From Pantoea sp. CCBC3-3-1 (GTDB lineage Bacteria > Pseudomonadota > Gammaproteobacteria > Enterobacterales > Enterobacteriaceae), in the NCBI RefSeq assembly GCF_007981265.1, contig NZ_CP034363.1, positions 4,092,001 to 4,156,000 of the forward strand: a stretch of 64,000 nt of DNA. Reading direction: 5' to 3'. The notes beneath the pieces were generated by a model. It was not told the origin of the DNA. It did no database searches and saw only the letters and a program-made list of their open reading frames with translations. Positions 1 through 64,000 of this stretch are shown here, one piece after another. Made by a program: the position numbers and the translations under genes. Numbering within the stretch: position 1 is the first letter of the stretch; each line of letters starts with the position of its first letter.

Positions 1-2
1 GC

Positions 3-947
3 ATGATCATGAGCAAGAACATATCTCCATTCATGCTTGGCGCAACACTCTATATGCCAGCTACCCGCACCGATCTAGCTGAAGTCATCCTTCATCGCAA
101 GATCCCAGAGCTTCGCTCAATGGTCATTTGCCTGGAAGATGCGGTCAGTGAAGAACAGATCGATATGGCCCTGTACAACCTAAGTGAACTACTGGATGAA
201 CTGAAGCACACAGCCGATCAAGACAGCCCGGATAGTCGCCCACTGGTCTTTATACGCCCCCGTCATGATCAGATGGCTCGTGAACTCGTCGAAAATTACG
301 ATCTGGTGGGAATTGATGGTTTTGTTGTGCCAAAGTTCACCAAATCTACTTTACCCTTCTGGTGGGAAATCATTTCAGCGACGACTCTCGCGCTCATGCC
401 AACGCTTGAGACGCGAGAGGTCTATGACGTACATGAAATGACTGAGCTTGCGGTTCTGCTTGAAAACCATGCCTGTCGTGATCGCATCGTGGCTTTGCGT
501 ATCGGTGGCAACGATCTGATGAGTGTAATTTCTATGAGACACCCGAAGAACCTGACACTTTACGATGGCCCCATGGGCTATGTAGTGAAGATGCTGGTAT
601 CGGTTTTCGCGCCTCGTGGTTTCTCTTTGACTGCACCCGTCTGCGAGCAAATCGACAACATCGAGTTACTGCAGCGGGAGTTAACTCAGGACGTTGCACA
701 CGGTCTGGTGGGTAAGACAGCAATTCACCCTTCGCACCTGAATTTGATTCACCAGGGATTAATGGTCGAGAAAGACGATTATGAGGATGCCCTCCGCATT
801 ATCAACTCATCACAGGCCGTTTTTAAATCGCAGGGAGCGATGTGTGAGCCTGCAACGCATCGCAACTGGGCTGTCTCCGTACTTGAGCGATCCAAGTATT
901 GCGGCATCGCTAAGCAGTTTGAAAATGTACTTTTAGCCTCACGTTAA
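3..947 (+). CDS. HpcH/HpaI aldolase / citrate lyase-like protein of the ter cluster
   Basis: A TIM-barrel C-C bond lyase of the citrate-lyase beta / HpcH-HpaI family. Visible family motifs are VICLEDAV near residue 41, VFIRPRH near 81, MPTLETREVYD near 132, LRIGGNDLMS near 165 and KTAIHPSHLN near 238. Genes of this family are known companions of tellurite-resistance (ter) loci, and the neighbour 33 bases downstream is terW-like, so a place in the ter accessory (phosphoribosyl metabolism) operon is inferred. The true substrate is unknown. The start may be base 3 or the in-frame ATG at base 9; the window edge hides the ribosome site and the rest of the ter cluster. Confidence 0.8.
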   Translation: MIMSKNISPFMLGATLYMPATRTDLAEVILHRKIPELRSMVICLEDAVSEEQIDMALYNLSELLDELKHTADQDSPDSRPLVFIRPRHDQMARELVENYDLVGIDGFVVPKFTKSTLPFWWEIISATTLALMPTLETREVYDVHEMTELAVLLENHACRDRIVALRIGGNDLMSVISMRHPKNLTLYDGPMGYVVKMLVSVFAPRGFSLTAPVCEQIDNIELLQRELTQDVAHGLVGKTAIHPSHLNLIHQGLMVEKDDYEDALRIINSSQAVFKSQGAMCEPATHRNWAVSVLERSKYCGIAKQFENVLLASR

Positions 948-980
948 TGAGGCGCGTGTTATCCAGAGATATGGTGTGCT

Positions 981-1430
981 ATGACCATCAGCCCTAAACA
1001 GCTTAGACAATACAAACTGATTGTCTTGCTGAGTACAGGAAAGCCCGTGCGTAAAGACACGCTTTTTAAGGAGATGGACTGCTCCGAACCCACTTTTACG
1101 CGTGATCTTCGTGAAGTCAGAGACGAATTTCAGGCTGATATCAAATTTAACAAGGCAACCAGTAAGTACCAGTTAGCCTCAAAAGGTATTTTATCTGCCA
1201 AGTTGTTAAGACACATGCGCGATGTTCTGACAGCACGTGAGCAAGCTGGGGTGACCGGGAGTGTGTCCGCAGGTGTAAACCTTGATAAGGAGGGTAAGAA
1301 GCCAGTATCCCTTTCGCTACGACTTGCTGTCATTCGTAAGATTGATAGCTATGCAATCGCGAATGGGCTTAACAGAAGCCAGGTTGTGGAATGGCTCGCA
1401 GAGGAAGTATTACCTGTCAGAAAGAAATAG
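981..1430 (+). CDS. terW: TerW-like DNA-binding protein
   Basis: A 149-residue protein of the TerW type, found beside terZABCDEF and terXY. Residues 20-55 form a helix-turn-helix (short motif DCSEPTFTRDLREVR). Residues about 107-143 resemble a ribbon-helix-helix (LSLRLAVIRKIDSYA, then NRSQVVEWLAEE), so it has two possible DNA-binding parts. TerW is regarded in the literature as a regulator of the ter operon. It follows the aldolase gene at 34 bases, and an RNA-stable hairpin lies just after its stop. The rest of the ter cluster is not in the window. Confidence 0.75.
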   Translation: MTISPKQLRQYKLIVLLSTGKPVRKDTLFKEMDCSEPTFTRDLREVRDEFQADIKFNKATSKYQLASKGILSAKLLRHMRDVLTAREQAGVTGSVSAGVNLDKEGKKPVSLSLRLAVIRKIDSYAIANGLNRSQVVEWLAEEVLPVRKK

Positions 1431-1434
1431 TCAT

Positions 1435-1476
1435 ATTCTAAATTAAATCGGCCAAAAGGCTGGTTTGATTTAGAAT
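1435..1476 (+). other. 19-bp hairpin after terW
   Basis: Two 19-base arms around an AAAA loop directly follow the terW stop. The arms are not perfect in DNA, but all three mismatches become G-U pairs in a plus-strand RNA, so the structure is an RNA hairpin of the ter transcript. It is followed by AATAAAAAAA rather than a T-tract. It is therefore either a 3' stabiliser or a non-canonical terminator. Confidence 0.6.
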
Positions 1477-1901
1477 AAAAAAACCCATCCGATGTGTGAA
1501 GTAATTGTATTTTATTAGGATTAACATTCGCTCAGGGAAGTGAATATCATGACGGAACTCTGTTTGTGAATGGAACAGGATTTCGGATTAGGATCAGTAA
1601 TACAGGACTTCAAGTCAAGAGCTTAAATGTTTAACGTGGGTGTCGAGGTCCAACCGTACGGAAAGGTACGATAAGATAAAAATATTAGTATAAAAAATTG
1701 ATTGTTAGGCATCGATTCCTATTAAATGCTATTTCCCGATTAAAAAACCATTTATAGGATGTTTTTTTATGCATATTATGCTTATATTTATCAGTAAATC
1801 ACTTGACTAACAATGCTTTTGGGCCTGTCCGCTTGGCCCCACATCTTCTTCCTTCACTGAAAAAATAGGGAACGATAGTATTTATTTCATCACACAGGTG
1901 A
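1477..1901. other. Intergenic stretch without a complete gene
   Basis: AT-rich DNA between terW and the transposon remnant. A short open stretch ending in a TAA near 1636 looks like the tail of a lost gene but matches nothing I recognise. A GGGCC/GGCCC mini-palindrome lies near 1820. No intact gene, left Tn3-type inverted repeat or RNA gene is seen. Confidence 0.4.
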
Positions 1902-1990
1902 AGTATTGCAGGTAATACCGAACCGGGAATAGGTCTTGACCTGTACCGTGCAAGTAAAGTAGCGCTTAATATTCTGGCACGTGGTATTCA
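1902..1990 (+). pseudogene. Short-chain dehydrogenase fragment fused to transposase remnant
   Basis: About 30 codons in the same frame as the following transposase read like the active-site segment of a short-chain dehydrogenase: an IAGNTEP stretch and then LYRASKVALN, which has the YxxxK form. A stop codon at 1899-1901 precedes it. The sequence switches near 1990 to Tn3 transposase. This suggests that a recombination or deletion joined an SDR gene to the truncated 5' part of tnpA. Assignment rests on one short motif. Confidence 0.35.
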
Positions 1991-1991
1991 T

Positions 1992-4787
1992 ATGGATATC
2001 AGAGTTCAGCATTTTGTCGCCGTACAGCTTAATATACGCCGTCCGGAAGTTCTCTCACGCTATGCCGAACGTGACACCACTCGCAGGGAGCATACCGCGC
2101 AGATAAAGGAGTATTACGGCTATCATGAATTTGGCGATTTTCCGTGGTCTTTCCGCCTGAAACGCCTGCTGTACACCCGCGCATGGCTCAGTAATTAACG
2201 CCCCGGTCTGATGTTTGATTTTGCCACCGCGTGGCTGCTTCAGAATAAGATTCTGTTGCCTGGAGCAACCACACTTGTACGTCTCGTCAGTGAAATACGC
2301 GAAAGGGCAAATCAGCGGCTCTGGAAAAAGCTGGCCGCGCTGCCTGACAGTTGGCAGACCGCTCGCGTCACGGAGCTACTGGAAATTCCTGAGGGGCAGC
2401 GCATTTCGCCACTGGAGCAATTGAAAAAGGGGCCGGTCACCGTCAGCGGTCCGGCGTTTACTGAAGCGCTGGATCGGTATACCCGACTGCGAAACCTTGA
2501 GTTTTCCCGACTGAACTTTACCGGCCTGCCCGCCATACAGTTGCGCAATCTGGCCCGCTATGCGGGCATGGCGTCGGTAAAATACATCGCACGTATGCCA
2601 CAGGAGAGAAAGCTGGCCGTACTCACCGCATTCGTTAAAGCACAGGAGACTGCGGCACTGGATGAAGCCGTTGATGTGCTCGATATGCTGATACTGGATA
2701 TCACCCGTGCGGCGAAGAATACGGGGCAGAAAAAACGTCTCAGGACTCTAAAAGATCTTGACCGGGCAGCGCTGCTGCTGGCACGCGCATGTTCATTGTT
2801 GCTGGATGATCAGGCTGATGAAGCGGAACTGAGGCAGGTCATATTCAGTAGCATATCGAAAAGCAGACTGGCAGAATCCGTCAGTAAAGTTAATGAGCTG
2901 GCGCGGCCTCAGAACAACAATTTTCATGACGAAATGGTGGAACAGTATGGTCGTGTGAAACGTTTTCTGCCGGCGGTATTGCGTGACCTGCATTTCCACG
3001 CTGCGCCAGCCGGAGAACATATGCTGGCCGCGATTCATTATCTGACCGAACTAAACGGCTCGAAAAAACGCATCCTTGATGATGCTCCTGAACATATTAT
3101 TACCGGTCCCTGGAAACGCCTGGTGTACGATGCGGAAGGCCGGATACAACGTGCTGGTTACTCGCTTTGTCTGCTGGAGCGCCTTCAGGATGCATTGCGA
3201 CGCCGGGACATCTGGCTGAAAAACAGCGATCGCTGGGGAGATCCCCGCGAGAAGTTGTTGCAGGGGGAAGAATGGCAGGCTCAGCGGGTCCCCGTCTGCC
3301 GGGCACTAGGGCATCCCACCGATGGACATAAAGGCGTACAACAGTTAGCGGTCCAACTGGATGAAACCTGGAGAGCAGTTGCATCCCGCTTTAAAGGAAA
3401 TGCGGAAGTCCATATCTGCAATGACGGTAAATATCCTTCCCTGACTATCAGCAGCCTGGAGAAACTGGAGGAGCCACCGTCGTTGCTTCGTCTAAACAAT
3501 CGAGTCAGACAACTGCTCCCACCGGTAGATTTGACGGAGCTGTTGCTTGAGATAGATGCCAGAACGGGATTTACACGTGAGTTTACGCATGTCAGTGAAT
3601 CCGGGGCTCGAGCACAGGATCTACACATTAGCCTGTGCGCGGTACTGATGGCTGAAGCCTGCAATATCGGACTGGAACCGCTGATAAAGCACAATATACC
3701 GGCACTGACGCGCCACCGACTCAGTTGGGTGAAACAGAATTACCTCCGGGCAGAAACGCTGGTCAGTGCCAATGCCCGCTTGGTTGATTTTCAGTCCACA
3801 TTGGAGCTTGCTGGCCGCTGGGGTGGCGGCGAGGTGGCTTCAGCTGACGGCATGCGCTTTGTCACGCCAGTGAAAACAGTCAATTCCGGGCCGAACAGAA
3901 AATATTTTGGTTCTGGGCGTGGCATCACCTGGTACAACTTCGTCTCTGATCAGTACTCTGGATTCCACGGCATCGTTGTCCCCGGCACATTACGGGACTC
4001 CATTTTTGTGCTTGAAGGTCTTCTTGAACAGCAGACAGGGCTGGATCCGGTTGAGATCATGACAGACACAGCCGGTACCAGTGACATTATCTTTGGCCTG
4101 TTTTGGCTACTTGGGTATCAGTTTTCCCCTCGTCTGGCTGATGCCGGTGAAGCCGTATTCTGGCGAGTGGATAAATCGGCAAATTACGGAGCACTTGATG
4201 AGTTGGCCCGTGGGTGTGCAGATCTGTCTAAGGCAGAAAATCAGTGGGATGAGATGATGCGAACGGCGGGTTCGCTGAAGCTGGGTACCATTCATGCTTC
4301 AGAACTCATTCGCTCACTACTGAAAAGCTCACGGCCGTCAGCGCTGGCTCAGGCTATCATGGAGGTGGGGCGTGTAAACAAGACGCTGTATCTTCTTAAT
4401 TATATTGATGATGAAGATTATCGTCGTCGGATCCTGATGCAACTAAATCGGGGAGAGAGCCGCCATGCAGTGGCGCGTGCAATTTGTTACGGACAGCGCG
4501 GTGAGATCAGAAAACGATACCGTGAGGGGCAGGAAGATCAACTCGGGGCACTGGGGCTGGTCACTAACGCAGTGGTACTATGGAACACGCTTTATATGCA
4601 GGAAGCACTGAGCTGGATGTGCAGTCATGGAGAAGAAACCAGGGATGAGGATATCGCCCGTTTATCCCCACTGATGCACGGGCATATCAATATGCTGGGG
4701 CATTATACGTTCACGCTATCCGATGATATTTTAAACGGAGATTTGAGAGAATTAAATTTCAATTTAAACAATGAATTATCTCCTTAA
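1992..4787 (+). pseudogene. tnpA: Tn3-family transposase, truncated and with an in-frame stop
   Basis: A DDE transposase of the Tn3 family that would cut and join transposon ends. The family pattern reads through ERD-TRREH, LYTRAWLSN, then from 2211 the central and catalytic parts (ADGMRF, MTDTAGTSD and the final E region GQRGEIRKRYREGQ, then LGLVTNAVVLWNT). A TAA at 2196-2198 interrupts the frame where relatives read WLSNERP, so a single GAA-to-TAA change split it into 68- and 858-residue parts. The N-terminal 60 or so residues usual for the roughly 1,000-residue family are missing and replaced by the SDR fragment. Probably inactive; an internal start at 2211 would lack the N-terminal DNA-binding part. 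Confidence 0.85.
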
Positions 4788-4820
4788 CGTACGTTTTAGT
4801 TCCATTGGTCCTCAAACCCC
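4783..4820 (-). repeat. 38-bp terminal inverted repeat of a Tn3-family transposon
   Basis: Read on the minus strand it begins GGGGTTTGAGGACC and ends ACGTTAAG, with the internal GGAAC-AAAAC core of Tn3 ends. It overlaps the last codon of the transposase gene, the normal arrangement in this family. No matching left end was found in the window, so only one end of the transposon is left. Confidence 0.85.
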
Positions 4821-4954
4821 GATAACAACTTAATATCCCGTGGTTGTGTGCTTAGTTAGATACTTTTCGGCTCCCCCTAATAACTTGAGTAGGGTTTCGG
4901 ATAAGATTAAAAGAGTTTAAAAAAAAGCAAATCTGACAAAGTGAAGTCCTGCCA

Positions 4955-5836
4955 TTATTTAGTCTTATTATATACTCTGGCTATATAATGCCCCCTGCCA
5001 TCACCATGCCCTAAATCCATTGAAGCAAGAGCCTCAGCTTCTTTCTGGCTGAAACCATTATTCTTATGGAGTTTAAGCACATCCTGAGTGTACGCATATC
5101 TGAGACTATGAGGAGCAAACTCTCCAACCAACCCGGCATCCCGGACGATATTCCTGTATCGCTCGATTGCCAGATGAATAGAAGGTTTATCGATAAGTTT
5201 TCCGTTGTTCTCAGCAGAATAAGTTATTGCTCTGTTGATGGCTTCAATAGTTTCAGTTCGGTTTATTATCGTGGTATCTCTCGGTCGCCCTCCTTTAGTA
5301 CCAAAAACAACGCGAACTTTCTCATCTCCATTCTGCAGTGCTTTTTTCCATGTCTGAAGTGATTTTACAGACTGTATAGTTTCTTCAGTTCTCAAACCTA
5401 AAAGGCGTGAAAGTTTCATTGCGCAGGCGACGCCTTCATCCTTTTCACTAACAGATGCAAAAACCTGCTTGAAATAGTCATCAGTTATTGCAACCTTAGT
5501 TCCGTCACGGCTGGTTCCAGAAATATTCAAAGCATCATTGTTCAGTTTCGGATGAGTTGGATCAGCCATGAAGGTTTTACCCGACACACGTAGTATTGCG
5601 CGTATCGCCGCCATCTCATTTTGTAGTGTACGCTTGGAAATATTTTCAGCAAGGCGACTTCGAATGTAAGTTTCTATGTGGTTAGTCTTTATGTTTTTAA
5701 TGTCCCGAATTTGAATGTTAAGACTGATCATTCGTTCTGCAAATCGATCAGCAATTTTAGTACGGTCAGATACGGTTTTAAAACTTCCCCCCGCCTGGCG
5801 GGCAAGTGTTTTTAAGTTTTTATTCAGTTTTGCCAC
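4955..5836 (-). CDS. Tyrosine recombinase (integrase-domain protein)
   Basis: A 293-residue site-specific recombinase of the Integrase_1 type often carried by plasmids and ICEs. The catalytic set is visible: Arg in LLGLRTEET, a basic KGGRPR segment, PHSLRYAY as the H-x-x-R box, LGHGDGRGHY for the second His and VY close to the C terminus for the nucleophile. I chose the GTG at 5836 (protein VAKLNKNLK) because GGAGAG sits at the right distance and family members begin at this point; the longer frame runs into the 46-bp palindrome. It is probably not the main ICE integrase, which should lie next to the intact tRNA-Phe. Its leader carries the STAXI array. Confidence 0.75.
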   Translation of the reverse strand: MAKLNKNLKTLARQAGGSFKTVSDRTKIADRFAERMISLNIQIRDIKNIKTNHIETYIRSRLAENISKRTLQNEMAAIRAILRVSGKTFMADPTHPKLNNDALNISGTSRDGTKVAITDDYFKQVFASVSEKDEGVACAMKLSRLLGLRTEETIQSVKSLQTWKKALQNGDEKVRVVFGTKGGRPRDTTIINRTETIEAINRAITYSAENNGKLIDKPSIHLAIERYRNIVRDAGLVGEFAPHSLRYAYTQDVLKLHKNNGFSQKEAEALASMDLGHGDGRGHYIARVYNKTK

Positions 5837-5857
5837 AAACGACTCTCCAAATAATGA

Positions 5858-5903
5858 GGTGACAGAGCTTTTCCGTCTGTGTGAACGGAAAAGCTCTGTC
5901 ACC
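5858..5903. repeat. 46-bp palindrome upstream of the recombinase start
   Basis: Two perfect 19-base arms (ggtgacagagcttttccgt and its complement) flank an 8-base loop. It lies 22 bases before the recombinase GTG. There is no T-tract on either side, so it is not a simple terminator. A binding or crossover site for the recombinase, or an mRNA hairpin hiding the ribosome site, are both possible. Confidence 0.7.
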
Positions 5904-6129
5904 GGCTGCACAACAATAGCAGACGATAAAATTTCACCCCAACGGCACGGTTCATTTTGCGCTTCCTGCGTCTCGGCAGACATCTGTGCATCGGGGCGGC
6001 GAAATGTTGAGTTATTGCGAGGCTCCCCAGGTCTCTGACCTGTTCGCGACTTTCGCCGGGCTGAAATGAATCAGTCTGCCTCCACACACCAGTTGTCTGG
6101 TGTCGCCATCGATGTCGTGCCAATTTCTC

Positions 6130-6559
6130 CTTATTAAGTGGTGTTCAAACTTCTAAAAAACGAATGAACGTTAGGTTGAAAGTTAATCAGTTTTGAGATG
6201 AAAAACGTATTCAGGACGTCAGAAACCCTTTAATACGTGTTAGTCAGTTGGTAAACATGTCGTTGAAGGTACAGTGCGTAAGCGCTGACCGTTATGCGCT
6301 GCGCGCGTCACTTGGTAGTGTCTTCGCCACTTCACAAGTGACGCCGCGCAGCTTCGTGCTCCTAATGCAACGCCGTAAGCGGCCAAATGTACCAAATGGC
6401 CTTATCCGTCGATGCAAAAGTCGTACGAAACTCAGGGCGTATCCCTGAAAAGAATCATAACGTAGTGAAAGATCAGAGCCTGATTCAGCTCCTTTGTAGA
6501 CAATTCATCATCATAAAGACGTGAATCATTGATGTGATAGCCGGTCATTCTCAACCGGT
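6130..6559 (-). other. Structured leader between STAXI array and recombinase
   Basis: No convincing gene is present. The stretch is rich in inverted repeats. The main one spans 6298-6352 (arms of 16 and 17 bases with one bulged base, 22-base loop). Smaller ones are a GGCCA/TGGCC pair near 6382-6402 and TCAGGG/CCCTGA near 6433-6449. Together with the array it could be a long untranslated leader, about 900 bases from the predicted promoter to the recombinase start. Open frames here lack a well-spaced ribosome site. Confidence 0.4.
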
Positions 6560-6755
6560 AACCTTGACCAGATTATGGTTCCCGTTTTCAAAGGTTAAAC
6601 GGGTTTCCCGCCCAAAGGCGTCCCTCTCAGGTTTTCGGGACTTTAGCTGGCAGTCACCCGAAGGCGCTTCTCTCAGACCGCTGAAGCATTAGCTGGTAAC
6701 CGCCCGAAGGCACCCCTCTCAGGTTACTGGGGTTTTGGATGGTCGCCGTAGCGAC
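6560..6755 (-). ncRNA. STAXI RNA array, copy 1 (three units plus a divergent fourth)
   Basis: Read on the minus strand there are three tandem units of about 46 bases. Each has a 5-bp helix (ACCCC/GGGGT, GCTTC/GAAGC, GTCCC/GGGAC), a conserved CTGAGAG inside it, a small hairpin closed by a TTCG or TTTG loop, and a second helix that crosses the first (GTAACC/GGTTAC, GCGGTC/GACTGC; weak in unit 3). This is the repeated simple pseudoknot with UNCG loops described as the STAXI motif. That motif is named for its company with SSB, topoisomerase, antirestriction and XerDC-integrase genes, and its function is unknown. A fourth, divergent pseudoknot follows: CCCGTTT/AAACGGG, hairpin ACCA/TGGT, AACCTT/AAGGTT. 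Confidence 0.8.
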
Positions 6756-6770
6756 TTCTAAGCAAAGTGG

Positions 6771-6799
6771 ATATTAGCAATGGCTCAAATAACCGTCAA
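6771..6799 (-). promoter_or_regulatory. Promoter for STAXI copy 1
   Basis: On the minus strand TTGACG and TAATAT are separated by 17 bases, a near-consensus sigma-70 promoter. The start point would fall near 6764, just before the GTCGC-TACG-GCGAC hairpin that opens the array. This supports transcription of the array in the direction of the recombinase gene. Confidence 0.6.
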
Positions 6800-6809
6800 C
6801 TATCTTGCG

Positions 6810-7508
6810 TTATTTATAATCAGGATCTGGATAAATCACTATAGCAATTGACTTAAGCTCCTCAACATCATTAGCGAGGAAAGGTATAGATGAATTTTTT
6901 TGAATTTTTTCGATTATTCTGTCTCCCAGAATCATGGGTACGTACTGATGACCACGGAAAATTTCATCAGGCTTACCTATCAACACTTCCCCTGCAAATT
7001 CATGGCAATCAGAATAAAAACCAGCAATAGTACTCAGATAAGAAATATCGATTAAATGACCTGTATCTGTTGTGTACCACGCATGGAGATTTAAAGCTGT
7101 TCTGTCCAGAAAATCCTCATGGTGAAACCCCTTCCTGCACCATCTTTCAAACTCATCATATGATGGGTCATAAATACTTTCATCACCCTTCCATATTTGG
7201 CCAACAGTTGTCCATATTCTGCAACCTAAAGCATCTTCAAAATAAGGTTTTAAAAAATGACACCATTTAATACATTGTCTTGCGGAAGATTTGAAATCTC
7301 GCAAGCCCGTTGCAAAGCACACATACTCCATCATATTTTCATAATTAAGCGGCCTTTCATTTATATCTTTAATCGTGCCTTCGTTAAATCCTAATTTTTT
7401 TGTAAATTTTAAAGCATGCTCAAAGTTAGCAACATAGCCCAGTGTGTCACTATATCCTAAAGTACGATATCCTTTCTTTTTTCTGAGAGATGATAAAAGA
7501 TTAAACAT
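6810..7508 (-). CDS. Unknown protein, AT-rich accessory gene
   Basis: A 232-residue protein that I do not recognise. It is rich in aromatic residues and cysteine (for example CIKWCHFLKPYF near residue 80 and FERWCRKGFHHEDF near 123), has no signal peptide and no membrane segment, and is likely cytoplasmic. The base composition is clearly more AT-rich than the ICE core. It sits between the lipoprotein gene upstream and the STAXI promoter downstream, with 54 bases to the lipoprotein stop. A role as cargo (defence, effector or immunity) is only a guess from position. Confidence 0.6.
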   Translation of the reverse strand: MFNLLSSLRKKKGYRTLGYSDTLGYVANFEHALKFTKKLGFNEGTIKDINERPLNYENMMEYVCFATGLRDFKSSARQCIKWCHFLKPYFEDALGCRIWTTVGQIWKGDESIYDPSYDEFERWCRKGFHHEDFLDRTALNLHAWYTTDTGHLIDISYLSTIAGFYSDCHEFAGEVLIGKPDEIFRGHQYVPMILGDRIIEKIQKNSSIPFLANDVEELKSIAIVIYPDPDYK

Positions 7509-7562
7509 AGCCCCCCATTTAATATTGAGTGTGGACGCACCTTATCCACACTCATATAAATA

Positions 7563-8108
7563 TTATTTTCCTTCAGCAGAGCTTTTAATATTTTTTATTA
7601 AATCCTGCAATCCGGAACTCGCCAGTCTTTTTTGAGATGATGAGCTATATGTTATAAAAAGACGGCTCCCTGAACCATTTTTTTCGAGCTCAATAGTAAG
7701 GTGATCATCATAATCACCCCAGTCGGAGCCCATTTTATAATAGCTGCCGGGCATTGAATCCCATTCCTGATGGCTGTCAGTTATTGCGCCAGCTACCCAC
7801 TCGCCGTCGTTATTCCTTTCTCTGATCGACCTTAACTCATCGTTGGATAAAAATTTATACTTTCGCTTTATTCTGGCCGCTGCCGTATCAACATCAACAG
7901 GGATCTTGAAGCTTTTTGAAGTGGATTCTTTTTTTTCTGACTGACGAGGAGTCATGACCTTAGAAGAATTATCTGAGCCATCCCCTCTTAAAGAGCCCAT
8001 TAACCCTGATGCATCATCACTAATTTTTTTATTTGTTTCTGCTATCTCACTCATACTACAGGCAGTCAGTAAAACAGGTAGTATTAAGGCTAGTCCGACA
8101 CTCCTCAT
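7563..8108 (-). CDS. Lipoprotein, paralogue of the one beside topB
   Basis: A secreted lipoprotein with a short signal ending in LLTAC, so the mature N terminus is the acylated cysteine. I start it at 8108 (MRSVGLALIL) because this gives a normal signal peptide; the frame extends further upstream without one. The second half (PVDVDTAAAR, MPGSYYKMGSDW, EKNGSGSRL, then SSSSQKRLA) repeats the protein at 39741-40295 almost block by block. The middle Ser/Lys linker differs. It has no known function. This copy is more AT-rich, so the two diverged in different hosts rather than by a recent duplication. Confidence 0.7.
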   Translation of the reverse strand: MRSVGLALILPVLLTACSMSEIAETNKKISDDASGLMGSLRGDGSDNSSKVMTPRQSEKKESTSKSFKIPVDVDTAAARIKRKYKFLSNDELRSIRERNNDGEWVAGAITDSHQEWDSMPGSYYKMGSDWGDYDDHLTIELEKNGSGSRLFITYSSSSQKRLASSGLQDLIKNIKSSAEGK

Positions 8109-8225
8109 ATTCACTTTCCTCCATAATTTAATAACTTTTGCACAATGTAACAGGCCGTAAGACCCTGACGCATTGTTCAATGAAAGTCAATAATTCGGGG
8201 TCGACGGCTGAGCACATTAATAGAA

Positions 8226-9403
8226 CTACTTCACCTTGATGATGTCATCCAGCCTGGTTGTAAAGGCAGGCGAAAGTCTTTCTCTTCGCATCTTCCAGCC
8301 TGTGGCATCACTTTTAATGCCCTGCCCTGCAAACCAGACCGAACCTTTACCTGAGTGATTAATGCTATCGATTAATGTCATCAGCTCTTCGCTGTTTCGA
8401 TGGGGCTGAAAGTCATCAAAAAGGGTCAATTGAGATATAGCAGCGCTTCGGAAATCAGTGAGTATCACGCCAGCACGATGATAACGGTGCCCTGGGACAA
8501 ATATCGTATCAAATGCCTTTATAGCCGCGTTGATGATATCCCGTGAATCCTGAGCGGGTACAGCAAGCTCTGTTACCGCCTGGTTCTTATAAAACACCTC
8601 ATTTTCTGAGAAAGGGCTGGTACTAATGAAAACTGCTACCCGTTTACAAAATTGATGCTCTGCACGGAGTTTTTCTGCTGCACGTTCAGCATGAGCGCAA
8701 ATGGCCTGATGCAGGCTGACTTCGTCCGACGGTTTTTCTCCAAAAGATCGGGAGCATATGATTTGTTCTTTTGGGGCAGTAAATTCTTCTAAACCGAGGC
8801 AAGGAGTGCCGTTCAGCTCTCTGACCGTGCGCTCAACAACTACTGAGAACTGTTTACGAATGAATGAAGGTGACAGCTCAGCCAGCTGAAGTGCATTGTT
8901 AATTCCCATAAATTGTAGTTTTTTACCCAGCCTACGTCCGATACCCCAGATCTCCTCAACTGGCACTAAAGCCATTAACTTACGCTGACGCTGTCTGTCA
9001 CTGAGATCTACTACACCTCGCGTTGCGGGCCAGCGCTTACTTGCATACTGAGCCAGTTTGGCGAGCGTTTTTGTAGGGCCTATTCCCACTCCCACAGTCA
9101 GATGTGTTCTTCGCTTAATCTGAGTACGTATATGATGGCCAAACTCTTCAAGCGACAACAGATTACTCACCCCTTGAAGATCACAAAATGCCTCATCAAT
9201 GCTGTATATTTCCACGCGCGGGGTTAGAAGCTGCAAAATAGTCATCACTCTGTCTGACATATCAGCATATAAGCTGTAATTACTTGAAAATGCTACAACT
9301 CCCTTTCTCTCAGCCTCACGACCAACCTTAAACCAAGGATCGCCCATTTTTAACCCAAGTGATTTTGCTGCTGAGGAGCGGGCTATTATGCAGCCATCGT
9401 TAT
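8226..9403 (-). pseudogene. umuC: UmuC, 3' part of an interrupted gene
   Basis: The larger part of a Y-family DNA polymerase V subunit for error-prone translesion synthesis. It retains the catalytic YSIDEAFCDL segment, the HhH region (VPVEEIWGIGRRLGKKL) and the little-finger and C-terminal parts. It lacks the first 34 codons with the first catalytic aspartate ([11 protein letters not shown] type), which lie at 11985-12084 on the far side of a 2.58-kb insertion. Joining the two parts with one copy of the 6-base target repeat gives 424 codons including the stop, the normal UmuC length. As it stands polymerase V function should be lost. Confidence 0.9.
9398..9403. repeat. 6-bp target duplication, left copy
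   Basis: CGTTAT occurs at both borders of the inserted unit (again at 11985-11990) and only once in the rebuilt umuC reading frame. Confidence 0.7.
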
Positions 9404-9420
9404 ATCTGAATGGCACTCAC

Positions 9421-9470
9421 AGTTAGTAATATGTAACGACATGATTTTTATAAGTATTGAATTACTAACT
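9421..9470. repeat. Inverted repeat near the left end of the unit
   Basis: AGTTAGTAAT and its complement ATTACTAACT stand 30 bases apart, followed by TTTTT. The outer arm overlaps the TTAGT sub-terminal motif of the mobile unit. It may be a transposase binding site or a terminator at the edge of the unit. Confidence 0.5.
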
Positions 9471-9651
9471 TTTTCTGTGTGTTAAGAGCCGGAGGGCTAC
9501 ATCAGTTAACAACTTTTAGATCGAATCCGATGAAAAGCATCTTCAAAAGGAAATGATCAGTCACCGTCCGTAGTGTGCCAAAAGCGGAAGTAGCGCATGA
9601 ACTGTTATGGTAAATTTGAACTTCCGGCTTAATCACTTGAGGATAAGCAAA

Positions 9652-10020
9652 ATGCTTCTGGAGAAGCTCAGATTGCTTGAGTGCAGCCTTCACGGCGACA
9701 GGCGCAATGATCGGGAGTGGCTGGAACTGATTCTTCATCCTGAATTCCGTGAAATCACCCGGTCAGGTGTGACGGTCGACCGGTCAGAGACCATTGCGTC
9801 GCTGCTAAGTGAAAAGGCTGCACCGTTAATTCTCAGCAGCGATTTCCGTCTTACGGAGATGGGCTGCGGTTACGCTCTGCTTCACTATCGGACGTTTTAC
9901 GCTGATGGCAGCCATCATGCATTACGTTCCTCTTGCTGGATTTGTTCGGATGAGGGCCAGTGGACTCTGTTTTTTCACCAGGGAACGCCGGCTGCAGGCA
10001 ATGCCGGGGTTCAGGGTTGA
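9652..10020 (+). CDS. DUF4440 / SnoaL-like protein
   Basis: A 122-residue protein of the NTF2-like fold class. The typical pattern is visible: a helical start (LLECSLHGDRRNDREWLELILHP), FREITRSG, a central helix and the final strands YALLHYRT, SSCWICSDEGQWTLFFHQGTPA. Members bind small ligands or serve as small enzymes, and the substrate is unknown here. I use the ATG at 9652, preceded by TGAGGATAA, rather than the upstream start. It is the first gene in the inserted unit and runs toward the GrpB-family gene. Confidence 0.7.
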   Translation: MLLEKLRLLECSLHGDRRNDREWLELILHPEFREITRSGVTVDRSETIASLLSEKAAPLILSSDFRLTEMGCGYALLHYRTFYADGSHHALRSSCWICSDEGQWTLFFHQGTPAAGNAGVQG

Positions 10021-10051
10021 GTTGCACATTTTGGACAGAGAGAATGCGTTT

Positions 10052-10555
10052 ATGCGGAAGATTATTGTTGTGCCATACGATGATAAATGGCCTGAGATGT
10101 TTGAAGCTGAAAGTTTACTGATAAAAACATTGCTCGGTGGAATGGCTAAGGATGTCCATCACATTGGAAGTACGTCAGTTCCTGGTCTCTCAGCAAAGCC
10201 CGTAATTGATATACTACTTGAAGTTTCCGACATCAATGAATTGGATAAGTACCATTCAGCAATGGCCCACGCCGGGTATGTTGCTCGCGGTGAGAACGGG
10301 ATTGCGGGGCGCAGATATTTCATTAAAGGTGGTGATCAGCGTAGTCATCAAGTCCATGCGTTTGCAGTCGGAGATATGAAGGTATTGAGACATCTTGCTT
10401 TTCGTGATTATCTTCGAATAAACAAAGACATCGCAGAAGAATATGCTGAGATAAAACACGCAGCTGCATTACTCAGCAGGAACGATGCTCGTCGCTATAG
10501 CGCCCTCAAAGCGAAATTTATAGAGCGTCATCAACAACTAGCGCTAGCTGTCTGA
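10052..10555 (+). CDS. GrpB-family (UPF0157) nucleotidyltransferase-like protein
   Basis: A 167-residue protein of the GrpB / UPF0157 family, a nucleotidyltransferase-fold group of unclear reaction. The signature is complete: VPYDDKWPEMF at the start, HHIGSTSVPGLSAKPVIDILLEV at residues 35-58 and the later YFIKGGDQRSHQVHAF. The start at 10052 follows an AGAGAGA ribosome site, and an upstream extension of the frame overlaps the previous gene. It is often found fused to or beside small acetyltransferases in accessory DNA, as here. Confidence 0.8.
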   Translation: MRKIIVVPYDDKWPEMFEAESLLIKTLLGGMAKDVHHIGSTSVPGLSAKPVIDILLEVSDINELDKYHSAMAHAGYVARGENGIAGRRYFIKGGDQRSHQVHAFAVGDMKVLRHLAFRDYLRINKDIAEEYAEIKHAAALLSRNDARRYSALKAKFIERHQQLALAV

Positions 10556-10635
10556 GAACGATTGAGATTGGGTTCGTTGCCGGGAGGGTATGTTCAATAA
10601 TGATGAATTCACTAAGTATTCACCAGTCAACGTTT

Positions 10636-10651
10636 GCTGTTCGCTCATAGC
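10636..10651 (+). repeat. 16-base sequence shared with 11899-11914
   Basis: gctgttcgctcatagc occurs here and again inside the hairpin before the VOC gene. A related, partly degenerate form lies near 11332-11352. It looks like a short interspersed element within the inserted unit. Confidence 0.4.
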
Positions 10652-10795
10652 TGCATTCAGCCGCTGTGTACCGTTAGTAGCAAATATCAGTGCTCTGAGG
10701 AGGGAAGCGCTGTAGAGCTCATTGTTGAGATAGCTCCCTTACTTCTGTTTTCCTTACGCTAGGATAAATCATTACATTTTTCTTGAGGACCATAC

Positions 10796-11281
10796 ATGCA
10801 CATCACCATCTGCAGACCAGACGAATATGATGATTTAGCTGATATTTTTATCGAAATGGAAACCTACTATAACCAGACGCTTTGCCTATCCAGGAGTGAC
10901 ATGTCCGCGTATCTGAGGGATAAGATCTTTGCAGCCGACTCCGGTACCGAAGTTCACAAAGTGGTTTGTGATGGAGTTATCGCTGCGTTCTCATGTGTGT
11001 CAGTAATGTACCCCTCACCGCGTTTCAGTGGGCAAATGTTTATCAAAGAGCTTTTTGTTTCTGCACCTTTCAGAAGGGCTGGAATTGGGAGAGGGCTGAT
11101 GGGTTTTATAGCCAGCCGTGCTAAAGAACGGGAATGCTTTCAGCTCGACTGGTTATCAGTGGCAGCAGACCCACAGGCGCAAAAGTTTTATGAGTCTCTC
11201 GGTGCTCAGATTATCAGGAGTGTTAACTATCATCGGATTTCTGGCCCATCAATAGATAAGCTTGCACGTAGTGCCAACTGA
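10796..11281 (+). CDS. GNAT-family N-acetyltransferase
   Basis: A 161-residue acetyl-CoA-dependent acetyltransferase. The acetyl-CoA site motif A is visible (IKELFVSAPFRRAGIGRGLM, residues 82-101), followed by the motif B segment FYESLGAQII near 139. A GAGG ribosome site stands before the ATG. The substrate cannot be told; relatives acetylate amino groups of small molecules or proteins. It lies 240 bases after the GrpB-family gene in the same orientation within the inserted unit. Confidence 0.85.
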   Translation: MHITICRPDEYDDLADIFIEMETYYNQTLCLSRSDMSAYLRDKIFAADSGTEVHKVVCDGVIAAFSCVSVMYPSPRFSGQMFIKELFVSAPFRRAGIGRGLMGFIASRAKERECFQLDWLSVAADPQAQKFYESLGAQIIRSVNYHRISGPSIDKLARSAN

Positions 11282-11404
11282 AGCATTCAGGCAAAGATAC
11301 TCTCCGTTGAAACCATATCATTATGGTGGGTCCCCTTCTCGCTCACAGTGGACCTTCAATTCAGTAATCTGGTCCGCCCCGCCCCAGAAGCGGACACTAT
11401 TATC

Positions 11405-11824
11405 TCATTCGATAAACTGACTAAATCGCAAAAGATAACCATCTGGATCCTGCACGAGAAACTCTCTCTGGCAGGCAGAGCTTTCTCCGATACTGTAATG
11501 GCTCTCGTGGAGATCCCGATAAAGCGTTACGCCATGCGCATGTACCCGGGCGAGAATCTGTTCAACGTCATCAACTTCTATCTGAAAATTTATGCCACGT
11601 CCGAGTGGCCTTGTAAATTCTCCCGTGTTCCATCCATCCGAGTGGTATTGCTCAAGCATTAGTTGGGCTTCACCAAGATTGAGATAAGCAAAATCGGGTT
11701 CTTTTCGCTTTATCATAATGTTGAAGCCAAGCACATTGACATAGAAGTGCAGGGAGGCGGGAAAATCCGTTACCGTCAGCTCTGGAACCATACGGTTCCA
11801 GAAGGGGTCTTTTTTTTCAGTCAT
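11405..11824 (-). CDS. VOC-family protein, bleomycin-resistance-like
   Basis: A 139-residue vicinal-oxygen-chelate protein resembling bleomycin/glyoxalase resistance proteins. It begins with PELTVTDFPASLHFYVNVLGF, has the central YLNLGEAQLMLEQ and RPLGRGINFQIEV segments and ends FLVQDPDGYLLRFSQ with the usual metal-site glutamate region largely altered to Q. I start at 11824 (MTEKKDPFW) because AAAGGATGAGAAA is a well-placed ribosome site. Bleomycin-type proteins sequester the drug as a dimer; that function here is an inference. Confidence 0.8.
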   Translation of the reverse strand: MTEKKDPFWNRMVPELTVTDFPASLHFYVNVLGFNIMIKRKEPDFAYLNLGEAQLMLEQYHSDGWNTGEFTRPLGRGINFQIEVDDVEQILARVHAHGVTLYRDLHESHYSIGESSACQREFLVQDPDGYLLRFSQFIE

Positions 11825-11894
11825 TTTCTCATCCTTTATTGGCTGACCCAGCATACATCAAGTGGCTTAATCCTGTTCGTAACTAAAACATTAC

Positions 11895-11926
11895 GTCCGC
11901 TGTTCGCTCATAGCGGACCATTTTTT
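11895..11926 (+). terminator. Hairpin with T-tract upstream of the VOC gene
   Basis: GTCCGCT and AGCGGAC form a 7-bp stem around a 10-base loop and are followed by CATTTTTTT on the plus strand, a terminator form. It stands upstream of the divergently read VOC gene and holds the 16-base repeat. It would stop transcripts running toward umuD. Confidence 0.5.
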
Positions 11927-11961
11927 TCTTTAAACCTGAAGAATTGAACGCTCGAAACTAA

Positions 11962-12084
11962 CTAACACTTCTCACCACTCAGATCGTTATTAGACAGCAC
12001 CACCACAGGTTTGCCACGGAGATCGGGTCTGAAAACTGTCTCGCATGAAGCGTAAAATGAGTTAACATCGACCAGGGCGAACAC
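11962..12084 (-). pseudogene. umuC: UmuC, 5' part of an interrupted gene
   Basis: The first 34 codons of umuC ([14 protein letters not shown], then [17 protein letters not shown]) followed by six codons read from the inserted unit and a stop. It contains the first catalytic aspartate of the polymerase active site. It begins with GTG two bases after the umuD stop, as in the usual coupled umuDC operon. The rest of the gene is at 8226-9403. Confidence 0.85.
11985..11990. repeat. 6-bp target duplication, right copy
   Basis: The second CGTTAT copy, directly outside the ATCTGAGTGG end (read on the minus strand) of the inserted unit. Confidence 0.7.
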
Positions 12085-12086
12085 TG

Positions 12087-12602
12087 TTAAGCGTCCCTGA
12101 ACTTGAATGAATGCACAAGATGGCGTACCACGCCGAAGACAACTGTTTCAATATCGTCATTCAGTGCTATAGCTGAATATGCCGGGTTAGCCGGCACCAA
12201 GGCTGGTGAAGGCAGTAGTTGTAGCCTCTTACAGGTAAATTCTCCATCTACAGCTGCGATAACAATGTCACCGTGTTTAGCTTCACGTATACATTCAACT
12301 ATAAGTAAATCTCCGTCTCTGATGCCAGCGTTACGCATTGAGTCACCTTCTGCCCGCACCAGGTAGGTGCTTTCCGGATAGCGAATACAAAGGTCATCAA
12401 GGGAAAGACGCTTTTCGACATAATCCTGAGCAGGAGAAGGGAACCCACATGAAACCCCATCGCTAAACAACGGAACGCATGCCAGTGATGGATTGCTACC
12501 TGTAAGTCTGGCGATCGCCGCCATCATCAAAACCGGTGTGTTGGCTGAATTTTTCTGCGAAGTTTTATCCCAACACATCGTCTGTTCTAAAGGAATCGGC
12601 AT
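12087..12602 (-). CDS. umuD: UmuD-type SOS mutagenesis protein
   Basis: An S24-family protein that cleaves itself when RecA filaments form and then joins UmuC in polymerase V. The cleavage site [13 protein letters not shown] is at about residues 52-64, the catalytic serine in [10 protein letters not shown] and the lysine in TCKRLQL. At 171 residues it is longer than the usual 139, owing to about 32 extra N-terminal residues. The ATG at 12602 has GAGGGGGCG before it. A LexA box overlaps the promoter region. With umuC broken, UmuD would only work with another UmuC in the cell. Confidence 0.85.
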
Positions 12603-12621
12603 GGTTCGCCCCCTCAAATTA

Positions 12622-12641
12622 TACTGTATATAAAAACAGTA
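12622..12641. promoter_or_regulatory. LexA (SOS) box of umuDC
   Basis: TACTGT-N8-ACAGTA, exactly the CTGT-N8-ACAG consensus with flanking T/A, lies 20 bases upstream of the umuD ATG. It predicts LexA repression and DNA-damage induction. Confidence 0.9.
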
Positions 12642-12811
12642 TAATAATGCATTTTTAGTGATGACAAGTCGTAACGCATCGGAAAAAATTAACCTGATGA
12701 TTTTTAGAGAATTTATTAGGTAGCTCTGGGTACTGAAGCAGTAATTAGTAATTGCTCAAAAAATCCGCTATAGTCCCACAATAATTCTCTAACTCAGGAC
12801 AGGAGCCTAAA

Positions 12812-13213
12812 ATGCATCTGAACCAAGAGGAACGAGCCAGCCGCCGAGGCGAACGTATTGCGTTTTATTGGACGTTCCTAAAAAGAAACTTCTTCAATTT
12901 GAATCATAAGCTTGTCTCATGGGCCACTAACCATAATATGCCCGGTTGGGTTGGAAATATCCCGGCGGTTTTATTATTTTCTCTAATTATTTTAGCGTTT
13001 ATATTTTGCGGAATGCTTATCGCAGGATCGGCACTACTTTTGGGAGGGCTAGTTTTTGTTGGCTCAGCTCTCTTATCTAGTTCATCAACAGCTAAGGATA
13101 TGGATGAAAACAATCCCATATCCGGTCAAAAGCCAACTATGGAATACAGGACTCATGGAGATGCAGGTTCAGGATGGTATGCTTCTGGTATAAAACTTGA
13201 AGACGACGACTAA
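12812..13213 (+). CDS. DUF3742-like inner membrane protein
   Basis: A 133-residue protein with a basic, aromatic N-terminal part (residues 1-45) and a long hydrophobic stretch (about 50-92, likely two membrane passes). The C-terminal tail ends GDAGSGWYASGIKLEDD, matching the WxxGxxGYGLYxxDGxRID pattern of DUF3742 proteins found at the end of ICE transfer regions. The ATG follows CAGGACAGGAGCC. It is encoded opposite to the TraG-type gene, whose stop is 23 bases away, so the two converge. Confidence 0.6.
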   Translation: MHLNQEERASRRGERIAFYWTFLKRNFFNLNHKLVSWATNHNMPGWVGNIPAVLLFSLIILAFIFCGMLIAGSALLLGGLVFVGSALLSSSSTAKDMDENNPISGQKPTMEYRTHGDAGSGWYASGIKLEDDD

Positions 13214-13236
13214 AGCATCAGTCGCCGTCTTATCTT

Positions 13237-14763
13237 TTATTTTCCTACTTTATTAACAACCAAATTTGCGCCCGCTTCGCCTAACTTCCCTCCTGAGTTT
13301 TTGCTTTCAGCCGTACCGCTTACAAAAGCATTGCTTAGCGATTGAGCGATATTGACTCCTGCCCATGATAAAGCGCCTAGCCAAACGGCAGGAAGTACAA
13401 GAAACATAGTGCCCATAACCAGATTCATAATAAGGTCATCGGTACTGTTCTGCAGACCTGCCATATTAAACCGGCTGTGAGTATCTGAGCTGTATAATGC
13501 AGTCAGCAGCCAGCTGTCGAGCCAGCGAGCCAGTTCCCACCAGAACGTCAGGAAGTTCAGGGCGAACATCACAAAGGTCAGCGTAATAACGGTTTTGAAC
13601 TCATAGGCCGCAAACGCTAGGATCAGCGGCAGCATGACATATATTGCCATCAGCAGGATGGCCTGCACCATCGGCAGCGCCTGCCGCATCGCATCGAACG
13701 CCGGGAACGCCGCCAGACTGCCCAGAGAGGCCCCGGCAACAGAGGCCACGCGCGCCGCGGCATTATCAAGGGTAAAATCAGCGTTACCGCCATAGCCGGC
13801 ATACACATGCCCGGTCTGTGAGACCGTCAGGCTTTCCGGGCTTACCAGTCGACGGATGACGGCTTCCTGGTAGTCACTCTCATTAAAGCCTGACATTTTC
13901 ATGGCGGCCGAGATGCGCAGCCACATATCGGGGTCGGCCTGGTCCTTCACGCGGGCTTTCAGCCCGGTATCCGCACTGCTCCACCACTCGCTGCAGGTGG
14001 GATAACCGCCTCTTCCGGTATTGGGTCGGCCGCTGTCCCGGCTGTCACTCCACGGGAATGCAGCCCGGGGCAGTTTCGACTGTAGCGAGGGATAATACCG
14101 GCTCAGGAAGGTACTGCTGCCGATCCATTCGATATCACGCAGCGTGGTTTTGTCCTTTGTCTGCCCCTGGTCCTGCTGCTTCCAGAGATAGAGCGCGACT
14201 GAGTAACAGTCGTTGGTGAAGTCCTGCAGCTCTTGCGCCAGCGCTTTGTTATCGATGCGCGTGTGCTGCACCTCAAAGCGGATTTGCCGCATATCCGGCC
14301 GGCAGGGGATGGTCGCCACGGCCGCCTGGGTGACACCTTTTGAGAGTTTATGAATCAGCACCCACCACACCGGTGCTGCGGCCGTCTGGTCGTTGAGACT
14401 GGAGACCACGCCGGCATAACCGCTTTCATCCGGCGCTTTCGGGGTCCAGACGCCACAGGTTTTAGCCCGGGTCGTGTCGTACTGCATTGTGCTGAGGCTG
14501 ACGTTAATCAGCGGCACACAGCAGGCAATCATCACCAGGAACCCGGCATAAAGCGCGTTCTCGATACGGGGCAGCGACAGCATCCCCTTGTTGCCTTCAT
14601 CCTCCCCTTCTTCGCGAACCCGCATCCAGATACCCACAACCCTGAATGCCAGCGGCAGAACAAAAAGGCCGGTACCCAGCAGGACGTTCCACAGGCCGTG
14701 ATTGATGACCCAGCCGAGCAGCGTGAGAAAATACTCAAGATAGCTGTTTGTTGTCATCGTCAA
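13237..14763 (-). CDS. traG: TraG N-terminal-like conjugative transfer protein
   Basis: A 508-residue inner membrane protein of the TraG-N family found in ICE type IV secretion systems, thought to help mating-pair stabilisation. Membrane segments lie near residues 10-40, 70-95, 360-395, 395-425 and 445-480, with a large periplasmic loop between 100 and 350 that is rich in Trp and Cys. It is shorter than plasmid TraG and lacks the C-terminal entry-exclusion part, as is normal for this ICE class. It is the last gene of the TIGR03757-03756-03755 operon, and its start overlaps the stop of the small membrane gene before it. Confidence 0.8.
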   Translation of the reverse strand: MTMTTNSYLEYFLTLLGWVINHGLWNVLLGTGLFVLPLAFRVVGIWMRVREEGEDEGNKGMLSLPRIENALYAGFLVMIACCVPLINVSLSTMQYDTTRAKTCGVWTPKAPDESGYAGVVSSLNDQTAAAPVWWVLIHKLSKGVTQAAVATIPCRPDMRQIRFEVQHTRIDNKALAQELQDFTNDCYSVALYLWKQQDQGQTKDKTTLRDIEWIGSSTFLSRYYPSLQSKLPRAAFPWSDSRDSGRPNTGRGGYPTCSEWWSSADTGLKARVKDQADPDMWLRISAAMKMSGFNESDYQEAVIRRLVSPESLTVSQTGHVYAGYGGNADFTLDNAAARVASVAGASLGSLAAFPAFDAMRQALPMVQAILLMAIYVMLPLILAFAAYEFKTVITLTFVMFALNFLTFWWELARWLDSWLLTALYSSDTHSRFNMAGLQNSTDDLIMNLVMGTMFLVLPAVWLGALSWAGVNIAQSLSNAFVSGTAESKNSGGKLGEAGANLVVNKVGK

Positions 14764-15098
14764 GCTCCCGTACCGGTAAACATCGCGTACTCACACAACG
14801 CGATAAAAAGCACACTGACCACGCTGATGCGCAGCAGCGGCCACCGGAACTCCTCCCGAAAACCCGGCGCATGCCGGATTTTCCAGAGGCCCCACGCAAC
14901 CAGCGCATACAGCGCCAGCCGCCATATCAGCCAGCCGTCGCGCGTCGACTGCATCCAGCGCCGGAATGCAGCAGCCTCCCCCGGATGTTTCATGGCGGTG
15001 TCCGCCACTATCAGCGAGACCACCATGAACAGCGCCATGCAGGCCAGAAAGATGCCGGCACGGGTCAGGGCTTTCCTGACAGTCATTTTATTGTGCAT
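14760..15098 (-). CDS. Small ICE inner membrane protein
   Basis: A 112-residue protein with three predicted membrane passes (residues about 14-34, 56-74 and 90-108). It has no named family that I can identify. A protein of this size regularly lies between TIGR03755 and TraG-N genes in SPI-7-type elements. I use the ATG at 15098 (MHNKMTVRKAL) since GAGGGAACA precedes it. Its stop overlaps the traG start by four bases, which suggests coupled translation and a role in the transfer apparatus. Confidence 0.6.
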   Translation of the reverse strand: MHNKMTVRKALTRAGIFLACMALFMVVSLIVADTAMKHPGEAAAFRRWMQSTRDGWLIWRLALYALVAWGLWKIRHAPGFREEFRWPLLRISVVSVLFIALCEYAMFTGTGA

Positions 15099-15108
15099 AG
15101 CTGTTCCC

Positions 15109-16584
15109 TCATTCGGCCTGTTTCGGCGTGGCCATCTGATTGAAGCGGCTGTCGGTATTGTCATCCGCCTGGGTCTGCGGGTTGGTTTCGACGCGCTGAT
15201 TCTCCCTGTCGATAATGGTCAGCACCGAGTTACGGGACAGCTCGCGCTTCATCTCCATCTCGGTTTTGAGCGCCGCGATTTCCCGGTCCAGCGCCTCAAT
15301 GCGCTCACCGGCAGCACCGAGTGCTTTTGGCTGGGCGGCAGCATTGGGCTCTGACATACCGGTGACCATCATGCGGCGCATCAGCAGGGCCGTTTCCACT
15401 GTGTCGGACATGGCCAGCTCGCCAGCAAGGCGGGCGGTCAGGGCCGCATTATCCGGATCACGCTGCAGGGCTTTAATCACGCCGGCCGTCACAGGCAGTC
15501 CGCCGGTTTTCAGCTTCGCCAGATTCTCCGCTGTGGGCTTCTCCGTGCCATTGACCAGTTTGACCAGCTGCTCAGCGTTGGCTTTGGTTGCGTCTTCCAG
15601 CAGGGGCGCAAAGCCTGTGCCGGCAATGGTCGTCCCGGGCTGGTTCTCGGCATTACCACTGGTGCATTCGCTGGCGTTGGCACAGGTGCGCATGGATTTG
15701 TCGCCCAGCACCTTCACGGTCATGGCCGCCGCCTCCTCAGCGCTGCCGAATTTAGAGCACGCGCCGCCGTTACAGCGGCTTTCGCCCACCGTTGAGTTAG
15801 CCGTAACCGGCAGACCGTTCATCATGTTGTAGCCGGCAGCGATCAGGTCATGGGTAACCCGGATGGCAGGCTGGCCCGCGCCGCCGCGTTTCTCTCCTCC
15901 GATCCAGTTGCTGCCCGACGCGCCGGTGGCGTTCCTGCCTGCATCATCGACCCGGACCGCATCAGCGTCGCCGCTGTTCACGATGGACTTGTATTCATCC
16001 ATCATGGCCTGCTGTGTCCAGTTACTGCTGTCGCTGAAGTCCATCATCTTTTTTGCCATGTTCTGGCAGTTGAGCTGCGCCTTGTCGAATGACACATTGG
16101 CCTGAAGCACACCGTTGGTGAGCATGTCATACAGACCGGGGTTGGCCCGCTGAATGACCATCGCCGGCAGACTGGCCACCGCACCCGTGGCCCCCTGAAT
16201 CACGTCACCCATCAGATTTTTAAACCCGGATGTCACGCCGTTGAGCTGGTTGCCGACGGTGGTTTTCAGGTCGAAATTGCCGCACATCATGTCACTGCTC
16301 CAGCCGGTGTTCAGCCCCAGCTTCTGCATATTGCCGCGCGTGGCCGGCTGGGAAATGACAGATCCGCCGCCGAGGGTGTAGAACAGTTTGTCAGACACGG
16401 CACCATCCACGGACTTGCCGTAACCGATGGCGCTGTTGTTCACCTGCGGCAGGGACATGCCGAGGATGGTGTTGTCATCATCGGCTGCGTGTGCCGCCGG
16501 AAGAACCGTCAGCAGGGAGCCGGTCAGCAGCAGGCTTACGTGAACGGCCGAAAATGAAGGTGATTTTTTCACGGTTTTCCTCAT
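15109..16584 (-). CDS. ICE protein TIGR03755 (PFL_4711 family), TraH-like
   Basis: A 491-residue secreted protein with an N-terminal signal peptide (LLLTGSLLTVLPAAHA, cut after AHA). Members of TIGR03755 are found only in ICE transfer clusters and sit where TraH is in F-like systems, so a role in pilus or envelope channel assembly is inferred. Four cysteine pairs are visible, including a compact CNGGAC and a CANASEC segment near residues 270-310, and a short coiled coil (residues 420-460). Its start and the previous stop share one base. Confidence 0.8.
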   Translation of the reverse strand: MRKTVKKSPSFSAVHVSLLLTGSLLTVLPAAHAADDDNTILGMSLPQVNNSAIGYGKSVDGAVSDKLFYTLGGGSVISQPATRGNMQKLGLNTGWSSDMMCGNFDLKTTVGNQLNGVTSGFKNLMGDVIQGATGAVASLPAMVIQRANPGLYDMLTNGVLQANVSFDKAQLNCQNMAKKMMDFSDSSNWTQQAMMDEYKSIVNSGDADAVRVDDAGRNATGASGSNWIGGEKRGGAGQPAIRVTHDLIAAGYNMMNGLPVTANSTVGESRCNGGACSKFGSAEEAAAMTVKVLGDKSMRTCANASECTSGNAENQPGTTIAGTGFAPLLEDATKANAEQLVKLVNGTEKPTAENLAKLKTGGLPVTAGVIKALQRDPDNAALTARLAGELAMSDTVETALLMRRMMVTGMSEPNAAAQPKALGAAGERIEALDREIAALKTEMEMKRELSRNSVLTIIDRENQRVETNPQTQADDNTDSRFNQMATPKQAE

Positions 16585-17576
16585 CAGATATCAGTGCTGC
16601 CCAGAAATGTCTGCCCGCGCTTTTTGCAGCAGCTGTAGGGCTGCCAGAGCGCAAAGGCTTCGTTGTTATCGCTCGCGGCGGTGTGGCTCCCGTCCGGGAA
16701 GACGGCACATGACTGTGTCATGTGGGGGGCCAGCCGCTGCCATTTGTGATTACGCGTGCCGGTGTTTTCCTTGACCTCGCCCGGTGGCCAGTACCCGTCA
16801 TGGCGGTTGCCTTTAAGCACCTGATACACATGCGGCTGCCCGGCGCGGGTGATAATGTCTGCGACACGCTGTGCCACTACGGCAGAGGCTTTATCATCAT
16901 CGGTCTGGCTGACAAACCCTGAACGGGGATAGACGTTGCCCCACATGTTTGCTGCGGCCTGACTGCCAATTTCCCGCTGGCCGGGCACAAGCGCTTCCGG
17001 ATAGAGGGACTCCGGTACGCCCGTGCGCCAGGCCGCCGAATCCAGCGTACTCAGGAAGTAAGGCATTAACGGGGTGGCGGCAGTATTACAGGAATAGCCC
17101 GGAATACTGCCGCCAATGAGGGAGGTGGCCGGGTGGCCAATCGCCTCGGCATACTTGAAACGCACGGCAGATTTACGTTGGCCGGGATTTTTCATGTCGG
17201 CCGGATTGGCTCCGCCGGCAGAAACACCGGATAGCCCACTGGTTACCGCATTCTCCAGCCCGCCGGCAGTCTGGCTGACAAACGCCATTTCCTGCCACGG
17301 ATTACCGCCCGGCGCAACATAGGTCGAAACGACTGTCTGGGGGATGAAGTGGGTGACCTTGACCGACGTGCGCACCTTACAACCAAAAGGGGTACAGAAC
17401 AGCCAGTAACAGATGCCACTCACACGCCAGCTGATACAGTTTTGCGACACGGCACTGGCAATAATCTGCGCAGTATTGAGCGCCGCTACAGCGGCCGGCG
17501 CGGTTGCCGTACCCAGCACAGTCGCAACACCGAGCGAGCAAAGCGTGGTTCTGAGGCGGGAAGGTTTTGTCATCAC
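16584..17576 (-). CDS. ICE protein TIGR03756 (PFL_4710 family), TraU-like
   Basis: A 330-residue exported protein with a signal peptide (residues 1-32). It is the ICE counterpart of TraU. The Cys-rich early segment (NCISWRVSGICYWLFCTPFGC near residue 45, here split into two motifs in practice) is the family hallmark, and a CCKK pair lies near the C terminus. It likely needs Dsb enzymes to fold in the periplasm. It overlaps TIGR03757 by four bases upstream and TIGR03755 downstream, forming one operon. Confidence 0.85.
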   Translation of the reverse strand: MMTKPSRLRTTLCSLGVATVLGTATAPAAVAALNTAQIIASAVSQNCISWRVSGICYWLFCTPFGCKVRTSVKVTHFIPQTVVSTYVAPGGNPWQEMAFVSQTAGGLENAVTSGLSGVSAGGANPADMKNPGQRKSAVRFKYAEAIGHPATSLIGGSIPGYSCNTAATPLMPYFLSTLDSAAWRTGVPESLYPEALVPGQREIGSQAAANMWGNVYPRSGFVSQTDDDKASAVVAQRVADIITRAGQPHVYQVLKGNRHDGYWPPGEVKENTGTRNHKWQRLAPHMTQSCAVFPDGSHTAASDNNEAFALWQPYSCCKKRGQTFLGSTDI

Positions 17577-17971
17577 TGACCACCTCCCCGGTTACGCAGG
17601 GAAGTGGCCACGGCCACATCCGTAGTGCCGTACACCACATCGCGGTCATCAAACACCACGGCCGGCACTTTTTTAATGCCTAGTTCCCAGGCCCGGACCA
17701 CCTGCCGATAGGAATCATTCAGCTGCTGCTGTTTTTGTTGCCAGGCAGGAGACACCATAACCTGCCTGACCTGTGCCTCGGCCTGCTGCGGGTCTGCGGA
17801 TAGCTCCCCGAACATGTCGGCCTGCAGCCGGTCAGGGCCATCAAGAAGGACCACCGGCACGTCCGGCGGCAGATTAGCCGGCAGATGCTGACTGTCGGTG
17901 AAGACGACCGTGCCGGCCAGTACGGATGCCGGCAGCAGAGCCGGCAGGAAAACAAGAGAGGTCAGTTTCAT
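17573..17971 (-). CDS. ICE protein TIGR03757 (PFL_4709 family), TrbC-like
   Basis: A 132-residue periplasmic protein in the TIGR03757 family, a thioredoxin-fold group that relates to TrbC/TraW of F-like systems. I start at 17971 (MKLTSLVFLPALL), which gives a clear signal peptide ending in VLAG; the upstream extension would hide it. The conserved C-terminal segment KKVPAVVFDDRDVVYGTTDV is plain. It is the first gene of the operon that ends with traG. The 200 bases upstream lead to the divergent cargo gene. Confidence 0.8.
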   Translation of the reverse strand: MKLTSLVFLPALLPASVLAGTVVFTDSQHLPANLPPDVPVVLLDGPDRLQADMFGELSADPQQAEAQVRQVMVSPAWQQKQQQLNDSYRQVVRAWELGIKKVPAVVFDDRDVVYGTTDVAVATSLRNRGGGQ

Positions 17972-18192
17972 GAATCGGGGCTCCGTCAGACTGAATCGCC
18001 TGACAGCGTGCCCGTGGCCGTTCAAAAAAGCCGCATTAAACTCTATACCCGAACAAAAAAATTAATCAGCGAATCTGTAGCTTTTGCAGTAGGAAATGAT
18101 CACAACCTTTAGCTAAGGATATAACTACAGACGGTTAAACCCGGCATAAAGTACTAATCTGTAATCAATCAACTAAATTGCCAGAGGTGATG

Positions 18193-18852
18193 ATGAATAT
18201 CAGGTATCTGTATGGAAAGGAGAAGATTCTTGGCCCCGTTATCCGCGACGAAGCTCCGATACGACTGTGTGACCTGACGCATTATTCACGCATGGAAAAC
18301 GAAAAAATGCGCGATAATGAAATGGAAAAAATTTTCACTCCGGATCGTTATCAAGTTGCTATAAAAATTAATGGGCGCACCCTTAACCCTGACGATATGA
18401 CAGCAGATCCCATGTTTACGCTATCGCCTCGTCATTGTTATTGTATATGTTTGAGTAATCGGCAAGATGAGCCAGAACTCTATGCTGCTTTTAAAGCTGA
18501 TATCTGCATCGCATTCGACGTGGATCTTCTCCAAGAAAGACTTTCTCTTTTAGACCACAGATTCCCAGGTACTGAAATTAAAGGGAAAGATGTGATCTAT
18601 TACCATCCAGGAACGGCACCAGACAGCTTCACTCCTGAAGAACTTGTTTTTTTTAAACCAAATATATTTTCTCATGAAGCAGAGTATAGGATTGCGCTAT
18701 TTTATCCTCTAAACAAAACAGGGTTTGCATACGAGGGAGGAGTTTTACCTTTCAAAATGGAGGGTGAATCAATGTTCATGGATATTTCCCATCAGCAAAA
18801 AGGATTTATAAGTGAATGTGTTAAGAAGGTTATGCGAAGGAAATCTTCTTGA
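18193..18852 (+). CDS. Unknown AT-rich cargo gene between transfer operons
   Basis: A 219-residue cytoplasmic protein of no family I can name with confidence. The segment FFKPNIFSHEAEYRIALFYP near residue 155 recalls the end of DUF2971-type proteins (a Lys-Pro and an E-x-E-Y/F-R), but the N-terminal signature of that family is not seen. It is read against the surrounding transfer genes and is more AT-rich, so it is most likely an insertion between the TIGR03757 and VirB4 operons. I favour the ATG at 18193, with AGAGG five bases before it. Confidence 0.55.
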   Translation: MNIRYLYGKEKILGPVIRDEAPIRLCDLTHYSRMENEKMRDNEMEKIFTPDRYQVAIKINGRTLNPDDMTADPMFTLSPRHCYCICLSNRQDEPELYAAFKADICIAFDVDLLQERLSLLDHRFPGTEIKGKDVIYYHPGTAPDSFTPEELVFFKPNIFSHEAEYRIALFYPLNKTGFAYEGGVLPFKMEGESMFMDISHQQKGFISECVKKVMRRKSS

Positions 18853-18883
18853 CCTCGTAGTCAATTTTATGACGTTACTTAGC

Positions 18884-18908
18884 AAAAAAACCGGCCCTGG
18901 GGGCCGGT
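18884..18908 (-). terminator. Rho-independent terminator of the VirB4 operon
   Basis: On the minus strand ACCGGCCC and GGGCCGGT form a strong GC stem with a short loop, followed by seven T. It lies 58 bases after the last gene of the long operon that begins near 27457. Confidence 0.85.
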
Positions 18909-18965
18909 ATGCAATATTGTTATTTTCTTTTTATAATCATGCCCCTGGTGAAGGCAAGTCTGTAG

Positions 18966-19343
18966 TTATACGTCAAGCCCGTTAATCCACAGCATCAGAT
19001 ACACCAGATCAGCCGAATCCGGCACCGTGATATACCAGCGCGGATGCGCATACTCCTCTTCCTGCGGCCAGCTCGTCTGTCCCGTCACGGTGATAAGAAT
19101 ATTCACCGCCTGCTTCAGCTTTCCCTCAAGATAGATGGCCACGCTGCTGCTGAGTCCCACCCGGTGCGGGTGACACGTCATTTTGACCGGCCCGGTCAGA
19201 CGCTGCCTGAGCATCGCCCGCAGCCTCACCAGGTGCTGATGTGTCGCCGGGAGCACGCCGGGCTCCCCCTGAGGCGACAGGGTGAAAAGCGCGCCGCCAC
19301 TGTGCTGATGAATGGCGGGTTCAGGGTACTTCAGTGTCATCAT
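18966..19343 (-). CDS. Small ICE transfer-region protein, unknown
   Basis: A 125-residue soluble protein with no signal or membrane segment and no family I recognise. Visible features are a His-rich early part (AIHQHSGGALF and ATHQHLVRL) and a WPQEEEYAHPRWYITVPDSADLV segment near residue 92. Its start overlaps the stop of the VirB4-type ATPase by four bases and a strong terminator follows, so it is the last gene of the operon. It probably works in or with the secretion system. Confidence 0.55.
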   Translation of the reverse strand: MMTLKYPEPAIHQHSGGALFTLSPQGEPGVLPATHQHLVRLRAMLRQRLTGPVKMTCHPHRVGLSSSVAIYLEGKLKQAVNILITVTGQTSWPQEEEYAHPRWYITVPDSADLVYLMLWINGLDV

Positions 19344-22198
19344 ACAGTGGCAGGCTCCTGTTGTTTCTCCGTCAGACCGCGCAGACGGTCCAGATTCTGC
19401 GCGACGCGTTTTGCCGCCTCCAGTTCGCTGCAGTGAAATTCATTCATCAGCGCCCGGCGTTCGGCTTTCTCTTCTTTTTCCGTCATGCCCAGTGCCAGGA
19501 AGAGACTGGGCGGCACGGCACGAAACAGCGCCTCGATCCGTTTCGCCAGCACCACGCCCTCGGTATAACAGCCTGACAGTTTACTGGCGGACAGCAGCAC
19601 CGATTCCTGCTCCGGCGTGAGCGCGCGGAACCGGCTGATATCTTTCACCTCCTCCGGGGGCATGGTCAGGCAAATCCACCATTCCGCCATGTTCAGCATT
19701 TTCTCGGCAATGTCCGGATAATCTTTAAGGTTCTGGGTGGCCAGCCACAGCCAGGCCCCGAGCTTACGCCACATCTTGACCACCTTGGTCATGTAGGGCG
19801 ACAGCAGCGGGTTGACCGTGACGATATGCGCCTCATCCACCGTGAAGACAATATCCCGGCCCAGGAACTGGTCACGCTCCGCGATGTTGTTAATCATGTT
19901 GGTCATCGAGACCATGGTCAGGGCCATCTGCGCTTCATAGCCCTCACGCGCCAGATGCCCCAGGTCAACCAGCGTCACGTCCGCTTCCGGCCACAGCGCC
20001 CCTTCGCGGTTGAACAGCTCCGCTTCAAAGCTGCCGGCCTGGGTGAACATGCCCAGGGATTCCGCCATCTCCGCCGCTTTCGCCTTGCGCTGGGCATTAC
20101 GGACATTAATGACGCCCTCATCATTATCAGAGGCAATGTCATACAGCGCCTGCTGCAGGTCAGACGGCAGCATCTGCCGTCCTTCTTTATACGTGGCATG
20201 CGCCGCCATCAGCAGCGCCTCACGTATCATCGCCCTGTCGGCACGCTTCAGGTCAGCCTCTTCTTTCGGGTCGCCCCCGGTGATCATCATGCGCGCGGAG
20301 ATTTCCATTTCACCGAGAATGTCACGTTTGTCATCCTCGCCATCGTCGTCCGTGTCGATATCCGGCAGGTCGCTCTCATCCACGGCCTGGGCGGCGAGGC
20401 CCTCTTCCACCAGTTTATGGGCGTCTGCAAACGGCGGCAGGCTGACACCACTCCCGGGTCTGACGCTGATTTTGTTCACCGTCAGCCCGAGGCTGTCAAA
20501 GAAGTCGGCCAGCAGGCCGAACGAGTTGCCGGCCTCCGCAATAAACAGCCGCGGACGGTGGACCGCCATCAGCTGGGAGAGCGCGGCACACAGTGTGGCC
20601 GACTTGCCCGCCCCGGTCGGGCCGAACAGCAGCAGATGCGCATTCTGGGTGCGGTCATGCTTGTTGAGCGGATCGAAGGTCAGGATATCCCCGCCGCGGT
20701 TGAAAAAGCTGAAGCCGGGGTGCCCCGTGCCGGTTTCCCGCCCGGTCACCGGCAGGAGACCGGCCAGGTGCTGAACCCAGGTCAGACGGGTGTACCAGTG
20801 TTTTTTGTCACTGTCCGGGTTAAAGCACATCGGCAGCGCCCGCAGCCAGCTGTTCAGCGGCCCCTCTTCGAACTCCGGGCGGACCGGCTGCAGGCCGGCC
20901 CCGAGCAGCACGGTCGACAGCGCCAGCCGCTTGCGCTTCAGGCTGGTCATGTCATCACCGCGCAGCAGGAAGGTGATCCCCGCCCGGTACAGCTTGTGCC
21001 GGTTGCCCAGGTACTCTTTGACCGTCTTCACATCCTGGCGGACGCGGCCCGACTCAGTATTCTCCCCGACCGCGTTTTTCGACAGCCGGTTAAACTGTTC
21101 CTCAAGCCGGTCCTGGGGCTGGACCACCACCGTCATGCACACCATGGTCCCTTCCGGAAACATATCCATCAGGGCATTGATTTTCTTTTCACCCCGGCTT
21201 TTCTCCCCAGTCAGCGTGCCAGGCTCCGGCGGTGTACGCAGTTTTTCCACCGACACCGCGCAGTGCGGCTTGTTGTCAATCCACCACACGCCGTTTTCCG
21301 GGTCGGAGACCGGCGGCGTGAACCACAGGGTTTCGGCAAAATCATTGCTGACCGGCACGGTGCCTTCAGGCGTCTCGCGCGGGTCTGCGTAAGCAGCCTG
21401 GCGATAAAGCGTGGTTTTCTCCACCCAGTCCGGTGACGGATTGAACAGCCGCAGCAGCCAGCCATGCACCTGGAGGCCGTTTTGCCGGGTGCAGCGGATC
21501 CCCGCCCCGCCCAGGGCATTCACAACCCGGTCGCACACCTGGTTGAGCATCGCCACCGGCGGCATCGGATCCCGGTTTTTTCCCAGCCAGCGATAAATCA
21601 CCATCCGGGTGCGGCGCTGCTGCCCGCGCCACGGCTGGCCGGTGATCAGTGAGTCGGTGAACAGGCCTTCAGGCCGGGAGATACTGCGGATATGACGCTC
21701 CATTTCCCCCAGCCAGGCGTCGGTAAACGCCGTGCGCTGCGCATGCGGTCGGACATACCCCCGCAGCCTGTCGAGGTACGCGTCAGTGTCGTCCTCGTCC
21801 TGGCAGAAGAACTGCACGACCCAGGGATTCACGTCATGTTCATCAAAGCTGTCCTGAAGCGCATCCTCCACCGAGTCACGGATCTGCTCCAGACGGTCTT
21901 CTGTCCGTCCTTCGGTGGCCACCGGCGTGACATCATAGACCGCCCCCACCGACACACCGTCATCGAGCAGGAGACACTGCTCTTCATCGAGAAACTCCGC
22001 CCAGGGCAGAAAGTCAATGATGGAGGGACTGGCATGATAAATTTTTGCCTCATCCTGGCGGGACATTTTCCCGGGACGAGTCAGGGGCTGGCGGCCCCTC
22101 ACGCCCGTGCTGAGGGTATCATCGGCCTGAACGGACTGACCGCCATCAGCCGGCGTCTGACGGTCAGGGGAGGTGGTGCGGGTAAACAGTGAAAACAT
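19340..22198 (-). CDS. Conjugative transfer ATPase, VirB4/TraC type (TIGR03744)
   Basis: A 952-residue VirB4-type ATPase that powers pilus assembly and substrate transfer at the inner membrane. The Walker A motif GPTGAGKSAT is near residue 530 and Walker B IVFTVDEAHIV near 790; a later LATQNLKDYPD segment is typical. The N-terminal half (residues 30-480) matches the TraC-like part. An acidic insert (DESDLPDIDTDDDGEDD) between the motifs is a feature of the ICE class. It overlaps the upstream lipoprotein gene by one base and the downstream small gene by four. Confidence 0.95.
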   Translation of the reverse strand: MFSLFTRTTSPDRQTPADGGQSVQADDTLSTGVRGRQPLTRPGKMSRQDEAKIYHASPSIIDFLPWAEFLDEEQCLLLDDGVSVGAVYDVTPVATEGRTEDRLEQIRDSVEDALQDSFDEHDVNPWVVQFFCQDEDDTDAYLDRLRGYVRPHAQRTAFTDAWLGEMERHIRSISRPEGLFTDSLITGQPWRGQQRRTRMVIYRWLGKNRDPMPPVAMLNQVCDRVVNALGGAGIRCTRQNGLQVHGWLLRLFNPSPDWVEKTTLYRQAAYADPRETPEGTVPVSNDFAETLWFTPPVSDPENGVWWIDNKPHCAVSVEKLRTPPEPGTLTGEKSRGEKKINALMDMFPEGTMVCMTVVVQPQDRLEEQFNRLSKNAVGENTESGRVRQDVKTVKEYLGNRHKLYRAGITFLLRGDDMTSLKRKRLALSTVLLGAGLQPVRPEFEEGPLNSWLRALPMCFNPDSDKKHWYTRLTWVQHLAGLLPVTGRETGTGHPGFSFFNRGGDILTFDPLNKHDRTQNAHLLLFGPTGAGKSATLCAALSQLMAVHRPRLFIAEAGNSFGLLADFFDSLGLTVNKISVRPGSGVSLPPFADAHKLVEEGLAAQAVDESDLPDIDTDDDGEDDKRDILGEMEISARMMITGGDPKEEADLKRADRAMIREALLMAAHATYKEGRQMLPSDLQQALYDIASDNDEGVINVRNAQRKAKAAEMAESLGMFTQAGSFEAELFNREGALWPEADVTLVDLGHLAREGYEAQMALTMVSMTNMINNIAERDQFLGRDIVFTVDEAHIVTVNPLLSPYMTKVVKMWRKLGAWLWLATQNLKDYPDIAEKMLNMAEWWICLTMPPEEVKDISRFRALTPEQESVLLSASKLSGCYTEGVVLAKRIEALFRAVPPSLFLALGMTEKEEKAERRALMNEFHCSELEAAKRVAQNLDRLRGLTEKQQEPATV

Positions 22199-22608
22199 TA
22201 CAGGGCCTCCGTGCGCTCGCCAGGCATGGCATACTGCGTCTGGCTGTAGAACGGAAACACGGTGCTGTATCCCGGCACCGGCGTGTTACCGTCGGCCAGG
22301 TGGGGATACAGATACATCACCATGTCAGGGTTAGGCAGCCGGGGAAACTGCTGCGAAATTTCACTCTCCTGAGTCCGGCTGTAGCTGCGGTCGGCCTGCG
22401 CGTCCGCCTGCGTTTCACTGCCCGTCAGCGGACGGCGCAGCGTGTCCCGGGCCTCTGCCGACTGGCGGGCGGTACTGCCGCCCCCGTCCGCGCCGTTCCA
22501 CAGCTCAAGCATGGTGTTATCGCCCGCCGGCAGCATTTCCTCCTTGGAGGTTGAGCAGCCGCTGAGCACTGAACAGGCCAGAGCCAGAATGAAAACTGTT
22601 CTGTACAT
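22198..22608 (-). CDS. ICE lipoprotein TIGR03751
   Basis: A 136-residue lipoprotein with signal FILALACSVLSGCSTSKEE, so the lipidated Cys is residue 18. The TIGR03751 family is conserved in this place in SPI-7/PFGI-1-type transfer regions and may be the TraV/VirB7-like outer membrane anchor. The mature part holds REPS such as RQSAEARDTLRRP and ends with an aromatic, proline-rich tail (VFPFYSQTQYAMP). Start and stop each share one base with the neighbours. Confidence 0.8.
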   Translation of the reverse strand: MYRTVFILALACSVLSGCSTSKEEMLPAGDNTMLELWNGADGGGSTARQSAEARDTLRRPLTGSETQADAQADRSYSRTQESEISQQFPRLPNPDMVMYLYPHLADGNTPVPGYSTVFPFYSQTQYAMPGERTEAL

Positions 22609-22985
22609 TACCGGTATCTCCTTTGTGAGGCGGCCGGATCGTAGCCGCTACAGATAAAAACAAATGCACTGACATTCAGCAGATGCGCCAGCTCCTGCAG
22701 GGACATATAAGGGCAGTGAAGCCGGCGCGAAAGTTTCGGGCTGTACCACGACACGGCACAGTCGCAGGCACTGAGCGGCAGGGAAAACCGGCCGGTATCC
22801 AGTAAAAGCCGGCCCCGCTGCCAGCGCAGTAAAGGCAGACGGGCAGGCAGCAGCGCCACCGGGCGCAGCTGCAGGACGGCCGACGGCGAGGGCCGCACGT
22901 CAATGTGCCAGCCCGCGCCATCGCTGAAGGTCCGGCACACGGATGACATCGGCAGAAGCGTCATGTGCCCCGTCATGACCGTCAC
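22608..22985 (-). CDS. Small ICE transfer-region protein, unknown
   Basis: A 125-residue protein rich in Arg and Leu, with a C-terminal CSGYDPAASQRRYR. It has no export signal that I trust and no recognised family. It sits tightly between TIGR03752 and TIGR03751 (one base apart from the former, one base of overlap with the latter), so it is co-transcribed. The start could be one of several M/V codons within the first ten positions. A similar short protein is present at this point in related elements, but its role is not known. Confidence 0.5.
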   Translation of the reverse strand: MTVMTGHMTLLPMSSVCRTFSDGAGWHIDVRPSPSAVLQLRPVALLPARLPLLRWQRGRLLLDTGRFSLPLSACDCAVSWYSPKLSRRLHCPYMSLQELAHLLNVSAFVFICSGYDPAASQRRYR

Positions 22986-24485
22986 TCAGTCCAGTCCGCC
23001 GCTGTCGCTGACGCCACCCGGCAGGGTGAAGTCGTAGCGCACCTTACGGCCCTTGTCTTCATAATCAATGGCCAGCTCACGGGTGATATGCACCGCGAGG
23101 CGGGCCCCCGGCGGCACGTAAATGGCATCAAACGTCATCCCGTACCGCTGTTTGATCCAGTCCGTGGTTTCCGACATGCCGCCGGAAATGGCCTTGCCCA
23201 GCGCCGCCTGTCCGGCGTCGCCGGTCATGGTGGAGGAAATCCCGTTGACGTTGTTCTGCGTGGTGTACTGCCCCTGACTCAGGGCATCCCCTGCCGCACC
23301 GGCCGCTGACAGGCCAAAGATGGTCGGCAGATAGGTGGAGGCGTTGGACTTACGTTCGCCCCCGATGCACGGAATGCCGTTTTCATCCGAAATCCAGCCG
23401 ATACCCCCACCGGTGCCGGTATCCTGTTTGGCCTGAGCGTTATTATTCTGCCCGCCGCTGTTAACGGCCTCCGGTTTCGGGAGGGTGCGCACCGTACCGT
23501 CGGAAAAGACAAACGTGACGCTGGTCACCTGGCCGCGCACGCAGGACAGCGTCCAGTCACCGCTGGCCGTCCCGGAAACGATGGCCCCTTCAACGTCCGG
23601 CAGCTCGATGCCGTTTGCTGTCAGGTTATCCTTACCGATGAGTACTTTGAACGGGTAGGGATCGGTCACGGTGCCGTTGATGGGCACGCGGCCAAGCAGT
23701 GCCGTCATGGCGCGGCTGCCGACCAGCGTGGAGTTTTCCGGCAGGGTGTACACCGGCTCGGCACTCTCTTCCGCCCCTTTCTCATTGGTGTGCCCCTTCA
23801 CTTTCTGCTCATAGGCCGCTTTCTGGCGGGTCAGCTCATTGTCCCCCAGAAACGAAGTCGGGAACTGAGATGACGCCTTGCCGCTGGCCGCATCACGCGG
23901 ATCCGTCTCTTTCTGGTCCGTCGGCGTGACCCACATCATGCCGTCACTGCCCTGAGATGCCGCGCCCCCGGTGCTGCTGCCCATGCCATCCAGGCCCAGC
24001 CCCAGCGGGATATCGCTGTCTGCCGCCTTTTTCCCGGCGTCGGGCTGTTTCAGCTTGTCGGTCAGACTCTTGATCTTCGCCGTCAGGCTGAGCTGCTCAT
24101 CCTGCAGCTGTGCCTGGCGTTTGTCGTACTGCTCACGCAGACCGTTGACGGCCTCATTCACCTGCCCTGACACGTCCTGATTGCGCTTACGCAGGCGCTC
24201 GTTCTCCTTCACTAAATCAGCGTTCTGTTTATCGAGCGTTTTCTGACGGTCACGCACATCGTTCAGCCGGCCGATGAGCGTGCGCAGCGTGTCCTCCGGG
24301 GTGTCGCCTTCCACGCCCAGCGCCTTCAGCTCATCCGGCGAGAGGTTTTGCAGGGCACCGCCGCTTTGTTTTGCCTGCGGCTGCTCTGCCGGTTCGTTTT
24401 TGCAGCTTTTGAGCCCCACGGCCAGCCCGGCAATCACCACGGCCGGCACGATGACTTTCACCAGGGCATTGGATTTAATCTGCAT
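22986..24485 (-). CDS. ICE protein TIGR03752, TraB/VirB10-like
   Basis: A 499-residue scaffold protein of the core complex. It has one N-terminal membrane helix (residues 10-28), a long coiled coil (about 68-145), a low-complexity linker and a C-terminal domain (from about 245, STLVGSRAMTALLGRVP) like that of TraB/VirB10. The end segment VPPGARLAVHITRELAIDYE is typical. In this group it links inner and outer membranes. Its start overlaps the TIGR03749 stop by 11 bases. Confidence 0.9.
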   Translation of the reverse strand: MQIKSNALVKVIVPAVVIAGLAVGLKSCKNEPAEQPQAKQSGGALQNLSPDELKALGVEGDTPEDTLRTLIGRLNDVRDRQKTLDKQNADLVKENERLRKRNQDVSGQVNEAVNGLREQYDKRQAQLQDEQLSLTAKIKSLTDKLKQPDAGKKAADSDIPLGLGLDGMGSSTGGAASQGSDGMMWVTPTDQKETDPRDAASGKASSQFPTSFLGDNELTRQKAAYEQKVKGHTNEKGAEESAEPVYTLPENSTLVGSRAMTALLGRVPINGTVTDPYPFKVLIGKDNLTANGIELPDVEGAIVSGTASGDWTLSCVRGQVTSVTFVFSDGTVRTLPKPEAVNSGGQNNNAQAKQDTGTGGGIGWISDENGIPCIGGERKSNASTYLPTIFGLSAAGAAGDALSQGQYTTQNNVNGISSTMTGDAGQAALGKAISGGMSETTDWIKQRYGMTFDAIYVPPGARLAVHITRELAIDYEDKGRKVRYDFTLPGGVSDSGGLD

Positions 24486-25428
24486 GGCGGGCCTCCTGTT
24501 TTACTGCACGGGCCGCTTTACGCAGCGCAGATGGTTCGGCGATGAAGGCGCTCTCCGGACGACCGGCGGTCACCACATACACGGTGGTGGTGTCTTCCGG
24601 CGTGCCGGCAGGACCGACCCAGCGGTGCTGGAAAGTGGCGGACACAAACTGCCCCTGCAGCGCACGCGGATCCAGAACGACCTTACGGCCGCCGGTGTTC
24701 GTGAGCCTGAGGGCCACCACGCTGCGGTTTGCCGCCCCCCAGGCCGCCAGCGGCGTGACCGTCACTGGCTCTGAAGGGTACAGCGTGCTGACGCGCCGGG
24801 GCAGATGCGGGTTGACCGGATGAATACCGGGCACCGCCTCAACCGTACGGGCCGGCGCATACAGGCTCTGGGCGGCATAGCGGGTCAGCAGCACCGGAAT
24901 GGGGGCGCTGTAGCGGATTTTTTTCCGCCTGGCCTGCGTGCCGTCATCGCTGCCGGTGGGGGCTGACGGGCCTGATCCGGAAGCGCCCCGGTCTGCACCA
25001 CCTGACTGACCAGCCGCATCAGATGCCTGGCTCAGCGTGCTGACATCACCGCTGTAGACCAGCCGGACCGGTTCGGCCGGCCCTTTTTCACCGGCGGCGA
25101 GATCAAACAGCAGGACCTCGCCGCTTTCCACATCCTGCAGCTGCACCCGCGTCTGCGGGAAGGCGCTGTCGGCTTTCAGGTAGACGGCCCCACCGGTGCT
25201 CTGCACCCGGAGTTTGCCGTTAAGCGCCGGCGGAAACCCAACGCGGACGTTTTTGTCCACAAAGACCACCCGCTCCTGCCCAACCTTCAGGGGGATCTGC
25301 AGCGGAATACGCTCCCATTTCATCAGCTCATCTGCGCCGGCAGGACGTGATACCAGTGTCGCCAGGGGCAGCAGGGCGAGGGACAGCGCCATCAGCCCGG
25401 CGCGGGCGTGGGGATTTTTACTCATCAC
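24475..25428 (-). CDS. ICE protein TIGR03749, TraK/VirB9-like
   Basis: A 317-residue exported protein with a signal peptide ending near residue 32 (SRPAGADE). The TIGR03749 family occupies the TraK/VirB9 place in ICE transfer operons and should form part of the outer-membrane core with TIGR03752 and TIGR03751. Visible segments are VVFVDKNVRVGFPPALNGKLRV near residue 52 (in two blocks), a Gly/Ser-rich linker at 135-165 and TLYPSEPVTVTPLAAW near 215. It overlaps TIGR03746 by four bases. Confidence 0.9.
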   Translation of the reverse strand: MMSKNPHARAGLMALSLALLPLATLVSRPAGADELMKWERIPLQIPLKVGQERVVFVDKNVRVGFPPALNGKLRVQSTGGAVYLKADSAFPQTRVQLQDVESGEVLLFDLAAGEKGPAEPVRLVYSGDVSTLSQASDAAGQSGGADRGASGSGPSAPTGSDDGTQARRKKIRYSAPIPVLLTRYAAQSLYAPARTVEAVPGIHPVNPHLPRRVSTLYPSEPVTVTPLAAWGAANRSVVALRLTNTGGRKVVLDPRALQGQFVSATFQHRWVGPAGTPEDTTTVYVVTAGRPESAFIAEPSALRKAARAVKQEARHAD

Positions 25429-26084
25429 TGAAACACTCCTGACTTCTCCGGTTTGGGTGCAGGCGGTGCCGCCTCCAGACGCTGGGGCACACCGGCATAA
25501 CAGTCCAGCGCCAGACCGAACGGGTTGCGCTCCGCATCCCCTTCCCAGCGCACCACTTTCAGCGGGTAACGCACCAGGGCGCGTTTGACCGGCTCGGCGT
25601 GGAAATATTCATCGGCCACCACGTCCAGGCGGGCAATCCAGTGATCGCGATCCTGTACGGTCACACTCTGTGACTGGTAACCACGGCCGGGCAGTTCATA
25701 CACCACGCGCACGCGGTCGGTGAGTTCGCCGGCGTCACCGCGCTTCTTCGCGTCCGCTTTCAGGAAATCCTGACAGGACGGCGTCAGATACGGCGACAGC
25801 GCATCGATTTTGGCGGAATAGTCCACCTCGCCATTTTTCGGCCAGGCATTGAGCTGCTGAAAAATGTAAAACGCAAAGGAATAGACCGTCGGGGGCGGCA
25901 CTTCCCACCAGGGCCGCGTGCTGCCGGAGCGTAAATCCGGCGGGTTATGCACGGTCAGCTTGCTGGGTGCCAGCATCCAGCCGGCACAGGTGAATAAAAG
26001 GAAAAAGGCGAGCACGGCGCAGGCGATGCGCAGCGTCTGAATATGCTGGTCGCGGTCTTTTACCGCATGGCGATAACGGCTCAT
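25425..26084 (-). CDS. ICE protein TIGR03746, TraE/VirB8-like
   Basis: A 219-residue protein with one N-terminal membrane helix (residues 19-39) and a periplasmic domain; TIGR03746 proteins stand in the TraE/VirB8 position. The segments FAFYIFQQLNAWPKNGEVDY near 71 and YLTPSCQDFLKADAKKR near 97 are typical. It overlaps the TIGR03750 gene upstream by four bases. It is probably an inner-membrane part of the channel. Confidence 0.9.
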   Translation of the reverse strand: MSRYRHAVKDRDQHIQTLRIACAVLAFFLLFTCAGWMLAPSKLTVHNPPDLRSGSTRPWWEVPPPTVYSFAFYIFQQLNAWPKNGEVDYSAKIDALSPYLTPSCQDFLKADAKKRGDAGELTDRVRVVYELPGRGYQSQSVTVQDRDHWIARLDVVADEYFHAEPVKRALVRYPLKVVRWEGDAERNPFGLALDCYAGVPQRLEAAPPAPKPEKSGVFQ

Positions 26085-26437
26085 GAGGCTCTCCTGTTAC
26101 GTTTCACTGACCAGCCCCGGGCATCCACTATCAGTTTCGGATTGCCCATTCCCAGCCGGCGTTTTTTGGTCTCCAGTCGCTGCCAGAGCCAGTTCTCGGG
26201 CTTACCGCGCTTGAGCCTGGCCATCCAGCGGCCGCCAAACCAGACGAGCAGCAGCGGCATGACCAGCAGGCCGGTGGGAACAACAACCCAGCCGGCCAGC
26301 GGGATAAACGGCAGTGACAGGAGCAGACCCACTCCCGCGCCGGCAAGGGCTGCCAGCCCCATCTCATGGGTGGTAAACCCGCGAAACACCACGGGCTCAC
26401 TGTTGAGACGGTCAGGGAGAAAACGAATGGTCTGCAT
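26081..26437 (-). CDS. ICE protein TIGR03750, TraL-like
   Basis: A 118-residue inner membrane protein with two close membrane helices (residues about 28-72). The start FLPDRLNSEPVVFRGFTTHE is the hallmark of the TIGR03750 / TraL group, which anchors the pilus base. The C-terminal tail is strongly basic. It lies 12 bases downstream of the TIGR03745 stop and overlaps TIGR03746. Confidence 0.9.
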   Translation of the reverse strand: MQTIRFLPDRLNSEPVVFRGFTTHEMGLAALAGAGVGLLLSLPFIPLAGWVVVPTGLLVMPLLLVWFGGRWMARLKRGKPENWLWQRLETKKRRLGMGNPKLIVDARGWSVKRNRRAS

Positions 26438-26449
26438 CGTCGTGGACTC

Positions 26450-26836
26450 CTACAGCAGAATGTCGGCAGACTTGCCGACCAGCCAGATAACGGTAACCAG
26501 CAGCACCACGCCCACCACGATAATGGAGCCAAATTTGGTCCAGGTGGCCCGCTCGTTACGGACTTCGGTAAACGTGTGCAGGGCAGCAATGGCGACGCTG
26601 ATAAAGGCAACGGCGGCCACGACCAGCCCGCCGATGACAAGACCATCCTGGATGTACCCCTTGATTTGTCCGGACAGGCCGCTTCCGCCGCCTGATGTGG
26701 GGGGTTCAACCTGGGGTAAATCAGCGAAGGCCGGTTTGCAGGTGAGCCAGCCCAGAATAGCCAGCGTACCGGCGCGGGTCAGCGCACGGCTGCCAAGACG
26801 GCGCAGGCGGGCAACAACAGACTCAGATTGGTGCAT
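26450..26836 (-). CDS. ICE membrane protein TIGR03745, possible pilin
   Basis: A 128-residue protein with a signal-like N terminus (residues 10-38, cut near PAFA), a short Gly/Ser/Pro part and two membrane helices (residues 60-85 and 95-118). This is the layout of VirB2/TraA-type pilins, and TIGR03745 holds the pilin place in this operon class. The ATG at 26836 follows AGGAGATACA; the longer frame upstream is not needed. Confidence 0.85.
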   Translation of the reverse strand: MHQSESVVARLRRLGSRALTRAGTLAILGWLTCKPAFADLPQVEPPTSGGGSGLSGQIKGYIQDGLVIGGLVVAAVAFISVAIAALHTFTEVRNERATWTKFGSIIVVGVVLLVTVIWLVGKSADILL

Positions 26837-26867
26837 GAAATGTATCTCCTGAAATGATTTGAATGCG

Positions 26868-27110
26868 TTAACTGGCGAACATCCAGATACACGCGAGCAA
26901 CAGCAGCACGACGCGGATAACAAATCGCCCCAGCGCCGCATCCCGCACTTTGGTGTTACTCCACCCGGTCCAGACATCCGACAGCCCCCACGCGGCCCAC
27001 AGAAAAAGAAACGCTATCAGTGCCCCGATGCTGAGCAGATTAAGAATGCTCAGGTCAAGGCTGCCGGAGCCGGCTTTAAACGCGTTGGTTTGCTCGGGTG
27101 TCATGGGCAT
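26868..27110 (-). CDS. ICE protein TIGR03758
   Basis: An 80-residue membrane protein with two hydrophobic segments (residues 20-45 and 58-80), a member of the TIGR03758 family. It starts MPMTPEQTNAFKAGSG, a well-conserved beginning. With TIGR03745 it forms the pilin-like pair of the transfer operon. Its start shares one base with the RAQPRD gene stop. Confidence 0.85.
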   Translation of the reverse strand: MPMTPEQTNAFKAGSGSLDLSILNLLSIGALIAFLFLWAAWGLSDVWTGWSNTKVRDAALGRFVIRVVLLLLACIWMFAS

Positions 27111-27457
27111 CAGGGCCGCTCCCGCCGGTAATTACCGGCCACAAAAGACGGGTCACGCGGTTGCGCGCGGGAGGGTTCCAGATAGCGGTCAATGCCGCTG
27201 CGGATGGTGTTGAGATCGGATGTGGCCTGACGGTAATCAAAGAAAAAGCGGCCACGGTCAGCCGGGTCGGCCTGTGCAGCCGCCACGCGGGCCCGTTCAA
27301 GCGACGCCTGAACCTGGTCCAGCTGACGCTGAACAGACGCAAGCTCGTCTTTCTCGGATGCCTGTGCAGCAGCTGACGCCAGAAAGGTCAGCAGCACCAG
27401 GCCGGTGATGCCCGGGACACGACGGTTGTGCCGCATGGCCGGACGATTTGAGTTCAT
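27110..27457 (-). CDS. ICE protein of the RAQPRD family
   Basis: A 115-residue exported protein with a signal peptide (ITGLVLLTFLASAAAQA) and a helical region (SEKDELASVQRQLDQVQASL), then the family motif around RAQPRDPSF near residue 102 that gives it its name. It is the first gene of the long minus-strand operon to 18966. I start at the ATG at 27457, which has GGAGGTGCGT before it. The role is unknown beyond its strict link to ICE transfer genes. Confidence 0.9.
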   Translation of the reverse strand: MNSNRPAMRHNRRVPGITGLVLLTFLASAAAQASEKDELASVQRQLDQVQASLERARVAAAQADPADRGRFFFDYRQATSDLNTIRSGIDRYLEPSRAQPRDPSFVAGNYRRERP

Positions 27458-27636
27458 ACGCACCTCCAGAAGGATTAAGGGGTGCGGACAGGATGCGGAA
27501 GGGGGAGCTTCGGGTCAGCGATAAACCCTAAACAGGAATTTCAAAATTAATTGCAGGCCAGTGCCGGTGGCAGGAATAGCTGTAAATAAATATTCATTGT
27601 GGTATTAAGAAAAGCTCAACGGGAAACAGAGGGAAA

Positions 27637-27990
27637 ATGAAAATGATGAAGACTGCACTGAAGGCCACGTTAATCACTGCACTGATTACTGGCCCTGTTC
27701 TTGCTGCCGATGCTAATAAAAAGGTTGAACTGTCAGACCTGCATTTCGCCACTACCGGAAATGGATTGCAGCAACTGGAAGGTACGGGAACGAATGTATC
27801 GGATAAGCCCGTGAAGTCTGTATTTGTCAAATTCAACTTGCTGCAGAATGGCGCAGTGGTAGGGAATACTATAGCAATGGCTGAGAACCTGGAGCCGGGT
27901 CAGCAATGGAAGCTACAGGCCCCCTTTAACAGCCTGTCCATTAAGCCAGACAGCTTTAAAGTGACAGAGCTGACTGTTTATAATAACTGA
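27637..27990 (+). CDS. FxLYD-type periplasmic protein
   Basis: A 117-residue exported protein with a signal peptide (ITALITGPVLAAD). The mature part has the FxLYD-domain layout: LQQLEGTGTNVSDKPVKSVFVKF, an EPGQQWKLQAPF turn and the final strands. Such domains bind or chaperone at the cell surface, but no reaction is known. It is read against the transfer operons and stands between the RAQPRD gene and TIGR03747 with its own start region, so it is likely a small cargo gene. A basal promoter cannot be pinned down. Confidence 0.7.
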   Translation: MKMMKTALKATLITALITGPVLAADANKKVELSDLHFATTGNGLQQLEGTGTNVSDKPVKSVFVKFNLLQNGAVVGNTIAMAENLEPGQQWKLQAPFNSLSIKPDSFKVTELTVYNN

Positions 27991-28079
27991 CACTGACGCG
28001 CCAGTAACGGTTGTTTCGTGGCTTGTCTGCTGACGGCAGGCGCGCAAAACAGGTTTTGCACGCCTCCGTCCAGCGCCGG

Positions 28080-28838
28080 TTAAAGATACTTCTTGAACGA
28101 AGCCGTGGTCACGGTCACGGCAATCCCCAGCAGGACAGCCGCCGGCAACAGCAGCAGGTTCGGGTAGACTGCCGTGGGCCAGGAAAGGTACAGCATGGCG
28201 GGCACCACAGCGGCCGGCTTGACCAGCTTCTTGGCATGATGATAGACAAAGGAACTTTCATACCCCGCCCCATAACGCCGCAGATCACGCCGCCCCAGCC
28301 CCTCAACCAGCGCCACCACCACGACCAGCACAAACAGTGGCACGGACAGCCCCAGGATGGTGACACGTACCAGGGTGATAATGCTTATCCATATTGTGGC
28401 CAGCAGATATTCACGCAGGTAGCCGGCAAGCCAGCCGCTCCAGCTGTTGATTTCCCGGGTGATGGCATTATCACTGTGCATCTGGTGCGCATACTGCTGA
28501 CGGACCCAGTCCAGGAAGCCACTGTCCACAAAGGCCCACTGATATGCAACAGTCACCCACCGGACGACGGTCACGGAAGGCTCAGACAGCAACAGGCTGC
28601 GGGTGAACTCTGTGGACAGCCATCCCAGCTCGGTGTTCATGACCGCTTCACTGTGCGCCGCCCCGGCTTCCGGCCAGAAAAACGCGATGCCGATATATTC
28701 AATCAGCAGGCTCAGCAGCAGCGAGGACAGCACCACGCCCACCAGGGCCCACGGCCAGCCCCAGAGCAGGTTATACAGAATGCCGTGCTTGCGCTCCGGC
28801 AGCGTTTGCTGCTGTGGAGGACGTTTTACCTCAGCCAT
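28080..28838 (-). CDS. ICE membrane protein TIGR03747
   Basis: A 252-residue inner membrane protein of the TIGR03747 family (DUF4400 type). It has membrane segments near residues 24-50, 140-185 and 210-245 and a central periplasmic loop with WVTVAYQWAFVDSGFLDWVRQ. The family is always found just after the TraD coupling protein in this ICE group. Its start overlaps the traD stop by eight bases. It may stabilise the coupling protein in the membrane, an inference from gene order. Confidence 0.85.
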   Translation of the reverse strand: MAEVKRPPQQQTLPERKHGILYNLLWGWPWALVGVVLSSLLLSLLIEYIGIAFFWPEAGAAHSEAVMNTELGWLSTEFTRSLLLSEPSVTVVRWVTVAYQWAFVDSGFLDWVRQQYAHQMHSDNAITREINSWSGWLAGYLREYLLATIWISIITLVRVTILGLSVPLFVLVVVVALVEGLGRRDLRRYGAGYESSFVYHHAKKLVKPAAVVPAMLYLSWPTAVYPNLLLLPAAVLLGIAVTVTTASFKKYL

Positions 28839-30930
28839 TCTCCCCTCCTGTGACCGGCACGTTCAGGGCCGGACCGTCCCGCCACCAGGATTCGCCGCTG
28901 TGATAGCTGCGCCGCATCTCCTCCGCGATTTTCTCGATACTTTCCGGCATCAGCACATCATCAGCATCCCCGGCAGGCAGCGGCATACGTATTTTCCACA
29001 GTTGACCGCCCTCCAGCAGGGCAAACGCCTGCCCTTTTGGCAGCGTCACGATATCGGCCGGCTCCAGCAGTGGGACTTTTACCGTGCCGACGCGGTCCTG
29101 GGTGCTGGAGGTGAAGTCCTGGTCTGCGTTGACATCCGCCGTGTCCTGATGCCCGGAGACCAGCGTTTTGGTGTAAATCTCCACCTGCGGCAGCTGCGTG
29201 GTCAGTAGCTCAGCGGTGCGGTTCTCCCTGACGCGCAGCATAATCAGGTTGTTAAAGTTACCCTGTACCTGGGCCGTCTTGGCCGCATTCCCGATGCGTG
29301 CCTCAATATCAGAAGAGGTCTGGGTATAGGCCGTCACCTGCATACCGGCACCGCCCCCTTTATTGATGAGAGGGATAAACTCATCCCCCATCAGCTCGTT
29401 AAACTCATCGCAGTGCAGGTTAATCAGGGACTTCCCTTCTTTACCGCCCGGCAGGCCCGCATTGATGCCGTGTTTATAAATGTGCCCGGCCACGCTCACC
29501 AGATCGGCGAACATGGAATTGCCCACGGCACTTGCCACCATACTGTCGCTGAGCGCATCGAGCCCCACATAGACCACGGCTTTTTTACGGATGATTTGCT
29601 CCCAGTCAAATATGGGCCGTGAGTCATCCATATCGAGATAGTCAGGGGCCAGAAGTTCAGCGGTCTTGCCGGTGGTCAGTTTTTCCAGCAGCGGCAGCAG
29701 GGATGCCACAATTTTGTCAAAGTAAGTACGGTCATAACGTACCGCTGAGCGCAGCCCGTCAAGAATGGGATCGTAGAGTTTTTTACCCTCTTCAGAACTC
29801 AGGGCAATTTCAATGGCCCAGATGCGTAAGGCATCCGGCTGCCCCTGCATGTTACGGGGCACGTCGTCCTCTCCCAGCACCTGCTGATTATTCTCAATCT
29901 GCGTCTGCAGAGAGGGTAGTTGCTCATGAATGATTTTCTCGGCGTAGCGGATATAGAGATCGGCGATGTTGTTCACGTAGCGCATAATCAGCGTGTAATC
30001 AGGGCGCTCTCCCAGGGCGACCAGTGCACGGGCAATAATATTGACGAACCGCCAGGCAAATTCACGAAAGGCGGCATTATTGCCGTCCCCTGAAAGCTGA
30101 CCGGCCACGCGGGACGCCACCTCTGACACGCGGCCAAAACGCCCGACGGCATTATAACGGGCTGACATTTCAGGCCAGCCAAGATGAAAAATATACAGCT
30201 CGTCCCCGCGCCCGGCCCGGTGGGCCTCTGCCCAGACGCGTTTCATCAGGTCTGCGTCCCCTTTCGGATCAAACACGATGGTGACTTCACCCCGCCGGAT
30301 ATCCTGGGTGACCAGCAGCTCTGCCAGCCGGGTCTTGCCGACGCGCGTGGTGCCGTATACCACCGTATGGCCAACGCGCTCCCCCAGGGCCAGGGTGACA
30401 TCTTTTTCGTCGGGCTCGATGCCGTGCAGCGCCGGATTCCCGCCCACCGGCGGTAATGGCCGCACCGGGTTCAGCGGCGTATCGGCACTCAGCAGCTTGC
30501 CCAGCCAGGGCAGACGATGCTCTGTCAGCATTTCAAGATGACGCGCGCCCTGGTAAAAGCGGTTCGGCTGCAGATAGCGGGCCACTTCCGGGCGCAGCGT
30601 ATCCTGCAGGCGCTGGGTGTGTTTCTGGGTCCAGCGAAACCCCCGCCCGAGAAACAGGCGACGATGGCTGACGGGGATCTGTTTAGTACTCATGACATAG
30701 CGCGGCAGGCGGCGGAGATTCCGGCGGTAGCGAATAATCTTCATCCCCTGATGGGTGCGGGTGACGGCCAGCGCCGCAAACCCGGCAGCAGTGACATAGC
30801 TGACTGACGGGGCCAGGGCAACAGCCCACGGGGCCTGGACACAGACATACGCTGCCATGCCCGATACCACGGCGGTATTCAGCTCAACGGCCGGACGCAA
30901 CAGGGCTTCAATCACGTAACGGTTACTCAT
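28831..30930 (-). CDS. traD: Type IV coupling protein TraD (TIGR03743)
   Basis: A 699-residue coupling ATPase that brings the relaxosome to the secretion channel. Two membrane helices (residues about 22-60) precede the ATPase: Walker A VVYGTTRVGKTRLAELL near residue 190, Walker B VTIVFDPKGDADL near 215 and the HCDEFNELMG segment near 480. The TQTSSDIEARIGNAAK stretch is typical of the class. It overlaps the next upstream gene by eight bases. It needs a relaxase, which is not in the window. Confidence 0.95.
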   Translation of the reverse strand: MSNRYVIEALLRPAVELNTAVVSGMAAYVCVQAPWAVALAPSVSYVTAAGFAALAVTRTHQGMKIIRYRRNLRRLPRYVMSTKQIPVSHRRLFLGRGFRWTQKHTQRLQDTLRPEVARYLQPNRFYQGARHLEMLTEHRLPWLGKLLSADTPLNPVRPLPPVGGNPALHGIEPDEKDVTLALGERVGHTVVYGTTRVGKTRLAELLVTQDIRRGEVTIVFDPKGDADLMKRVWAEAHRAGRGDELYIFHLGWPEMSARYNAVGRFGRVSEVASRVAGQLSGDGNNAAFREFAWRFVNIIARALVALGERPDYTLIMRYVNNIADLYIRYAEKIIHEQLPSLQTQIENNQQVLGEDDVPRNMQGQPDALRIWAIEIALSSEEGKKLYDPILDGLRSAVRYDRTYFDKIVASLLPLLEKLTTGKTAELLAPDYLDMDDSRPIFDWEQIIRKKAVVYVGLDALSDSMVASAVGNSMFADLVSVAGHIYKHGINAGLPGGKEGKSLINLHCDEFNELMGDEFIPLINKGGGAGMQVTAYTQTSSDIEARIGNAAKTAQVQGNFNNLIMLRVRENRTAELLTTQLPQVEIYTKTLVSGHQDTADVNADQDFTSSTQDRVGTVKVPLLEPADIVTLPKGQAFALLEGGQLWKIRMPLPAGDADDVLMPESIEKIAEEMRRSYHSGESWWRDGPALNVPVTGGENG

Positions 30931-31408
30931 CGCCTGCCTCCTTTATGATTTTACCATTGGCCATACGGATATACGCCCCCTTTCCGGCACCGGCTTCCCT
31001 GCGGGGCAGACAGTGGTAATGCAGGGCATTCGCCAGTAAGCGCCAGAGCACATACAGAACATTCGACAGAAAGAGAAAAACGAACCATACGGCCCGCAAT
31101 GACAGCAGGTAATTATTCGCCGCGGTTTCTGTGGAGACGGCTGTGACGGTGCAGGCTGCCGGCTTTGCTTCAGGCGGAGCCGCATTATCAGGCACCGGGC
31201 ATTCCTCCCACATGTAGTGTCCGGGCGGCGCGGTGCGCCATGCCGTTGCCTCCTTCTGCAGCTGGTCGTTAAGGTCACTGACCGGATGGCCCAGGACAAT
31301 CCAGGCGAGCAGGAGTACACCGCAGAAAGCGGCAGGCAGGAACACGGCATGACGGAATAAACAGAACACAAGCCACAACGCGTAACGCAGACTGTTCAGG
31401 ATGATATG
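30923..31408 (-). CDS. ICE membrane protein upstream of TraD
   Basis: A 161-residue inner membrane protein with helices at residues 8-45 and 98-125 and a periplasmic loop holding a Cys pair (WEECPVPDN, PAACTVTAV). It is the ICE gene that usually comes before traD and whose stop overlaps it. No domain name can be given. I use the ATG at 31408, which follows GAGGAATCC; a longer frame exists. Probably a transfer-apparatus component. Confidence 0.6.
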   Translation of the reverse strand, partial: HIILNSLRYALWLVFCLFRHAVFLPAAFCGVLLLAWIVLGHPVSDLNDQLQKEATAWRTAPPGHYMWEECPVPDNAAPPEAKPAACTVTAVSTETAANNYLLSLRAVWFVFLFLSNVLYVLWRLLANALHYHCLPRREAGAGKGAYIRMANGKIIKEAGDE

Positions 31409-31421
31409 CATAAGGGATTCC

Positions 31422-31994
31422 TCAGAGATATTGCCGGACGTCCTGACCGGCAAGAATGGCCAGCAGGCGTTGCCCGCTGATGATGCGCAGGCGCGGTGAC
31501 GCCGTGCAAAGGGTGCGGCTCATCTTTCCGGTACGGCCCGTGTGGATAAACAGCCCCCGGCGGCCAGACTGCAGGAGAAGCCGGTCGAAGTCCTCAACAT
31601 GTGCGGGGGAAACAGCACGACTGTACCGTTTGGCCTGGATAAGCCAGTGCTCGCCGTCGATGATGACCTGGCCATCAAGGCCGCCGTCACCGCTGTAGGA
31701 GGCATTACGCACCACGGTCAGCCCCTGGCGTTCAAAGGCAGACAGCAACAGCTCTTCAAAGACATAGGGGCTGATTTTGCGCAGATAAGTCAGGCGCTGC
31801 CCGTCTCCCGGCAGGCGGGTCAGTTTATCCAGTACCCGCCCCGCCGTTGCCCGGTATCGCCGGTGACGGCGGGCGCTGGCGTTTTCCCGCCGGCGCAGGT
31901 TGAGAAAGGCCATCGCCACCAGGAAGAGGATGGCCAGCATGGCAATCCCTGCGGGGTGCCCTGTCAGCAGACCGTTGAGCGGTGTCGCTACCAT
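31422..31994 (-). CDS. Mrr-like restriction endonuclease domain protein
   Basis: A 190-residue protein with one or two N-terminal membrane segments (residues 15-33) and a C-terminal Mrr/restriction-endonuclease fold. The nuclease motif is visible: YSGDGGLDGQVII near residue 100, then HWLIQAKRYS, i.e. the D-x(n)-QxK pattern, followed by VEDFDRLLLQSGRRGLFI. A membrane-bound nuclease of this kind belongs to many ICE transfer operons, but its task is unknown. It overlaps TIGR03765 by one base. Confidence 0.8.
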   Translation of the reverse strand: MVATPLNGLLTGHPAGIAMLAILFLVAMAFLNLRRRENASARRHRRYRATAGRVLDKLTRLPGDGQRLTYLRKISPYVFEELLLSAFERQGLTVVRNASYSGDGGLDGQVIIDGEHWLIQAKRYSRAVSPAHVEDFDRLLLQSGRRGLFIHTGRTGKMSRTLCTASPRLRIISGQRLLAILAGQDVRQYL

Positions 31995-32515
31995 TACGGC
32001 CTGACCTGCTGCGTCAGGCCGGTATCAGTGATGAGTACCGGATAATGCGCGATCTGCAGGCGACGGGCCAGCTCGCTGCCGGAAGCCGGGGCCAGGCTGA
32101 CACCGGGTGCCAGCTCGCGCAGCTCGCGCACGGCAGCCATGTCCGTAACGTTGACGATCATCCCGGCCGCATGCTGTTCAGCCAGTGCGCCGGCATTGGC
32201 CTTCAGCCAGTCACGGGACAGGGCATCATCCCCGATCAGAAACAACGCCCCGATGCCGGGCAGCTGCAGCGGCCGGTCGGGAACGCTGCCCGGGCGCAAC
32301 TCCGGCGTGAATACCGGGAGCATGGCGGCCTCGCCCTGCAGCACGGGTGACGGGGGTGAAGGTTCGGTGTCGTTTTCCGTGCTCATGCCGGGCTGTTTAT
32401 TGACGGCCTCATAATACGGGGCGGCATCTTCACCGCCCAGATCAGCAATCACGTTCAGTTCAGCATGGCCGGTCAGGGGAAGGAGGGTAAACAGCAGTAA
32501 GGACAGCGTTTTCAT
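31994..32515 (-). CDS. ICE protein TIGR03765 (PFL_4695 family)
   Basis: A 173-residue periplasmic protein with a signal peptide (LLLFTLLPLTGHA). The TIGR03765 family shows here as ELNVIADLGGEDAAPYYEAV just after the cleavage site, PLQLPGIGALFLIGDDALSRDWL near 85 and a C-terminal PVLITDTGLTQQ. It is found between the lytic transglycosylase and the Mrr-like gene in this ICE type. Its function is not known; its sequence layout recalls TraW/TrbC-like proteins. Confidence 0.85.
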   Translation of the reverse strand: MKTLSLLLFTLLPLTGHAELNVIADLGGEDAAPYYEAVNKQPGMSTENDTEPSPPSPVLQGEAAMLPVFTPELRPGSVPDRPLQLPGIGALFLIGDDALSRDWLKANAGALAEQHAAGMIVNVTDMAAVRELRELAPGVSLAPASGSELARRLQIAHYPVLITDTGLTQQVRP

Positions 32516-32520
32516 CAGGG

Positions 32521-33156
32521 TTATCTCCCGGGTTCAGTCCAGACGAAGCCTGGATCGGGGGTGAGCGCAGCAACCGTACGGGGCGCTTCAGCTGCCGGCG
32601 CAGAAATGCGGGGTGCAGGGCTGATTTTTGCCAGATGCCCTCTCACAATGGCGCGGTAACGTGCAGCAGGCTGACCACCTGCGGGATGGTGGTAGCAGCC
32701 GGCCGCATCCAGCCAGCTGCCTGGCTTACGCGCCCAGCACTCACGCAGAATGGTGGCGGCGGCGTTCAGGTTGGTGTAAGGGTCAAACGCATCCCACGTC
32801 GAGGCAAAATGATGACCGTTCCAGCCCAGATTGACCTGGGCAATACCGACATCGATGCGCTTAAGCGGGTGACGCTTCATAAAGACCTGCAGCGCCTGCC
32901 AGGCCTGCAGGCGCGTCTCATAGCGATACCCTTTGCCTGCCACATTGATGGTCCAGGGCCATGGCCGTACTCCGCGGGGAAGTTTGCGCGATGACTCGCT
33001 CAGTGATACCGAGTAAAGCGCTTCCGGGGGAACCCCGTGAGCCATGGCCACGCGGACGTAACCCTCCGGCACCGTCTGGTCAGCATGACCGTCAGAGACG
33101 GCCGCCATCAGTACGCCCAGCGCCAGCGCACCGGTCAGAATGCTGCGATTGCCCAT
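32521..33156 (-). CDS. Lytic transglycosylase of the transfer system
   Basis: A 211-residue exported enzyme that opens peptidoglycan for the secretion channel. The signal peptide ends near VSDGHA. The catalytic glutamate is in YSVSLSESSRKL (residue about 53, the ES-S motif of SLT enzymes), and IDVGIAQVNLGWN (near 118) stands for the GLMQ-IN motif. NAAATILRECW follows. It overlaps the TIGR03759 gene by 22 bases and lies six bases before TIGR03765. Confidence 0.85.
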   Translation of the reverse strand: MGNRSILTGALALGVLMAAVSDGHADQTVPEGYVRVAMAHGVPPEALYSVSLSESSRKLPRGVRPWPWTINVAGKGYRYETRLQAWQALQVFMKRHPLKRIDVGIAQVNLGWNGHHFASTWDAFDPYTNLNAAATILRECWARKPGSWLDAAGCYHHPAGGQPAARYRAIVRGHLAKISPAPRISAPAAEAPRTVAALTPDPGFVWTEPGR

Positions 33157-33860
33157 TTACCGTCTCCCGCCTGCTGCAGTAATACCGGCATCAGGCCGTT
33201 ACCAAAGCGCATCCACCGTCCGCCGTCGTGGTTCAGCGTGACCTGGCGTTTGCGGACCTTTTCCACGGGAATGTGATGGTCCCGCGCCCAGCTGCGCAGC
33301 ACATCATCACTGCCCTGGCTGTCAACCAGATAGATGTCCACCGGCCGGTTGTCAGCCAGCACGGCAGACAGTTTTGCGTCGCAGGTCGCGCAGTCTTTTG
33401 ACCTGACGAACAGTGCCAGCCGGCCGCCGCTGTCGTGCGCCACGCCGGAGGCGTTCCCCATATTGACCGGCAGTGCGCCCGGATACAGACGCTGCCAGGC
33501 CGCGTTCACCTCACGCTGGAAATCAAGCTCTTTCTGGGTGCGGGCAAATTCTTCCTTCACCCACTTTTCCGCAAACTTACGGCGCTCTGCCGGCGTCTGC
33601 GCCTCAATACCCAGGGTGGAAAGCGGATCGAGGCCCGGCGACTGGATACCGCGGGGGCCCTTCATCAGCTGCTGATAACGCTGGTACTCGTCAGCACTGA
33701 GGCCCCACTGACCGGCCTGCTGTTGCAGGTTTTGCTGTGCGGAGTCCGTCCGTTGTGTTGATGCCTGCTGACTGACATCCGTCTGTCCTGATGTGGTCGC
33801 AGCCTGAGTTAGGGGACTCAGCAGCATGGCGGCTAAAAAGGTATGTTTCAGTTTCATCAT
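33135..33860 (-). CDS. ICE protein TIGR03759 (PFL_4693 family), thioredoxin-like
   Basis: A 241-residue periplasmic protein with a signal peptide (FLAAMLLSPLTQA). The first half has coiled-coil character with a WGLSADEYQRYQQLMKGPRG block near residue 53. The second half has a thioredoxin-like centre with a C-x-x-C pair (KDCATCDAKL near 155). That pair may help disulfide formation in the many cysteine-rich TIGR03755/03756 proteins; this is an inference. It overlaps the transglycosylase gene by 22 bases. Confidence 0.85.
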   Translation of the reverse strand: MMKLKHTFLAAMLLSPLTQAATTSGQTDVSQQASTQRTDSAQQNLQQQAGQWGLSADEYQRYQQLMKGPRGIQSPGLDPLSTLGIEAQTPAERRKFAEKWVKEEFARTQKELDFQREVNAAWQRLYPGALPVNMGNASGVAHDSGGRLALFVRSKDCATCDAKLSAVLADNRPVDIYLVDSQGSDDVLRSWARDHHIPVEKVRKRQVTLNHDGGRWMRFGNGLMPVLLQQAGDGKWAIAAF

Positions 33861-33868
33861 TCGCTCCG

Positions 33869-34621
33869 TTATTCTGCCCTGAGTACGGTCAGGCGGCCGT
33901 TAACCCGGAACGTCGCCTCACCGTAACCGGCACTGACCAGCGTCCAGCCGGCAACGGTTTCGCCCGTCCCGACCAGTGTCACCTGCGACAGGCTGCTGTA
34001 ACCCCGGGGAGCGATGGCCGCCCAGGAATCATTCCCCCGCGTCTCCACGCCCGTCAGCACAAAAGGCGCATTGCGGGCCACGCGAAGGGACGGAGCAGCA
34101 CGACGTGTGTCAGCGGGACGGGGCTTTTTTGCCGCAGGTTCTGCTTTTTTAACCGGTGCGGCGACAGGTGCGGCCGGTGCGGGGTGTGTTTTCAGCGCTG
34201 CGAGCTGCTCAGTGAGCGCACTCAGGCGGGTTTCCAGCCCCAGCTGTGCCTCCTGAAGGGTTCGCAATGACTGACGCACGGCGTCATCGCTGCCGGTCTG
34301 TTTCGCAACAGCGCTGAGCCGCTGTTGCACTTCGCCGAGATTTTTCCGCGTGTCCTGCAGACCTGTGCTGAGCGTGGTCACGTCAGACTGCAGGGCCGCG
34401 ACCGTCTCAGCAGAGGCCGCGGTACTGCCCTGCGATTCAAGACGCGTCAGGCGTTCGTCGAGATTCGAGATGCCCAGTGTGAAGGCGGTGTAACCCAGCG
34501 CCAGAATGCCGGCCAGCGCCACACCACCGGCAGTGCCCAGGATGAAGCGGCGGCCGGGACGCCAGCTGAATCTTTTACGGGCCTGCGCGGGGTCCGTATG
34601 AAAAGGTTGCTGTTCGCTCAT
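33869..34621 (-). CDS. Membrane-anchored coiled-coil protein of the pilL operon
   Basis: A 250-residue protein with a cytoplasmic N terminus, one membrane helix (residues 26-50), a long coiled coil (about 52-140), a Pro/Ala/Lys linker and a C-terminal beta-rich domain with APFVLTGVETRGNDSWAAIA and GWTLVSAGYGEATFRVNG. The order resembles TraP/PilP-like proteins that follow PilL in PFGI-1-type elements. It lies between TIGR03759 and PilL and overlaps the latter by four bases. The family name cannot be given with confidence. Confidence 0.6.
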   Translation of the reverse strand: MSEQQPFHTDPAQARKRFSWRPGRRFILGTAGGVALAGILALGYTAFTLGISNLDERLTRLESQGSTAASAETVAALQSDVTTLSTGLQDTRKNLGEVQQRLSAVAKQTGSDDAVRQSLRTLQEAQLGLETRLSALTEQLAALKTHPAPAAPVAAPVKKAEPAAKKPRPADTRRAAPSLRVARNAPFVLTGVETRGNDSWAAIAPRGYSSLSQVTLVGTGETVAGWTLVSAGYGEATFRVNGRLTVLRAE

Positions 34622-35283
34622 TTTCTCAGAAACCCTCCGCTGACAGGTTGAACAGGGACGGACTGCGGGGCGCTGATGGCCGGTTGTGACATGGCTGACG
34701 GCGCAGGCGTGGACCAGGTACTGACCGGCGGCGGAAGCTGGGAGACCGGCAACTGGTAGCCGTCGCGCAGGCTGTGGCAGACCACCCGCTGTACATCGTC
34801 CACCTCAAGCTGCCAGGCCGGACCGGCCAGGACCTGCAGGGCAGTACGCAGGCGCATCGGGCCCAGCTGGTACTGGACCGCCGGCAATGCCTGGCGGTAA
34901 AGCACACCGTTGGCAGAGCCCGTCGCACACAGGGAATAACCGGACTGGCGCAGGGCGTAACGCAGCGCATCCGCCACAGTAGGATGCAGGGATGACGGAA
35001 TGCGGATATCAATGATCTGGGAAAGAGGGTCGCGCTGGGCCGCCTGCGGATCGGTACTGACCAGCAGATAACGATCGTAACGCACCACTTCAGGCGTCCG
35101 CGCGTACTCGTCCGGCGAGACCGGCTGAACGTTACGGGTGACGGTGGTGCCGGGTGTCGGGTCGGCAGGCGCACGCTGTTGCAGCTTTTGCGGCTGGGAA
35201 ACACAGCCCGTAAGGAGCAGCAGAGGAAGAGCCGCAACAAGCCTGCCTGGTGAAAATATGTTGTGAGAGGTATTACGTTTCAT
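34618..35283 (-). CDS. pilL: PilL N-terminal domain lipoprotein (TIGR03748)
   Basis: A 221-residue lipoprotein with lipobox LLTGCVSQ. It carries the TIGR03748 PilL-N pattern: RYDRYLLVSTDPQAAQRDPLSQIIDI near residue 70, VADALRYALRQSGYSLC near 105 and PMRLRTALQVLAGPAWQLEVDD near 137. In SPI-7 this gene opens the type IVB pilus operon. Here the pilus genes pilM-pilV do not follow, and the operon goes straight to the transfer genes. It is probably the first gene of the operon to 28080. Confidence 0.85.
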   Translation of the reverse strand: MKRNTSHNIFSPGRLVAALPLLLLTGCVSQPQKLQQRAPADPTPGTTVTRNVQPVSPDEYARTPEVVRYDRYLLVSTDPQAAQRDPLSQIIDIRIPSSLHPTVADALRYALRQSGYSLCATGSANGVLYRQALPAVQYQLGPMRLRTALQVLAGPAWQLEVDDVQRVVCHSLRDGYQLPVSQLPPPVSTWSTPAPSAMSQPAISAPQSVPVQPVSGGFLRK

Positions 35284-35372
35284 CCGGAATTTTCCTGTAC
35301 AGTGATAAAACAGCCCTCACTGTGCGGAATCGGTCCGGTTTCACTCAATTAACAACTGATTTTCCGTGGATG

Positions 35373-35400
35373 AAAAAAAACGCCACCCGAAAGGATGGCG
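35373..35400 (-). terminator. Rho-independent terminator after the DUF29 gene
   Basis: On the minus strand an 8-bp stem (CGCCATCC / GGGTGGCG, one G-U pair) with a TTTC loop is followed by eight T. It separates the DUF29 gene from the pilL transfer operon. Confidence 0.85.
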
Positions 35401-35421
35401 TTGCGGTGAACCAGACAGTAA

Positions 35422-35859
35422 TCAGTCCGGGTAGAATTCGCTGCTGAGAATTGTATCTTTTGTCCAGATGCTGTCCTCAGGGAAGATATCGAGACCAATA
35501 CCCGTTTCTTTAGAAGCATTGGCGCGGGCGTCAAACCAGACATCCGCAAGCCATTCAGGATCAGAAAGCGCATTTTTGAGGCTCGGCGTCTTGTTAAGAC
35601 GACGCACAATCAAATCACGCTGTCCTTTAATGGTTAACTCCCAGCTTTTACCACGATGGCTAGGCTGAAACTTCCATTTAAGTAGGTGGGCCAGTAAGAC
35701 AGCCATACGGCTGGCCAGCTCACGCTTTTCACTTTTGCCCACGTCTTCAATCTCCTCGGCGATATTCTCAATATCAATCTGACTGAGCTTTCCGGCACGC
35801 AGTAAAGCTGCCTGTTCACTGGCCCAGGCAACTACGTCTGAATCGTAACGTGCGCCCAT
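35422..35859 (-). CDS. DUF29 family protein
   Basis: A 145-residue protein of the DUF29 family, found widely in bacteria with mobile DNA and in cyanobacteria. The family outline is visible: YDSDVVAWASEQAALLRAGK at the start, IDIENIAEEIEDVGKSEKREL near residue 28 and HLLKWKFQPSHRGKSWELTI near 58. It has no known activity. It is a single gene with its own terminator between ssb and pilL, so it is either ICE cargo or part of maintenance functions. Confidence 0.85.
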   Translation of the reverse strand: MGARYDSDVVAWASEQAALLRAGKLSQIDIENIAEEIEDVGKSEKRELASRMAVLLAHLLKWKFQPSHRGKSWELTIKGQRDLIVRRLNKTPSLKNALSDPEWLADVWFDARANASKETGIGLDIFPEDSIWTKDTILSSEFYPD

Positions 35860-35992
35860 ACAAGCCTCCGTTAGTCAAAAAGTGAAGAAACCGCCGGAAC
35901 AGATATGCTCCGGAGATAGCATAAGATGCAACAAAAAAAGTTGCTTCCTGAAGTTTGTCAGAGACAGTCATTACAGTCAAAGCTCCGTTAAT

Positions 35993-36529
35993 TCAGAGTG
36001 CATGGATTGCCGATTTTGGTACACCATACCCGAAGCCAATGAACGGTATATCATCGTCAAAGTCCATCGGTGGTGCACCGGCACTGCTGCCTGAAGCCTG
36101 ACCGCTGTGAGTCGGGCCTGAAGGTTGCTGTGGCTGACCCCAGTCGTTCCTGGAAGACGTATTCTGACCGCTGCCGGACTGGCGGCCGCCAAGCATCTGC
36201 ATCGTGCCACCAATGTTAACCACCACCTCTGTGGTGTATTTCTCCTGGCCGGACTGATCGGTCCATTTGCGTGTGCGCAGCTGGCCCTCGATGTAAACCT
36301 GGGAGCCTTTGCGCAGATATTCACCCGCAATTTCTGCCAGCTTGCCGAAAATAACCACCCGGTGCCATTCGGTCATTTCTTTCTGTTCACCGGACTGCTT
36401 GTCGCGCCAGCTCTCAGACGTGGCCAGAGAAAGGGTGGCAACTGCACTGCCGTTGGGGATATAACGCACTTCAGGATCCTGGCCGAGATTACCGACAAGA
36501 ATCACCTTGTTAACGCCGCGTGAGGACAT
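35993..36529 (-). CDS. ssb: Single-stranded DNA-binding protein
   Basis: A 178-residue OB-fold protein that coats the transferred single strand. [21 protein letters not shown] begins the OB domain (shown in parts), [21 protein letters not shown] follows, then a Gly/Ser/Gln-rich linker. The acidic partner-binding tip DFDDDIPF is not at the very end: it is followed by 15 more residues ending SAIHAL, whereas in chromosomal SSB the F is terminal. I use the ATG at 36529 with AGGAG at eight bases. It comes after DUF3577 and belongs to the same unit. Confidence 0.9.
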
Positions 36530-36589
36530 AATCATTTCTCCTGTAAAGAATAAAGAAACACCCCGCGAACGGGGTGTGTCAGGTGGGCA

Positions 36590-37060
36590 TCAGAATGAGT
36601 TTTCTGCGTAGCTTTGTTGTGCGGCAGAGCCATTCTGCGGCGGCACGGAGTCAGATTTTTCAGTCTTGTAGACCATGTCCTGGCCTATTTTGATCCAGTC
36701 CACCTTTATCAGGCGGGCTTTCAGACTGACACGCTGTTCGCCGGCATGCTCGCCCTTGTTCAGCGTAAATATGTCCGTGGACGGATTACTCAGGTTAAAG
36801 CCCAGCAGGACTTTTTTGTCTTCATCGACGGCCTTCTGGCAGCGGGCAATAAGGCTTGTAGCCTCTTTACCTGCGACAGAAATGTCAAAACGGACGTAGG
36901 CCGGATTATCAGTCGGACCACTCAGTGCATTGATGACGCAGCTGAGGAACGAGCCATTCTGATGGTTAACCTGGCGGATGTTGCTGAGATACCCGATGCC
37001 TTTGATAGTCAGGTTGAAGTACTCAGATTTTGCAGATGCAGAAGTATTGTTTGCAGACAT
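36590..37060 (-). CDS. DUF3577 / STY4534-family ICE replication protein
   Basis: A 156-residue protein of the STY4534 (DUF3577) family, a marker of SPI-7-type elements and linked with their replication. Visible segments are YFNLTIKGIGYLSNIRQV near the start, GSFLSCVINALSGPTDNPAYVRFD, and RVSLKARLIKVDWIKIG near 115. It has an OB-fold-like pattern that suggests DNA binding. It precedes ssb by 60 bases and has GGAGAAAACATC before its ATG. The STAXI array and a promoter lie upstream. Confidence 0.85.
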   Translation of the reverse strand: MSANNTSASAKSEYFNLTIKGIGYLSNIRQVNHQNGSFLSCVINALSGPTDNPAYVRFDISVAGKEATSLIARCQKAVDEDKKVLLGFNLSNPSTDIFTLNKGEHAGEQRVSLKARLIKVDWIKIGQDMVYKTEKSDSVPPQNGSAAQQSYAENSF

Positions 37061-37179
37061 GATGTTTTCTCCATGGAGGTAAAAAAAGGTACAACGGAGA
37101 AACCATCTGCCCTGACGGGAGTGGTTTCCCGTCGGGGGTCAGGATTAGCTGAATCCTGAGAGTCTGATATGTTGAAAGG

Positions 37180-37351
37180 ACCTCAGTCACTGTGCAGTGA
37201 CATTCGTTTCCAGAGGTTAAACGAATTTACCACCCGCAGGTATCCTCTCTCAGGCTGCGAGGATTTTCCGGTCACCCGAAGGTGTTTCTCTCAGACCGGT
37301 GAAACGTTAGATGGCAGTCACCCGAAGGCGTTTCTCTCAGACTGCTGAAAC
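37180..37351 (-). ncRNA. STAXI RNA array, copy 2 (three units plus a divergent fourth)
   Basis: Same layout as copy 1 at 6.6 kb. Units on the minus strand have first helices GTTTC/GAAAC, GTTTC/GAAAC and ATCCT/AGGAT around a conserved CTGAGAG, UUCG, UUCG and UGCG loops, and crossing helices GCAGTC/GACTGC and CCGGTC/GACCGG (weak in unit 3). A fourth pseudoknot follows: ATTCGTTT/AAACGAAT, hairpin GTCACTG/CAGTGAC, ACCTC/GAGGT. It stands between topB and DUF3577-ssb, the gene company for which STAXI is named. Confidence 0.8.
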
Positions 37352-37388
37352 TTTGGCTGGCTGTAAAAAACAGCGGTAAGCACTGTTG

Positions 37389-37417
37389 ATTTTTAAACCA
37401 AACAAGCCGTGTGTCAA
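37389..37417 (-). promoter_or_regulatory. Possible promoter of the STAXI-DUF3577-ssb unit
   Basis: TTGACA stands 17 bases before AAAAAT on the minus strand, so a perfect -35 with a weak -10. A hairpin (ACAG / CTGT near 37370-37386) with six T comes directly after the expected start. This could act as an early attenuator before the array. Confidence 0.45.
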
Positions 37418-37440
37418 CCGGTATATAAGACAAGCAAATG

Positions 37441-37467
37441 AAAACGGCGTTGCATAAGCAACGCCGT
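37441..37467 (-). terminator. Hairpin downstream of topB
   Basis: A perfect 10-bp stem (ACGGCGTTGC and complement) with a four-base loop, followed on the minus strand by TTTTC. It lies between the end of topB and the promoter for the ssb unit, and so probably ends topB transcription. Between it and topB (37468-37703) there is no gene I can support. Confidence 0.6.
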
Positions 37468-37703
37468 GAGGGCTGTACCAGACCTTAAAGTATCTCACTA
37501 CTCCGGGGATCCGTTCCCGACGCGGTTTTCACGGAGCGCATGCGTCTTACAGTTCCTGCCAGATGTGCGATGGCAAACTGTTGTGCCGGTTGCCAGATCA
37601 ATCCCGTTAAAGTTAATCTGGCTGCCTCCGGCAAGGGAGTACATATCGAAGCGTATGTCACATTAGCAGAACCCGACCCGGTGTTGTACAGTGAAATAAC
37701 TCT

Positions 37704-39725
37704 TCACGGAGTTGATGATTCGGTTTTTGTCCCTGTTGCTGCTTTTTTACGCTTTGTGGTCTTTTTCCCGTTGGTGTTAATAATACCCTTGCAGTCCGGG
37801 TAACGCGTACAACTCCAGAAATCCCCTTTTTTACCCTTTCGTTTACGCGTGGGCCCCTTGCACAGCGGGCAGGGAGGTGTGACGGGAGCAGTGATTTTCA
37901 CACTGTCCTGGCGGCCTTTTTCGACAAGGTGACGCGTCCACTGCAGTTGCTTTTGCATAAAGGTGGCAAGCGACATTTTCCCCTGAGAAATATCATCCAG
38001 TGCCTGCTCCCACAAGGCAGTCATACCCGGACTCGTCAGCGTTTCCGGCAGCGCAGCAATCAGTTCACGGGCCATCTGCGTTGAGTGGATGTGCTTCCCT
38101 TTTTTCTCCAGATAGTGTCGTTTGAAGAGGGTTTCCAGCACGCCCGCTCGCGTCGCCTCTGTGCCCAGACCGGCGTTATCACGCAGCACTTTCTTCAGCT
38201 TCGGGTCACTGACGAAACTGGCCGCGTTCTTCATGGCAGCAATCAGCGTCCCCTCCGTAAACGGTTTGGGCGGACTGGTTTTCATATCCTTAACCTCAGC
38301 ACCGGTGACCGCGCAGATATCCCCTTTAGCCAGCGCCGGCAGTGCCATGCTGTCCCCATCGGTGTCCTCCTCATCATCATCTTTTTCAGCCTGGAACAAT
38401 GACTTCCAGCCTGTCACCACACCGACCTTCCCGCGTGTGCGGAACAACTGGCCACCGATATTGAAAGACGCCTCCGTTACGTCAGATTCCTGCAGCGGAA
38501 GGAACTGGGCGAAATAATGCTGGCGAATCAGCTGGTAGACCTTCAGCTCATCGGCGCTGAGGCGCGACATATCAAATGCCTGCCGGGTGGGAATGATGGC
38601 ATGGTGCGCGGTGATTTTCTTGTCATTCCAGACACGCGAGACAAACTGCCTGTCCAGCTGATTCAGTACCGGGGCCACAGCCGGATCGGATTTTGCCACT
38701 GCCGCGAGGACCTCGGGTATTTCTTTTTGCATCGATGTCGGCAGAAAACCGCAGTCTGTCCGGGGGTAGGTGGTCGCTTTGTGGGTTTCATAAAGGGACT
38801 GGGCAATGGCGAGCACATCATTTGCGCCCATGCCGAATTTTCGGGAACAGACCTGCTGAAGGGTGCCCAGGTCAAAACACAGGGGAGCCGCCGTTTTCTC
38901 CCGCTTCTGTGTTACTTCCAGTACCGCAGCCCTGCCCTGCTGCTGACACAGCTGCCCCACCGCCCGGGCAGCCTGGGGATTGATGCAACGCTTTTCCTCA
39001 TCACAGTACTGCTCAACGGGCACCCAGCCTGCCCGGAACCGGACGCCCTCTTTTTCAATAAGCGCATGTACCTGCCACCAGGGCTTTGGCACGAAGGACG
39101 TGATTTCATTATCCCGGTTAACCACCATGGCAAGCGTCGGCGTCTGTACCCGCCCGACGGACAGCACTTCTGACACCCCTGAGTCACGGGCCTTGAGGGT
39201 ATAGAGGCGGGTCAGGTTCATGCCGATGAGCCAGTCAGCCTGGCTCCGGCCCTTGCCGGCATCATACAGCAGGGCTGTTTTTTCTCCCGGAAGAATACTG
39301 CTCAGTGCTTCCTTCACACTGGCCTCATCCAGGGCTGATAACCAGAGCCGTCGCACCGCGCCACTGTAGCGGCAGTATTCCAGCAGCTCACGCGCGATAA
39401 CTTCTCCCTCACGGTCGGCATCGGTGGCGATGACCACCTCAGATGCCTTTTTAAGGAGCTTACTGATAACGGTGAACTGCGATTTTGTCTGCTCCTTGAC
39501 GACCATTTTCCAGGCTTCAGGCAGTACAGGCAGAACATCGGCACGCCACGGCCTGCCATACTGCTCACCATAAGCTTCAGGGCTTGCCGTTTCGAGCAGA
39601 TGGCCAATCGCCCAGGTCACCACGGTATCCCCGCCGCTGATAAATCCCTGCTCACGCTTGCTGATACCCAGCACGCGGGCTATGTCCTTTGCCTGGGAGG
39701 GTTTTTCACACAGAAAGAGTTGCAT
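37704..39725 (-). CDS. topB: DNA topoisomerase III
   Basis: A 673-residue type IA topoisomerase that unlinks replication and transfer intermediates. The TOPRIM part begins MQLFLCEKPSQAKDIARVLG and holds ATDADREGEVIARELLEYC. The nucleophile tyrosine is in ATTYPRTDCG near residue 320. The C terminus has a four-Cys zinc ribbon (CPLC near 628, CTRYPDC near 650). It is a standard member of the ICE maintenance module and lies between the lipoprotein and the STAXI-ssb region. It is some 20 residues longer than chromosomal TopB. Confidence 0.95.
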   Translation of the reverse strand: MQLFLCEKPSQAKDIARVLGISKREQGFISGGDTVVTWAIGHLLETASPEAYGEQYGRPWRADVLPVLPEAWKMVVKEQTKSQFTVISKLLKKASEVVIATDADREGEVIARELLEYCRYSGAVRRLWLSALDEASVKEALSSILPGEKTALLYDAGKGRSQADWLIGMNLTRLYTLKARDSGVSEVLSVGRVQTPTLAMVVNRDNEITSFVPKPWWQVHALIEKEGVRFRAGWVPVEQYCDEEKRCINPQAARAVGQLCQQQGRAAVLEVTQKREKTAAPLCFDLGTLQQVCSRKFGMGANDVLAIAQSLYETHKATTYPRTDCGFLPTSMQKEIPEVLAAVAKSDPAVAPVLNQLDRQFVSRVWNDKKITAHHAIIPTRQAFDMSRLSADELKVYQLIRQHYFAQFLPLQESDVTEASFNIGGQLFRTRGKVGVVTGWKSLFQAEKDDDEEDTDGDSMALPALAKGDICAVTGAEVKDMKTSPPKPFTEGTLIAAMKNAASFVSDPKLKKVLRDNAGLGTEATRAGVLETLFKRHYLEKKGKHIHSTQMARELIAALPETLTSPGMTALWEQALDDISQGKMSLATFMQKQLQWTRHLVEKGRQDSVKITAPVTPPCPLCKGPTRKRKGKKGDFWSCTRYPDCKGIINTNGKKTTKRKKAATGTKTESSTP

Positions 39726-39740
39726 ATAGTGCCTCCCGCA

Positions 39741-40295
39741 TCAGCGCTTTTCGCCCGCAGCCACAGCGCGGACATCATTCATCAGCTTCGTGACGCCGGA
39801 ACCGGCCAGACGCTGTGATGACGATGAGCGATAGATGACATACAGCCTGCTGCCGGACCCGTTTTTCTCGATTTCGATATCCAGGTGATCACGCCCGTTC
39901 CAGTCTGAGCCCATTTTGTAGTAGCTGCCCGGCATGGCGTCCCAGACCGGATGTGCATCATCTTCAGCCGCCGCTTTCCAGTCCCCGTCATTTGAAGCCT
40001 GCCGCAGTGCCTCAAGCTCCTGCGTGGAGATAAATTTGTAATGTCGCTTCAGGCGGGCCGCTGCGGTATCCACATCGACCGGCACGGAGAACGTTTTATC
40101 GACGGACTGCATGGCCTGTTGCCCCGCCGGGCTCATCAGCGGCATCCCGCCACTTTCACCACTGCTGCTGCCACCCAGAGTGCTGGTCAGGTTTGCAGCT
40201 GTGTCACTGACCTGTTTATTAATCGCAGCCCAGTCAGTTGTTGCGCACCCGCTTAATAAAAAGAAGGCGGCAGGAAGAAACAATAAGCGGATCAT
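39741..40295 (-). CDS. ICE lipoprotein, paralogue of 7563-8108
   Basis: A 184-residue lipoprotein with lipobox LLSGCATT. I start at 40295 (MIRLLFLPAAFF) because this gives a clean signal peptide. The domain from residue 70 onward (SVPVDVDTAAARLKRHYKF, MPGSYYKMGSDW, EIEKNGSGSRLYV, SSSSQRLAGSG) is shared with the AT-rich copy near the first STAXI array. No known function. Its stop is 15 bases before topB, so it is transcribed with it. Confidence 0.75.
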   Translation of the reverse strand: MIRLLFLPAAFFLLSGCATTDWAAINKQVSDTAANLTSTLGGSSSGESGGMPLMSPAGQQAMQSVDKTFSVPVDVDTAAARLKRHYKFISTQELEALRQASNDGDWKAAAEDDAHPVWDAMPGSYYKMGSDWNGRDHLDIEIEKNGSGSRLYVIYRSSSSQRLAGSGVTKLMNDVRAVAAGEKR

Positions 40296-40296
40296 A

Positions 40297-41010
40297 TTAT
40301 TTTTCCTCTGACAGGGGTTTCCGTAAAGGAGGAGAAAAAGAAGAACGCTTCTTACCAGAGAAGATTTCAGGATCGGGTGATCCCAGCTTTTCTTTGGCCT
40401 GAAGTGAGGCAGGCGTTTGGGCTGCAATGTCAGAACGATTTACTTTGACGGTCCGGTACAGTCGCAAAACGCCATATACTTTACGAATGAGGTGAGCACC
40501 ATGACTCAGTAGTTCATCACGCTGGCTGCGGGAAATAAGACCATAATGGGCAGCCTGAAATGCTTTAAGCGCCATCTGATCATAGCCGACGAGTACCCAG
40601 ACACATCTGTAACCCAGCGGGGAGCGGCTGAACACGCCTATATTAAGAGGTGATGTGGAAACAATATCGGAAAATGATACCGCGGGGGGAACAGACTTCA
40701 ATATGACTTCAAGCTCTTCAACCCGGTGCTGGATATGCTCGCCAGCTGCATTCAAGAGCATCTCAACTTTATACATCGCCTCATCTGCCCACGGATTATC
40801 TTCAATTGAGTCCTGATAGATGACCCCTGAGCGCTTAATCGCCTGTGGCATACTCATAATGGCATGCCGTACTTTCTTTTCCCCCGCCTTTGACTGGGAT
40901 TGCTGGCGACCTTCCCAGAGACGGATAGCATAATTTGAGTGGATCTCGATTTTCAGGGAGGAGGTGAGTCCACCCGCTTTATCGCTTCGCGTTTCATTTT
41001 CTGTAGTCAT
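40297..41010 (-). CDS. ICE protein TIGR03761 (PFL_4669 family)
   Basis: A 237-residue soluble protein of the TIGR03761 family. The motif SLKIEIHSNYAIRLWEGRQQS near residue 18 (here in two blocks) is characteristic, and VWVLVGYDQMALKAFQAAHYGLIS near 150 follows. It is regularly found between the replication initiator and the lipoprotein-topB genes in SPI-7-type ICEs and is thought to take part in replication or regulation. I use the ATG at 41010. The stop touches the lipoprotein start. The 36-bp repeat array lies upstream. Confidence 0.8.
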   Translation of the reverse strand: MTTENETRSDKAGGLTSSLKIEIHSNYAIRLWEGRQQSQSKAGEKKVRHAIMSMPQAIKRSGVIYQDSIEDNPWADEAMYKVEMLLNAAGEHIQHRVEELEVILKSVPPAVSFSDIVSTSPLNIGVFSRSPLGYRCVWVLVGYDQMALKAFQAAHYGLISRSQRDELLSHGAHLIRKVYGVLRLYRTVKVNRSDIAAQTPASLQAKEKLGSPDPEIFSGKKRSSFSPPLRKPLSEEK

Positions 41011-41200
41011 ACAGCCATCTCCTGTTAGATCCCGGTCAGGTTCGACCCGAGGCACTGATACTCTTCAGGTAAGATGTTCCGGACAACAAGAAACCAGATC
41101 CGTAAAGAAGTGAATTCTTGATTGAGAGAGGTGAAAATATTGGTCAAAAGTAACCAAAACATAACGTTGGCGACCAATTAAATACAGCCAACGGTAGCGG

Positions 41201-41380
41201 TGTATATTTTTTACACAGCAATGCCACTGGCAGCACTGTATGTTTTTTAGCCAATGCTGCAACTGGCAGTACTGTACATTTTTTAGCCACTGCTGCCACT
41301 GGCAGCGCTGTACATTTTTTATCCACTGCTGCCACTGGCAGCACTGTGCTTTTTTTAGCCGCTTCTGCAACGGGTAGTTT
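41201..41380. repeat. Five tandem 36-bp repeats with internal palindromes
   Basis: Five units of exactly 36 bases; a sixth degenerate part lies at 41181-41200. Each has TGTA-TTTTTTA followed by a palindrome of the type TGCTGCCACTGGCAGCA (perfect in units 3 and 4). The array ends nine bases from the stop of the STY4528-type replication gene. Iteron-like origin repeats next to the initiator are known in related elements (57-bp repeats in pKLC102). The array also has open frames that only reflect the 36-bp (12-codon) period. Confidence 0.75.
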
Positions 41381-41388
41381 TTTTCCGC

Positions 41389-42624
41389 TCAGCTTTTTAG
41401 CTTACTGCGAATATCCCTGACCAGATTACGGATATTTTCCTCTGATACCGGGCGGGCAGAGGTGTGTGGTTCTGGCTTCCACAGCTGCTGTTCAGGACGC
41501 CGGACGGATTTATGCGCGGCACGCTCTGGCAGATCATCAGCCTGACGGGGCGCATACAACCTGCCCTCACGGGCCTTTTTCATCACGGCCAGCAACCAGC
41601 CCACCGGATTACTGAGCCGCTGACGTGCCATCACTTTCTGCAGGCTGAGCAGCACCAGTTCCGCCTGCTCCTCAGGCAGTCCCTGCAGCTGGGCGGTCAG
41701 CATGGCAAGATCTTCTGCCGGAATAAGTTCCTTCAGGCTGTCAGGCAGCACAGATTTGCCCGGTACGTACGTATTTTTATTCACACTGTGTGTGATACTA
41801 CGTACGTAATGGTTCGGTTTCCGAACCCGGTCATAACCGCCTGATTTTACTGGCAGTACGGATTCCGAACTCAGTGGTTTTCCATACGATTCCTTACTGA
41901 GTTCGGTTTCCGAACCCGGTTTTCCGGCGGCATTTTTTTGCCGGCTCTGACTGAGTCCGGATTCCGAACCCGGTGCAGGATGGGGTATCCGGCTGTGATG
42001 TTTCGCCATCTGGCTGGCTGTCTGTGGATGGCCAAGGCGCGATTCGATCAGCGCAAGATGGCTGCGGTAATGCCGCATGGTGGGGTCATTTTTGATATCG
42101 TCCAGAACGTCACGGGCGGTCTGGCTGACGGTGCGGTTTTTACTCAGGCAGGCGTCTGCCACTGTGTCCAGAAAACGGGGATCGAGCGCTTCCGCATCGC
42201 TGAAGGACAGCGGCTCATCATGCTGGGCGTAAATATTACCCCGCACCCGTCCTTTATCATCCCGCACACGTTTGCAGAGACTGAGCCAGCCGGTTATTCG
42301 CAGCATCAGCAGGACGCGGCTGACCGTCTCCCTTGAAGCCTTTCCTTTTCCGGGCGAGGCAAGCTGAAGCTGGAGTTCGTCATAGCTCGGGAAAACCGCC
42401 CCTTCATTATTCTGTGCATACAGGCGGATCATCATCCAGCCCATCTTGTCCAGCGGGGACAGGCGAGTATCGAGCAACAGCCGGCGGGGAATGGCATCAT
42501 GCACATTGCCGGTAAACAGCAGGCCATTACGTATCCGTCCCTCGTCCCGCCGGGGGTTGGCCGCAAGACGGGCATTCATCTTGTCCAGCGTGTAAGCTAT
42601 CAGGCTTTCTGCAGGCAGAGTCAT
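41389..42624 (-). CDS. STY4528-family ICE replication protein
   Basis: A 411-residue protein of the STY4528 family, the likely initiator of extrachromosomal replication of the excised element. The N-terminal half (residues 35-150) has winged-helix character: TRLSPLDKMGWMMIRLYAQN and FPSYDELQLQLASPGKGKASRETVSRVLLMLRITGWLSL (in parts). A variable linker (about 215-290) is followed by a C-terminal part with LVLLSLQKVMARQRLSNPVGWLLAVMKKAREG. The ATG at 42624 has GGAAGAATA before it. The linker codons hold the palindrome cluster. Confidence 0.8.
   Translation of the reverse strand: MTLPAESLIAYTLDKMNARLAANPRRDEGRIRNGLLFTGNVHDAIPRRLLLDTRLSPLDKMGWMMIRLYAQNNEGAVFPSYDELQLQLASPGKGKASRETVSRVLLMLRITGWLSLCKRVRDDKGRVRGNIYAQHDEPLSFSDAEALDPRFLDTVADACLSKNRTVSQTARDVLDDIKNDPTMRHYRSHLALIESRLGHPQTASQMAKHHSRIPHPAPGSESGLSQSRQKNAAGKPGSETELSKESYGKPLSSESVLPVKSGGYDRVRKPNHYVRSITHSVNKNTYVPGKSVLPDSLKELIPAEDLAMLTAQLQGLPEEQAELVLLSLQKVMARQRLSNPVGWLLAVMKKAREGRLYAPRQADDLPERAAHKSVRRPEQQLWKPEPHTSARPVSEENIRNLVRDIRSKLKS
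41764..41972. repeat. Palindrome cluster inside the replication gene
   Basis: Two TACGTACGTA palindromes (41764-41773 and 41799-41808) flank TCACACTGTGTGTGA (41781-41795). Then come four related sites: ggttcggtttccgaacccgg at 41811-41830, ggattccgaactc near 41860, gttcggtttccgaacccgg at 41901-41919 and gattccgaacccgg near 41959. They encode the low-complexity linker of the protein. Origin sites within the initiator gene are known in lambdoid phages. Confidence 0.65.
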
Positions 42625-42724
42625 TATTCTTCCTTTTCTGGCCACCCTCGCGGCCGTTCTGTTCTGTCAGTATGCTCAGTACTGCACCCGCGTACGGGTG
42701 CAGGGTAAACAGACTGGCATGCCG

Positions 42725-42973
42725 CTATTTCCGTATGGCGCTGTTATAGCGTTCGTGGCTGAGAAGAAGCCACGTCCGGCCTTCGTTGCGGCTCAGCAGC
42801 CGCCAGAACGGACCCAGATCGATTTTGTAGTAACCACACCCCTTTTCATCAAGCCGGGTGTAATTACGCGCCCCCTGACGGAAGCGGCGAACCTGGCGTA
42901 ACGCCTTCTGACAGCACTGTGGCGGCGTACCGTGAGGGGCACGCAGACCCGGCGCAACCACCCTGTATTTCAT
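42725..42973 (-). CDS. Small basic ICE protein, unknown
   Basis: An 82-residue, strongly basic protein ending in YYKIDLGPFWRLLSRNEGRTWLLLSHERYNSAIRK (quoted in two blocks: YYKIDLGPFWRLL, EGRTWLLLSHERYN). It has a compact beta-rich look and one C-C pair (PQCCQK). I do not recognise the family. Its start overlaps the DUF2857 stop by four bases, which supports a real, coupled gene of the replication operon. Confidence 0.6.
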   Translation of the reverse strand: MKYRVVAPGLRAPHGTPPQCCQKALRQVRRFRQGARNYTRLDEKGCGYYKIDLGPFWRLLSRNEGRTWLLLSHERYNSAIRK

Positions 42974-43566
42974 GCCGTTTTCCTTACCGCCGCCCGGGCA
43001 GGAGGCGTCTGCATCTCCCGGGTACGGTGCCAGCCGCGAACGGCGTGCCAGACCGACGTCAGCGAGACGTTCATCTGCTCTGCAGCCAGCATCATCACGT
43101 CCAGCCCGTCAGCACTTTCCGCGTCGTCAACACCTGACTTCTGCCACTGTCGCCAGAGCGCAGCATTATCGTCATCACCGAGTGCATTACCGCGCCCCGG
43201 GCGGACATCGATACCGGCAATACGCCGGCGGGCCGCCACGTCCGTGCTCGACAGCCCGAAATAATGCGCCATCAGCTCAATGGAACCGCCCAGCGCCAGC
43301 GCCCGGTCGATTCGCTGAAGGCGTTTCTGTTCCGTCCGGGCCTGCTGCAGCATGCGCACCAGATTGCCGTGATTGATGCCCACACTGATGATCGACACCT
43401 CACTGCCGGAAAGGTAGTGCAGCTCTTCGAGCGAGAGCCCCTGCAGCATCTGCATTTCTTCCCGGTTAAGCCCCAGTGATTCGCAGCGGCGCAGATAGCC
43501 ACTTCTGAGATCCATTACCAGCTGCATCAGAAGCCCGTTCGCAGCCTGAGATAAACTGTTCATCAT
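42970..43566 (-). CDS. DUF2857 family protein
   Basis: A 198-residue DNA-associated protein of the DUF2857 family (STY4526 type). The family outline is visible: LVMDLRSGYLRRCESLGL near residue 15, LSLEELHYLSGSEVSIISV near 44 and ALALGGSIELMAHYFGLSSTDVAARRR near 88 (a helix-turn-helix-like part). A second helical, Trp-rich part is at 140-185. It is probably regulatory in the maintenance module. Genes on both sides are within a few bases. Confidence 0.85.
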   Translation of the reverse strand: MMNSLSQAANGLLMQLVMDLRSGYLRRCESLGLNREEMQMLQGLSLEELHYLSGSEVSIISVGINHGNLVRMLQQARTEQKRLQRIDRALALGGSIELMAHYFGLSSTDVAARRRIAGIDVRPGRGNALGDDDNAALWRQWQKSGVDDAESADGLDVMMLAAEQMNVSLTSVWHAVRGWHRTREMQTPPARAAVRKTA

Positions 43567-43572
43567 TCCCCC

Positions 43573-44283
43573 TTAATCCTCACGGTAACCGATGGCTGCC
43601 GGACTCCGGCCGCTGACACCCTGATGAAGACGGGCATTCTGCCCGGCCTCGTACCCCTGATAACGTGCTGTATCTGCCCCGCGACACGCTTTCAGCTCAC
43701 GGGTTGTGACGGTTTTCATACTGCGGCTTTCCAGCCAGTGGCTCATCACCTGCTGCTCTTCGCGGCTGAGGTCAGCCGCCGATATCACCTCACGCACCCC
43801 GCATACCCAGCCGTCGCGGAACTGTTCCGCTCTCGCCCGGCGCGTGGCCAGCTTAAGACGCCTGTTCTGGGTTTTGAGATAAGACGTTGTGGCATCCTTG
43901 AGCTGGCGCGTCAGCACATCAAAGGCATACGCCGCTATCTCCGGTTTTTCACTGAACCCGTAAAAGGTCACGGCGCGGCGAGACCCGGCAGATGTCTGAC
44001 GCCATGAGTAATACGCGCGGCAGCCAAAGGCATGACAGACACCCCACACCATGCTCACCATCCATTCCGGGATTTTTTCAGCCTCTGACGGGGCCGTGCA
44101 GGAAGAGACTTCCCGCACGGATGACAGGCCGGCATCAAGTTCGGTGATGCCATACCGAGACATCAGCTTTTGTGCCCGCTGTAGTGCCAGACCGGCCTCA
44201 TGGGGATTGCTGTTGCTGCGGCCCAGCTCCAGCAGCTTTCTGACCAGATTCAGCAGCCGCAGCTGTCGCTGTGGGTTATTCAT
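43573..44283 (-). CDS. DUF2786 family protein
   Basis: A 236-residue protein with an N-terminal DUF2786 domain (LNLVRKLLELGRSNSNPHEAGLALQRAQKLMSRYGI, residues 11-46; quote in parts LGRSNSNPHEAG, QKLMSRYGI), which is common in ICEs and phages. The later half (90-190) has SWRQTSAGSRRAVTFYGF and a Arg/Lys-rich stretch. No catalytic residues are known. It overlaps the ParB-type gene by eight bases upstream. Confidence 0.85.
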   Translation of the reverse strand: MNNPQRQLRLLNLVRKLLELGRSNSNPHEAGLALQRAQKLMSRYGITELDAGLSSVREVSSCTAPSEAEKIPEWMVSMVWGVCHAFGCRAYYSWRQTSAGSRRAVTFYGFSEKPEIAAYAFDVLTRQLKDATTSYLKTQNRRLKLATRRARAEQFRDGWVCGVREVISAADLSREEQQVMSHWLESRSMKTVTTRELKACRGADTARYQGYEAGQNARLHQGVSGRSPAAIGYRED

Positions 44284-45946
44284 CAGTCTTCTCCTCTTCA
44301 GGCTTCACGCCGCGCTGCAGCTCCCGCAGACGGCGCATCACACGCATCAGGCGCAGCAGCTTCATGGCATCATCATCGTTGAGTGCGGGGGTTTCTCGCT
44401 CCCCCGGCCCGCCGGTGAAAAGCACCGCCAGGTCACAGACACCGGCTGCCGGATGCACTGCAGGCGCATCGCCGGTCAGGCCCAGCAGGAATGCGGCCGC
44501 CTCAGAACACACCTCACCTGCCGCGCCGTAACCGGCGGATATATCGCTGTCGCGTTGCGGCAAAATTTCATCTTCACAACCCAGGACTTCCCCCAGCTCC
44601 CATGCCAGACGAAAAGCGGTATTCTGCAGGTGTTCGATATCGTCCTGATGGGCCGGCACATGCCAGAGGCTGTCATTAATGAGCGGCGCATCATCCCGGG
44701 TGACCACTTCAGGCTCAGGTGTCAGCAGGGAAAGCAGGCCGTCTTCACTGTTGTCCTCTTCTCCATGTCCTTCAGAGAAAGTAACCAGCCCGCTGACCTC
44801 CCCGCCCTCACCTGAAATGACCGGCGCGGCACCGTACATATCCGGCTGAACTTCATGCCGGGGGGTGTCATTAACTGGTGTTTCAGAAGGCGATGACGCA
44901 TTCCCCGGAACGGGCGTTACAGCTGGGACCTCAGGACGTGAAGCGGAAACAGACAGCGGGACGCTCTCATCCTCATCTGATACGATGGCAGGCAGGGCGG
45001 TTTCAGGCTTGTCTGCGGCAGGCAGGGCAACCGGCTCCGGGTCACCAAAGTGATGCCGGCGGTTGCGTTCTTTGGGGTCAAGCTCCATCATCCAGCGGTC
45101 ATAGTCCAGCTCCGGGTGGGGCAATGCCTGGAGTAAATCACCGATCAGTTCATCACGGAACATCTCCTGAGACCACAGTTCCGGCGAGTTGAAGCGGCCA
45201 CAACACTGGCCAAAAACGTCGCTGAAGGATTTTTCTCCTGTGTCTGAAAGCAGGCAAAACGCATCCCACACGCGTTCCGCATCATGCCGGAGCGCCAGCA
45301 GGGCCGCCACCTGTGGCCTGCCGAGCCCGGACTCCAGCAGGTCAGGGATCCACGGATAAAGGTATTTCAGCGCGTCTTCCATGCGGCTGATTGTTGAATT
45401 ATGAACCGGCAGGCCTTCACGGGTCAGCAGCTCGGACAACTGGCGCAATGAAACCGTTTTTCCCAGTTGCTCTTCATAGATAGCGCGGGCGTTGTGGATA
45501 CCCTTCGCCTTTTCAATAAAGCTCAGGTCCCCGCGCACCTCATTCTCTGCCAGATGGCCAATAACGCACTGCAGCCGTCCCGGCCACGGTTTGAACAGCA
45601 CGTGGACGCGGAAAAACCGGTCTTCGCCGGTCTCCTGCCACAGTTCGGACAGGATCTGATAGCGGGTATTCCCGCCGTCGCTGAAAATGTAGATATCGGG
45701 TTCACCATCCGGATCCCGGGTCACCTTGGGCACCGTGTCCAGCCCGCGCGAACGGATGGAAGCCTTGATATCGTCATAGCGCGGGTTGCGCGACGTCCGC
45801 GGATTATCGGGATTGGGGCTTAACTGGTCGAGCGTCAGCACCATGGGCATTTCAGCCGCCGGCATAACACTGATATTGCCGGCTGCCTGCGACTGGCGTC
45901 CGGGCTGCAGCATGGCCGCCCCCACATCAGAACGTTTACGGCTCAT
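44276..45946 (-). CDS. parB: ParB-family partition protein (PFGI-1 class)
   Basis: A 556-residue ParB-type protein. The N-terminal ParB/Srx part has LDQLSPNPDNPRTSRNPRYD near residue 39 and IYIFSDGGNTRYQIL near 85. Then comes the helix-turn-helix part (KTVSLRQLSELLTREGLPVHNSTISRM near 160-190). The long acidic, Pro/Ser-rich C-terminal half (310-470) is a feature of the ICE class. With ParA it would hold the excised element in dividing cells. It overlaps DnaB by four bases and DUF2786 by eight. Confidence 0.9.
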   Translation of the reverse strand: MSRKRSDVGAAMLQPGRQSQAAGNISVMPAAEMPMVLTLDQLSPNPDNPRTSRNPRYDDIKASIRSRGLDTVPKVTRDPDGEPDIYIFSDGGNTRYQILSELWQETGEDRFFRVHVLFKPWPGRLQCVIGHLAENEVRGDLSFIEKAKGIHNARAIYEEQLGKTVSLRQLSELLTREGLPVHNSTISRMEDALKYLYPWIPDLLESGLGRPQVAALLALRHDAERVWDAFCLLSDTGEKSFSDVFGQCCGRFNSPELWSQEMFRDELIGDLLQALPHPELDYDRWMMELDPKERNRRHHFGDPEPVALPAADKPETALPAIVSDEDESVPLSVSASRPEVPAVTPVPGNASSPSETPVNDTPRHEVQPDMYGAAPVISGEGGEVSGLVTFSEGHGEEDNSEDGLLSLLTPEPEVVTRDDAPLINDSLWHVPAHQDDIEHLQNTAFRLAWELGEVLGCEDEILPQRDSDISAGYGAAGEVCSEAAAFLLGLTGDAPAVHPAAGVCDLAVLFTGGPGERETPALNDDDAMKLLRLMRVMRRLRELQRGVKPEEEKTDE

Positions 45947-47313
45947 GCCTCTTTCCTCCCGCTGTGATAACCGAAGTCATAGCTGCCTTCCTGAAATGCC
46001 GAAAACAGCGTATAACGCCCGTCAAACTTAATTTTCACCGTGCCGGTTGGCCCCTGCCGCTGTTTACCGACAATGATTTCAGCCACCCCGGTATCAGGGG
46101 TCGTGGGGTTGTAAACCTCATCCCGGTAAATAAACATGATGAGGTCCGCATCCTGCTCCAGCGCCCCTGAATCACGCAGGTCGCCATTGTTGGGCCGTTT
46201 ATCGGGCCGCTGCTCCACCTGGCGGTTAAGCTGGGAAAGCGCCAGTACCGGGCAGCCCAGCTCCTTGCCAAGCGCCTTGAGCGAGCGGGAAATTTCTGAG
46301 ATTTCCTGGGTACGGTTTTCCTGCTCAGGTGAACGGACAAGCTGCAGATAGTCCAGCATGATGAGAGAGGGACGGCCGTATTTACGGACATAACGCCGGG
46401 CTCGGGCGCGCAGTGTGGCCGGAGTCTGGTAACTGGTGTCATCGATAATGAGGCGGTTTTGCCACTCAATGATGCGACCGGTGGCCTCAGACACCCGGGC
46501 CCAGTCCTCATCGTCCATATTGCCGCTGCGAAGCCGGCTCAGCTCCACCCGGCCTTCCATCGCCAGCAGGCGCATCATCAGCTGCTCTGCGGGCATTTCA
46601 AGGCTGAACACAAAGACGAAATCGTCAGGTTTTCCTCTTACGGCCGCGGTGCAGGACGCCATCGCCAGGGAGGTTTTACCCATTGACGGGCGTGCAGCCA
46701 GAAGCGCCAGATCGCCGGGCTGCAGACCACAGGTCATCGCATCCAGCTCACTGAATCCGGTCGGTGTCCCGGTGAGGCCGTCGCTGGCGGTCATGCTTTC
46801 CAGCTGCGTCAGCAGTTTATCCAGCGCCTCGTTAACGCCGGTCTCACTGTTGAGCTGCATGGCGCCCTGTTCAGCAATGTTGAACAGCTTACCTTCGGCC
46901 AACTCAAGGATGCCCGCCGAGTTCGCTTTCGGGGCCTGCACATCGGAAAGAAGACTGTTACCCACCGTCATGAGCTGCCGCAGGCGGCTTTTCTCCGCCA
47001 CAACTCCCGCGTAAGCCAGGATATTGGCGGCAGACGGCGTGTTTTTACTCATTTCAGCCAGATAGGCGAAACCACCGCAATGAACCAGATCACCCCGGGT
47101 TTCAAGGCGCTCAGTGATGGTAATGAGATCGAGCGGCAGCCCCTCGCCGGCGAGCTCAGCCATTACCCGGAAGACCATGCGGTGCGGCCGGGAAAACAAA
47201 TCTTCCGGGGAGATTTGCAGTATCACCTCATCCCACCGGTCGTTATCAAGCATCAGTCCGCCGAGCACGGCCTGCTCAGCCTCATAGGAGCAGGGCATTA
47301 TCATCTCAGACAT
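45943..47313 (-). CDS. dnaB: Replicative DNA helicase, DnaB type
   Basis: A 456-residue hexameric helicase. The N-terminal collar part starts PCSYEAEQAVLGGLMLDN and FAYLAEMSKNTPSAANILAYA. The RecA-like part has Walker A LAARPSMGKTSLAMA near residue 205, SLEMPAEQLMMRLLA, LIMLDYLQLV (Walker B) near 320 and QLNRQVEQRPDKRPNNGDLRDSGALEQDAD (in parts). It is an ICE-borne copy that would load at the element origin. It overlaps ParA upstream and ParB downstream. Confidence 0.95.
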   Translation of the reverse strand: MSEMIMPCSYEAEQAVLGGLMLDNDRWDEVILQISPEDLFSRPHRMVFRVMAELAGEGLPLDLITITERLETRGDLVHCGGFAYLAEMSKNTPSAANILAYAGVVAEKSRLRQLMTVGNSLLSDVQAPKANSAGILELAEGKLFNIAEQGAMQLNSETGVNEALDKLLTQLESMTASDGLTGTPTGFSELDAMTCGLQPGDLALLAARPSMGKTSLAMASCTAAVRGKPDDFVFVFSLEMPAEQLMMRLLAMEGRVELSRLRSGNMDDEDWARVSEATGRIIEWQNRLIIDDTSYQTPATLRARARRYVRKYGRPSLIMLDYLQLVRSPEQENRTQEISEISRSLKALGKELGCPVLALSQLNRQVEQRPDKRPNNGDLRDSGALEQDADLIMFIYRDEVYNPTTPDTGVAEIIVGKQRQGPTGTVKIKFDGRYTLFSAFQEGSYDFGYHSGRKEA

Positions 47314-48181
47314 GGCGCACCTCCCGGGTCAGAACGTCACTGAAGCGGGATTTCCACTCCGGGAACAGTTCGCAGGCGAGGTCGTGCATGGTGACGGCTG
47401 CGGCCGTGCCTTTGCGCCGCGTTTTGTACTCCAGACGATGCACGGGCTGCTGCTTGACGTGCCCGAGCTTGAAAATATCCAGCGCCTCGATACGGGTGTC
47501 GAGCAGACGATAAACGTCCCGGTTGCCCAGCGCAGTGGCGTCGTAATGTTTTCCATTAATGATGGCGGCAAGGCCGTCCATCGCTTCACGGTCCAGCAGG
47601 GTGTTTTCGATACAGTTGACGAGAATGGAAATATCCGGGAGGCGGATACCGTAATTTTCATACGTTTTCAGGCGGGTAAGCATATGAAGGGAACCGCGGA
47701 TAAATTCGCGGACGTCCGGCAGAATGGGTTTTACCACCCCCATCACGTTCCCGGACGATGACAGGAGAGACAGTTCGGTCATGACGCCTGTTGCGCCTTT
47801 TGAATCCACAATGATGGCGTCGTAACGGCTAAAGAAAGGATGCTGAAGTATATTACGCAGTCTCAGACGACCATCAGCAGCATGGAGCATCGCCGTCGGC
47901 AACAGCTCGTCCGGGTCGTTGGAGTAGATGACATCAAGATTTTTTATGGCGGTCTGTGAAATGCACTGTGTGTGGTCACTGACCATCTGCATCAGCAGCT
48001 CATACAGGCCGAAAGGCGCTTCATGCTCCAGCGCAAAGATACTGCTGGCAGTCGGCTGGGAATAATCCGCATCGACAAGAAGGGTGTTCAGGCCGGCGTC
48101 AGCAAGAAAGCCAGCAACGTAAGCAGCAAACGTGGATTTGCCTTCTCCACCCTTGGGAGAGATAACGGGAAGTATTTTCAT
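47306..48181 (-). CDS. parA: ParA-family partition ATPase
   Basis: A 291-residue ATPase with a deviant Walker A SPKGGEGKSTFAAYVAGFLAD at residues 9-29 (K-G-G-x-G-K-S), switch-region residues near TLLVDADYSQP and the AIIVDSKGATG segment. It is the ICE counterpart of Soj, needed in PAPI-1 for maintenance of the excised form. I start at the ATG at 48181 (MKILPVIS). It lies at the element edge, 93 bases from the attachment site, as is normal in SPI-7-type ICEs. Confidence 0.9.
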   Translation of the reverse strand: MKILPVISPKGGEGKSTFAAYVAGFLADAGLNTLLVDADYSQPTASSIFALEHEAPFGLYELLMQMVSDHTQCISQTAIKNLDVIYSNDPDELLPTAMLHAADGRLRLRNILQHPFFSRYDAIIVDSKGATGVMTELSLLSSSGNVMGVVKPILPDVREFIRGSLHMLTRLKTYENYGIRLPDISILVNCIENTLLDREAMDGLAAIINGKHYDATALGNRDVYRLLDTRIEALDIFKLGHVKQQPVHRLEYKTRRKGTAAAVTMHDLACELFPEWKSRFSDVLTREVRHV

Positions 48182-48273
48182 TTTGCACATCCAAATCAAG
48201 GTTTTGGATGTATGCCCAAATGAATAATCACATCTTTATAACAAAGAGGCTAAATCTTTAACATTTCGGCAAT

Positions 48274-48322
48274 GGGATTGAAAATCCCCGTGTCCTTGGT
48301 TCGATTCCGAGTCCGGGCACCA
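48274..48322 (+). other. Right attachment site: 3' part of tRNA-Phe
   Basis: The last 49 bases of a bacterial tRNA-Phe (anticodon GAA in TTGAAAA, T-arm GGTTCGATTCC, 3' end CACCA) match the enterobacterial gene. The 5' part is absent; the bases before it are element DNA. This is the direct repeat left by integration into a tRNA-Phe gene. It follows that the ICE ends here and that the full tRNA lies at the other, left end outside the window. Confidence 0.9.
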
Positions 48323-48446
48323 CTAATTTGCATCAAAGCACGCTGGTTAGAGGTAACCCTTTAACGGGCGGAACGAAGGAACTGGTAAGTTGATATCGCA
48401 GTGTTTTCCGAATTTGCACACTCGATATGGATAGCCAGGTTCCTCT

Positions 48447-48481
48447 AAAAAGGACACCTGTTGACGCAGGTGTCCTTTTTT
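48447..48481. terminator. Strong bidirectional terminator
   Basis: AAAAAGGACACCTG and its complement around a TTGACG loop, with A- and T-tracts on both sides. It is of the kind that ends tRNA transcripts and lies 125 bases after the tRNA-Phe 3' end, so it is probably the native terminator of the split tRNA locus. Confidence 0.8.
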
Positions 48482-48615
48482 CGATCAATGAAGATTCTCA
48501 CAGCTTGTTAAAGGTGTGTCTGACTTCCTCCCTGTTGGCGGGGATCACATCCCTATACAGTGACAATTCATCCTCTAAAGCCTGTCCTGTCACCTTCAAA
48601 TCTCATTCAATCTAT

Positions 48616-48930
48616 TCCATAGTCGTGCTGATACTCCGATGCCCCAGTAATCCTTTCACCATTGCCAGGTTACGGTCCGGTAATTTCATCATTTCTGTTG
48701 CCAGAGTATGGCGGAAGCGATGTGCATACGCGGGCACGCAAAACTAACCACAGGTACCAGCCACTCACCATGGGTTTTACTCCCCTCTTTACAGAGCAAC
48801 ATGGAGTTAACTTCCAGATTGACGTCCGTCAGACGGACGTGCAATAGCTGGTTCTGCCGCATACCGGTTGAATGCAAAACGTCAACATCCTGCGCAGATC
48901 AAGACGACATCCGCCACATGAATTCCTTTC
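48616..48930 (-). pseudogene. Tyrosine recombinase, C-terminal remnant
   Basis: On the minus strand, pieces in two frames spell a phage-type integrase end: STGMRQNQLLHVRLTDVNLE (with the catalytic Arg), then after a frame change AYAHRFRHTLATEMMKLPDRN and LLGHRSISTTME, followed by a stop where the Tyr region should be. The N-terminal two thirds are missing. It is a remnant of another element that once used this tRNA end. The frame shift lies near 48740. Confidence 0.75.
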
Positions 48931-48980
48931 TCAAAAAGAAAAAATTTTAGGGTTAGATGCATTGCTCTTGCTATAGTCTT

Positions 48981-49028
48981 AAAAAAACGCTGAATACCAT
49001 GTTATGGTAGCCAGATTAGTATTCAGCG
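48981..49028 (-). terminator. Hairpin terminator, minus strand
   Basis: CGCTGAATAC and its complement (10-bp perfect stem) enclose a 21-base loop with a small inner ACCAT/ATGGT hairpin. Seven T follow on the minus strand. It could end the transcript of the LuxR-like gene 320 bases upstream. The DNA between 49029 and 49346 is AT-rich and holds no gene that I can support. Confidence 0.65.
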
Positions 49029-49346
49029 CACAATGGTATTACAGACTTAACATTAATAAATTTTAGCGATACACTATTAAACGCATAAAAATAGCGTATC
49101 TTTTTTAAATAATTCTCTATCTTCTTATACTTCCCTGGCGTTGCACTTATTGTGATGAAGAAAAGCCATCAACTTCAGTTCTTCAACATGCGTAGGGTAA
49201 TATTAATGGGTGAGGGAATCAAACAGTAAAAAATAAAAACCTATGAATTCTCATAGGTCACAGCCTTTAACATATTACATAATCATCTGAAAAGGAAAGT
49301 TTTCATGATAACCCCGCTCAATGCAAATCTCTATAAGATTTACTAT

Positions 49347-49607
49347 TCAGTTAGTATGGAATTTCAATTTGATGTTCCGCAAATAATAGTCATAGCTCAT
49401 AAGCGACATATTCATCACATCTGCAATTTTTTTCCTTTTCATCCCCTTTAGAATAAAGAAAAGCACCCTGGCCTCATTAGCAGTAAGATGCACCCCCTGA
49501 TAGGGGGACACTTTCATAAACTTTGATGTTCCGGCAATTATTGGTCTGTCACCTGTGTAGGTATCAGTTTCCTGCTCCACCGCCCCTATGGAAAACCTTG
49601 CAGACAA
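49347..49607 (-). pseudogene. LuxR-type regulator, C-terminal domain
   Basis: An 86-residue frame whose second half is a GerE/LuxR helix-turn-helix (VHLTANEARVLFFILKGMKRK, then KIADVMNMSLMSYDYYLRNIKLK). A receiver or sensing domain is missing and the beginning of the frame does not look like a natural N terminus, so it is probably a truncated gene. It might still bind DNA as a small domain. It is part of the AT-rich scar right of the ICE. Confidence 0.55.
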
Positions 49608-49704
49608 CTGAAAGGCAGATCAACCCGACATCAGTTTGCCCTGCCTCAGTCCAGATTATGAGAGATATCTACAATGAGTGAACATAGATTCTATAGACGT
49701 CGTT

Positions 49705-50453
49705 CTAACCAACCGAGTATCCACCATCAACTGTAATAATTTGTCCTATGATGGATCGAGCTGCATCAGAAGCGAGGAATAGAGCTGTGCCAGCAATCTC
49801 CCCTGTGGTGGCTATACGTCCGGTAGGCATTCTACTGAGAAATTCTGCTTTCGCTTCTTCATTCCGACCAACAAAGCGGTCAAACATATCAGTCTCTACG
49901 GGGCCCGGTGCAATTGCATTAACCCTGACGCCTTTAGCTGCAACCTCCAGTGCTGCGGAACGTGTAAGCCCATTGACTGCGTGTTTACTGGCGGCGTATA
50001 CGCTTGCCCCTGGGATCCCGACCAATCCGGCTTGCGAAGAGATATTAATTAAACTCCCCTCCTCTGTTTGCTCATAACAGGCAAAGCATGCTTCATTACA
50101 AGCTGTGTTCCCAGGACGTTTGTATCAAATACCCGGTGAAAGTCTTCGACGGTAGTCTGATCGTGTGGCGCGGGCTAGCCTTCTGTTCCCGCGCTGTTAA
50201 TTAACGTGTCAATCTTACCGTATATTTGACAGGCTTTTTCTATTAAAGAGACGACTTGTTCTTCAATCACAACATCAGCGAGCACAAAGTAGCTATGAGA
50301 ATTAACGTTCCTCAACTCCTCTTGTAGTTCCTCGCCTCGCCTGGTATTTCTACCGGAAAATATTACGTTATAACCGTTATTCGCAAACTGGCGACAACAT
50401 TCTTCGCCAATTCCGGAAAGCGCACCTGTTATTAGAACTGTTTTTGCTGACAT
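49705..50453 (-). pseudogene. Short-chain dehydrogenase with two lesions
   Basis: A full-length SDR gene by content: KTVLITGALSGIGEECC at the start (nucleotide site), LINSAG near codon 86, SLINISSQAG, VYAASKHAVNG (YxxxK catalytic pair) and IITVDGGY at the end. It is broken by an in-frame stop (TAG near 50172) and a frame change near 50060-50090 between the VMSKQ and EEGSLIN blocks. The two open parts are 50175-50453 and 49705-50025. It should give no active enzyme. Confidence 0.8.
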
Positions 50454-50800
50454 TCGGAAACCCTCAAGATAGTTTTTAAATACCTGCTTATAGCGAATTG
50501 AAAATCACACCATGATTGGAGAAATACAGTTGGGAAGACTACACCCTCTTAATAATAAAAGGCAACCGCAGAAAGCCAGTACTGCCATAAAGCCTTATCT
50601 TTGGAGCCTTTACTTAATGAATCTGCTTTCACTCATTCGCCAATTTTAATGGGTATAGTCCTAAGTAAGGACCAGGGGTATACAATACCCTGCGCAGCTC
50701 ATTATTAAACAAGTTACCAATTATCACCTCCCCCCACGCTGCAGTGCCCAAGGGAATCCACGTCAACCACCTGGCAAGAAAACGGCGTTCCCAATTGAGC
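50454..50800. other. Intergenic scar
   Basis: No gene, tRNA or clear promoter is seen. It separates the broken SDR gene and the antirestriction remnant. Base composition is lower in GC than the chromosomal operon on the right. Confidence 0.4.
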
Positions 50801-50828
50801 AAAAAAAGCCACCGGTATTAACGGTGGC
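50801..50828 (-). terminator. Rho-independent terminator
   Basis: GCCACCG and CGGTGGC form a 7-bp stem with a TTAATAC loop and seven T on the minus strand. It lies at the end of the ArdC-like remnant and fits the original 3' end of that gene. Confidence 0.75.
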
Positions 50829-50859
50829 CATTGGTTTATTGATTTATTGCCATCAGCGA

Positions 50860-51200
50860 TTAGTCGGCAGCAACAATGGATTCCAGGGGGACTGAATCCT
50901 TCATAGCTCTCATGCTGCACTTCACCGAATAGACCGAGCCGCGCGCATAAAAACGCACTGCCCATTTCGGCGATAAGTTCCTCGAGCGCATAAACCGGAT
51001 CGCCAGGCTGGCGCGACGAAGCGGTTATCCCCTCCCGGTTCAGACGTTTTGCATGACCGGTACTGTGTACCAGTTCGTGCAGCTGCCTGGACCAACAGTC
51101 CGCTTCGGTAAAAACAGCTCTGCCACCGGCATCACAATTTCATCAGTGAGCGGTTTAATACTCGCAGCCCCACAAACGGCAAACAGCCAGCCATAAGGCT
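50860..51200 (-). pseudogene. ArdC-type antirestriction protein remnant
   Basis: On the minus strand a zincin metallopeptidase segment can be read: PYGWLFAVCGAASIKP and DEIVMPVAELF in one frame, then, after a frame change near 51090, LHELVHSTGHAKRLNREG (the HExxH-type motif with its TGH), and YALEELIAEMGSAFLCARLG. This is the C-terminal part of ArdC / DUF1738 proteins, which protect incoming DNA. The N-terminal ssDNA-binding half is missing. Confidence 0.75.
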
Positions 51201-51302
51201 GAGGATCAATGCCGAAATAAGGGATATAGACAAAAAGCGAACCCGTGATAAAAGCATACGGCGCTACGTATAACCGGAAAACGTCCGGGCCTCAGCTTTT
51301 GT

Positions 51303-52322
51303 TCAGCCTGAATAATAGGGTCCCTTTCCCACCGACTCTCTTTGCATCAGCTTTCCGCGAATCAGCGGAAGCGCCTCAACATTCTGCCCATCCAGCATAT
51401 TTGTCAGCTGCATTAGCGCACTGGCGACCATTTCGTTTACCGGGACGTGTACGGTCGTTAGCGCAGGAATAAAGTAGGATGCGACAGGAATATTATCAAA
51501 GCTGAGTAACGATACGTCACCAGGCACGTTTATTCCCTGAGCATGAAGCGCGTTCGCCGCGCCCATCGCCATATCATCATTACTGGCGACAATCGCGGAA
51601 AAAGCCACTTTGCGGTTCAATAATGCTGTGGCCGCAATCTTTCCGCTTTCAGGTGTCCAGCAGCCTGCCAGGATCAGCGCATCATTAACGGCAATCTGAT
51701 GTTTTTCCAGAGCTGACAGATAGCCGGCAAGGCGACTCTGGCCGGTGGCGGAGTTTTCCATTCCTTTAATAAAGGCAATTTCCCGGTGCCCCTGCCCGAT
51801 TAACCAGCTGACGGCTTCAAAAGTATCACTGTAATGATCGGCACAGACTGCATACTGCGGATAGTGTTGCAGCCGCCGGTTAAGCACCACCAACGGCTTA
51901 GAAATGGTTGGCAGTAAAGCATCAATATCTTCAACGCTCAGATAGCGCGGATAGACGATGACGGCATCACAACGCGTATCCAGCAGAAACTGAATGGCCT
52001 CGCGCTCCTGCTCGGCATTGTGCTTACCATCGGCGAGGATCAGCTGTGAGCCAAGCTGCTCGGTGAGCGTCGCGACCTGAAACAGCAGCTCGCTAAAAAA
52101 GGGACCGTTATACAAGGTATTAGGCACCATCAGACCGATACTGTCAGAGCGATTGGTTGCCAGGCTCCGGGCATGGACATTAGGCCGGTAGCCCATTTCC
52201 TCGACGGTTGACATCACTCTGTCACGCACGGTTTTTGAAACATAATTATGACCCGCCAGCACGCGAGAAACGGTCGCTTTCGACACGCCCGCGCGTTTAG
52301 CCACATCCAACATCGTTACCAT
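51303..52322 (-). CDS. LacI-family repressor, AscG-like
   Basis: A 339-residue LacI/GalR repressor. The N-terminal helix-turn-helix is TMLDVAKRAGVSKATVSRVLAG, the hinge VHARSLATNRS and the sugar-binding core runs through SIGLMVPNTLYNGPFFSELL and MAMGAANALHAQGINVPGDVSLLSFDNI. It resembles AscG, which controls beta-glucoside use. I use the ATG at 52322 with GGAGAGC before it; a longer frame exists without support. It is divergent from the PTS operon, and the operators lie between. Confidence 0.9.
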   Translation of the reverse strand: MVTMLDVAKRAGVSKATVSRVLAGHNYVSKTVRDRVMSTVEEMGYRPNVHARSLATNRSDSIGLMVPNTLYNGPFFSELLFQVATLTEQLGSQLILADGKHNAEQEREAIQFLLDTRCDAVIVYPRYLSVEDIDALLPTISKPLVVLNRRLQHYPQYAVCADHYSDTFEAVSWLIGQGHREIAFIKGMENSATGQSRLAGYLSALEKHQIAVNDALILAGCWTPESGKIAATALLNRKVAFSAIVASNDDMAMGAANALHAQGINVPGDVSLLSFDNIPVASYFIPALTTVHVPVNEMVASALMQLTNMLDGQNVEALPLIRGKLMQRESVGKGPYYSG

Positions 52323-52469
52323 CTGACTGCTCTCCTCGCTTCCCTGACCCTTGCATCCAAAAAACTCCCGCTGGAATCTTCTGTTTCCGCCCTGCTCAGA
52401 TCCCGGCCATGACCATAATAGCACTGTTCCGATAACACATTGAAAGTAAAACCTGAGATAAAAATAATA

Positions 52470-52483
52470 TGAAACCGCTCTCA
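52470..52483. promoter_or_regulatory. Degenerate LacI-type operator
   Basis: TGAAACCGCTCTCA fits 12 of 14 positions of the TGAAACCGGTTTCA palindrome bound by AscG/GalR-type repressors. It lies between the two divergent genes, on the repressor side, and could allow autoregulation or looping with the second site 90 bases away. Confidence 0.4.
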
Positions 52484-52559
52484 TATCATCATCAATATCC
52501 TTGTAAATAGCGATTAATTAACGATTGCGCGACAGATCACAAAAAACAACAAACCAATC

Positions 52560-52573
52560 TGTAACCGGTTGCA
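52560..52573. promoter_or_regulatory. LacI-type operator of the PTS operon
   Basis: TGTAACCGGTTGCA, a 14-base palindrome (12 of 14 paired) with the CCGG centre typical of LacI/GalR operators, stands 47 bases upstream of the IIB ATG. It is the probable site at which the AscG-like protein represses the operon. Confidence 0.75.
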
Positions 52574-52620
52574 GAAGAGGGAAATGCTGAGTAAAAGTTA
52601 TTAAAAAAGAGGAGGTAATT

Positions 52621-52941
52621 ATGATTAAAATATTATTATGTTGCTCCGCAGGTATGTCTACCAGCATGGTTGTACAGAAAATGGAAAAAGCCGCACAGCA
52701 GCTGGCTGTGGAATCAAAAATTGATGCGGTCGGAATGGAAGAATTTACTGAAAAACTGTCCGATTATGATTGCTGTCTGTTAGGACCACAAATTAAATAT
52801 AAACTGGCTGATTTTAAAAAACATGCGGATGAGCTTAACAAGCCTGTCGCCGTGATTAATACAATGGATTACGGCATGCTCAATGGCGAAAAAATCCTTC
52901 GTGCTGCTATTTCACTGGTTGAGTCTCATAAGGGGGCTTAA
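52621..52941 (+). CDS. PTS lactose/cellobiose-type IIB protein
   Basis: A 106-residue cytoplasmic phosphocarrier of the Lac/Chb family. The phosphocysteine is in ILLCCSAGMSTSMVV (C7 or C8; the second by family position), followed by CLLGPQIKYKLADFK. It takes phosphate from IIA and passes it to the sugar bound by IIC. A strong AGGAGG ribosome site precedes it. Its stop overlaps the IIC start (TAATG). Confidence 0.9.
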   Translation: MIKILLCCSAGMSTSMVVQKMEKAAQQLAVESKIDAVGMEEFTEKLSDYDCCLLGPQIKYKLADFKKHADELNKPVAVINTMDYGMLNGEKILRAAISLVESHKGA

Positions 52942-54269
52942 TGAACACACTGGCGACTACGCTGTTTGGCGTGATTGAGAATCAAATCAGTCCGGTTGCG
53001 GCAAGGCTTTCATCACAGCGGCACGTGGTGGCAATCAAAGATGGTTTTATTGCTGCGATGCCCTTTCTGATTGTCGGCTCGTTTATGCTGCTTTTTTCCC
53101 ATCCGCCTTTTAGCGAGAAGAGCCAGTGGGGATTCGCACAATGGTGGTTAGGCATGGTTCGACAATATAACAGCCAGCTGATGATGCCCTATAACATGAC
53201 CATGGGCATTATGGCGGTTTATATTACCGGAACAATTGCCTATAACCTGGCACAAAGTTATAAAATGAACGGACTCATGGCGGCGTCACTGGCTCTAATG
53301 TCATTCCTGGTCGTTGCCGCCCCACAAAAGGATGGTGCGCTTTCGGTCAGTTCATTAGGCGGAGAAGGCATATTCACCGCTATTCTGATCGCGCTTTACT
53401 GCACGGAATTAATGCATTTCTTACAGAAATATAATATCGGTTTTAAATTACCTGAACAGGTGCCGCCAAAAATACGGCAATCTTTCGATCTGCTTATTCC
53501 GATCCTGCTGATTTTTTTAACGCTCTATCCTTTTAATCTGTTCCTTGAAAGCCATTTTGGGCTGCTGTTGCCACAAGCGATTATGGCAATGTTCGCTCCC
53601 ATTATCTCGGCGGCCGATTCCCTCCCCGCGGTGCTGATTGCCGTGCTGCTTTGCCACCTGCTCTGGTTTGCCGGTATTCATGGCGCAGCAATTGTTGGCG
53701 GCCTTCTGCAAGCGTTCTGGCTGAGCAATCTTGGCCTGAATCAGGAAGCGCTGAACGCGGGAGAAGCCATTCCTAAAGTGTTTATTGAACCGTTCTGGCA
53801 ATTTTTCATCGTAGTTGGCGGCTCGGGCGGAACCATGGGCCTGGTGCTGCTTTATCTGCGCAGCCGGTCTGCCCATTTACGCTCGATCGGGCGACTGGGG
53901 CTGGTGCCCAGCATGTTCAACATCAACGAACCGATTATCTTCGGTTCGCCGGTAGTGATGAATCCCCTGCTGTTTATTCCTTTTATTCTCACGCCGTTGA
54001 TCAACGCCGTTATCGCCTGGACGGCTACCCGCACCGACCTGGTTAACCACGTTATTTCGCTGGCTCCCTGGACTACGCCAGGTCCGATTGGCGCGGCCTG
54101 GTCGACAGGCTGGGACTGGCGGGCAATCGTGCTGGTGTTTCTGCTTATCGGATTGTCGACGCTGATTTATTACCCTTTCTTCAAAATGTACGAGCGCCAG
54201 CTGCTGGCTCAGGAAAACGAGCAGGAAGCCGCCATGTCGGAAGTGACACTGACCGAGGAGATGAAATGA
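52941..54269 (+). CDS. PTS cellobiose-type IIC permease
   Basis: A 442-residue membrane transporter of the Lac/Chb group (CelB/ChbC type). About ten hydrophobic segments are seen. The typical motifs WFAGIHGAAIVGGLLQAFWL (residues 239-258) and MFNINEPIIFGSPVVMNP (near 325) are present and hold the sugar-binding glutamate. It imports and phosphorylates a beta-glucoside, likely cellobiose or an aryl glucoside. It overlaps both neighbouring genes by one to four bases. Confidence 0.95.
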   Translation: MNTLATTLFGVIENQISPVAARLSSQRHVVAIKDGFIAAMPFLIVGSFMLLFSHPPFSEKSQWGFAQWWLGMVRQYNSQLMMPYNMTMGIMAVYITGTIAYNLAQSYKMNGLMAASLALMSFLVVAAPQKDGALSVSSLGGEGIFTAILIALYCTELMHFLQKYNIGFKLPEQVPPKIRQSFDLLIPILLIFLTLYPFNLFLESHFGLLLPQAIMAMFAPIISAADSLPAVLIAVLLCHLLWFAGIHGAAIVGGLLQAFWLSNLGLNQEALNAGEAIPKVFIEPFWQFFIVVGGSGGTMGLVLLYLRSRSAHLRSIGRLGLVPSMFNINEPIIFGSPVVMNPLLFIPFILTPLINAVIAWTATRTDLVNHVISLAPWTTPGPIGAAWSTGWDWRAIVLVFLLIGLSTLIYYPFFKMYERQLLAQENEQEAAMSEVTLTEEMK

Positions 54270-54610
54270 TGAGTGAGATGTCGGAAATGGAAAGCACCGT
54301 AATGGAACTGATTATCCATGCGGGAGAAGCCCGCTCTGCCTCAATGCAGGCGCTTCAGGCTGCGCGGCAGCACGACTGGTCAGAGGCGGAAAGCCTGCTG
54401 AAAAGCGCCAGTGAGGCTTCGCGTCAGGCACATAAAATCCAGACGGCGCTGATTGGTGCCGATGAGGGCTGCGGCAAAGTGCCGGTGAACCTGATTCTGG
54501 TTCACGCTCAGGATCACTTAATGAACGCCATGCTCTGCCGCGATTTAGTTGAAGAGTTAATCGTCCTGCATAAGGAGATTCAGGAAATCAGCAAAACGGC
54601 GACGCATTAA
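54266..54610 (+). CDS. PTS lactose/cellobiose-type IIA protein
   Basis: A 114-residue helical phosphocarrier. The active His is in LILVHAQDHLMNAM, the family signature (H-A-Q-D-H). The start is in the overlap ATGATG with the IIC stop; the second ATG is equally possible. It works with IIB and IIC of the same operon and receives phosphate from HPr. Confidence 0.9.
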   Translation: MMSEMSEMESTVMELIIHAGEARSASMQALQAARQHDWSEAESLLKSASEASRQAHKIQTALIGADEGCGKVPVNLILVHAQDHLMNAMLCRDLVEELIVLHKEIQEISKTATH

Positions 54611-54633
54611 TTCCCGCTACTCAATATCGTTAA

Positions 54634-56091
<1,458 letters not shown>

Positions 56092-56095
56092 CAAA

Positions 56096-56121
56096 CAGGC
56101 CCGGTTGCCAGACCGGGCCTG
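56096..56121. terminator. Hairpin between convergent genes
   Basis: CAGGCCCGGT and its complement (10-bp perfect stem) enclose a six-base loop just after the 6-phospho-beta-glucosidase stop. Only short T or A runs follow, but the place between two converging genes supports a bidirectional terminator. Confidence 0.6.
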
Positions 56122-56144
56122 ATAAAAACCTTACGGCCTGCACC

Positions 56145-56882
56145 TCAGTGCTGGCGTAAATCACTGAGAAAACGTTTAGCCCGCTCGTGCTGTGGATTGC
56201 TGAAGAAACGTTCCGGGCTGGCTTTCTCCAGGATTTTCCCCTGATCCATAAACCAAATGGTGTCAGCGACATCGCGCGCGAAGTTCATCTCATGCGTCAC
56301 GCACATCATGGTCATTCCTTCCTGCGCCAGTCCGCGCATGACGTTTAGCACTTCACCCACCATTTCCGGATCCAGCGCTGAAGTCGGCTCATCGAATAGC
56401 ATCACCGGCGGTTTCATCGCCAGCGCTCGCGCGATGGCTACCCGTTGCTGCTGTCCGCCAGAAAGCTGCGCCGGATAAGCATTGGCCTTGTGGGACAGCC
56501 CGACTCTTTCCAGCAGCTCACCGGCATGCAGGCGAGCCTGCGAGCGTTTGATGCCCAGTACTTTGACCGGCGACATCATAATGTTTTCCAACACCGATAC
56601 GTGTGGAAAAAGATTGAAGTTCTGAAAGACAAAGCCAATGCGCGTGCGCAGCTGATTAAGCCGCGTACTGCTGCCATGGATATCCGTGCCATCAAACAGA
56701 ATCTGGCCTTTCTCAATGGGTTCAAGCCGGTTAACCGTGCGGATCAGCGTCGATTTACCTGAACCGGACGGGCCGCAAACCACCACCACTTCGCCACTTT
56801 TTATTTCCGCGCTCAGGTCGGTCAGCGCCTGATATTCGCCATACCATTTGTTGACCTGGTTAAACAAAATCATCGGTCTCAT
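56145..56882 (-). CDS. Polar amino-acid ABC transporter ATP-binding protein
   Basis: A 245-residue ABC ATPase of the GlnQ/HisP group. Walker [19 protein letters not shown] at residues 36-53, signature [16 protein letters not shown], Walker [20 protein letters not shown] and the H-loop [14 protein letters not shown] are all present. It drives the two permeases encoded just upstream. No substrate-binding protein gene is in sight; the system may share one or have it elsewhere. Confidence 0.95.
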
Positions 56883-56893
56883 GTCGGTTCCTT

Positions 56894-57646
56894 TTACGGC
56901 TGGGCTCTGGAGAGTTGCAGGGCTTTTGCCACCTGCTCTGCCTGCGGATCGGTGTTTTTACGCCTGCGCGCGATACGCGCTTCGAGTTTATTCGCCAACC
57001 AGGTCAGGCTGAAACAGATGATGTAATAACCCAGCACAACGATGAAAAAGACCTGGAACGGTTTGGTCAGCAGCTGGTTATTGACCTGGTTGGCGGCAAA
57101 GGTCAGTTCCGGTACGTTAATCACATAGCCCAGCGTGCTGTCTTTAATAATCGAGACCAGCTGGCTAACGAGGCTCGGCAAGGTGTTGTAGAGCGCCTGG
57201 GGCAATACCACCAGCCGCAGCGTTTTCAGATAGCTCATCCCTAACGCGCGTGAAGCCTCGTACTGGCCGCCAGGTAGCGCCTGAATGCCACCGCGTACGA
57301 TCTCAGCGATATAGGCACTTTCATAAATCACCAGCGTGCAGAGCATGGTGGCAAACCCGCTGATGTTATGGCCAATTAACAGCGGGACGCAGAAATAGGT
57401 CCAAAAGACCACCATCAGCAGCGGAATGCCGCGCAGCACATAGACCCAGCCTGCCGCAGGCCAGCGCAGCAGACGAAACGGAGAAATACGTGCCAGCCCC
57501 AGCAGGACACCAAGGGGGAAAGCCAGCAGCACCGCGAGCAGCGAAATCAGCAAGGTACAGAGAACGCCGCCCAACGGACCGTTTGGATATTGCCCCATCA
57601 AAAACAGCATGCCGTTATCATGCACAATCGTGAAGATATCAATCAT
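56894..57646 (-). CDS. Polar amino-acid ABC transporter permease
   Basis: A 250-residue inner membrane permease of the His/Glu/Gln group with about five membrane helices. The EAA loop [22 protein letters not shown] near residue 150 contacts the ATPase; [18 protein letters not shown] precedes it. I use the ATG at 57646 with GAGGTGATC before it. It is four bases downstream of the partner permease stop. Confidence 0.9.
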
Positions 57647-57650
57647 CAGA

Positions 57651-58346
57651 TCACCTCGCGGTTGCGCGCTGGAAACGACGAGCCAGCATCGCACCCGCGC
57701 CCATCAGCAGCAGAGAGAAGAACAGATAGCCAACTGACGCCACCAGATAAGATTCAAAAGTACGGAACGTCTGATTTTCGATATCGCGGGTCACATAAGT
57801 GAGTTCTGCCACGCCAATCACCATCGCCAGGCTGGTATTTTTGAACAACAGCACCGTGTGATTAAGTAAAGAAGGCAAAGCGTTACGGATGCCCTGCGGC
57901 AGAATAACCAGGATCATTGAGCGCACATAGCTCATCCCCAGCGCTCTTGCTGCTTCGCTCTGCCCTTCAGGAATGGCGCGCAGACCGCTACGAATGTCCT
58001 CTGAAAAATAGGCGGCCTGACACAAACCAAGCGCAAACATTGAGAAGAGGAATTCAGCGTTAAAATCGTTAATCCACATCTGTACCGATTCCGGCAACAG
58101 CGTAGGGATCGCGAAATACCACATCATTAGCTGGATCAGCGTCGGCACGTTGCGGTGATATGAAACATATGCCGCCACCAGAAACACGGCCAGACGTTGA
58201 TGAGATAAGCGGATGACTACCAGCAGTAAAGCAATCGTCATTGCCAGCAGCCAGGAACCTAACGCCAGTTTGAGCGTGGTTAGCGTCCCCGCCATAATCA
58301 TCTGTCCAAACTGGCCGGCTATGACGGCACCGAAATCAAGTGTCAT
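57651..58346 (-). CDS. Polar amino-acid ABC transporter permease
   Basis: A 231-residue permease, partner of the downstream one. It has the EAA loop EAARALGMSYVRSMILVILPQG near residue 130 and YFSEDIRSGLRAIPEGQ before it, with five membrane helices. Both permeases together form the heteromeric channel. AAAGAGG precedes the ATG. It follows the SDR gene in the same direction at 21 bases, so one operon from SDR to ATPase is likely. Confidence 0.9.
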   Translation of the reverse strand: MTLDFGAVIAGQFGQMIMAGTLTTLKLALGSWLLAMTIALLLVVIRLSHQRLAVFLVAAYVSYHRNVPTLIQLMMWYFAIPTLLPESVQMWINDFNAEFLFSMFALGLCQAAYFSEDIRSGLRAIPEGQSEAARALGMSYVRSMILVILPQGIRNALPSLLNHTVLLFKNTSLAMVIGVAELTYVTRDIENQTFRTFESYLVASVGYLFFSLLLMGAGAMLARRFQRATAR

Positions 58347-58367
58347 CCTCTTTCCCCTTTCAAGCCG

Positions 58368-59120
58368 TTATTCGGCACGGTCGCCGGGCCGCAGGGTAGA
58401 AAGTCCCCCCGGCACCTGAAGCGTTGGCGTGATTTCAATATTGCCGATGTTAACGGCAACTGGCGCAGAGAGCGCAAAGGCCACGCAGTCGGCGATATCT
58501 TTCGCCTGCGGCAGCTCAAAGCCATCAATAAAGCGGCGGCGGCCCTCTTCCCGATCGCCCATTACATTGCCGAAAATATCCGTCGCGACGCGTCCCGGAC
58601 AGATTTCGGTAATGCGTACGCGTTTGCCAAAACAATCGACGCGCAGCTGACGAGAGAGTGCATGCACGCCCGCTTTGGTGGCGTGATAAATTGAATTGCC
58701 GTTGAAGTTATAGATGGCGGCAATGGAAGTAATGTTGATGACGTGGCCACAGTCACGCGCCATCATCCCCGGCACCAGCAGACGACAAAGGTGCAGCACG
58801 GCGCGCAAATTAACATCTACCTGAGTATCGATCGCTTCTTCATCCGCATCCAAAATGGAACCGGGGCGGGAAACGCCCGCGTTATTCACCAGGATATCCA
58901 CGTCGATCTCTTTGCAAAGACGGGTTAACGCATCCAAATCGCCGACGTCAATCGCATGCGGAATGCAACCGGTGCGGGCGGCCAGTGCTAACAGCTGTTC
59001 TTCACGTCTGGCGACGGCGTGAACGGTAATTCCTTCCTGGCACAGGCGCTCAACAATTGCTTCTCCCATACCCGCTGACGCCCCGGTAACTAGTGCAGTC
59101 TTGTAATCTGAAAATGGCAT
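58368..59120 (-). CDS. Short-chain dehydrogenase/reductase
   Basis: A 250-residue NAD(P)-dependent SDR. The cofactor site is ALVTGASAGMGEAIVERL, the NNAG motif is in ILVNNAGVSRPGS, the catalytic Ser in INITSIAAIYN and the Tyr-Lys pair in YHATKAG. The sequence is like the NADP-dependent 3-hydroxy acid dehydrogenase (YdfG) group. Its link with an amino-acid importer and PxpA suggests an amino-acid or hydroxy-acid substrate, an inference only. Confidence 0.85.
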   Translation of the reverse strand: MPFSDYKTALVTGASAGMGEAIVERLCQEGITVHAVARREEQLLALAARTGCIPHAIDVGDLDALTRLCKEIDVDILVNNAGVSRPGSILDADEEAIDTQVDVNLRAVLHLCRLLVPGMMARDCGHVINITSIAAIYNFNGNSIYHATKAGVHALSRQLRVDCFGKRVRITEICPGRVATDIFGNVMGDREEGRRRFIDGFELPQAKDIADCVAFALSAPVAVNIGNIEITPTLQVPGGLSTLRPGDRAE

Positions 59121-59234
59121 TTCGCCTCTCCTGTAAACACATCGGCGGCTACGGCCGAAAATCGGTTAACTGACTCTATCAACTCACTCCTCGCCCGGTA
59201 TAAGACATAAACGGTTTGAGGCAATAAGGGGGGC

Positions 59235-60011
59235 TTATAACAGTGCCGACTGCCTCGAAGGCGGGAGCAGAGCGATACCCAATTCTTCACAAATTTCCCG
59301 CAGCGTATGCACCATGGCGATGGATTCGGGCGTGTCACCATGCACCAGAATCGAGGTGGCGCTAACTGAAAGCGTCTCGCCATCAATGCTTTGCACCGTC
59401 CCCTGCGTAAGCAGCTGGCGAACCCGTGCACGAACCTGCTGCTGGTCATGGATTACCGCGCCTGGCTTCGCCCGACTGACCAGTAGCCCACTGTTTTCAT
59501 AAGCACGATCGGCCAGAAAAGTACAAATTACCGGCAGCGCGAGCTCACGGGCCACCCGCTCAACGGCATTCCCCGCCATCGTGCTGATAATCAGATGGGG
59601 ATTGAACGCTTTTACCGCCTGCAACAGCACCCGCGCCAGCGCTTCATCTTCTGACACCTTATTGCCCAGCGCGCCGTGAAAACTCATATGCGTCAGCGGA
59701 TAGCCAGCGGCTGTCGCAAAGGCGGAGAGCGCACCCAGCTGATAAGTGACGTAATGCGCCATGACCTCCGCTTCGATCTGCATCTGACGACGGCCAAAGC
59801 CCAGCAGGTCGGGAAAACCGACGTGCGCGCCAAGATCCACGCCGTAGCGCTTCGCCATCGCCACCGTTTTTGCCATAATCACTGCGTCGCCAGCATGAAA
59901 ACCGCAGGCGACGTTAGCGGAGGTGATCAGCGGCATTAAATTCGCATCATCGGCGATAACGTAATCGCCAAAACCCTCGCCGATGTCGGCATTTAAATCG
60001 ATATAGTTCAA
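59235..60011 (-). CDS. pxpA: 5-oxoprolinase subunit A (LamB/YcsF family)
   Basis: A 258-residue LamB/YcsF-family protein. The family signature NADIGEGFGDYVIADDANLMPL at residues 8-29 and NVACGFHAGDAVIMAKTVAMAK near 34 is plain. With PxpB and PxpC it forms the ATP-driven 5-oxoprolinase. PxpC is at the right edge of the window. Its start overlaps the biotin-carrier gene stop by four bases, an order known from oxoprolinase/biotin clusters. Confidence 0.9.
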   Translation of the reverse strand: MNYIDLNADIGEGFGDYVIADDANLMPLITSANVACGFHAGDAVIMAKTVAMAKRYGVDLGAHVGFPDLLGFGRRQMQIEAEVMAHYVTYQLGALSAFATAAGYPLTHMSFHGALGNKVSEDEALARVLLQAVKAFNPHLIISTMAGNAVERVARELALPVICTFLADRAYENSGLLVSRAKPGAVIHDQQQVRARVRQLLTQGTVQSIDGETLSVSATSILVHGDTPESIAMVHTLREICEELGIALLPPSRQSALL

Positions 60012-60436
60012 ACTGTTATCTCCGAGTCGCGCAGAACAAATATCTCCGTACCGTACTCAACCACCTCGCCCTGCTGCACCTGAATTGCGGTGATGACGCC
60101 GCCGACAGGACTGCGCAGCGGCAGATAAACGGCCCCCACTTTCAACATGCCTAACAGTGCGGACTTTTCGACTGCGTCGCCCGTTTTTGTCAGCGGCAGG
60201 CCATTGAGCGGATGCTGAAGCAGGACAATGCCAGGCATCGGTGCCGACAGGGAGACCGGCGGCACATCGGGCGTTGTTTGCACAAGGTTGTCCGGCATCA
60301 AAGGCCTGAATTGCGGCGCGCACTTTATTCTTACTCGCCAGGCGCTGCCGTTAAGTTCGATACTGTCCAGGTTAGACGCACGCATTTTTTGTGCGATCTG
60401 CCGCAGTTCCGCCAACGCTAATGCCCTGTTTTCCAT
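60008..60436 (-). CDS. Biotin carboxyl carrier-like protein (AccB-like)
   Basis: A 142-residue protein with a C-terminal biotinyl/lipoyl domain. The lysine to be modified is in GMLKVGAVYLPLRSPVGG, where MLK stands for the usual MKM. The N-terminal 60 residues are helical with a short beta part, as in AccB. I use the ATG at 60436 (MENRALALAEL) with AGGATAATT before it. Such small carrier proteins accompany LamB/YcsF and KipI/KipA-type genes. The biotin carboxylase is not in the window. Confidence 0.8.
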   Translation of the reverse strand: MENRALALAELRQIAQKMRASNLDSIELNGSAWRVRIKCAPQFRPLMPDNLVQTTPDVPPVSLSAPMPGIVLLQHPLNGLPLTKTGDAVEKSALLGMLKVGAVYLPLRSPVGGVITAIQVQQGEVVEYGTEIFVLRDSEITV

Positions 60437-60623
60437 AATTATCCTGTCGAAAAGGCGTGTGCCGCGCACGGTCATCTTTCTGCCGTTGATAAGAGGTTGC
60501 CCCACCGAAAGGCGGCGGCAAGACGGCCCGCTGCGTCCTGAAGCAGAGGGATACGGACACTCTAGCGCGCCGTCTTTACCGCCAGGTAAGAGGGTTTCGC
60601 TTTGCGGAGATAAGGTCGGCTTA

Positions 60624-61547
60624 TCACCCAACCAGCGTTAACGGCCGGTTATCTGTGGTGCGGTTAGCCATTAAAGCCAGCAGGATCCCTTTTACCGCCT
60701 CAGCCGGCTGCGAGAGCGGGAGATGATCGGACATACAGAACGACAGCGACACCTTGAGCTCCGGTTGGGCAATTTTCGCCATCCAGCCATCGGCGGCTTT
60801 CAGCATTGCCCGTGCCGCAGATTCCGGCATTATCGTGCAGCCGAGACCCGCCGCCAGCGCGGCATTCAGCGTGGTTTGCGATTCGATTTCGCATTTCACG
60901 CGGTAGGCCAGACCTTCATGAATAAACGCGTCGTCAATGGCTTTACGCATGCTGTTATAAATACGCGGCAGGAACAGATCGTAACGGGCGACGCTGGCCA
61001 GCGTGACGGTTTTAGTCGGTTTCGCCAGGCTGTGCGGGCAAACAAACCATAGCTCCTCTTTCATCAGCGGCATAAAGCGCAGGCCATGGATTTCGCGATT
61101 GCCATAAATCACCGCCATATCCATACGCCCATTCATAATCAGTTCGCTGAGCGTTGTGCCGAAGTTTTCATTGAAGTAGAGGACGATGCCAGGATATTGA
61201 CGATGGACTTCCTCCATCAACGGCAGTGCCAGCTGCTGAGCGGCGGTGCCGGGCGCAAGGCCCACCGAGACGCTGCCAGAAAGCATCTGGCCCGAACCAT
61301 CGATAGCGCTCTGGGCCTGATCGCACTGGCGCAAAATCGCCTGCGCGTGGGTATAAAGAATTTTGCCTGCTTCCGTCGGCGTGACGCCGCGCTTAGTGCG
61401 TATCAACAACTGCTGATTCACCTCGCCTTCCAGCGTGGCTAATTGCTGACTCAAGGCGGGCTGGGCGATATGCAAAATATCGGCGGCCTTGGTCAGGCTG
61501 CCAACGTCTACGATCTTAATGAAGTATTTCAACCGTCGCAGGTTCAT
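60624..61547 (-). CDS. LysR-family regulator, Nac-like
   Basis: A 307-residue LysR protein close to the nitrogen assimilation control protein Nac: MNLRRLKYFIKIVDVGSLTK, AQPALSQQLATLEGE and IRTKRGVTPTEAGKILYTHA are nearly those of Nac. The effector part from residue 90 is more diverged. The ATG at 61547 has GAGGAGTGG before it. It lies beside the biotin-carrier and PxpA genes it may control. Whether it is Nac itself or a paralogue cannot be decided without the host genome; paralogue is more likely from the diverged second half. Confidence 0.85.
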   Translation of the reverse strand: MNLRRLKYFIKIVDVGSLTKAADILHIAQPALSQQLATLEGEVNQQLLIRTKRGVTPTEAGKILYTHAQAILRQCDQAQSAIDGSGQMLSGSVSVGLAPGTAAQQLALPLMEEVHRQYPGIVLYFNENFGTTLSELIMNGRMDMAVIYGNREIHGLRFMPLMKEELWFVCPHSLAKPTKTVTLASVARYDLFLPRIYNSMRKAIDDAFIHEGLAYRVKCEIESQTTLNAALAAGLGCTIMPESAARAMLKAADGWMAKIAQPELKVSLSFCMSDHLPLSQPAEAVKGILLALMANRTTDNRPLTLVG

Positions 61548-61702
61548 AGCCACTCCTCATAACGCGGGTCGTAGCTGATATAAGCAATATCGATGCCAGT
61601 CACGGCAAAGAGCGTAATACTGGCGCTGTACGGACGTTTAGCGGTGAAAAGATACGCGCCGTGTCCGGGCGCAGGGTCGGTAAATGCACTGATAAAGCGC
61701 AT
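61544..61702 (-). CDS. Possible 52-residue protein overlapping the regulator start
   Basis: An open frame that ends TATGA over the LysR start, so translation could be coupled. The predicted peptide (MRFISAFTDPAPGHGAYLF at its start) resembles nothing known to me. Its ribosome site is weak. It may be a leader peptide, a gene remnant or chance. Confidence 0.25.
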   Translation of the reverse strand: MRFISAFTDPAPGHGAYLFTAKRPYSASITLFAVTGIDIAYISYDPRYEEWL

Positions 61703-61881
61703 TCACAGGGGCAAACACCGCTGAACCATCGTTTTGCGTTATGTCACCACAACAAAGCGCTATTAACGCCGCCTGACTTTTCCTCAGTACCCTTCTTCTG
61801 ACCTTCATCTATCCGCCTGTAGCTATGCAAAACCGCTGTTATGCAGCGAGCTGGCTACCCTGAATCTGGGATCTCCGCACC

Positions 61882-63087
61882 ATGCCTGATATTGCCAATC
61901 GCTTAACGAACGTCGCCATTTCTGCTTCCGTAGCCATGACCCAGAAAGCCCGAGAACTGAGTGCCGAAGGCGTGCACGTCGTCACGCTTTCCACCGGCGA
62001 ACCGGATTTCCCCACGCCTGACCATGCTATCGCGGCGGCCCATGCGGCAGCGCTGGCGGGCGACACGCGCTATCCACCCGTTGACGGCACGCCAGCCTTG
62101 CGGGCGGCAATTCAACGGAAATTCAGGCGGGACAATCATCTGGATTATCCGCTCAGCCAGATCCTGACGGCTGGCGGTGCCAAACAGATTATTTTCAACG
62201 CAATGATGGCAACGATTAATACGGGTGATGAGGTCATTATTCCCTCCCCTTCCTGGATCAGCTATGCCGACATCGTCAAATTCGCCGGCGGCGTGCCGGT
62301 TCCGGTTGCCTGCTTACAGGAAAATGGCTTCAAGCCCCGGCCGGACGATCTGCAAGCAGCCATTACGCCACGCACTAAGTGGCTGCTGCTGAATTATCCG
62401 GGCAACCCAACCGGTGCGGTCGCTACCCGCGCAGAGCTGCTGGCGATAGCGAAGCTGATGCTGCATCACCCGGATATCTGGATTATGACTGACGATATTT
62501 ATGAACATCTGATCTACGACGATGCGACGTTTTATACGCTGGCAGAGGTTGAACCTCGTTTGCTGGATCGCGTGCTGACGGTAAATGGCATCTCCAAAGC
62601 CTGGGCCATGACCGGCTGGCGGCTGGGGTTTTGTGGTGGCCCGGAGCCGCTGATCAAAGCGATGAGTAATGTGAATACCCAGAACAGCGGCGGCATCTCG
62701 ACGCTAACGCAGGCGGCAGCCGTAGCGGTACTGGACGGTCCGCAGGAACTTTTAAAAGAGCGGGCCGCTATTTATCGCCAGCGCCGTGATTATGTTCTTG
62801 AGCGTCTGACCTCGGTGGATGGCCTGCTCTGCCACAGGCCACAAGGTGCTTTCTACCTCTTCGTGAATATCGCCGCGTTTACCGGTAAAACAACCGCGGG
62901 CGGTCGGAAGATCGGTAACGATACGGACTTTGTCATGGCGCTACTGGAGGAGCAACAGGTAGTCACCGTTCAGGGGGCGGCTTACGGTATGAGTCCTTTC
63001 TTCCGCCTGTCGTACGCGACAAGTCTCGATATATTGCAGGAAGGTTGTAACCGTATCGCGGCTTTTTGCCAGGGGATGCGGGATTAG
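61882..63087 (+). CDS. PLP-dependent aminotransferase, class I
   Basis: A 401-residue fold-type I aminotransferase of the aspartate/aromatic group. Visible: LSTGEPDFPTP near residue 38, YPPVDGTPALRAAI near 65, NYPGNPTGAV near 172, DDIYEHLIYD near 207, the PLP lysine in VNGISKAWAMTGWRLG near 240 and a late FFRLSYATS with the carboxylate-binding Arg. It is divergent from the Nac-like regulator with 180 bases between. It likely works on an amino acid imported by the nearby ABC system. Confidence 0.9.
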   Translation: MPDIANRLTNVAISASVAMTQKARELSAEGVHVVTLSTGEPDFPTPDHAIAAAHAAALAGDTRYPPVDGTPALRAAIQRKFRRDNHLDYPLSQILTAGGAKQIIFNAMMATINTGDEVIIPSPSWISYADIVKFAGGVPVPVACLQENGFKPRPDDLQAAITPRTKWLLLNYPGNPTGAVATRAELLAIAKLMLHHPDIWIMTDDIYEHLIYDDATFYTLAEVEPRLLDRVLTVNGISKAWAMTGWRLGFCGGPEPLIKAMSNVNTQNSGGISTLTQAAAVAVLDGPQELLKERAAIYRQRRDYVLERLTSVDGLLCHRPQGAFYLFVNIAAFTGKTTAGGRKIGNDTDFVMALLEEQQVVTVQGAAYGMSPFFRLSYATSLDILQEGCNRIAAFCQGMRD

Positions 63088-63155
63088 AACGTAGAAGCAT
63101 GTGATGATTCGGCACCTGACGGTGCCGAGCTCGGGAGAGGACGGATTCAGGTTTA

Positions 63156-64000
63156 TCAGCACGCGGTTAAAGGGGAGCGGCAAGCTGTCATGCTCATCCC
63201 TTTAACTGCACAACCGCTTAACGCGCTACAACTTTGCCGCACTTTGGTCAGCCAGCGCTCTATTTCTTTTGCCACAACAATAGCCTCACCTGCCTCGCTT
63301 TTTACCAGCTGCAACCACTGGCCGGGTTGGATCTGGCCGAGACGCCATAAATCCTCTTCAATTACTCCCGCGATTTTTGGGTAGCCGCCTGCCGTATTGG
63401 CATCGCTTAACTGAATAATCGGCTCGCCTGCGGGCGGCACCTGTACAATGCCGGGCACCAGCCCGTAAGAGCGCATTTCAATGGTTTCGGCAGGGAAAAT
63501 CGGTTCGCCGCTTAAGCGATAGCCCGTACGATTGCTCTGGCGGGAAACCTGCCAGCGCTGCTGCCAGAAACGGGCATGATCGGCTGCAAACAGTGCATAC
63601 TCCCCGGCCGGTATGGCCCGTAGCTGCACCACGCCGTCGCTACTGACGGGAAAAGCGTGCGCCATCGCCACCGTTGGTGGCTCAATGCCGATCCCCGCTG
63701 CGGGTAAAGCCGCCGCCGATGACAGGCCAACGGGCAGCCTGTCGCCTGTTTCCAGCGCGCGCCCTTTATAACCGCCGAAACTGCCGCGCAATGCAGTACT
63801 GCGCGATCCCATGACCTGCGGTACGTCAATACCGCCAGCTACACAAAGGTAACTGCGCGCACCACCACGGGGAAACTGCAGCGTGAGCTGCTGGCCTTTT
63901 TTGACTGAGCAGCCCCACCACGGAGGAAGATCCCTATCATCCAGCCGGGCGCGGCAGTCCGCTCCGGTAATCGCAATACTGGTATCCGTCAGAAAGCGTA
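63156..64000 (-). CDS. pxpC: 5-oxoprolinase subunit C, partial at the window edge
   Basis: A biotin-dependent carboxyltransferase/PxpC (KipA-type) protein whose 5' end lies beyond the window. The frame is open through base 64000: it reads TSIAITGADCRARLDD, then FPRGGARSYLCVAGGIDVPQ, MGSRSTALRGSFGGYKGR and, near the C terminus, PIIQLSDANTAGGYPKIAGV. These are the hallmarks of the family. With PxpA it would form part of 5-oxoprolinase; PxpB is expected just upstream outside the window. Confidence 0.9.
   Translation of the reverse strand, partial: RFLTDTSIAITGADCRARLDDRDLPPWWGCSVKKGQQLTLQFPRGGARSYLCVAGGIDVPQVMGSRSTALRGSFGGYKGRALETGDRLPVGLSSAAALPAAGIGIEPPTVAMAHAFPVSSDGVVQLRAIPAGEYALFAADHARFWQQRWQVSRQSNRTGYRLSGEPIFPAETIEMRSYGLVPGIVQVPPAGEPIIQLSDANTAGGYPKIAGVIEEDLWRLGQIQPGQWLQLVKSEAGEAIVVAKEIERWLTKVRQSCSALSGCAVKGMSMTACRSPLTAC

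Follow-up and report, generated by a model that had tools for sequence, protein, structure and literature searches.

STAXI arrays can be read as promoter-proximal, cis-acting leader RNAs of early operons on mobile elements, a proposal to which we give an even chance. Computation supports the parts from which it is built: the family assignment, the repeated units, a terminal unit (T), promoter-like sites, a bias toward RNA and, in a second class of arrays, a sequestered Shine-Dalgarno sequence. STAXI RNA (Rfam RF01728) was described as a pseudoknot repeated two or three times, with unknown function (Weinberg et al. 2010, PMC2864571). The STAXI and EFASI literature found, with the 2010 figures, the additional files and the original EFASI description outside it, assigns no role and describes no promoter, terminal unit or switch. 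By score the arrays studied here belong to the same family, and they share with those of the published text the repeated pseudoknots, the UUCG loops and a place near ssb, topB, integrase and antirestriction genes; the promoter-like site, the terminal unit and the Shine-Dalgarno switch of one class come in addition. The stretch of 64,000 nucleotides that was analyzed (the window) resembles an integrative conjugative element, with TraG_N, TraC and TraD/TraG-like genes, topB, ssb and DUF3577.

The first STAXI array, copy 1, occupies the minus strand from 6755 to 6560, where a cap hairpin is followed by three UGAGA units and, last, by a divergent fourth one:

6557..6715, minus strand: match to the Rfam STAXI model RF01728, 101 bits, E 1.9e-20 in a search of the 64-kb window
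6742..6755, minus strand: 5' cap hairpin GTCGCTACGGCGAC, at the predicted transcript start
6696..6733, minus strand: regular pseudoknot unit 1, ACCCC/GGGGT crossing GTAACC/GGTTAC; same sequence as locus L006
6650..6687, minus strand: regular pseudoknot unit 2, GCTTC/GAAGC crossing GCGGTC/GACTGC with one G-U pair; as in L006
6603..6641, minus strand: unit 3, S1 GTCCC/GGGAC and hairpin present, crossing helix S2 degenerate
6560..6603, minus strand: terminal unit T, CCCGTTT/AAACGGG, hairpin ACCA/TGGT, crossing AACCTT/AAGGTT; called by covariation and a T-model match

The array had been claimed in a preliminary description made from the sequence. Every helix quoted there was found on the minus strand, and the search with the Rfam model that it proposed gave a match at the claimed place (6715-6557), whose 101 bits exceed the gathering cut-off of 40.5 bits. 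Both helices are formed by units 1, 2 and T, and S1 alone by unit 3. The preliminary description needs two corrections at unit 3, which lacks a real crossing helix and whose loop is TTTG rather than TTCG; this unit is among the 4 of 74 anchored units (see below) with fewer than 8 of 11 pairs. The divergent unit had also been placed outside the published description. For copy 1 this did not stand, as the RF01728 match extends to 6557, and the third slot of the model is occupied by the crossing helix and hairpin of T; the S1 helix of T is missing from the nested pairs printed by cmscan. Measured against the Rfam match, it was half right more widely: 20 of 58 T units have their core 3' of the match end and the first few bases alone inside, as in copy 2.

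To describe the regular units, we used a parser without Rfam knowledge, which under strict rules returned a constant plan from 40 units in 17 arrays: a 5-bp S1, a 1-nt L1, a 6-bp S2, UGAGA, S1', a 10-nt UUCG-type hairpin and S2'. We then gathered units without regard to the helices, anchoring on UGAGA (or UGUGA) and the hairpin alone, and obtained 74 distinct ones. In these, 768 of 814 S1 and S2 cells were paired (94.3%), as against about 597, or about 73%, expected when the 3' letters were re-dealt (450.9 Watson-Crick and 146.2 G-U), and pairing dropped to about 33-44% when the strands were slid by 1-2 columns. Two-sided changes occurred at all eleven S1/S2 pairs. The helices therefore covary, as had been claimed. 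G-U pairs filled 42 cells and A-C mismatches 13 (binomial p 1e-4, a guide only because the units are related), compared with 146 and 125 on re-dealing. This excess favors RNA of the minus strand, the array's own strand, and bears out the earlier argument from a G-U pair that is stable in RNA and not in DNA. UGUGA replaced UGAGA in 15 of 77 units, in a set chosen partly by pairing.

The divergent fourth unit is a real terminal unit. As the preliminary description had it, T has the topology of the regular units, and it shows covariation of its own. Sequence anchors alone yielded 58 distinct T units, and 9 of the 74 distinct arrays gave none. In 57 of these units (row L064 dropped), S1 paired in 279 of 285 cells, compared with 230 on re-dealing (best 241), and S2 in 273 of 285, compared with 253 (best 263), the 3' strand of S2 being freely searched in observed and re-dealt sets alike. 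The closing stem of 43 distinct T L3 loops averaged 5.9 bp, as against 2.3 in shuffled loops. From the 58 units we picked 23 rows sharing one L1 length, the window row included, for alignment by MAFFT; omitted were long hairpins, other L1 lengths, L006 (a duplicate of the window row) and L038 to L040. Here 98.1% of cells paired, two-sided changes occurred at 12 of 14 pairs, and pairing fell to 26-44% on sliding. None of 500 shuffles matched the observed value on four of five measures; the pair-type count in the 23 rows was no higher than in shuffled ones, 381 of 500 of which reached the observed value. These anchors and this alignment replaced the counts of a first T parser, which demanded perfect helices and was biased.

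A T model was built from the 23 rows. It has two matches in the window, of which the one in copy 1 (55.5 bits, 6607-6558) involves a row used in training. In the 5.16-Mb genome, with 150 of 2410 candidates scored, seven matches were obtained, every one of them closing a chromosomal array on its 3' side; among the same 150 candidates there was no stand-alone T, and three plasmid arrays were missed. A set of 37 further loci included a few that equal training rows; 26 of the 37 had a row with E no higher than 1, and in 18 E was below 0.01. Rows were absent from the other 11 (L008, L020, L021, L037, L054, L064, L099, L102 and L104-L106), and one weak row lay off the array (L055, 474-525).

Upstream of both copies lies a promoter-like site:

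6771..6799, minus strand: sigma-70 promoter-like site of copy 1, TTGACG-17-TAATAT with TG before the -10; called by hexamer score and position
37389..37417, minus strand: promoter-like site of copy 2, TTGACA-17-AAAAAT; a terminator-like hairpin (37467-37444) lies between it and topB

Sigma-70 hexamers were scored in the 107 bases around the array start. The score exceeded the 90th percentile of same-strand control windows in 61 of 69 arrays, compared with 18 of 69 on the opposite strand, and the -10 ended 9-18 nt before the parsed array start in 54 of 69. For copy 1, where the parser counts from the first regular unit, 15 nt separate the end of the -10 (6776-6771) from the cap hairpin. An independent scan of the copy 1 surroundings (4800-7600) found 9 sites, the copy 1 site among them, where 5.4 were expected; around copy 2 the promoter-like site was the sole one (1.3 expected). 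Given 9 sites against 5.4, it is the fixed distance across many arrays, and not any single site, that counts as evidence. A site at a mostly fixed distance speaks for STAXI forming the 5' end of a transcript and suggests that each array begins an RNA made from its own promoter; promoter-like sites that suggest such a 5' end are new here. The label topB 3' UTR (in the text of PMC4710047) was not kept for copy 2, because a terminator-like hairpin and then the promoter-like site separate topB from the array.

What follows the array differs. Downstream of the 74 distinct arrays we counted 34 with the EFASI pattern and a middle hairpin, 15 with DUF3577 and 25 with other genes, cut or over-called; the fuzzy EFASI pattern over-called (rows without the hairpin), and the EFASI assignments rest on cmscan and the hairpin. 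Copy 1 belongs to the EFASI class:

6301..6349, minus strand: middle hairpin between STAXI and EFASI, GCGTCACTTG..CAAGTGACGC, conserved around a variable inner loop
5974..6123, minus strand: EFASI RNA RF02957, with AAGGAG directly before it, from 6132
5858..5903, minus strand: perfect 20-bp inverted repeat between EFASI and the integrase gene
4955..5836, minus strand: the tyrosine integrase that copy 1 leads (PF12834, PF12835), with a GTG start that follows GGAG; the ORF reaches an ATG at 5983

EFASI lies where the Rfam text, as quoted in PMC12370729, places it, downstream of STAXI and before the integrase. To this we add that EFASI lacks a separate promoter-like site (1 of 39 exceeded the 90th percentile of the controls) and that a third conserved hairpin links it to STAXI. 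This middle hairpin, for which Rfam gave no match at 6301-6349, was present in the 34 EFASI-class arrays and in one other of the 74, and in none of the 15 DUF3577-class arrays. In 11 of 14 loci, 42-144 nt separate EFASI from the integrase start downstream. A Shine-Dalgarno switch was found neither at the AAGGAG before EFASI (20 sequences) nor at the integrase Shine-Dalgarno, a site that is open (median 0.38, 11 loci). For copy 1, the evidence thus supports the leader position and not a mode of action. A TTG-started frame of 74 codons (window 5899-6123) crosses EFASI, which may be partly a translated leader. A Tn3-family transposase (window 2211-4787) adjoins the integrase. Four loci (L099, L100, L101 and L107) show the recurring order STAXI-EFASI-integrase-(small gene)-STAXI in direct orientation, followed in three of them by an ArdC or zincin-like gene and DUF1281.

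Copy 2 represents the DUF3577 class, in which the region between array and gene has a structure of its own:

37223..37375, minus strand: STAXI copy 2, cap and three units; RF01728, 124.7 bits
37180..37226, minus strand: terminal unit T of copy 2, past the Rfam match except for four bases; as in L003, a T-model training row
37114..37133, minus strand: switch segment a, GGGAAACCA in a hairpin
37096..37107, minus strand: switch segment b, GATGGTTTCTCC, complementary to a and c
37058..37072, minus strand: switch segment c, from the Shine-Dalgarno GGAG to the ATG of the DUF3577 gene
36590..37060, minus strand: DUF3577 / STY4534-family ICE replication protein, predicted OB fold
36558..36577, minus strand: terminator-like hairpin between DUF3577 and ssb, with no promoter room behind it

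Segments a, b and c, of which c is the Shine-Dalgarno, recur where the Shine-Dalgarno and start of the led gene fall within 230 nt. Tested singly against shuffles (p<0.05), the b-c pairing was better in 12 of 25 leaders and the a-b pairing in 14 of 25. When 22 ATG leaders were pooled, their own duplexes reached -14.0, as against -11.1 when re-dealt, and none of 200 redeals was as low (minimum -12.5); the Shine-Dalgarno was almost closed in these leaders. Among the genes led in this way are, besides DUF3577, one for an antirestriction protein (PF03230 in L051) and several that have no family. DUF3577 leaders are related to one another; given the variety of led genes, the switch does not merely reflect shared descent of one gene. 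Of 28 DUF3577 matches, 24 were STAXI-led, counted over 86 STAXI places (plasmid contig and two below-cut-off places omitted). The genomes sampled comprised 19 STAXI-bearing ones (G024, with a single weak match, omitted) and 22 without STAXI. Rfam revealed no hidden STAXI before the remaining four. By eye, the DUF3577 leader of L111 keeps a T-like unit and the switch and has no regular units, and is perhaps a natural deletion.

If STAXI is a leader, we infer that the promoter-like sites are active. A sigma-70 promoter of its own would start transcription a few bases upstream of the 5' cap hairpin, and the RNA would fold into one to about four pseudoknots of one topology, closed by T, which would join the array to whatever comes next. 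The repeated UGAGA units would serve as receptors that a trans factor, probably encoded by the element, would bind. In the class leading DUF3577 and some other genes the output would be translational, the array deciding between two partners of b, segment a and the Shine-Dalgarno segment c. In the EFASI class, including copy 1, the leader would open a STAXI-hairpin-EFASI-integrase unit. The leading candidate for the trans factor is the DUF3577 protein itself, which might act in the manner of T4 gp32 on the pseudoknot of the gp32 mRNA.

In the translational operator of T4 gene 32, a pseudoknot leader is bound by an ssDNA-binding protein (PMC535899). Judged by the text of that source, the two systems would have in common a leader pseudoknot on the 5' side, a possibly SSB-like product and, as proposed here, a translational output; they differ in that STAXI has several pseudoknots instead of one and a ribosome-binding site that is folded, not open. 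The likeness of DUF3577 to SSB/PriB consists of a predicted OB fold with modest scores and concerns one class of arrays. That the arrays are multivalent receptors for an SSB/PriB-like DUF3577, which represses itself and a regulon until competing free ssDNA turns the early genes on, seems to us decidedly doubtful. If true, antirestriction and other early genes would form the regulon, with the EFASI-integrase unit controlled by another output; early genes would be switched on upon entry or replication of the element, and small plasmids with only an array would tap or titrate the same signal. A promoter-like site, T and a Shine-Dalgarno switch before a possibly SSB-like gene would make STAXI a concrete, quickly testable regulator, and this concerns how integrative elements and plasmids start their genes.

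It is rather unlikely that STAXI is instead a processive antitermination element of RNA only (or RNA plus a factor), a counterpart of put, EAR or conAn in Gram-negatives, whose promoter-proximal pseudoknots would load onto RNA polymerase and let it pass terminators within the operon. Such a function, unlike the Shine-Dalgarno switch, could serve both array classes, and in both the array has a fixed place just behind the promoter-like site. Moreover, in 5 of 12 DUF3577 loci the gap to the following gene measures 58-76 nt and holds a terminator-like hairpin and no good promoter (the hairpin of L026 was seen by eye), so that expression of that gene (ssb in the window) appears to depend on read-through. 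Gram-positive conjugation operons that open with an antitermination system are known, and STAXI resembles put, EAR and conAn (the last from conjugative plasmids) as a structured RNA opening operons, a likeness of position (text of PMC8955417). However, the gap is longer in the other 7 of the 12 loci (first gene junction per operon examined), terminators are few in the EFASI class, and antitermination would make the Shine-Dalgarno switch superfluous.

We also consider it unlikely that STAXI is a stand-alone small RNA or a decoy acting in trans, for example by binding a host defense or regulatory protein. Rfam types the family as 'Gene; sRNA', and the array has its own promoter-like site. On small plasmids, promoter-like site, array and EFASI are retained without a clear led gene; the smallest plasmid with this module measures 3140 bp and has rep as its only large annotated gene. 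The published evidence for a STAXI RNA comes from RNA-seq in Pectobacterium (text of PMC4710047), which lists two candidates and labels one of them as antisense to a gene, and from RT-PCR in E. coli vesicles (text of PMC12370729). Against action in trans, the DUF3577 class has, at a nearly fixed distance, a gene whose Shine-Dalgarno is sequestered and covaries, and most EFASI-class arrays have no terminator-like site directly behind T.

Roles as ssDNA and as RNA were both proposed in 2010 (text of PMC2864571), and we regard folded single-stranded DNA in transfer or replication, such as a priming or recombination site, as very unlikely. Genes that handle DNA, including ssDNA, are neighbors of the arrays (the integrase at copy 1, topB and ssb near copy 2), and in five of ten small named plasmids (L036, L037, L039, L040 and L102) a shared oriT-like core lies 5' of STAXI on the same strand, so that the incoming strand would carry the STAXI sense. 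We take this core to be an IncI-like oriT; the five plasmids, however, may share one ancestral block. Because of the core, ssDNA priming or an ssDNA promoter was favored at first, and was dropped after the promoter and G-U results: the promoter-like site stands at a fixed distance, and G-U outnumbers A-C (42 vs 13). The UUCG loops and a 1-nt loop spanning a 6-bp helix, which suits A-form RNA, argue in the same direction. An integron-like attC role with the PF12835 integrase, considered because other genes often sit between integrase and STAXI, was set aside in view of the promoter-like sites in front of most arrays and of the covariation of both helices, S1 and S2, in which G-U is preferred. 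A type III antitoxin-like repeat RNA, suggested by tandem pseudoknots that resemble ToxI in outline, is hardly credible, as a Pfam scan of 30 flanking or led proteins contained no ToxN-like family and the led genes vary among arrays.

Strict filters retained STAXI in 7 of 394 genomes across the order, all of one family in the sample, and it occurred in 14 of 60 close relatives, the genome itself included (13 above the cut-off); by blastn, similar sequence was present in 682 of 5426 E. coli genomes. The genome analyzed here has ten STAXI matches, seven of them chromosomal; the other three lie on a 25-kb contig made of repeats of a small plasmid. On this contig (25,471 bases) three STAXI-EFASI copies lie about 8.5 kb apart, together with an RNAI match; the plasmid is present, or was assembled, as a tandem trimer.
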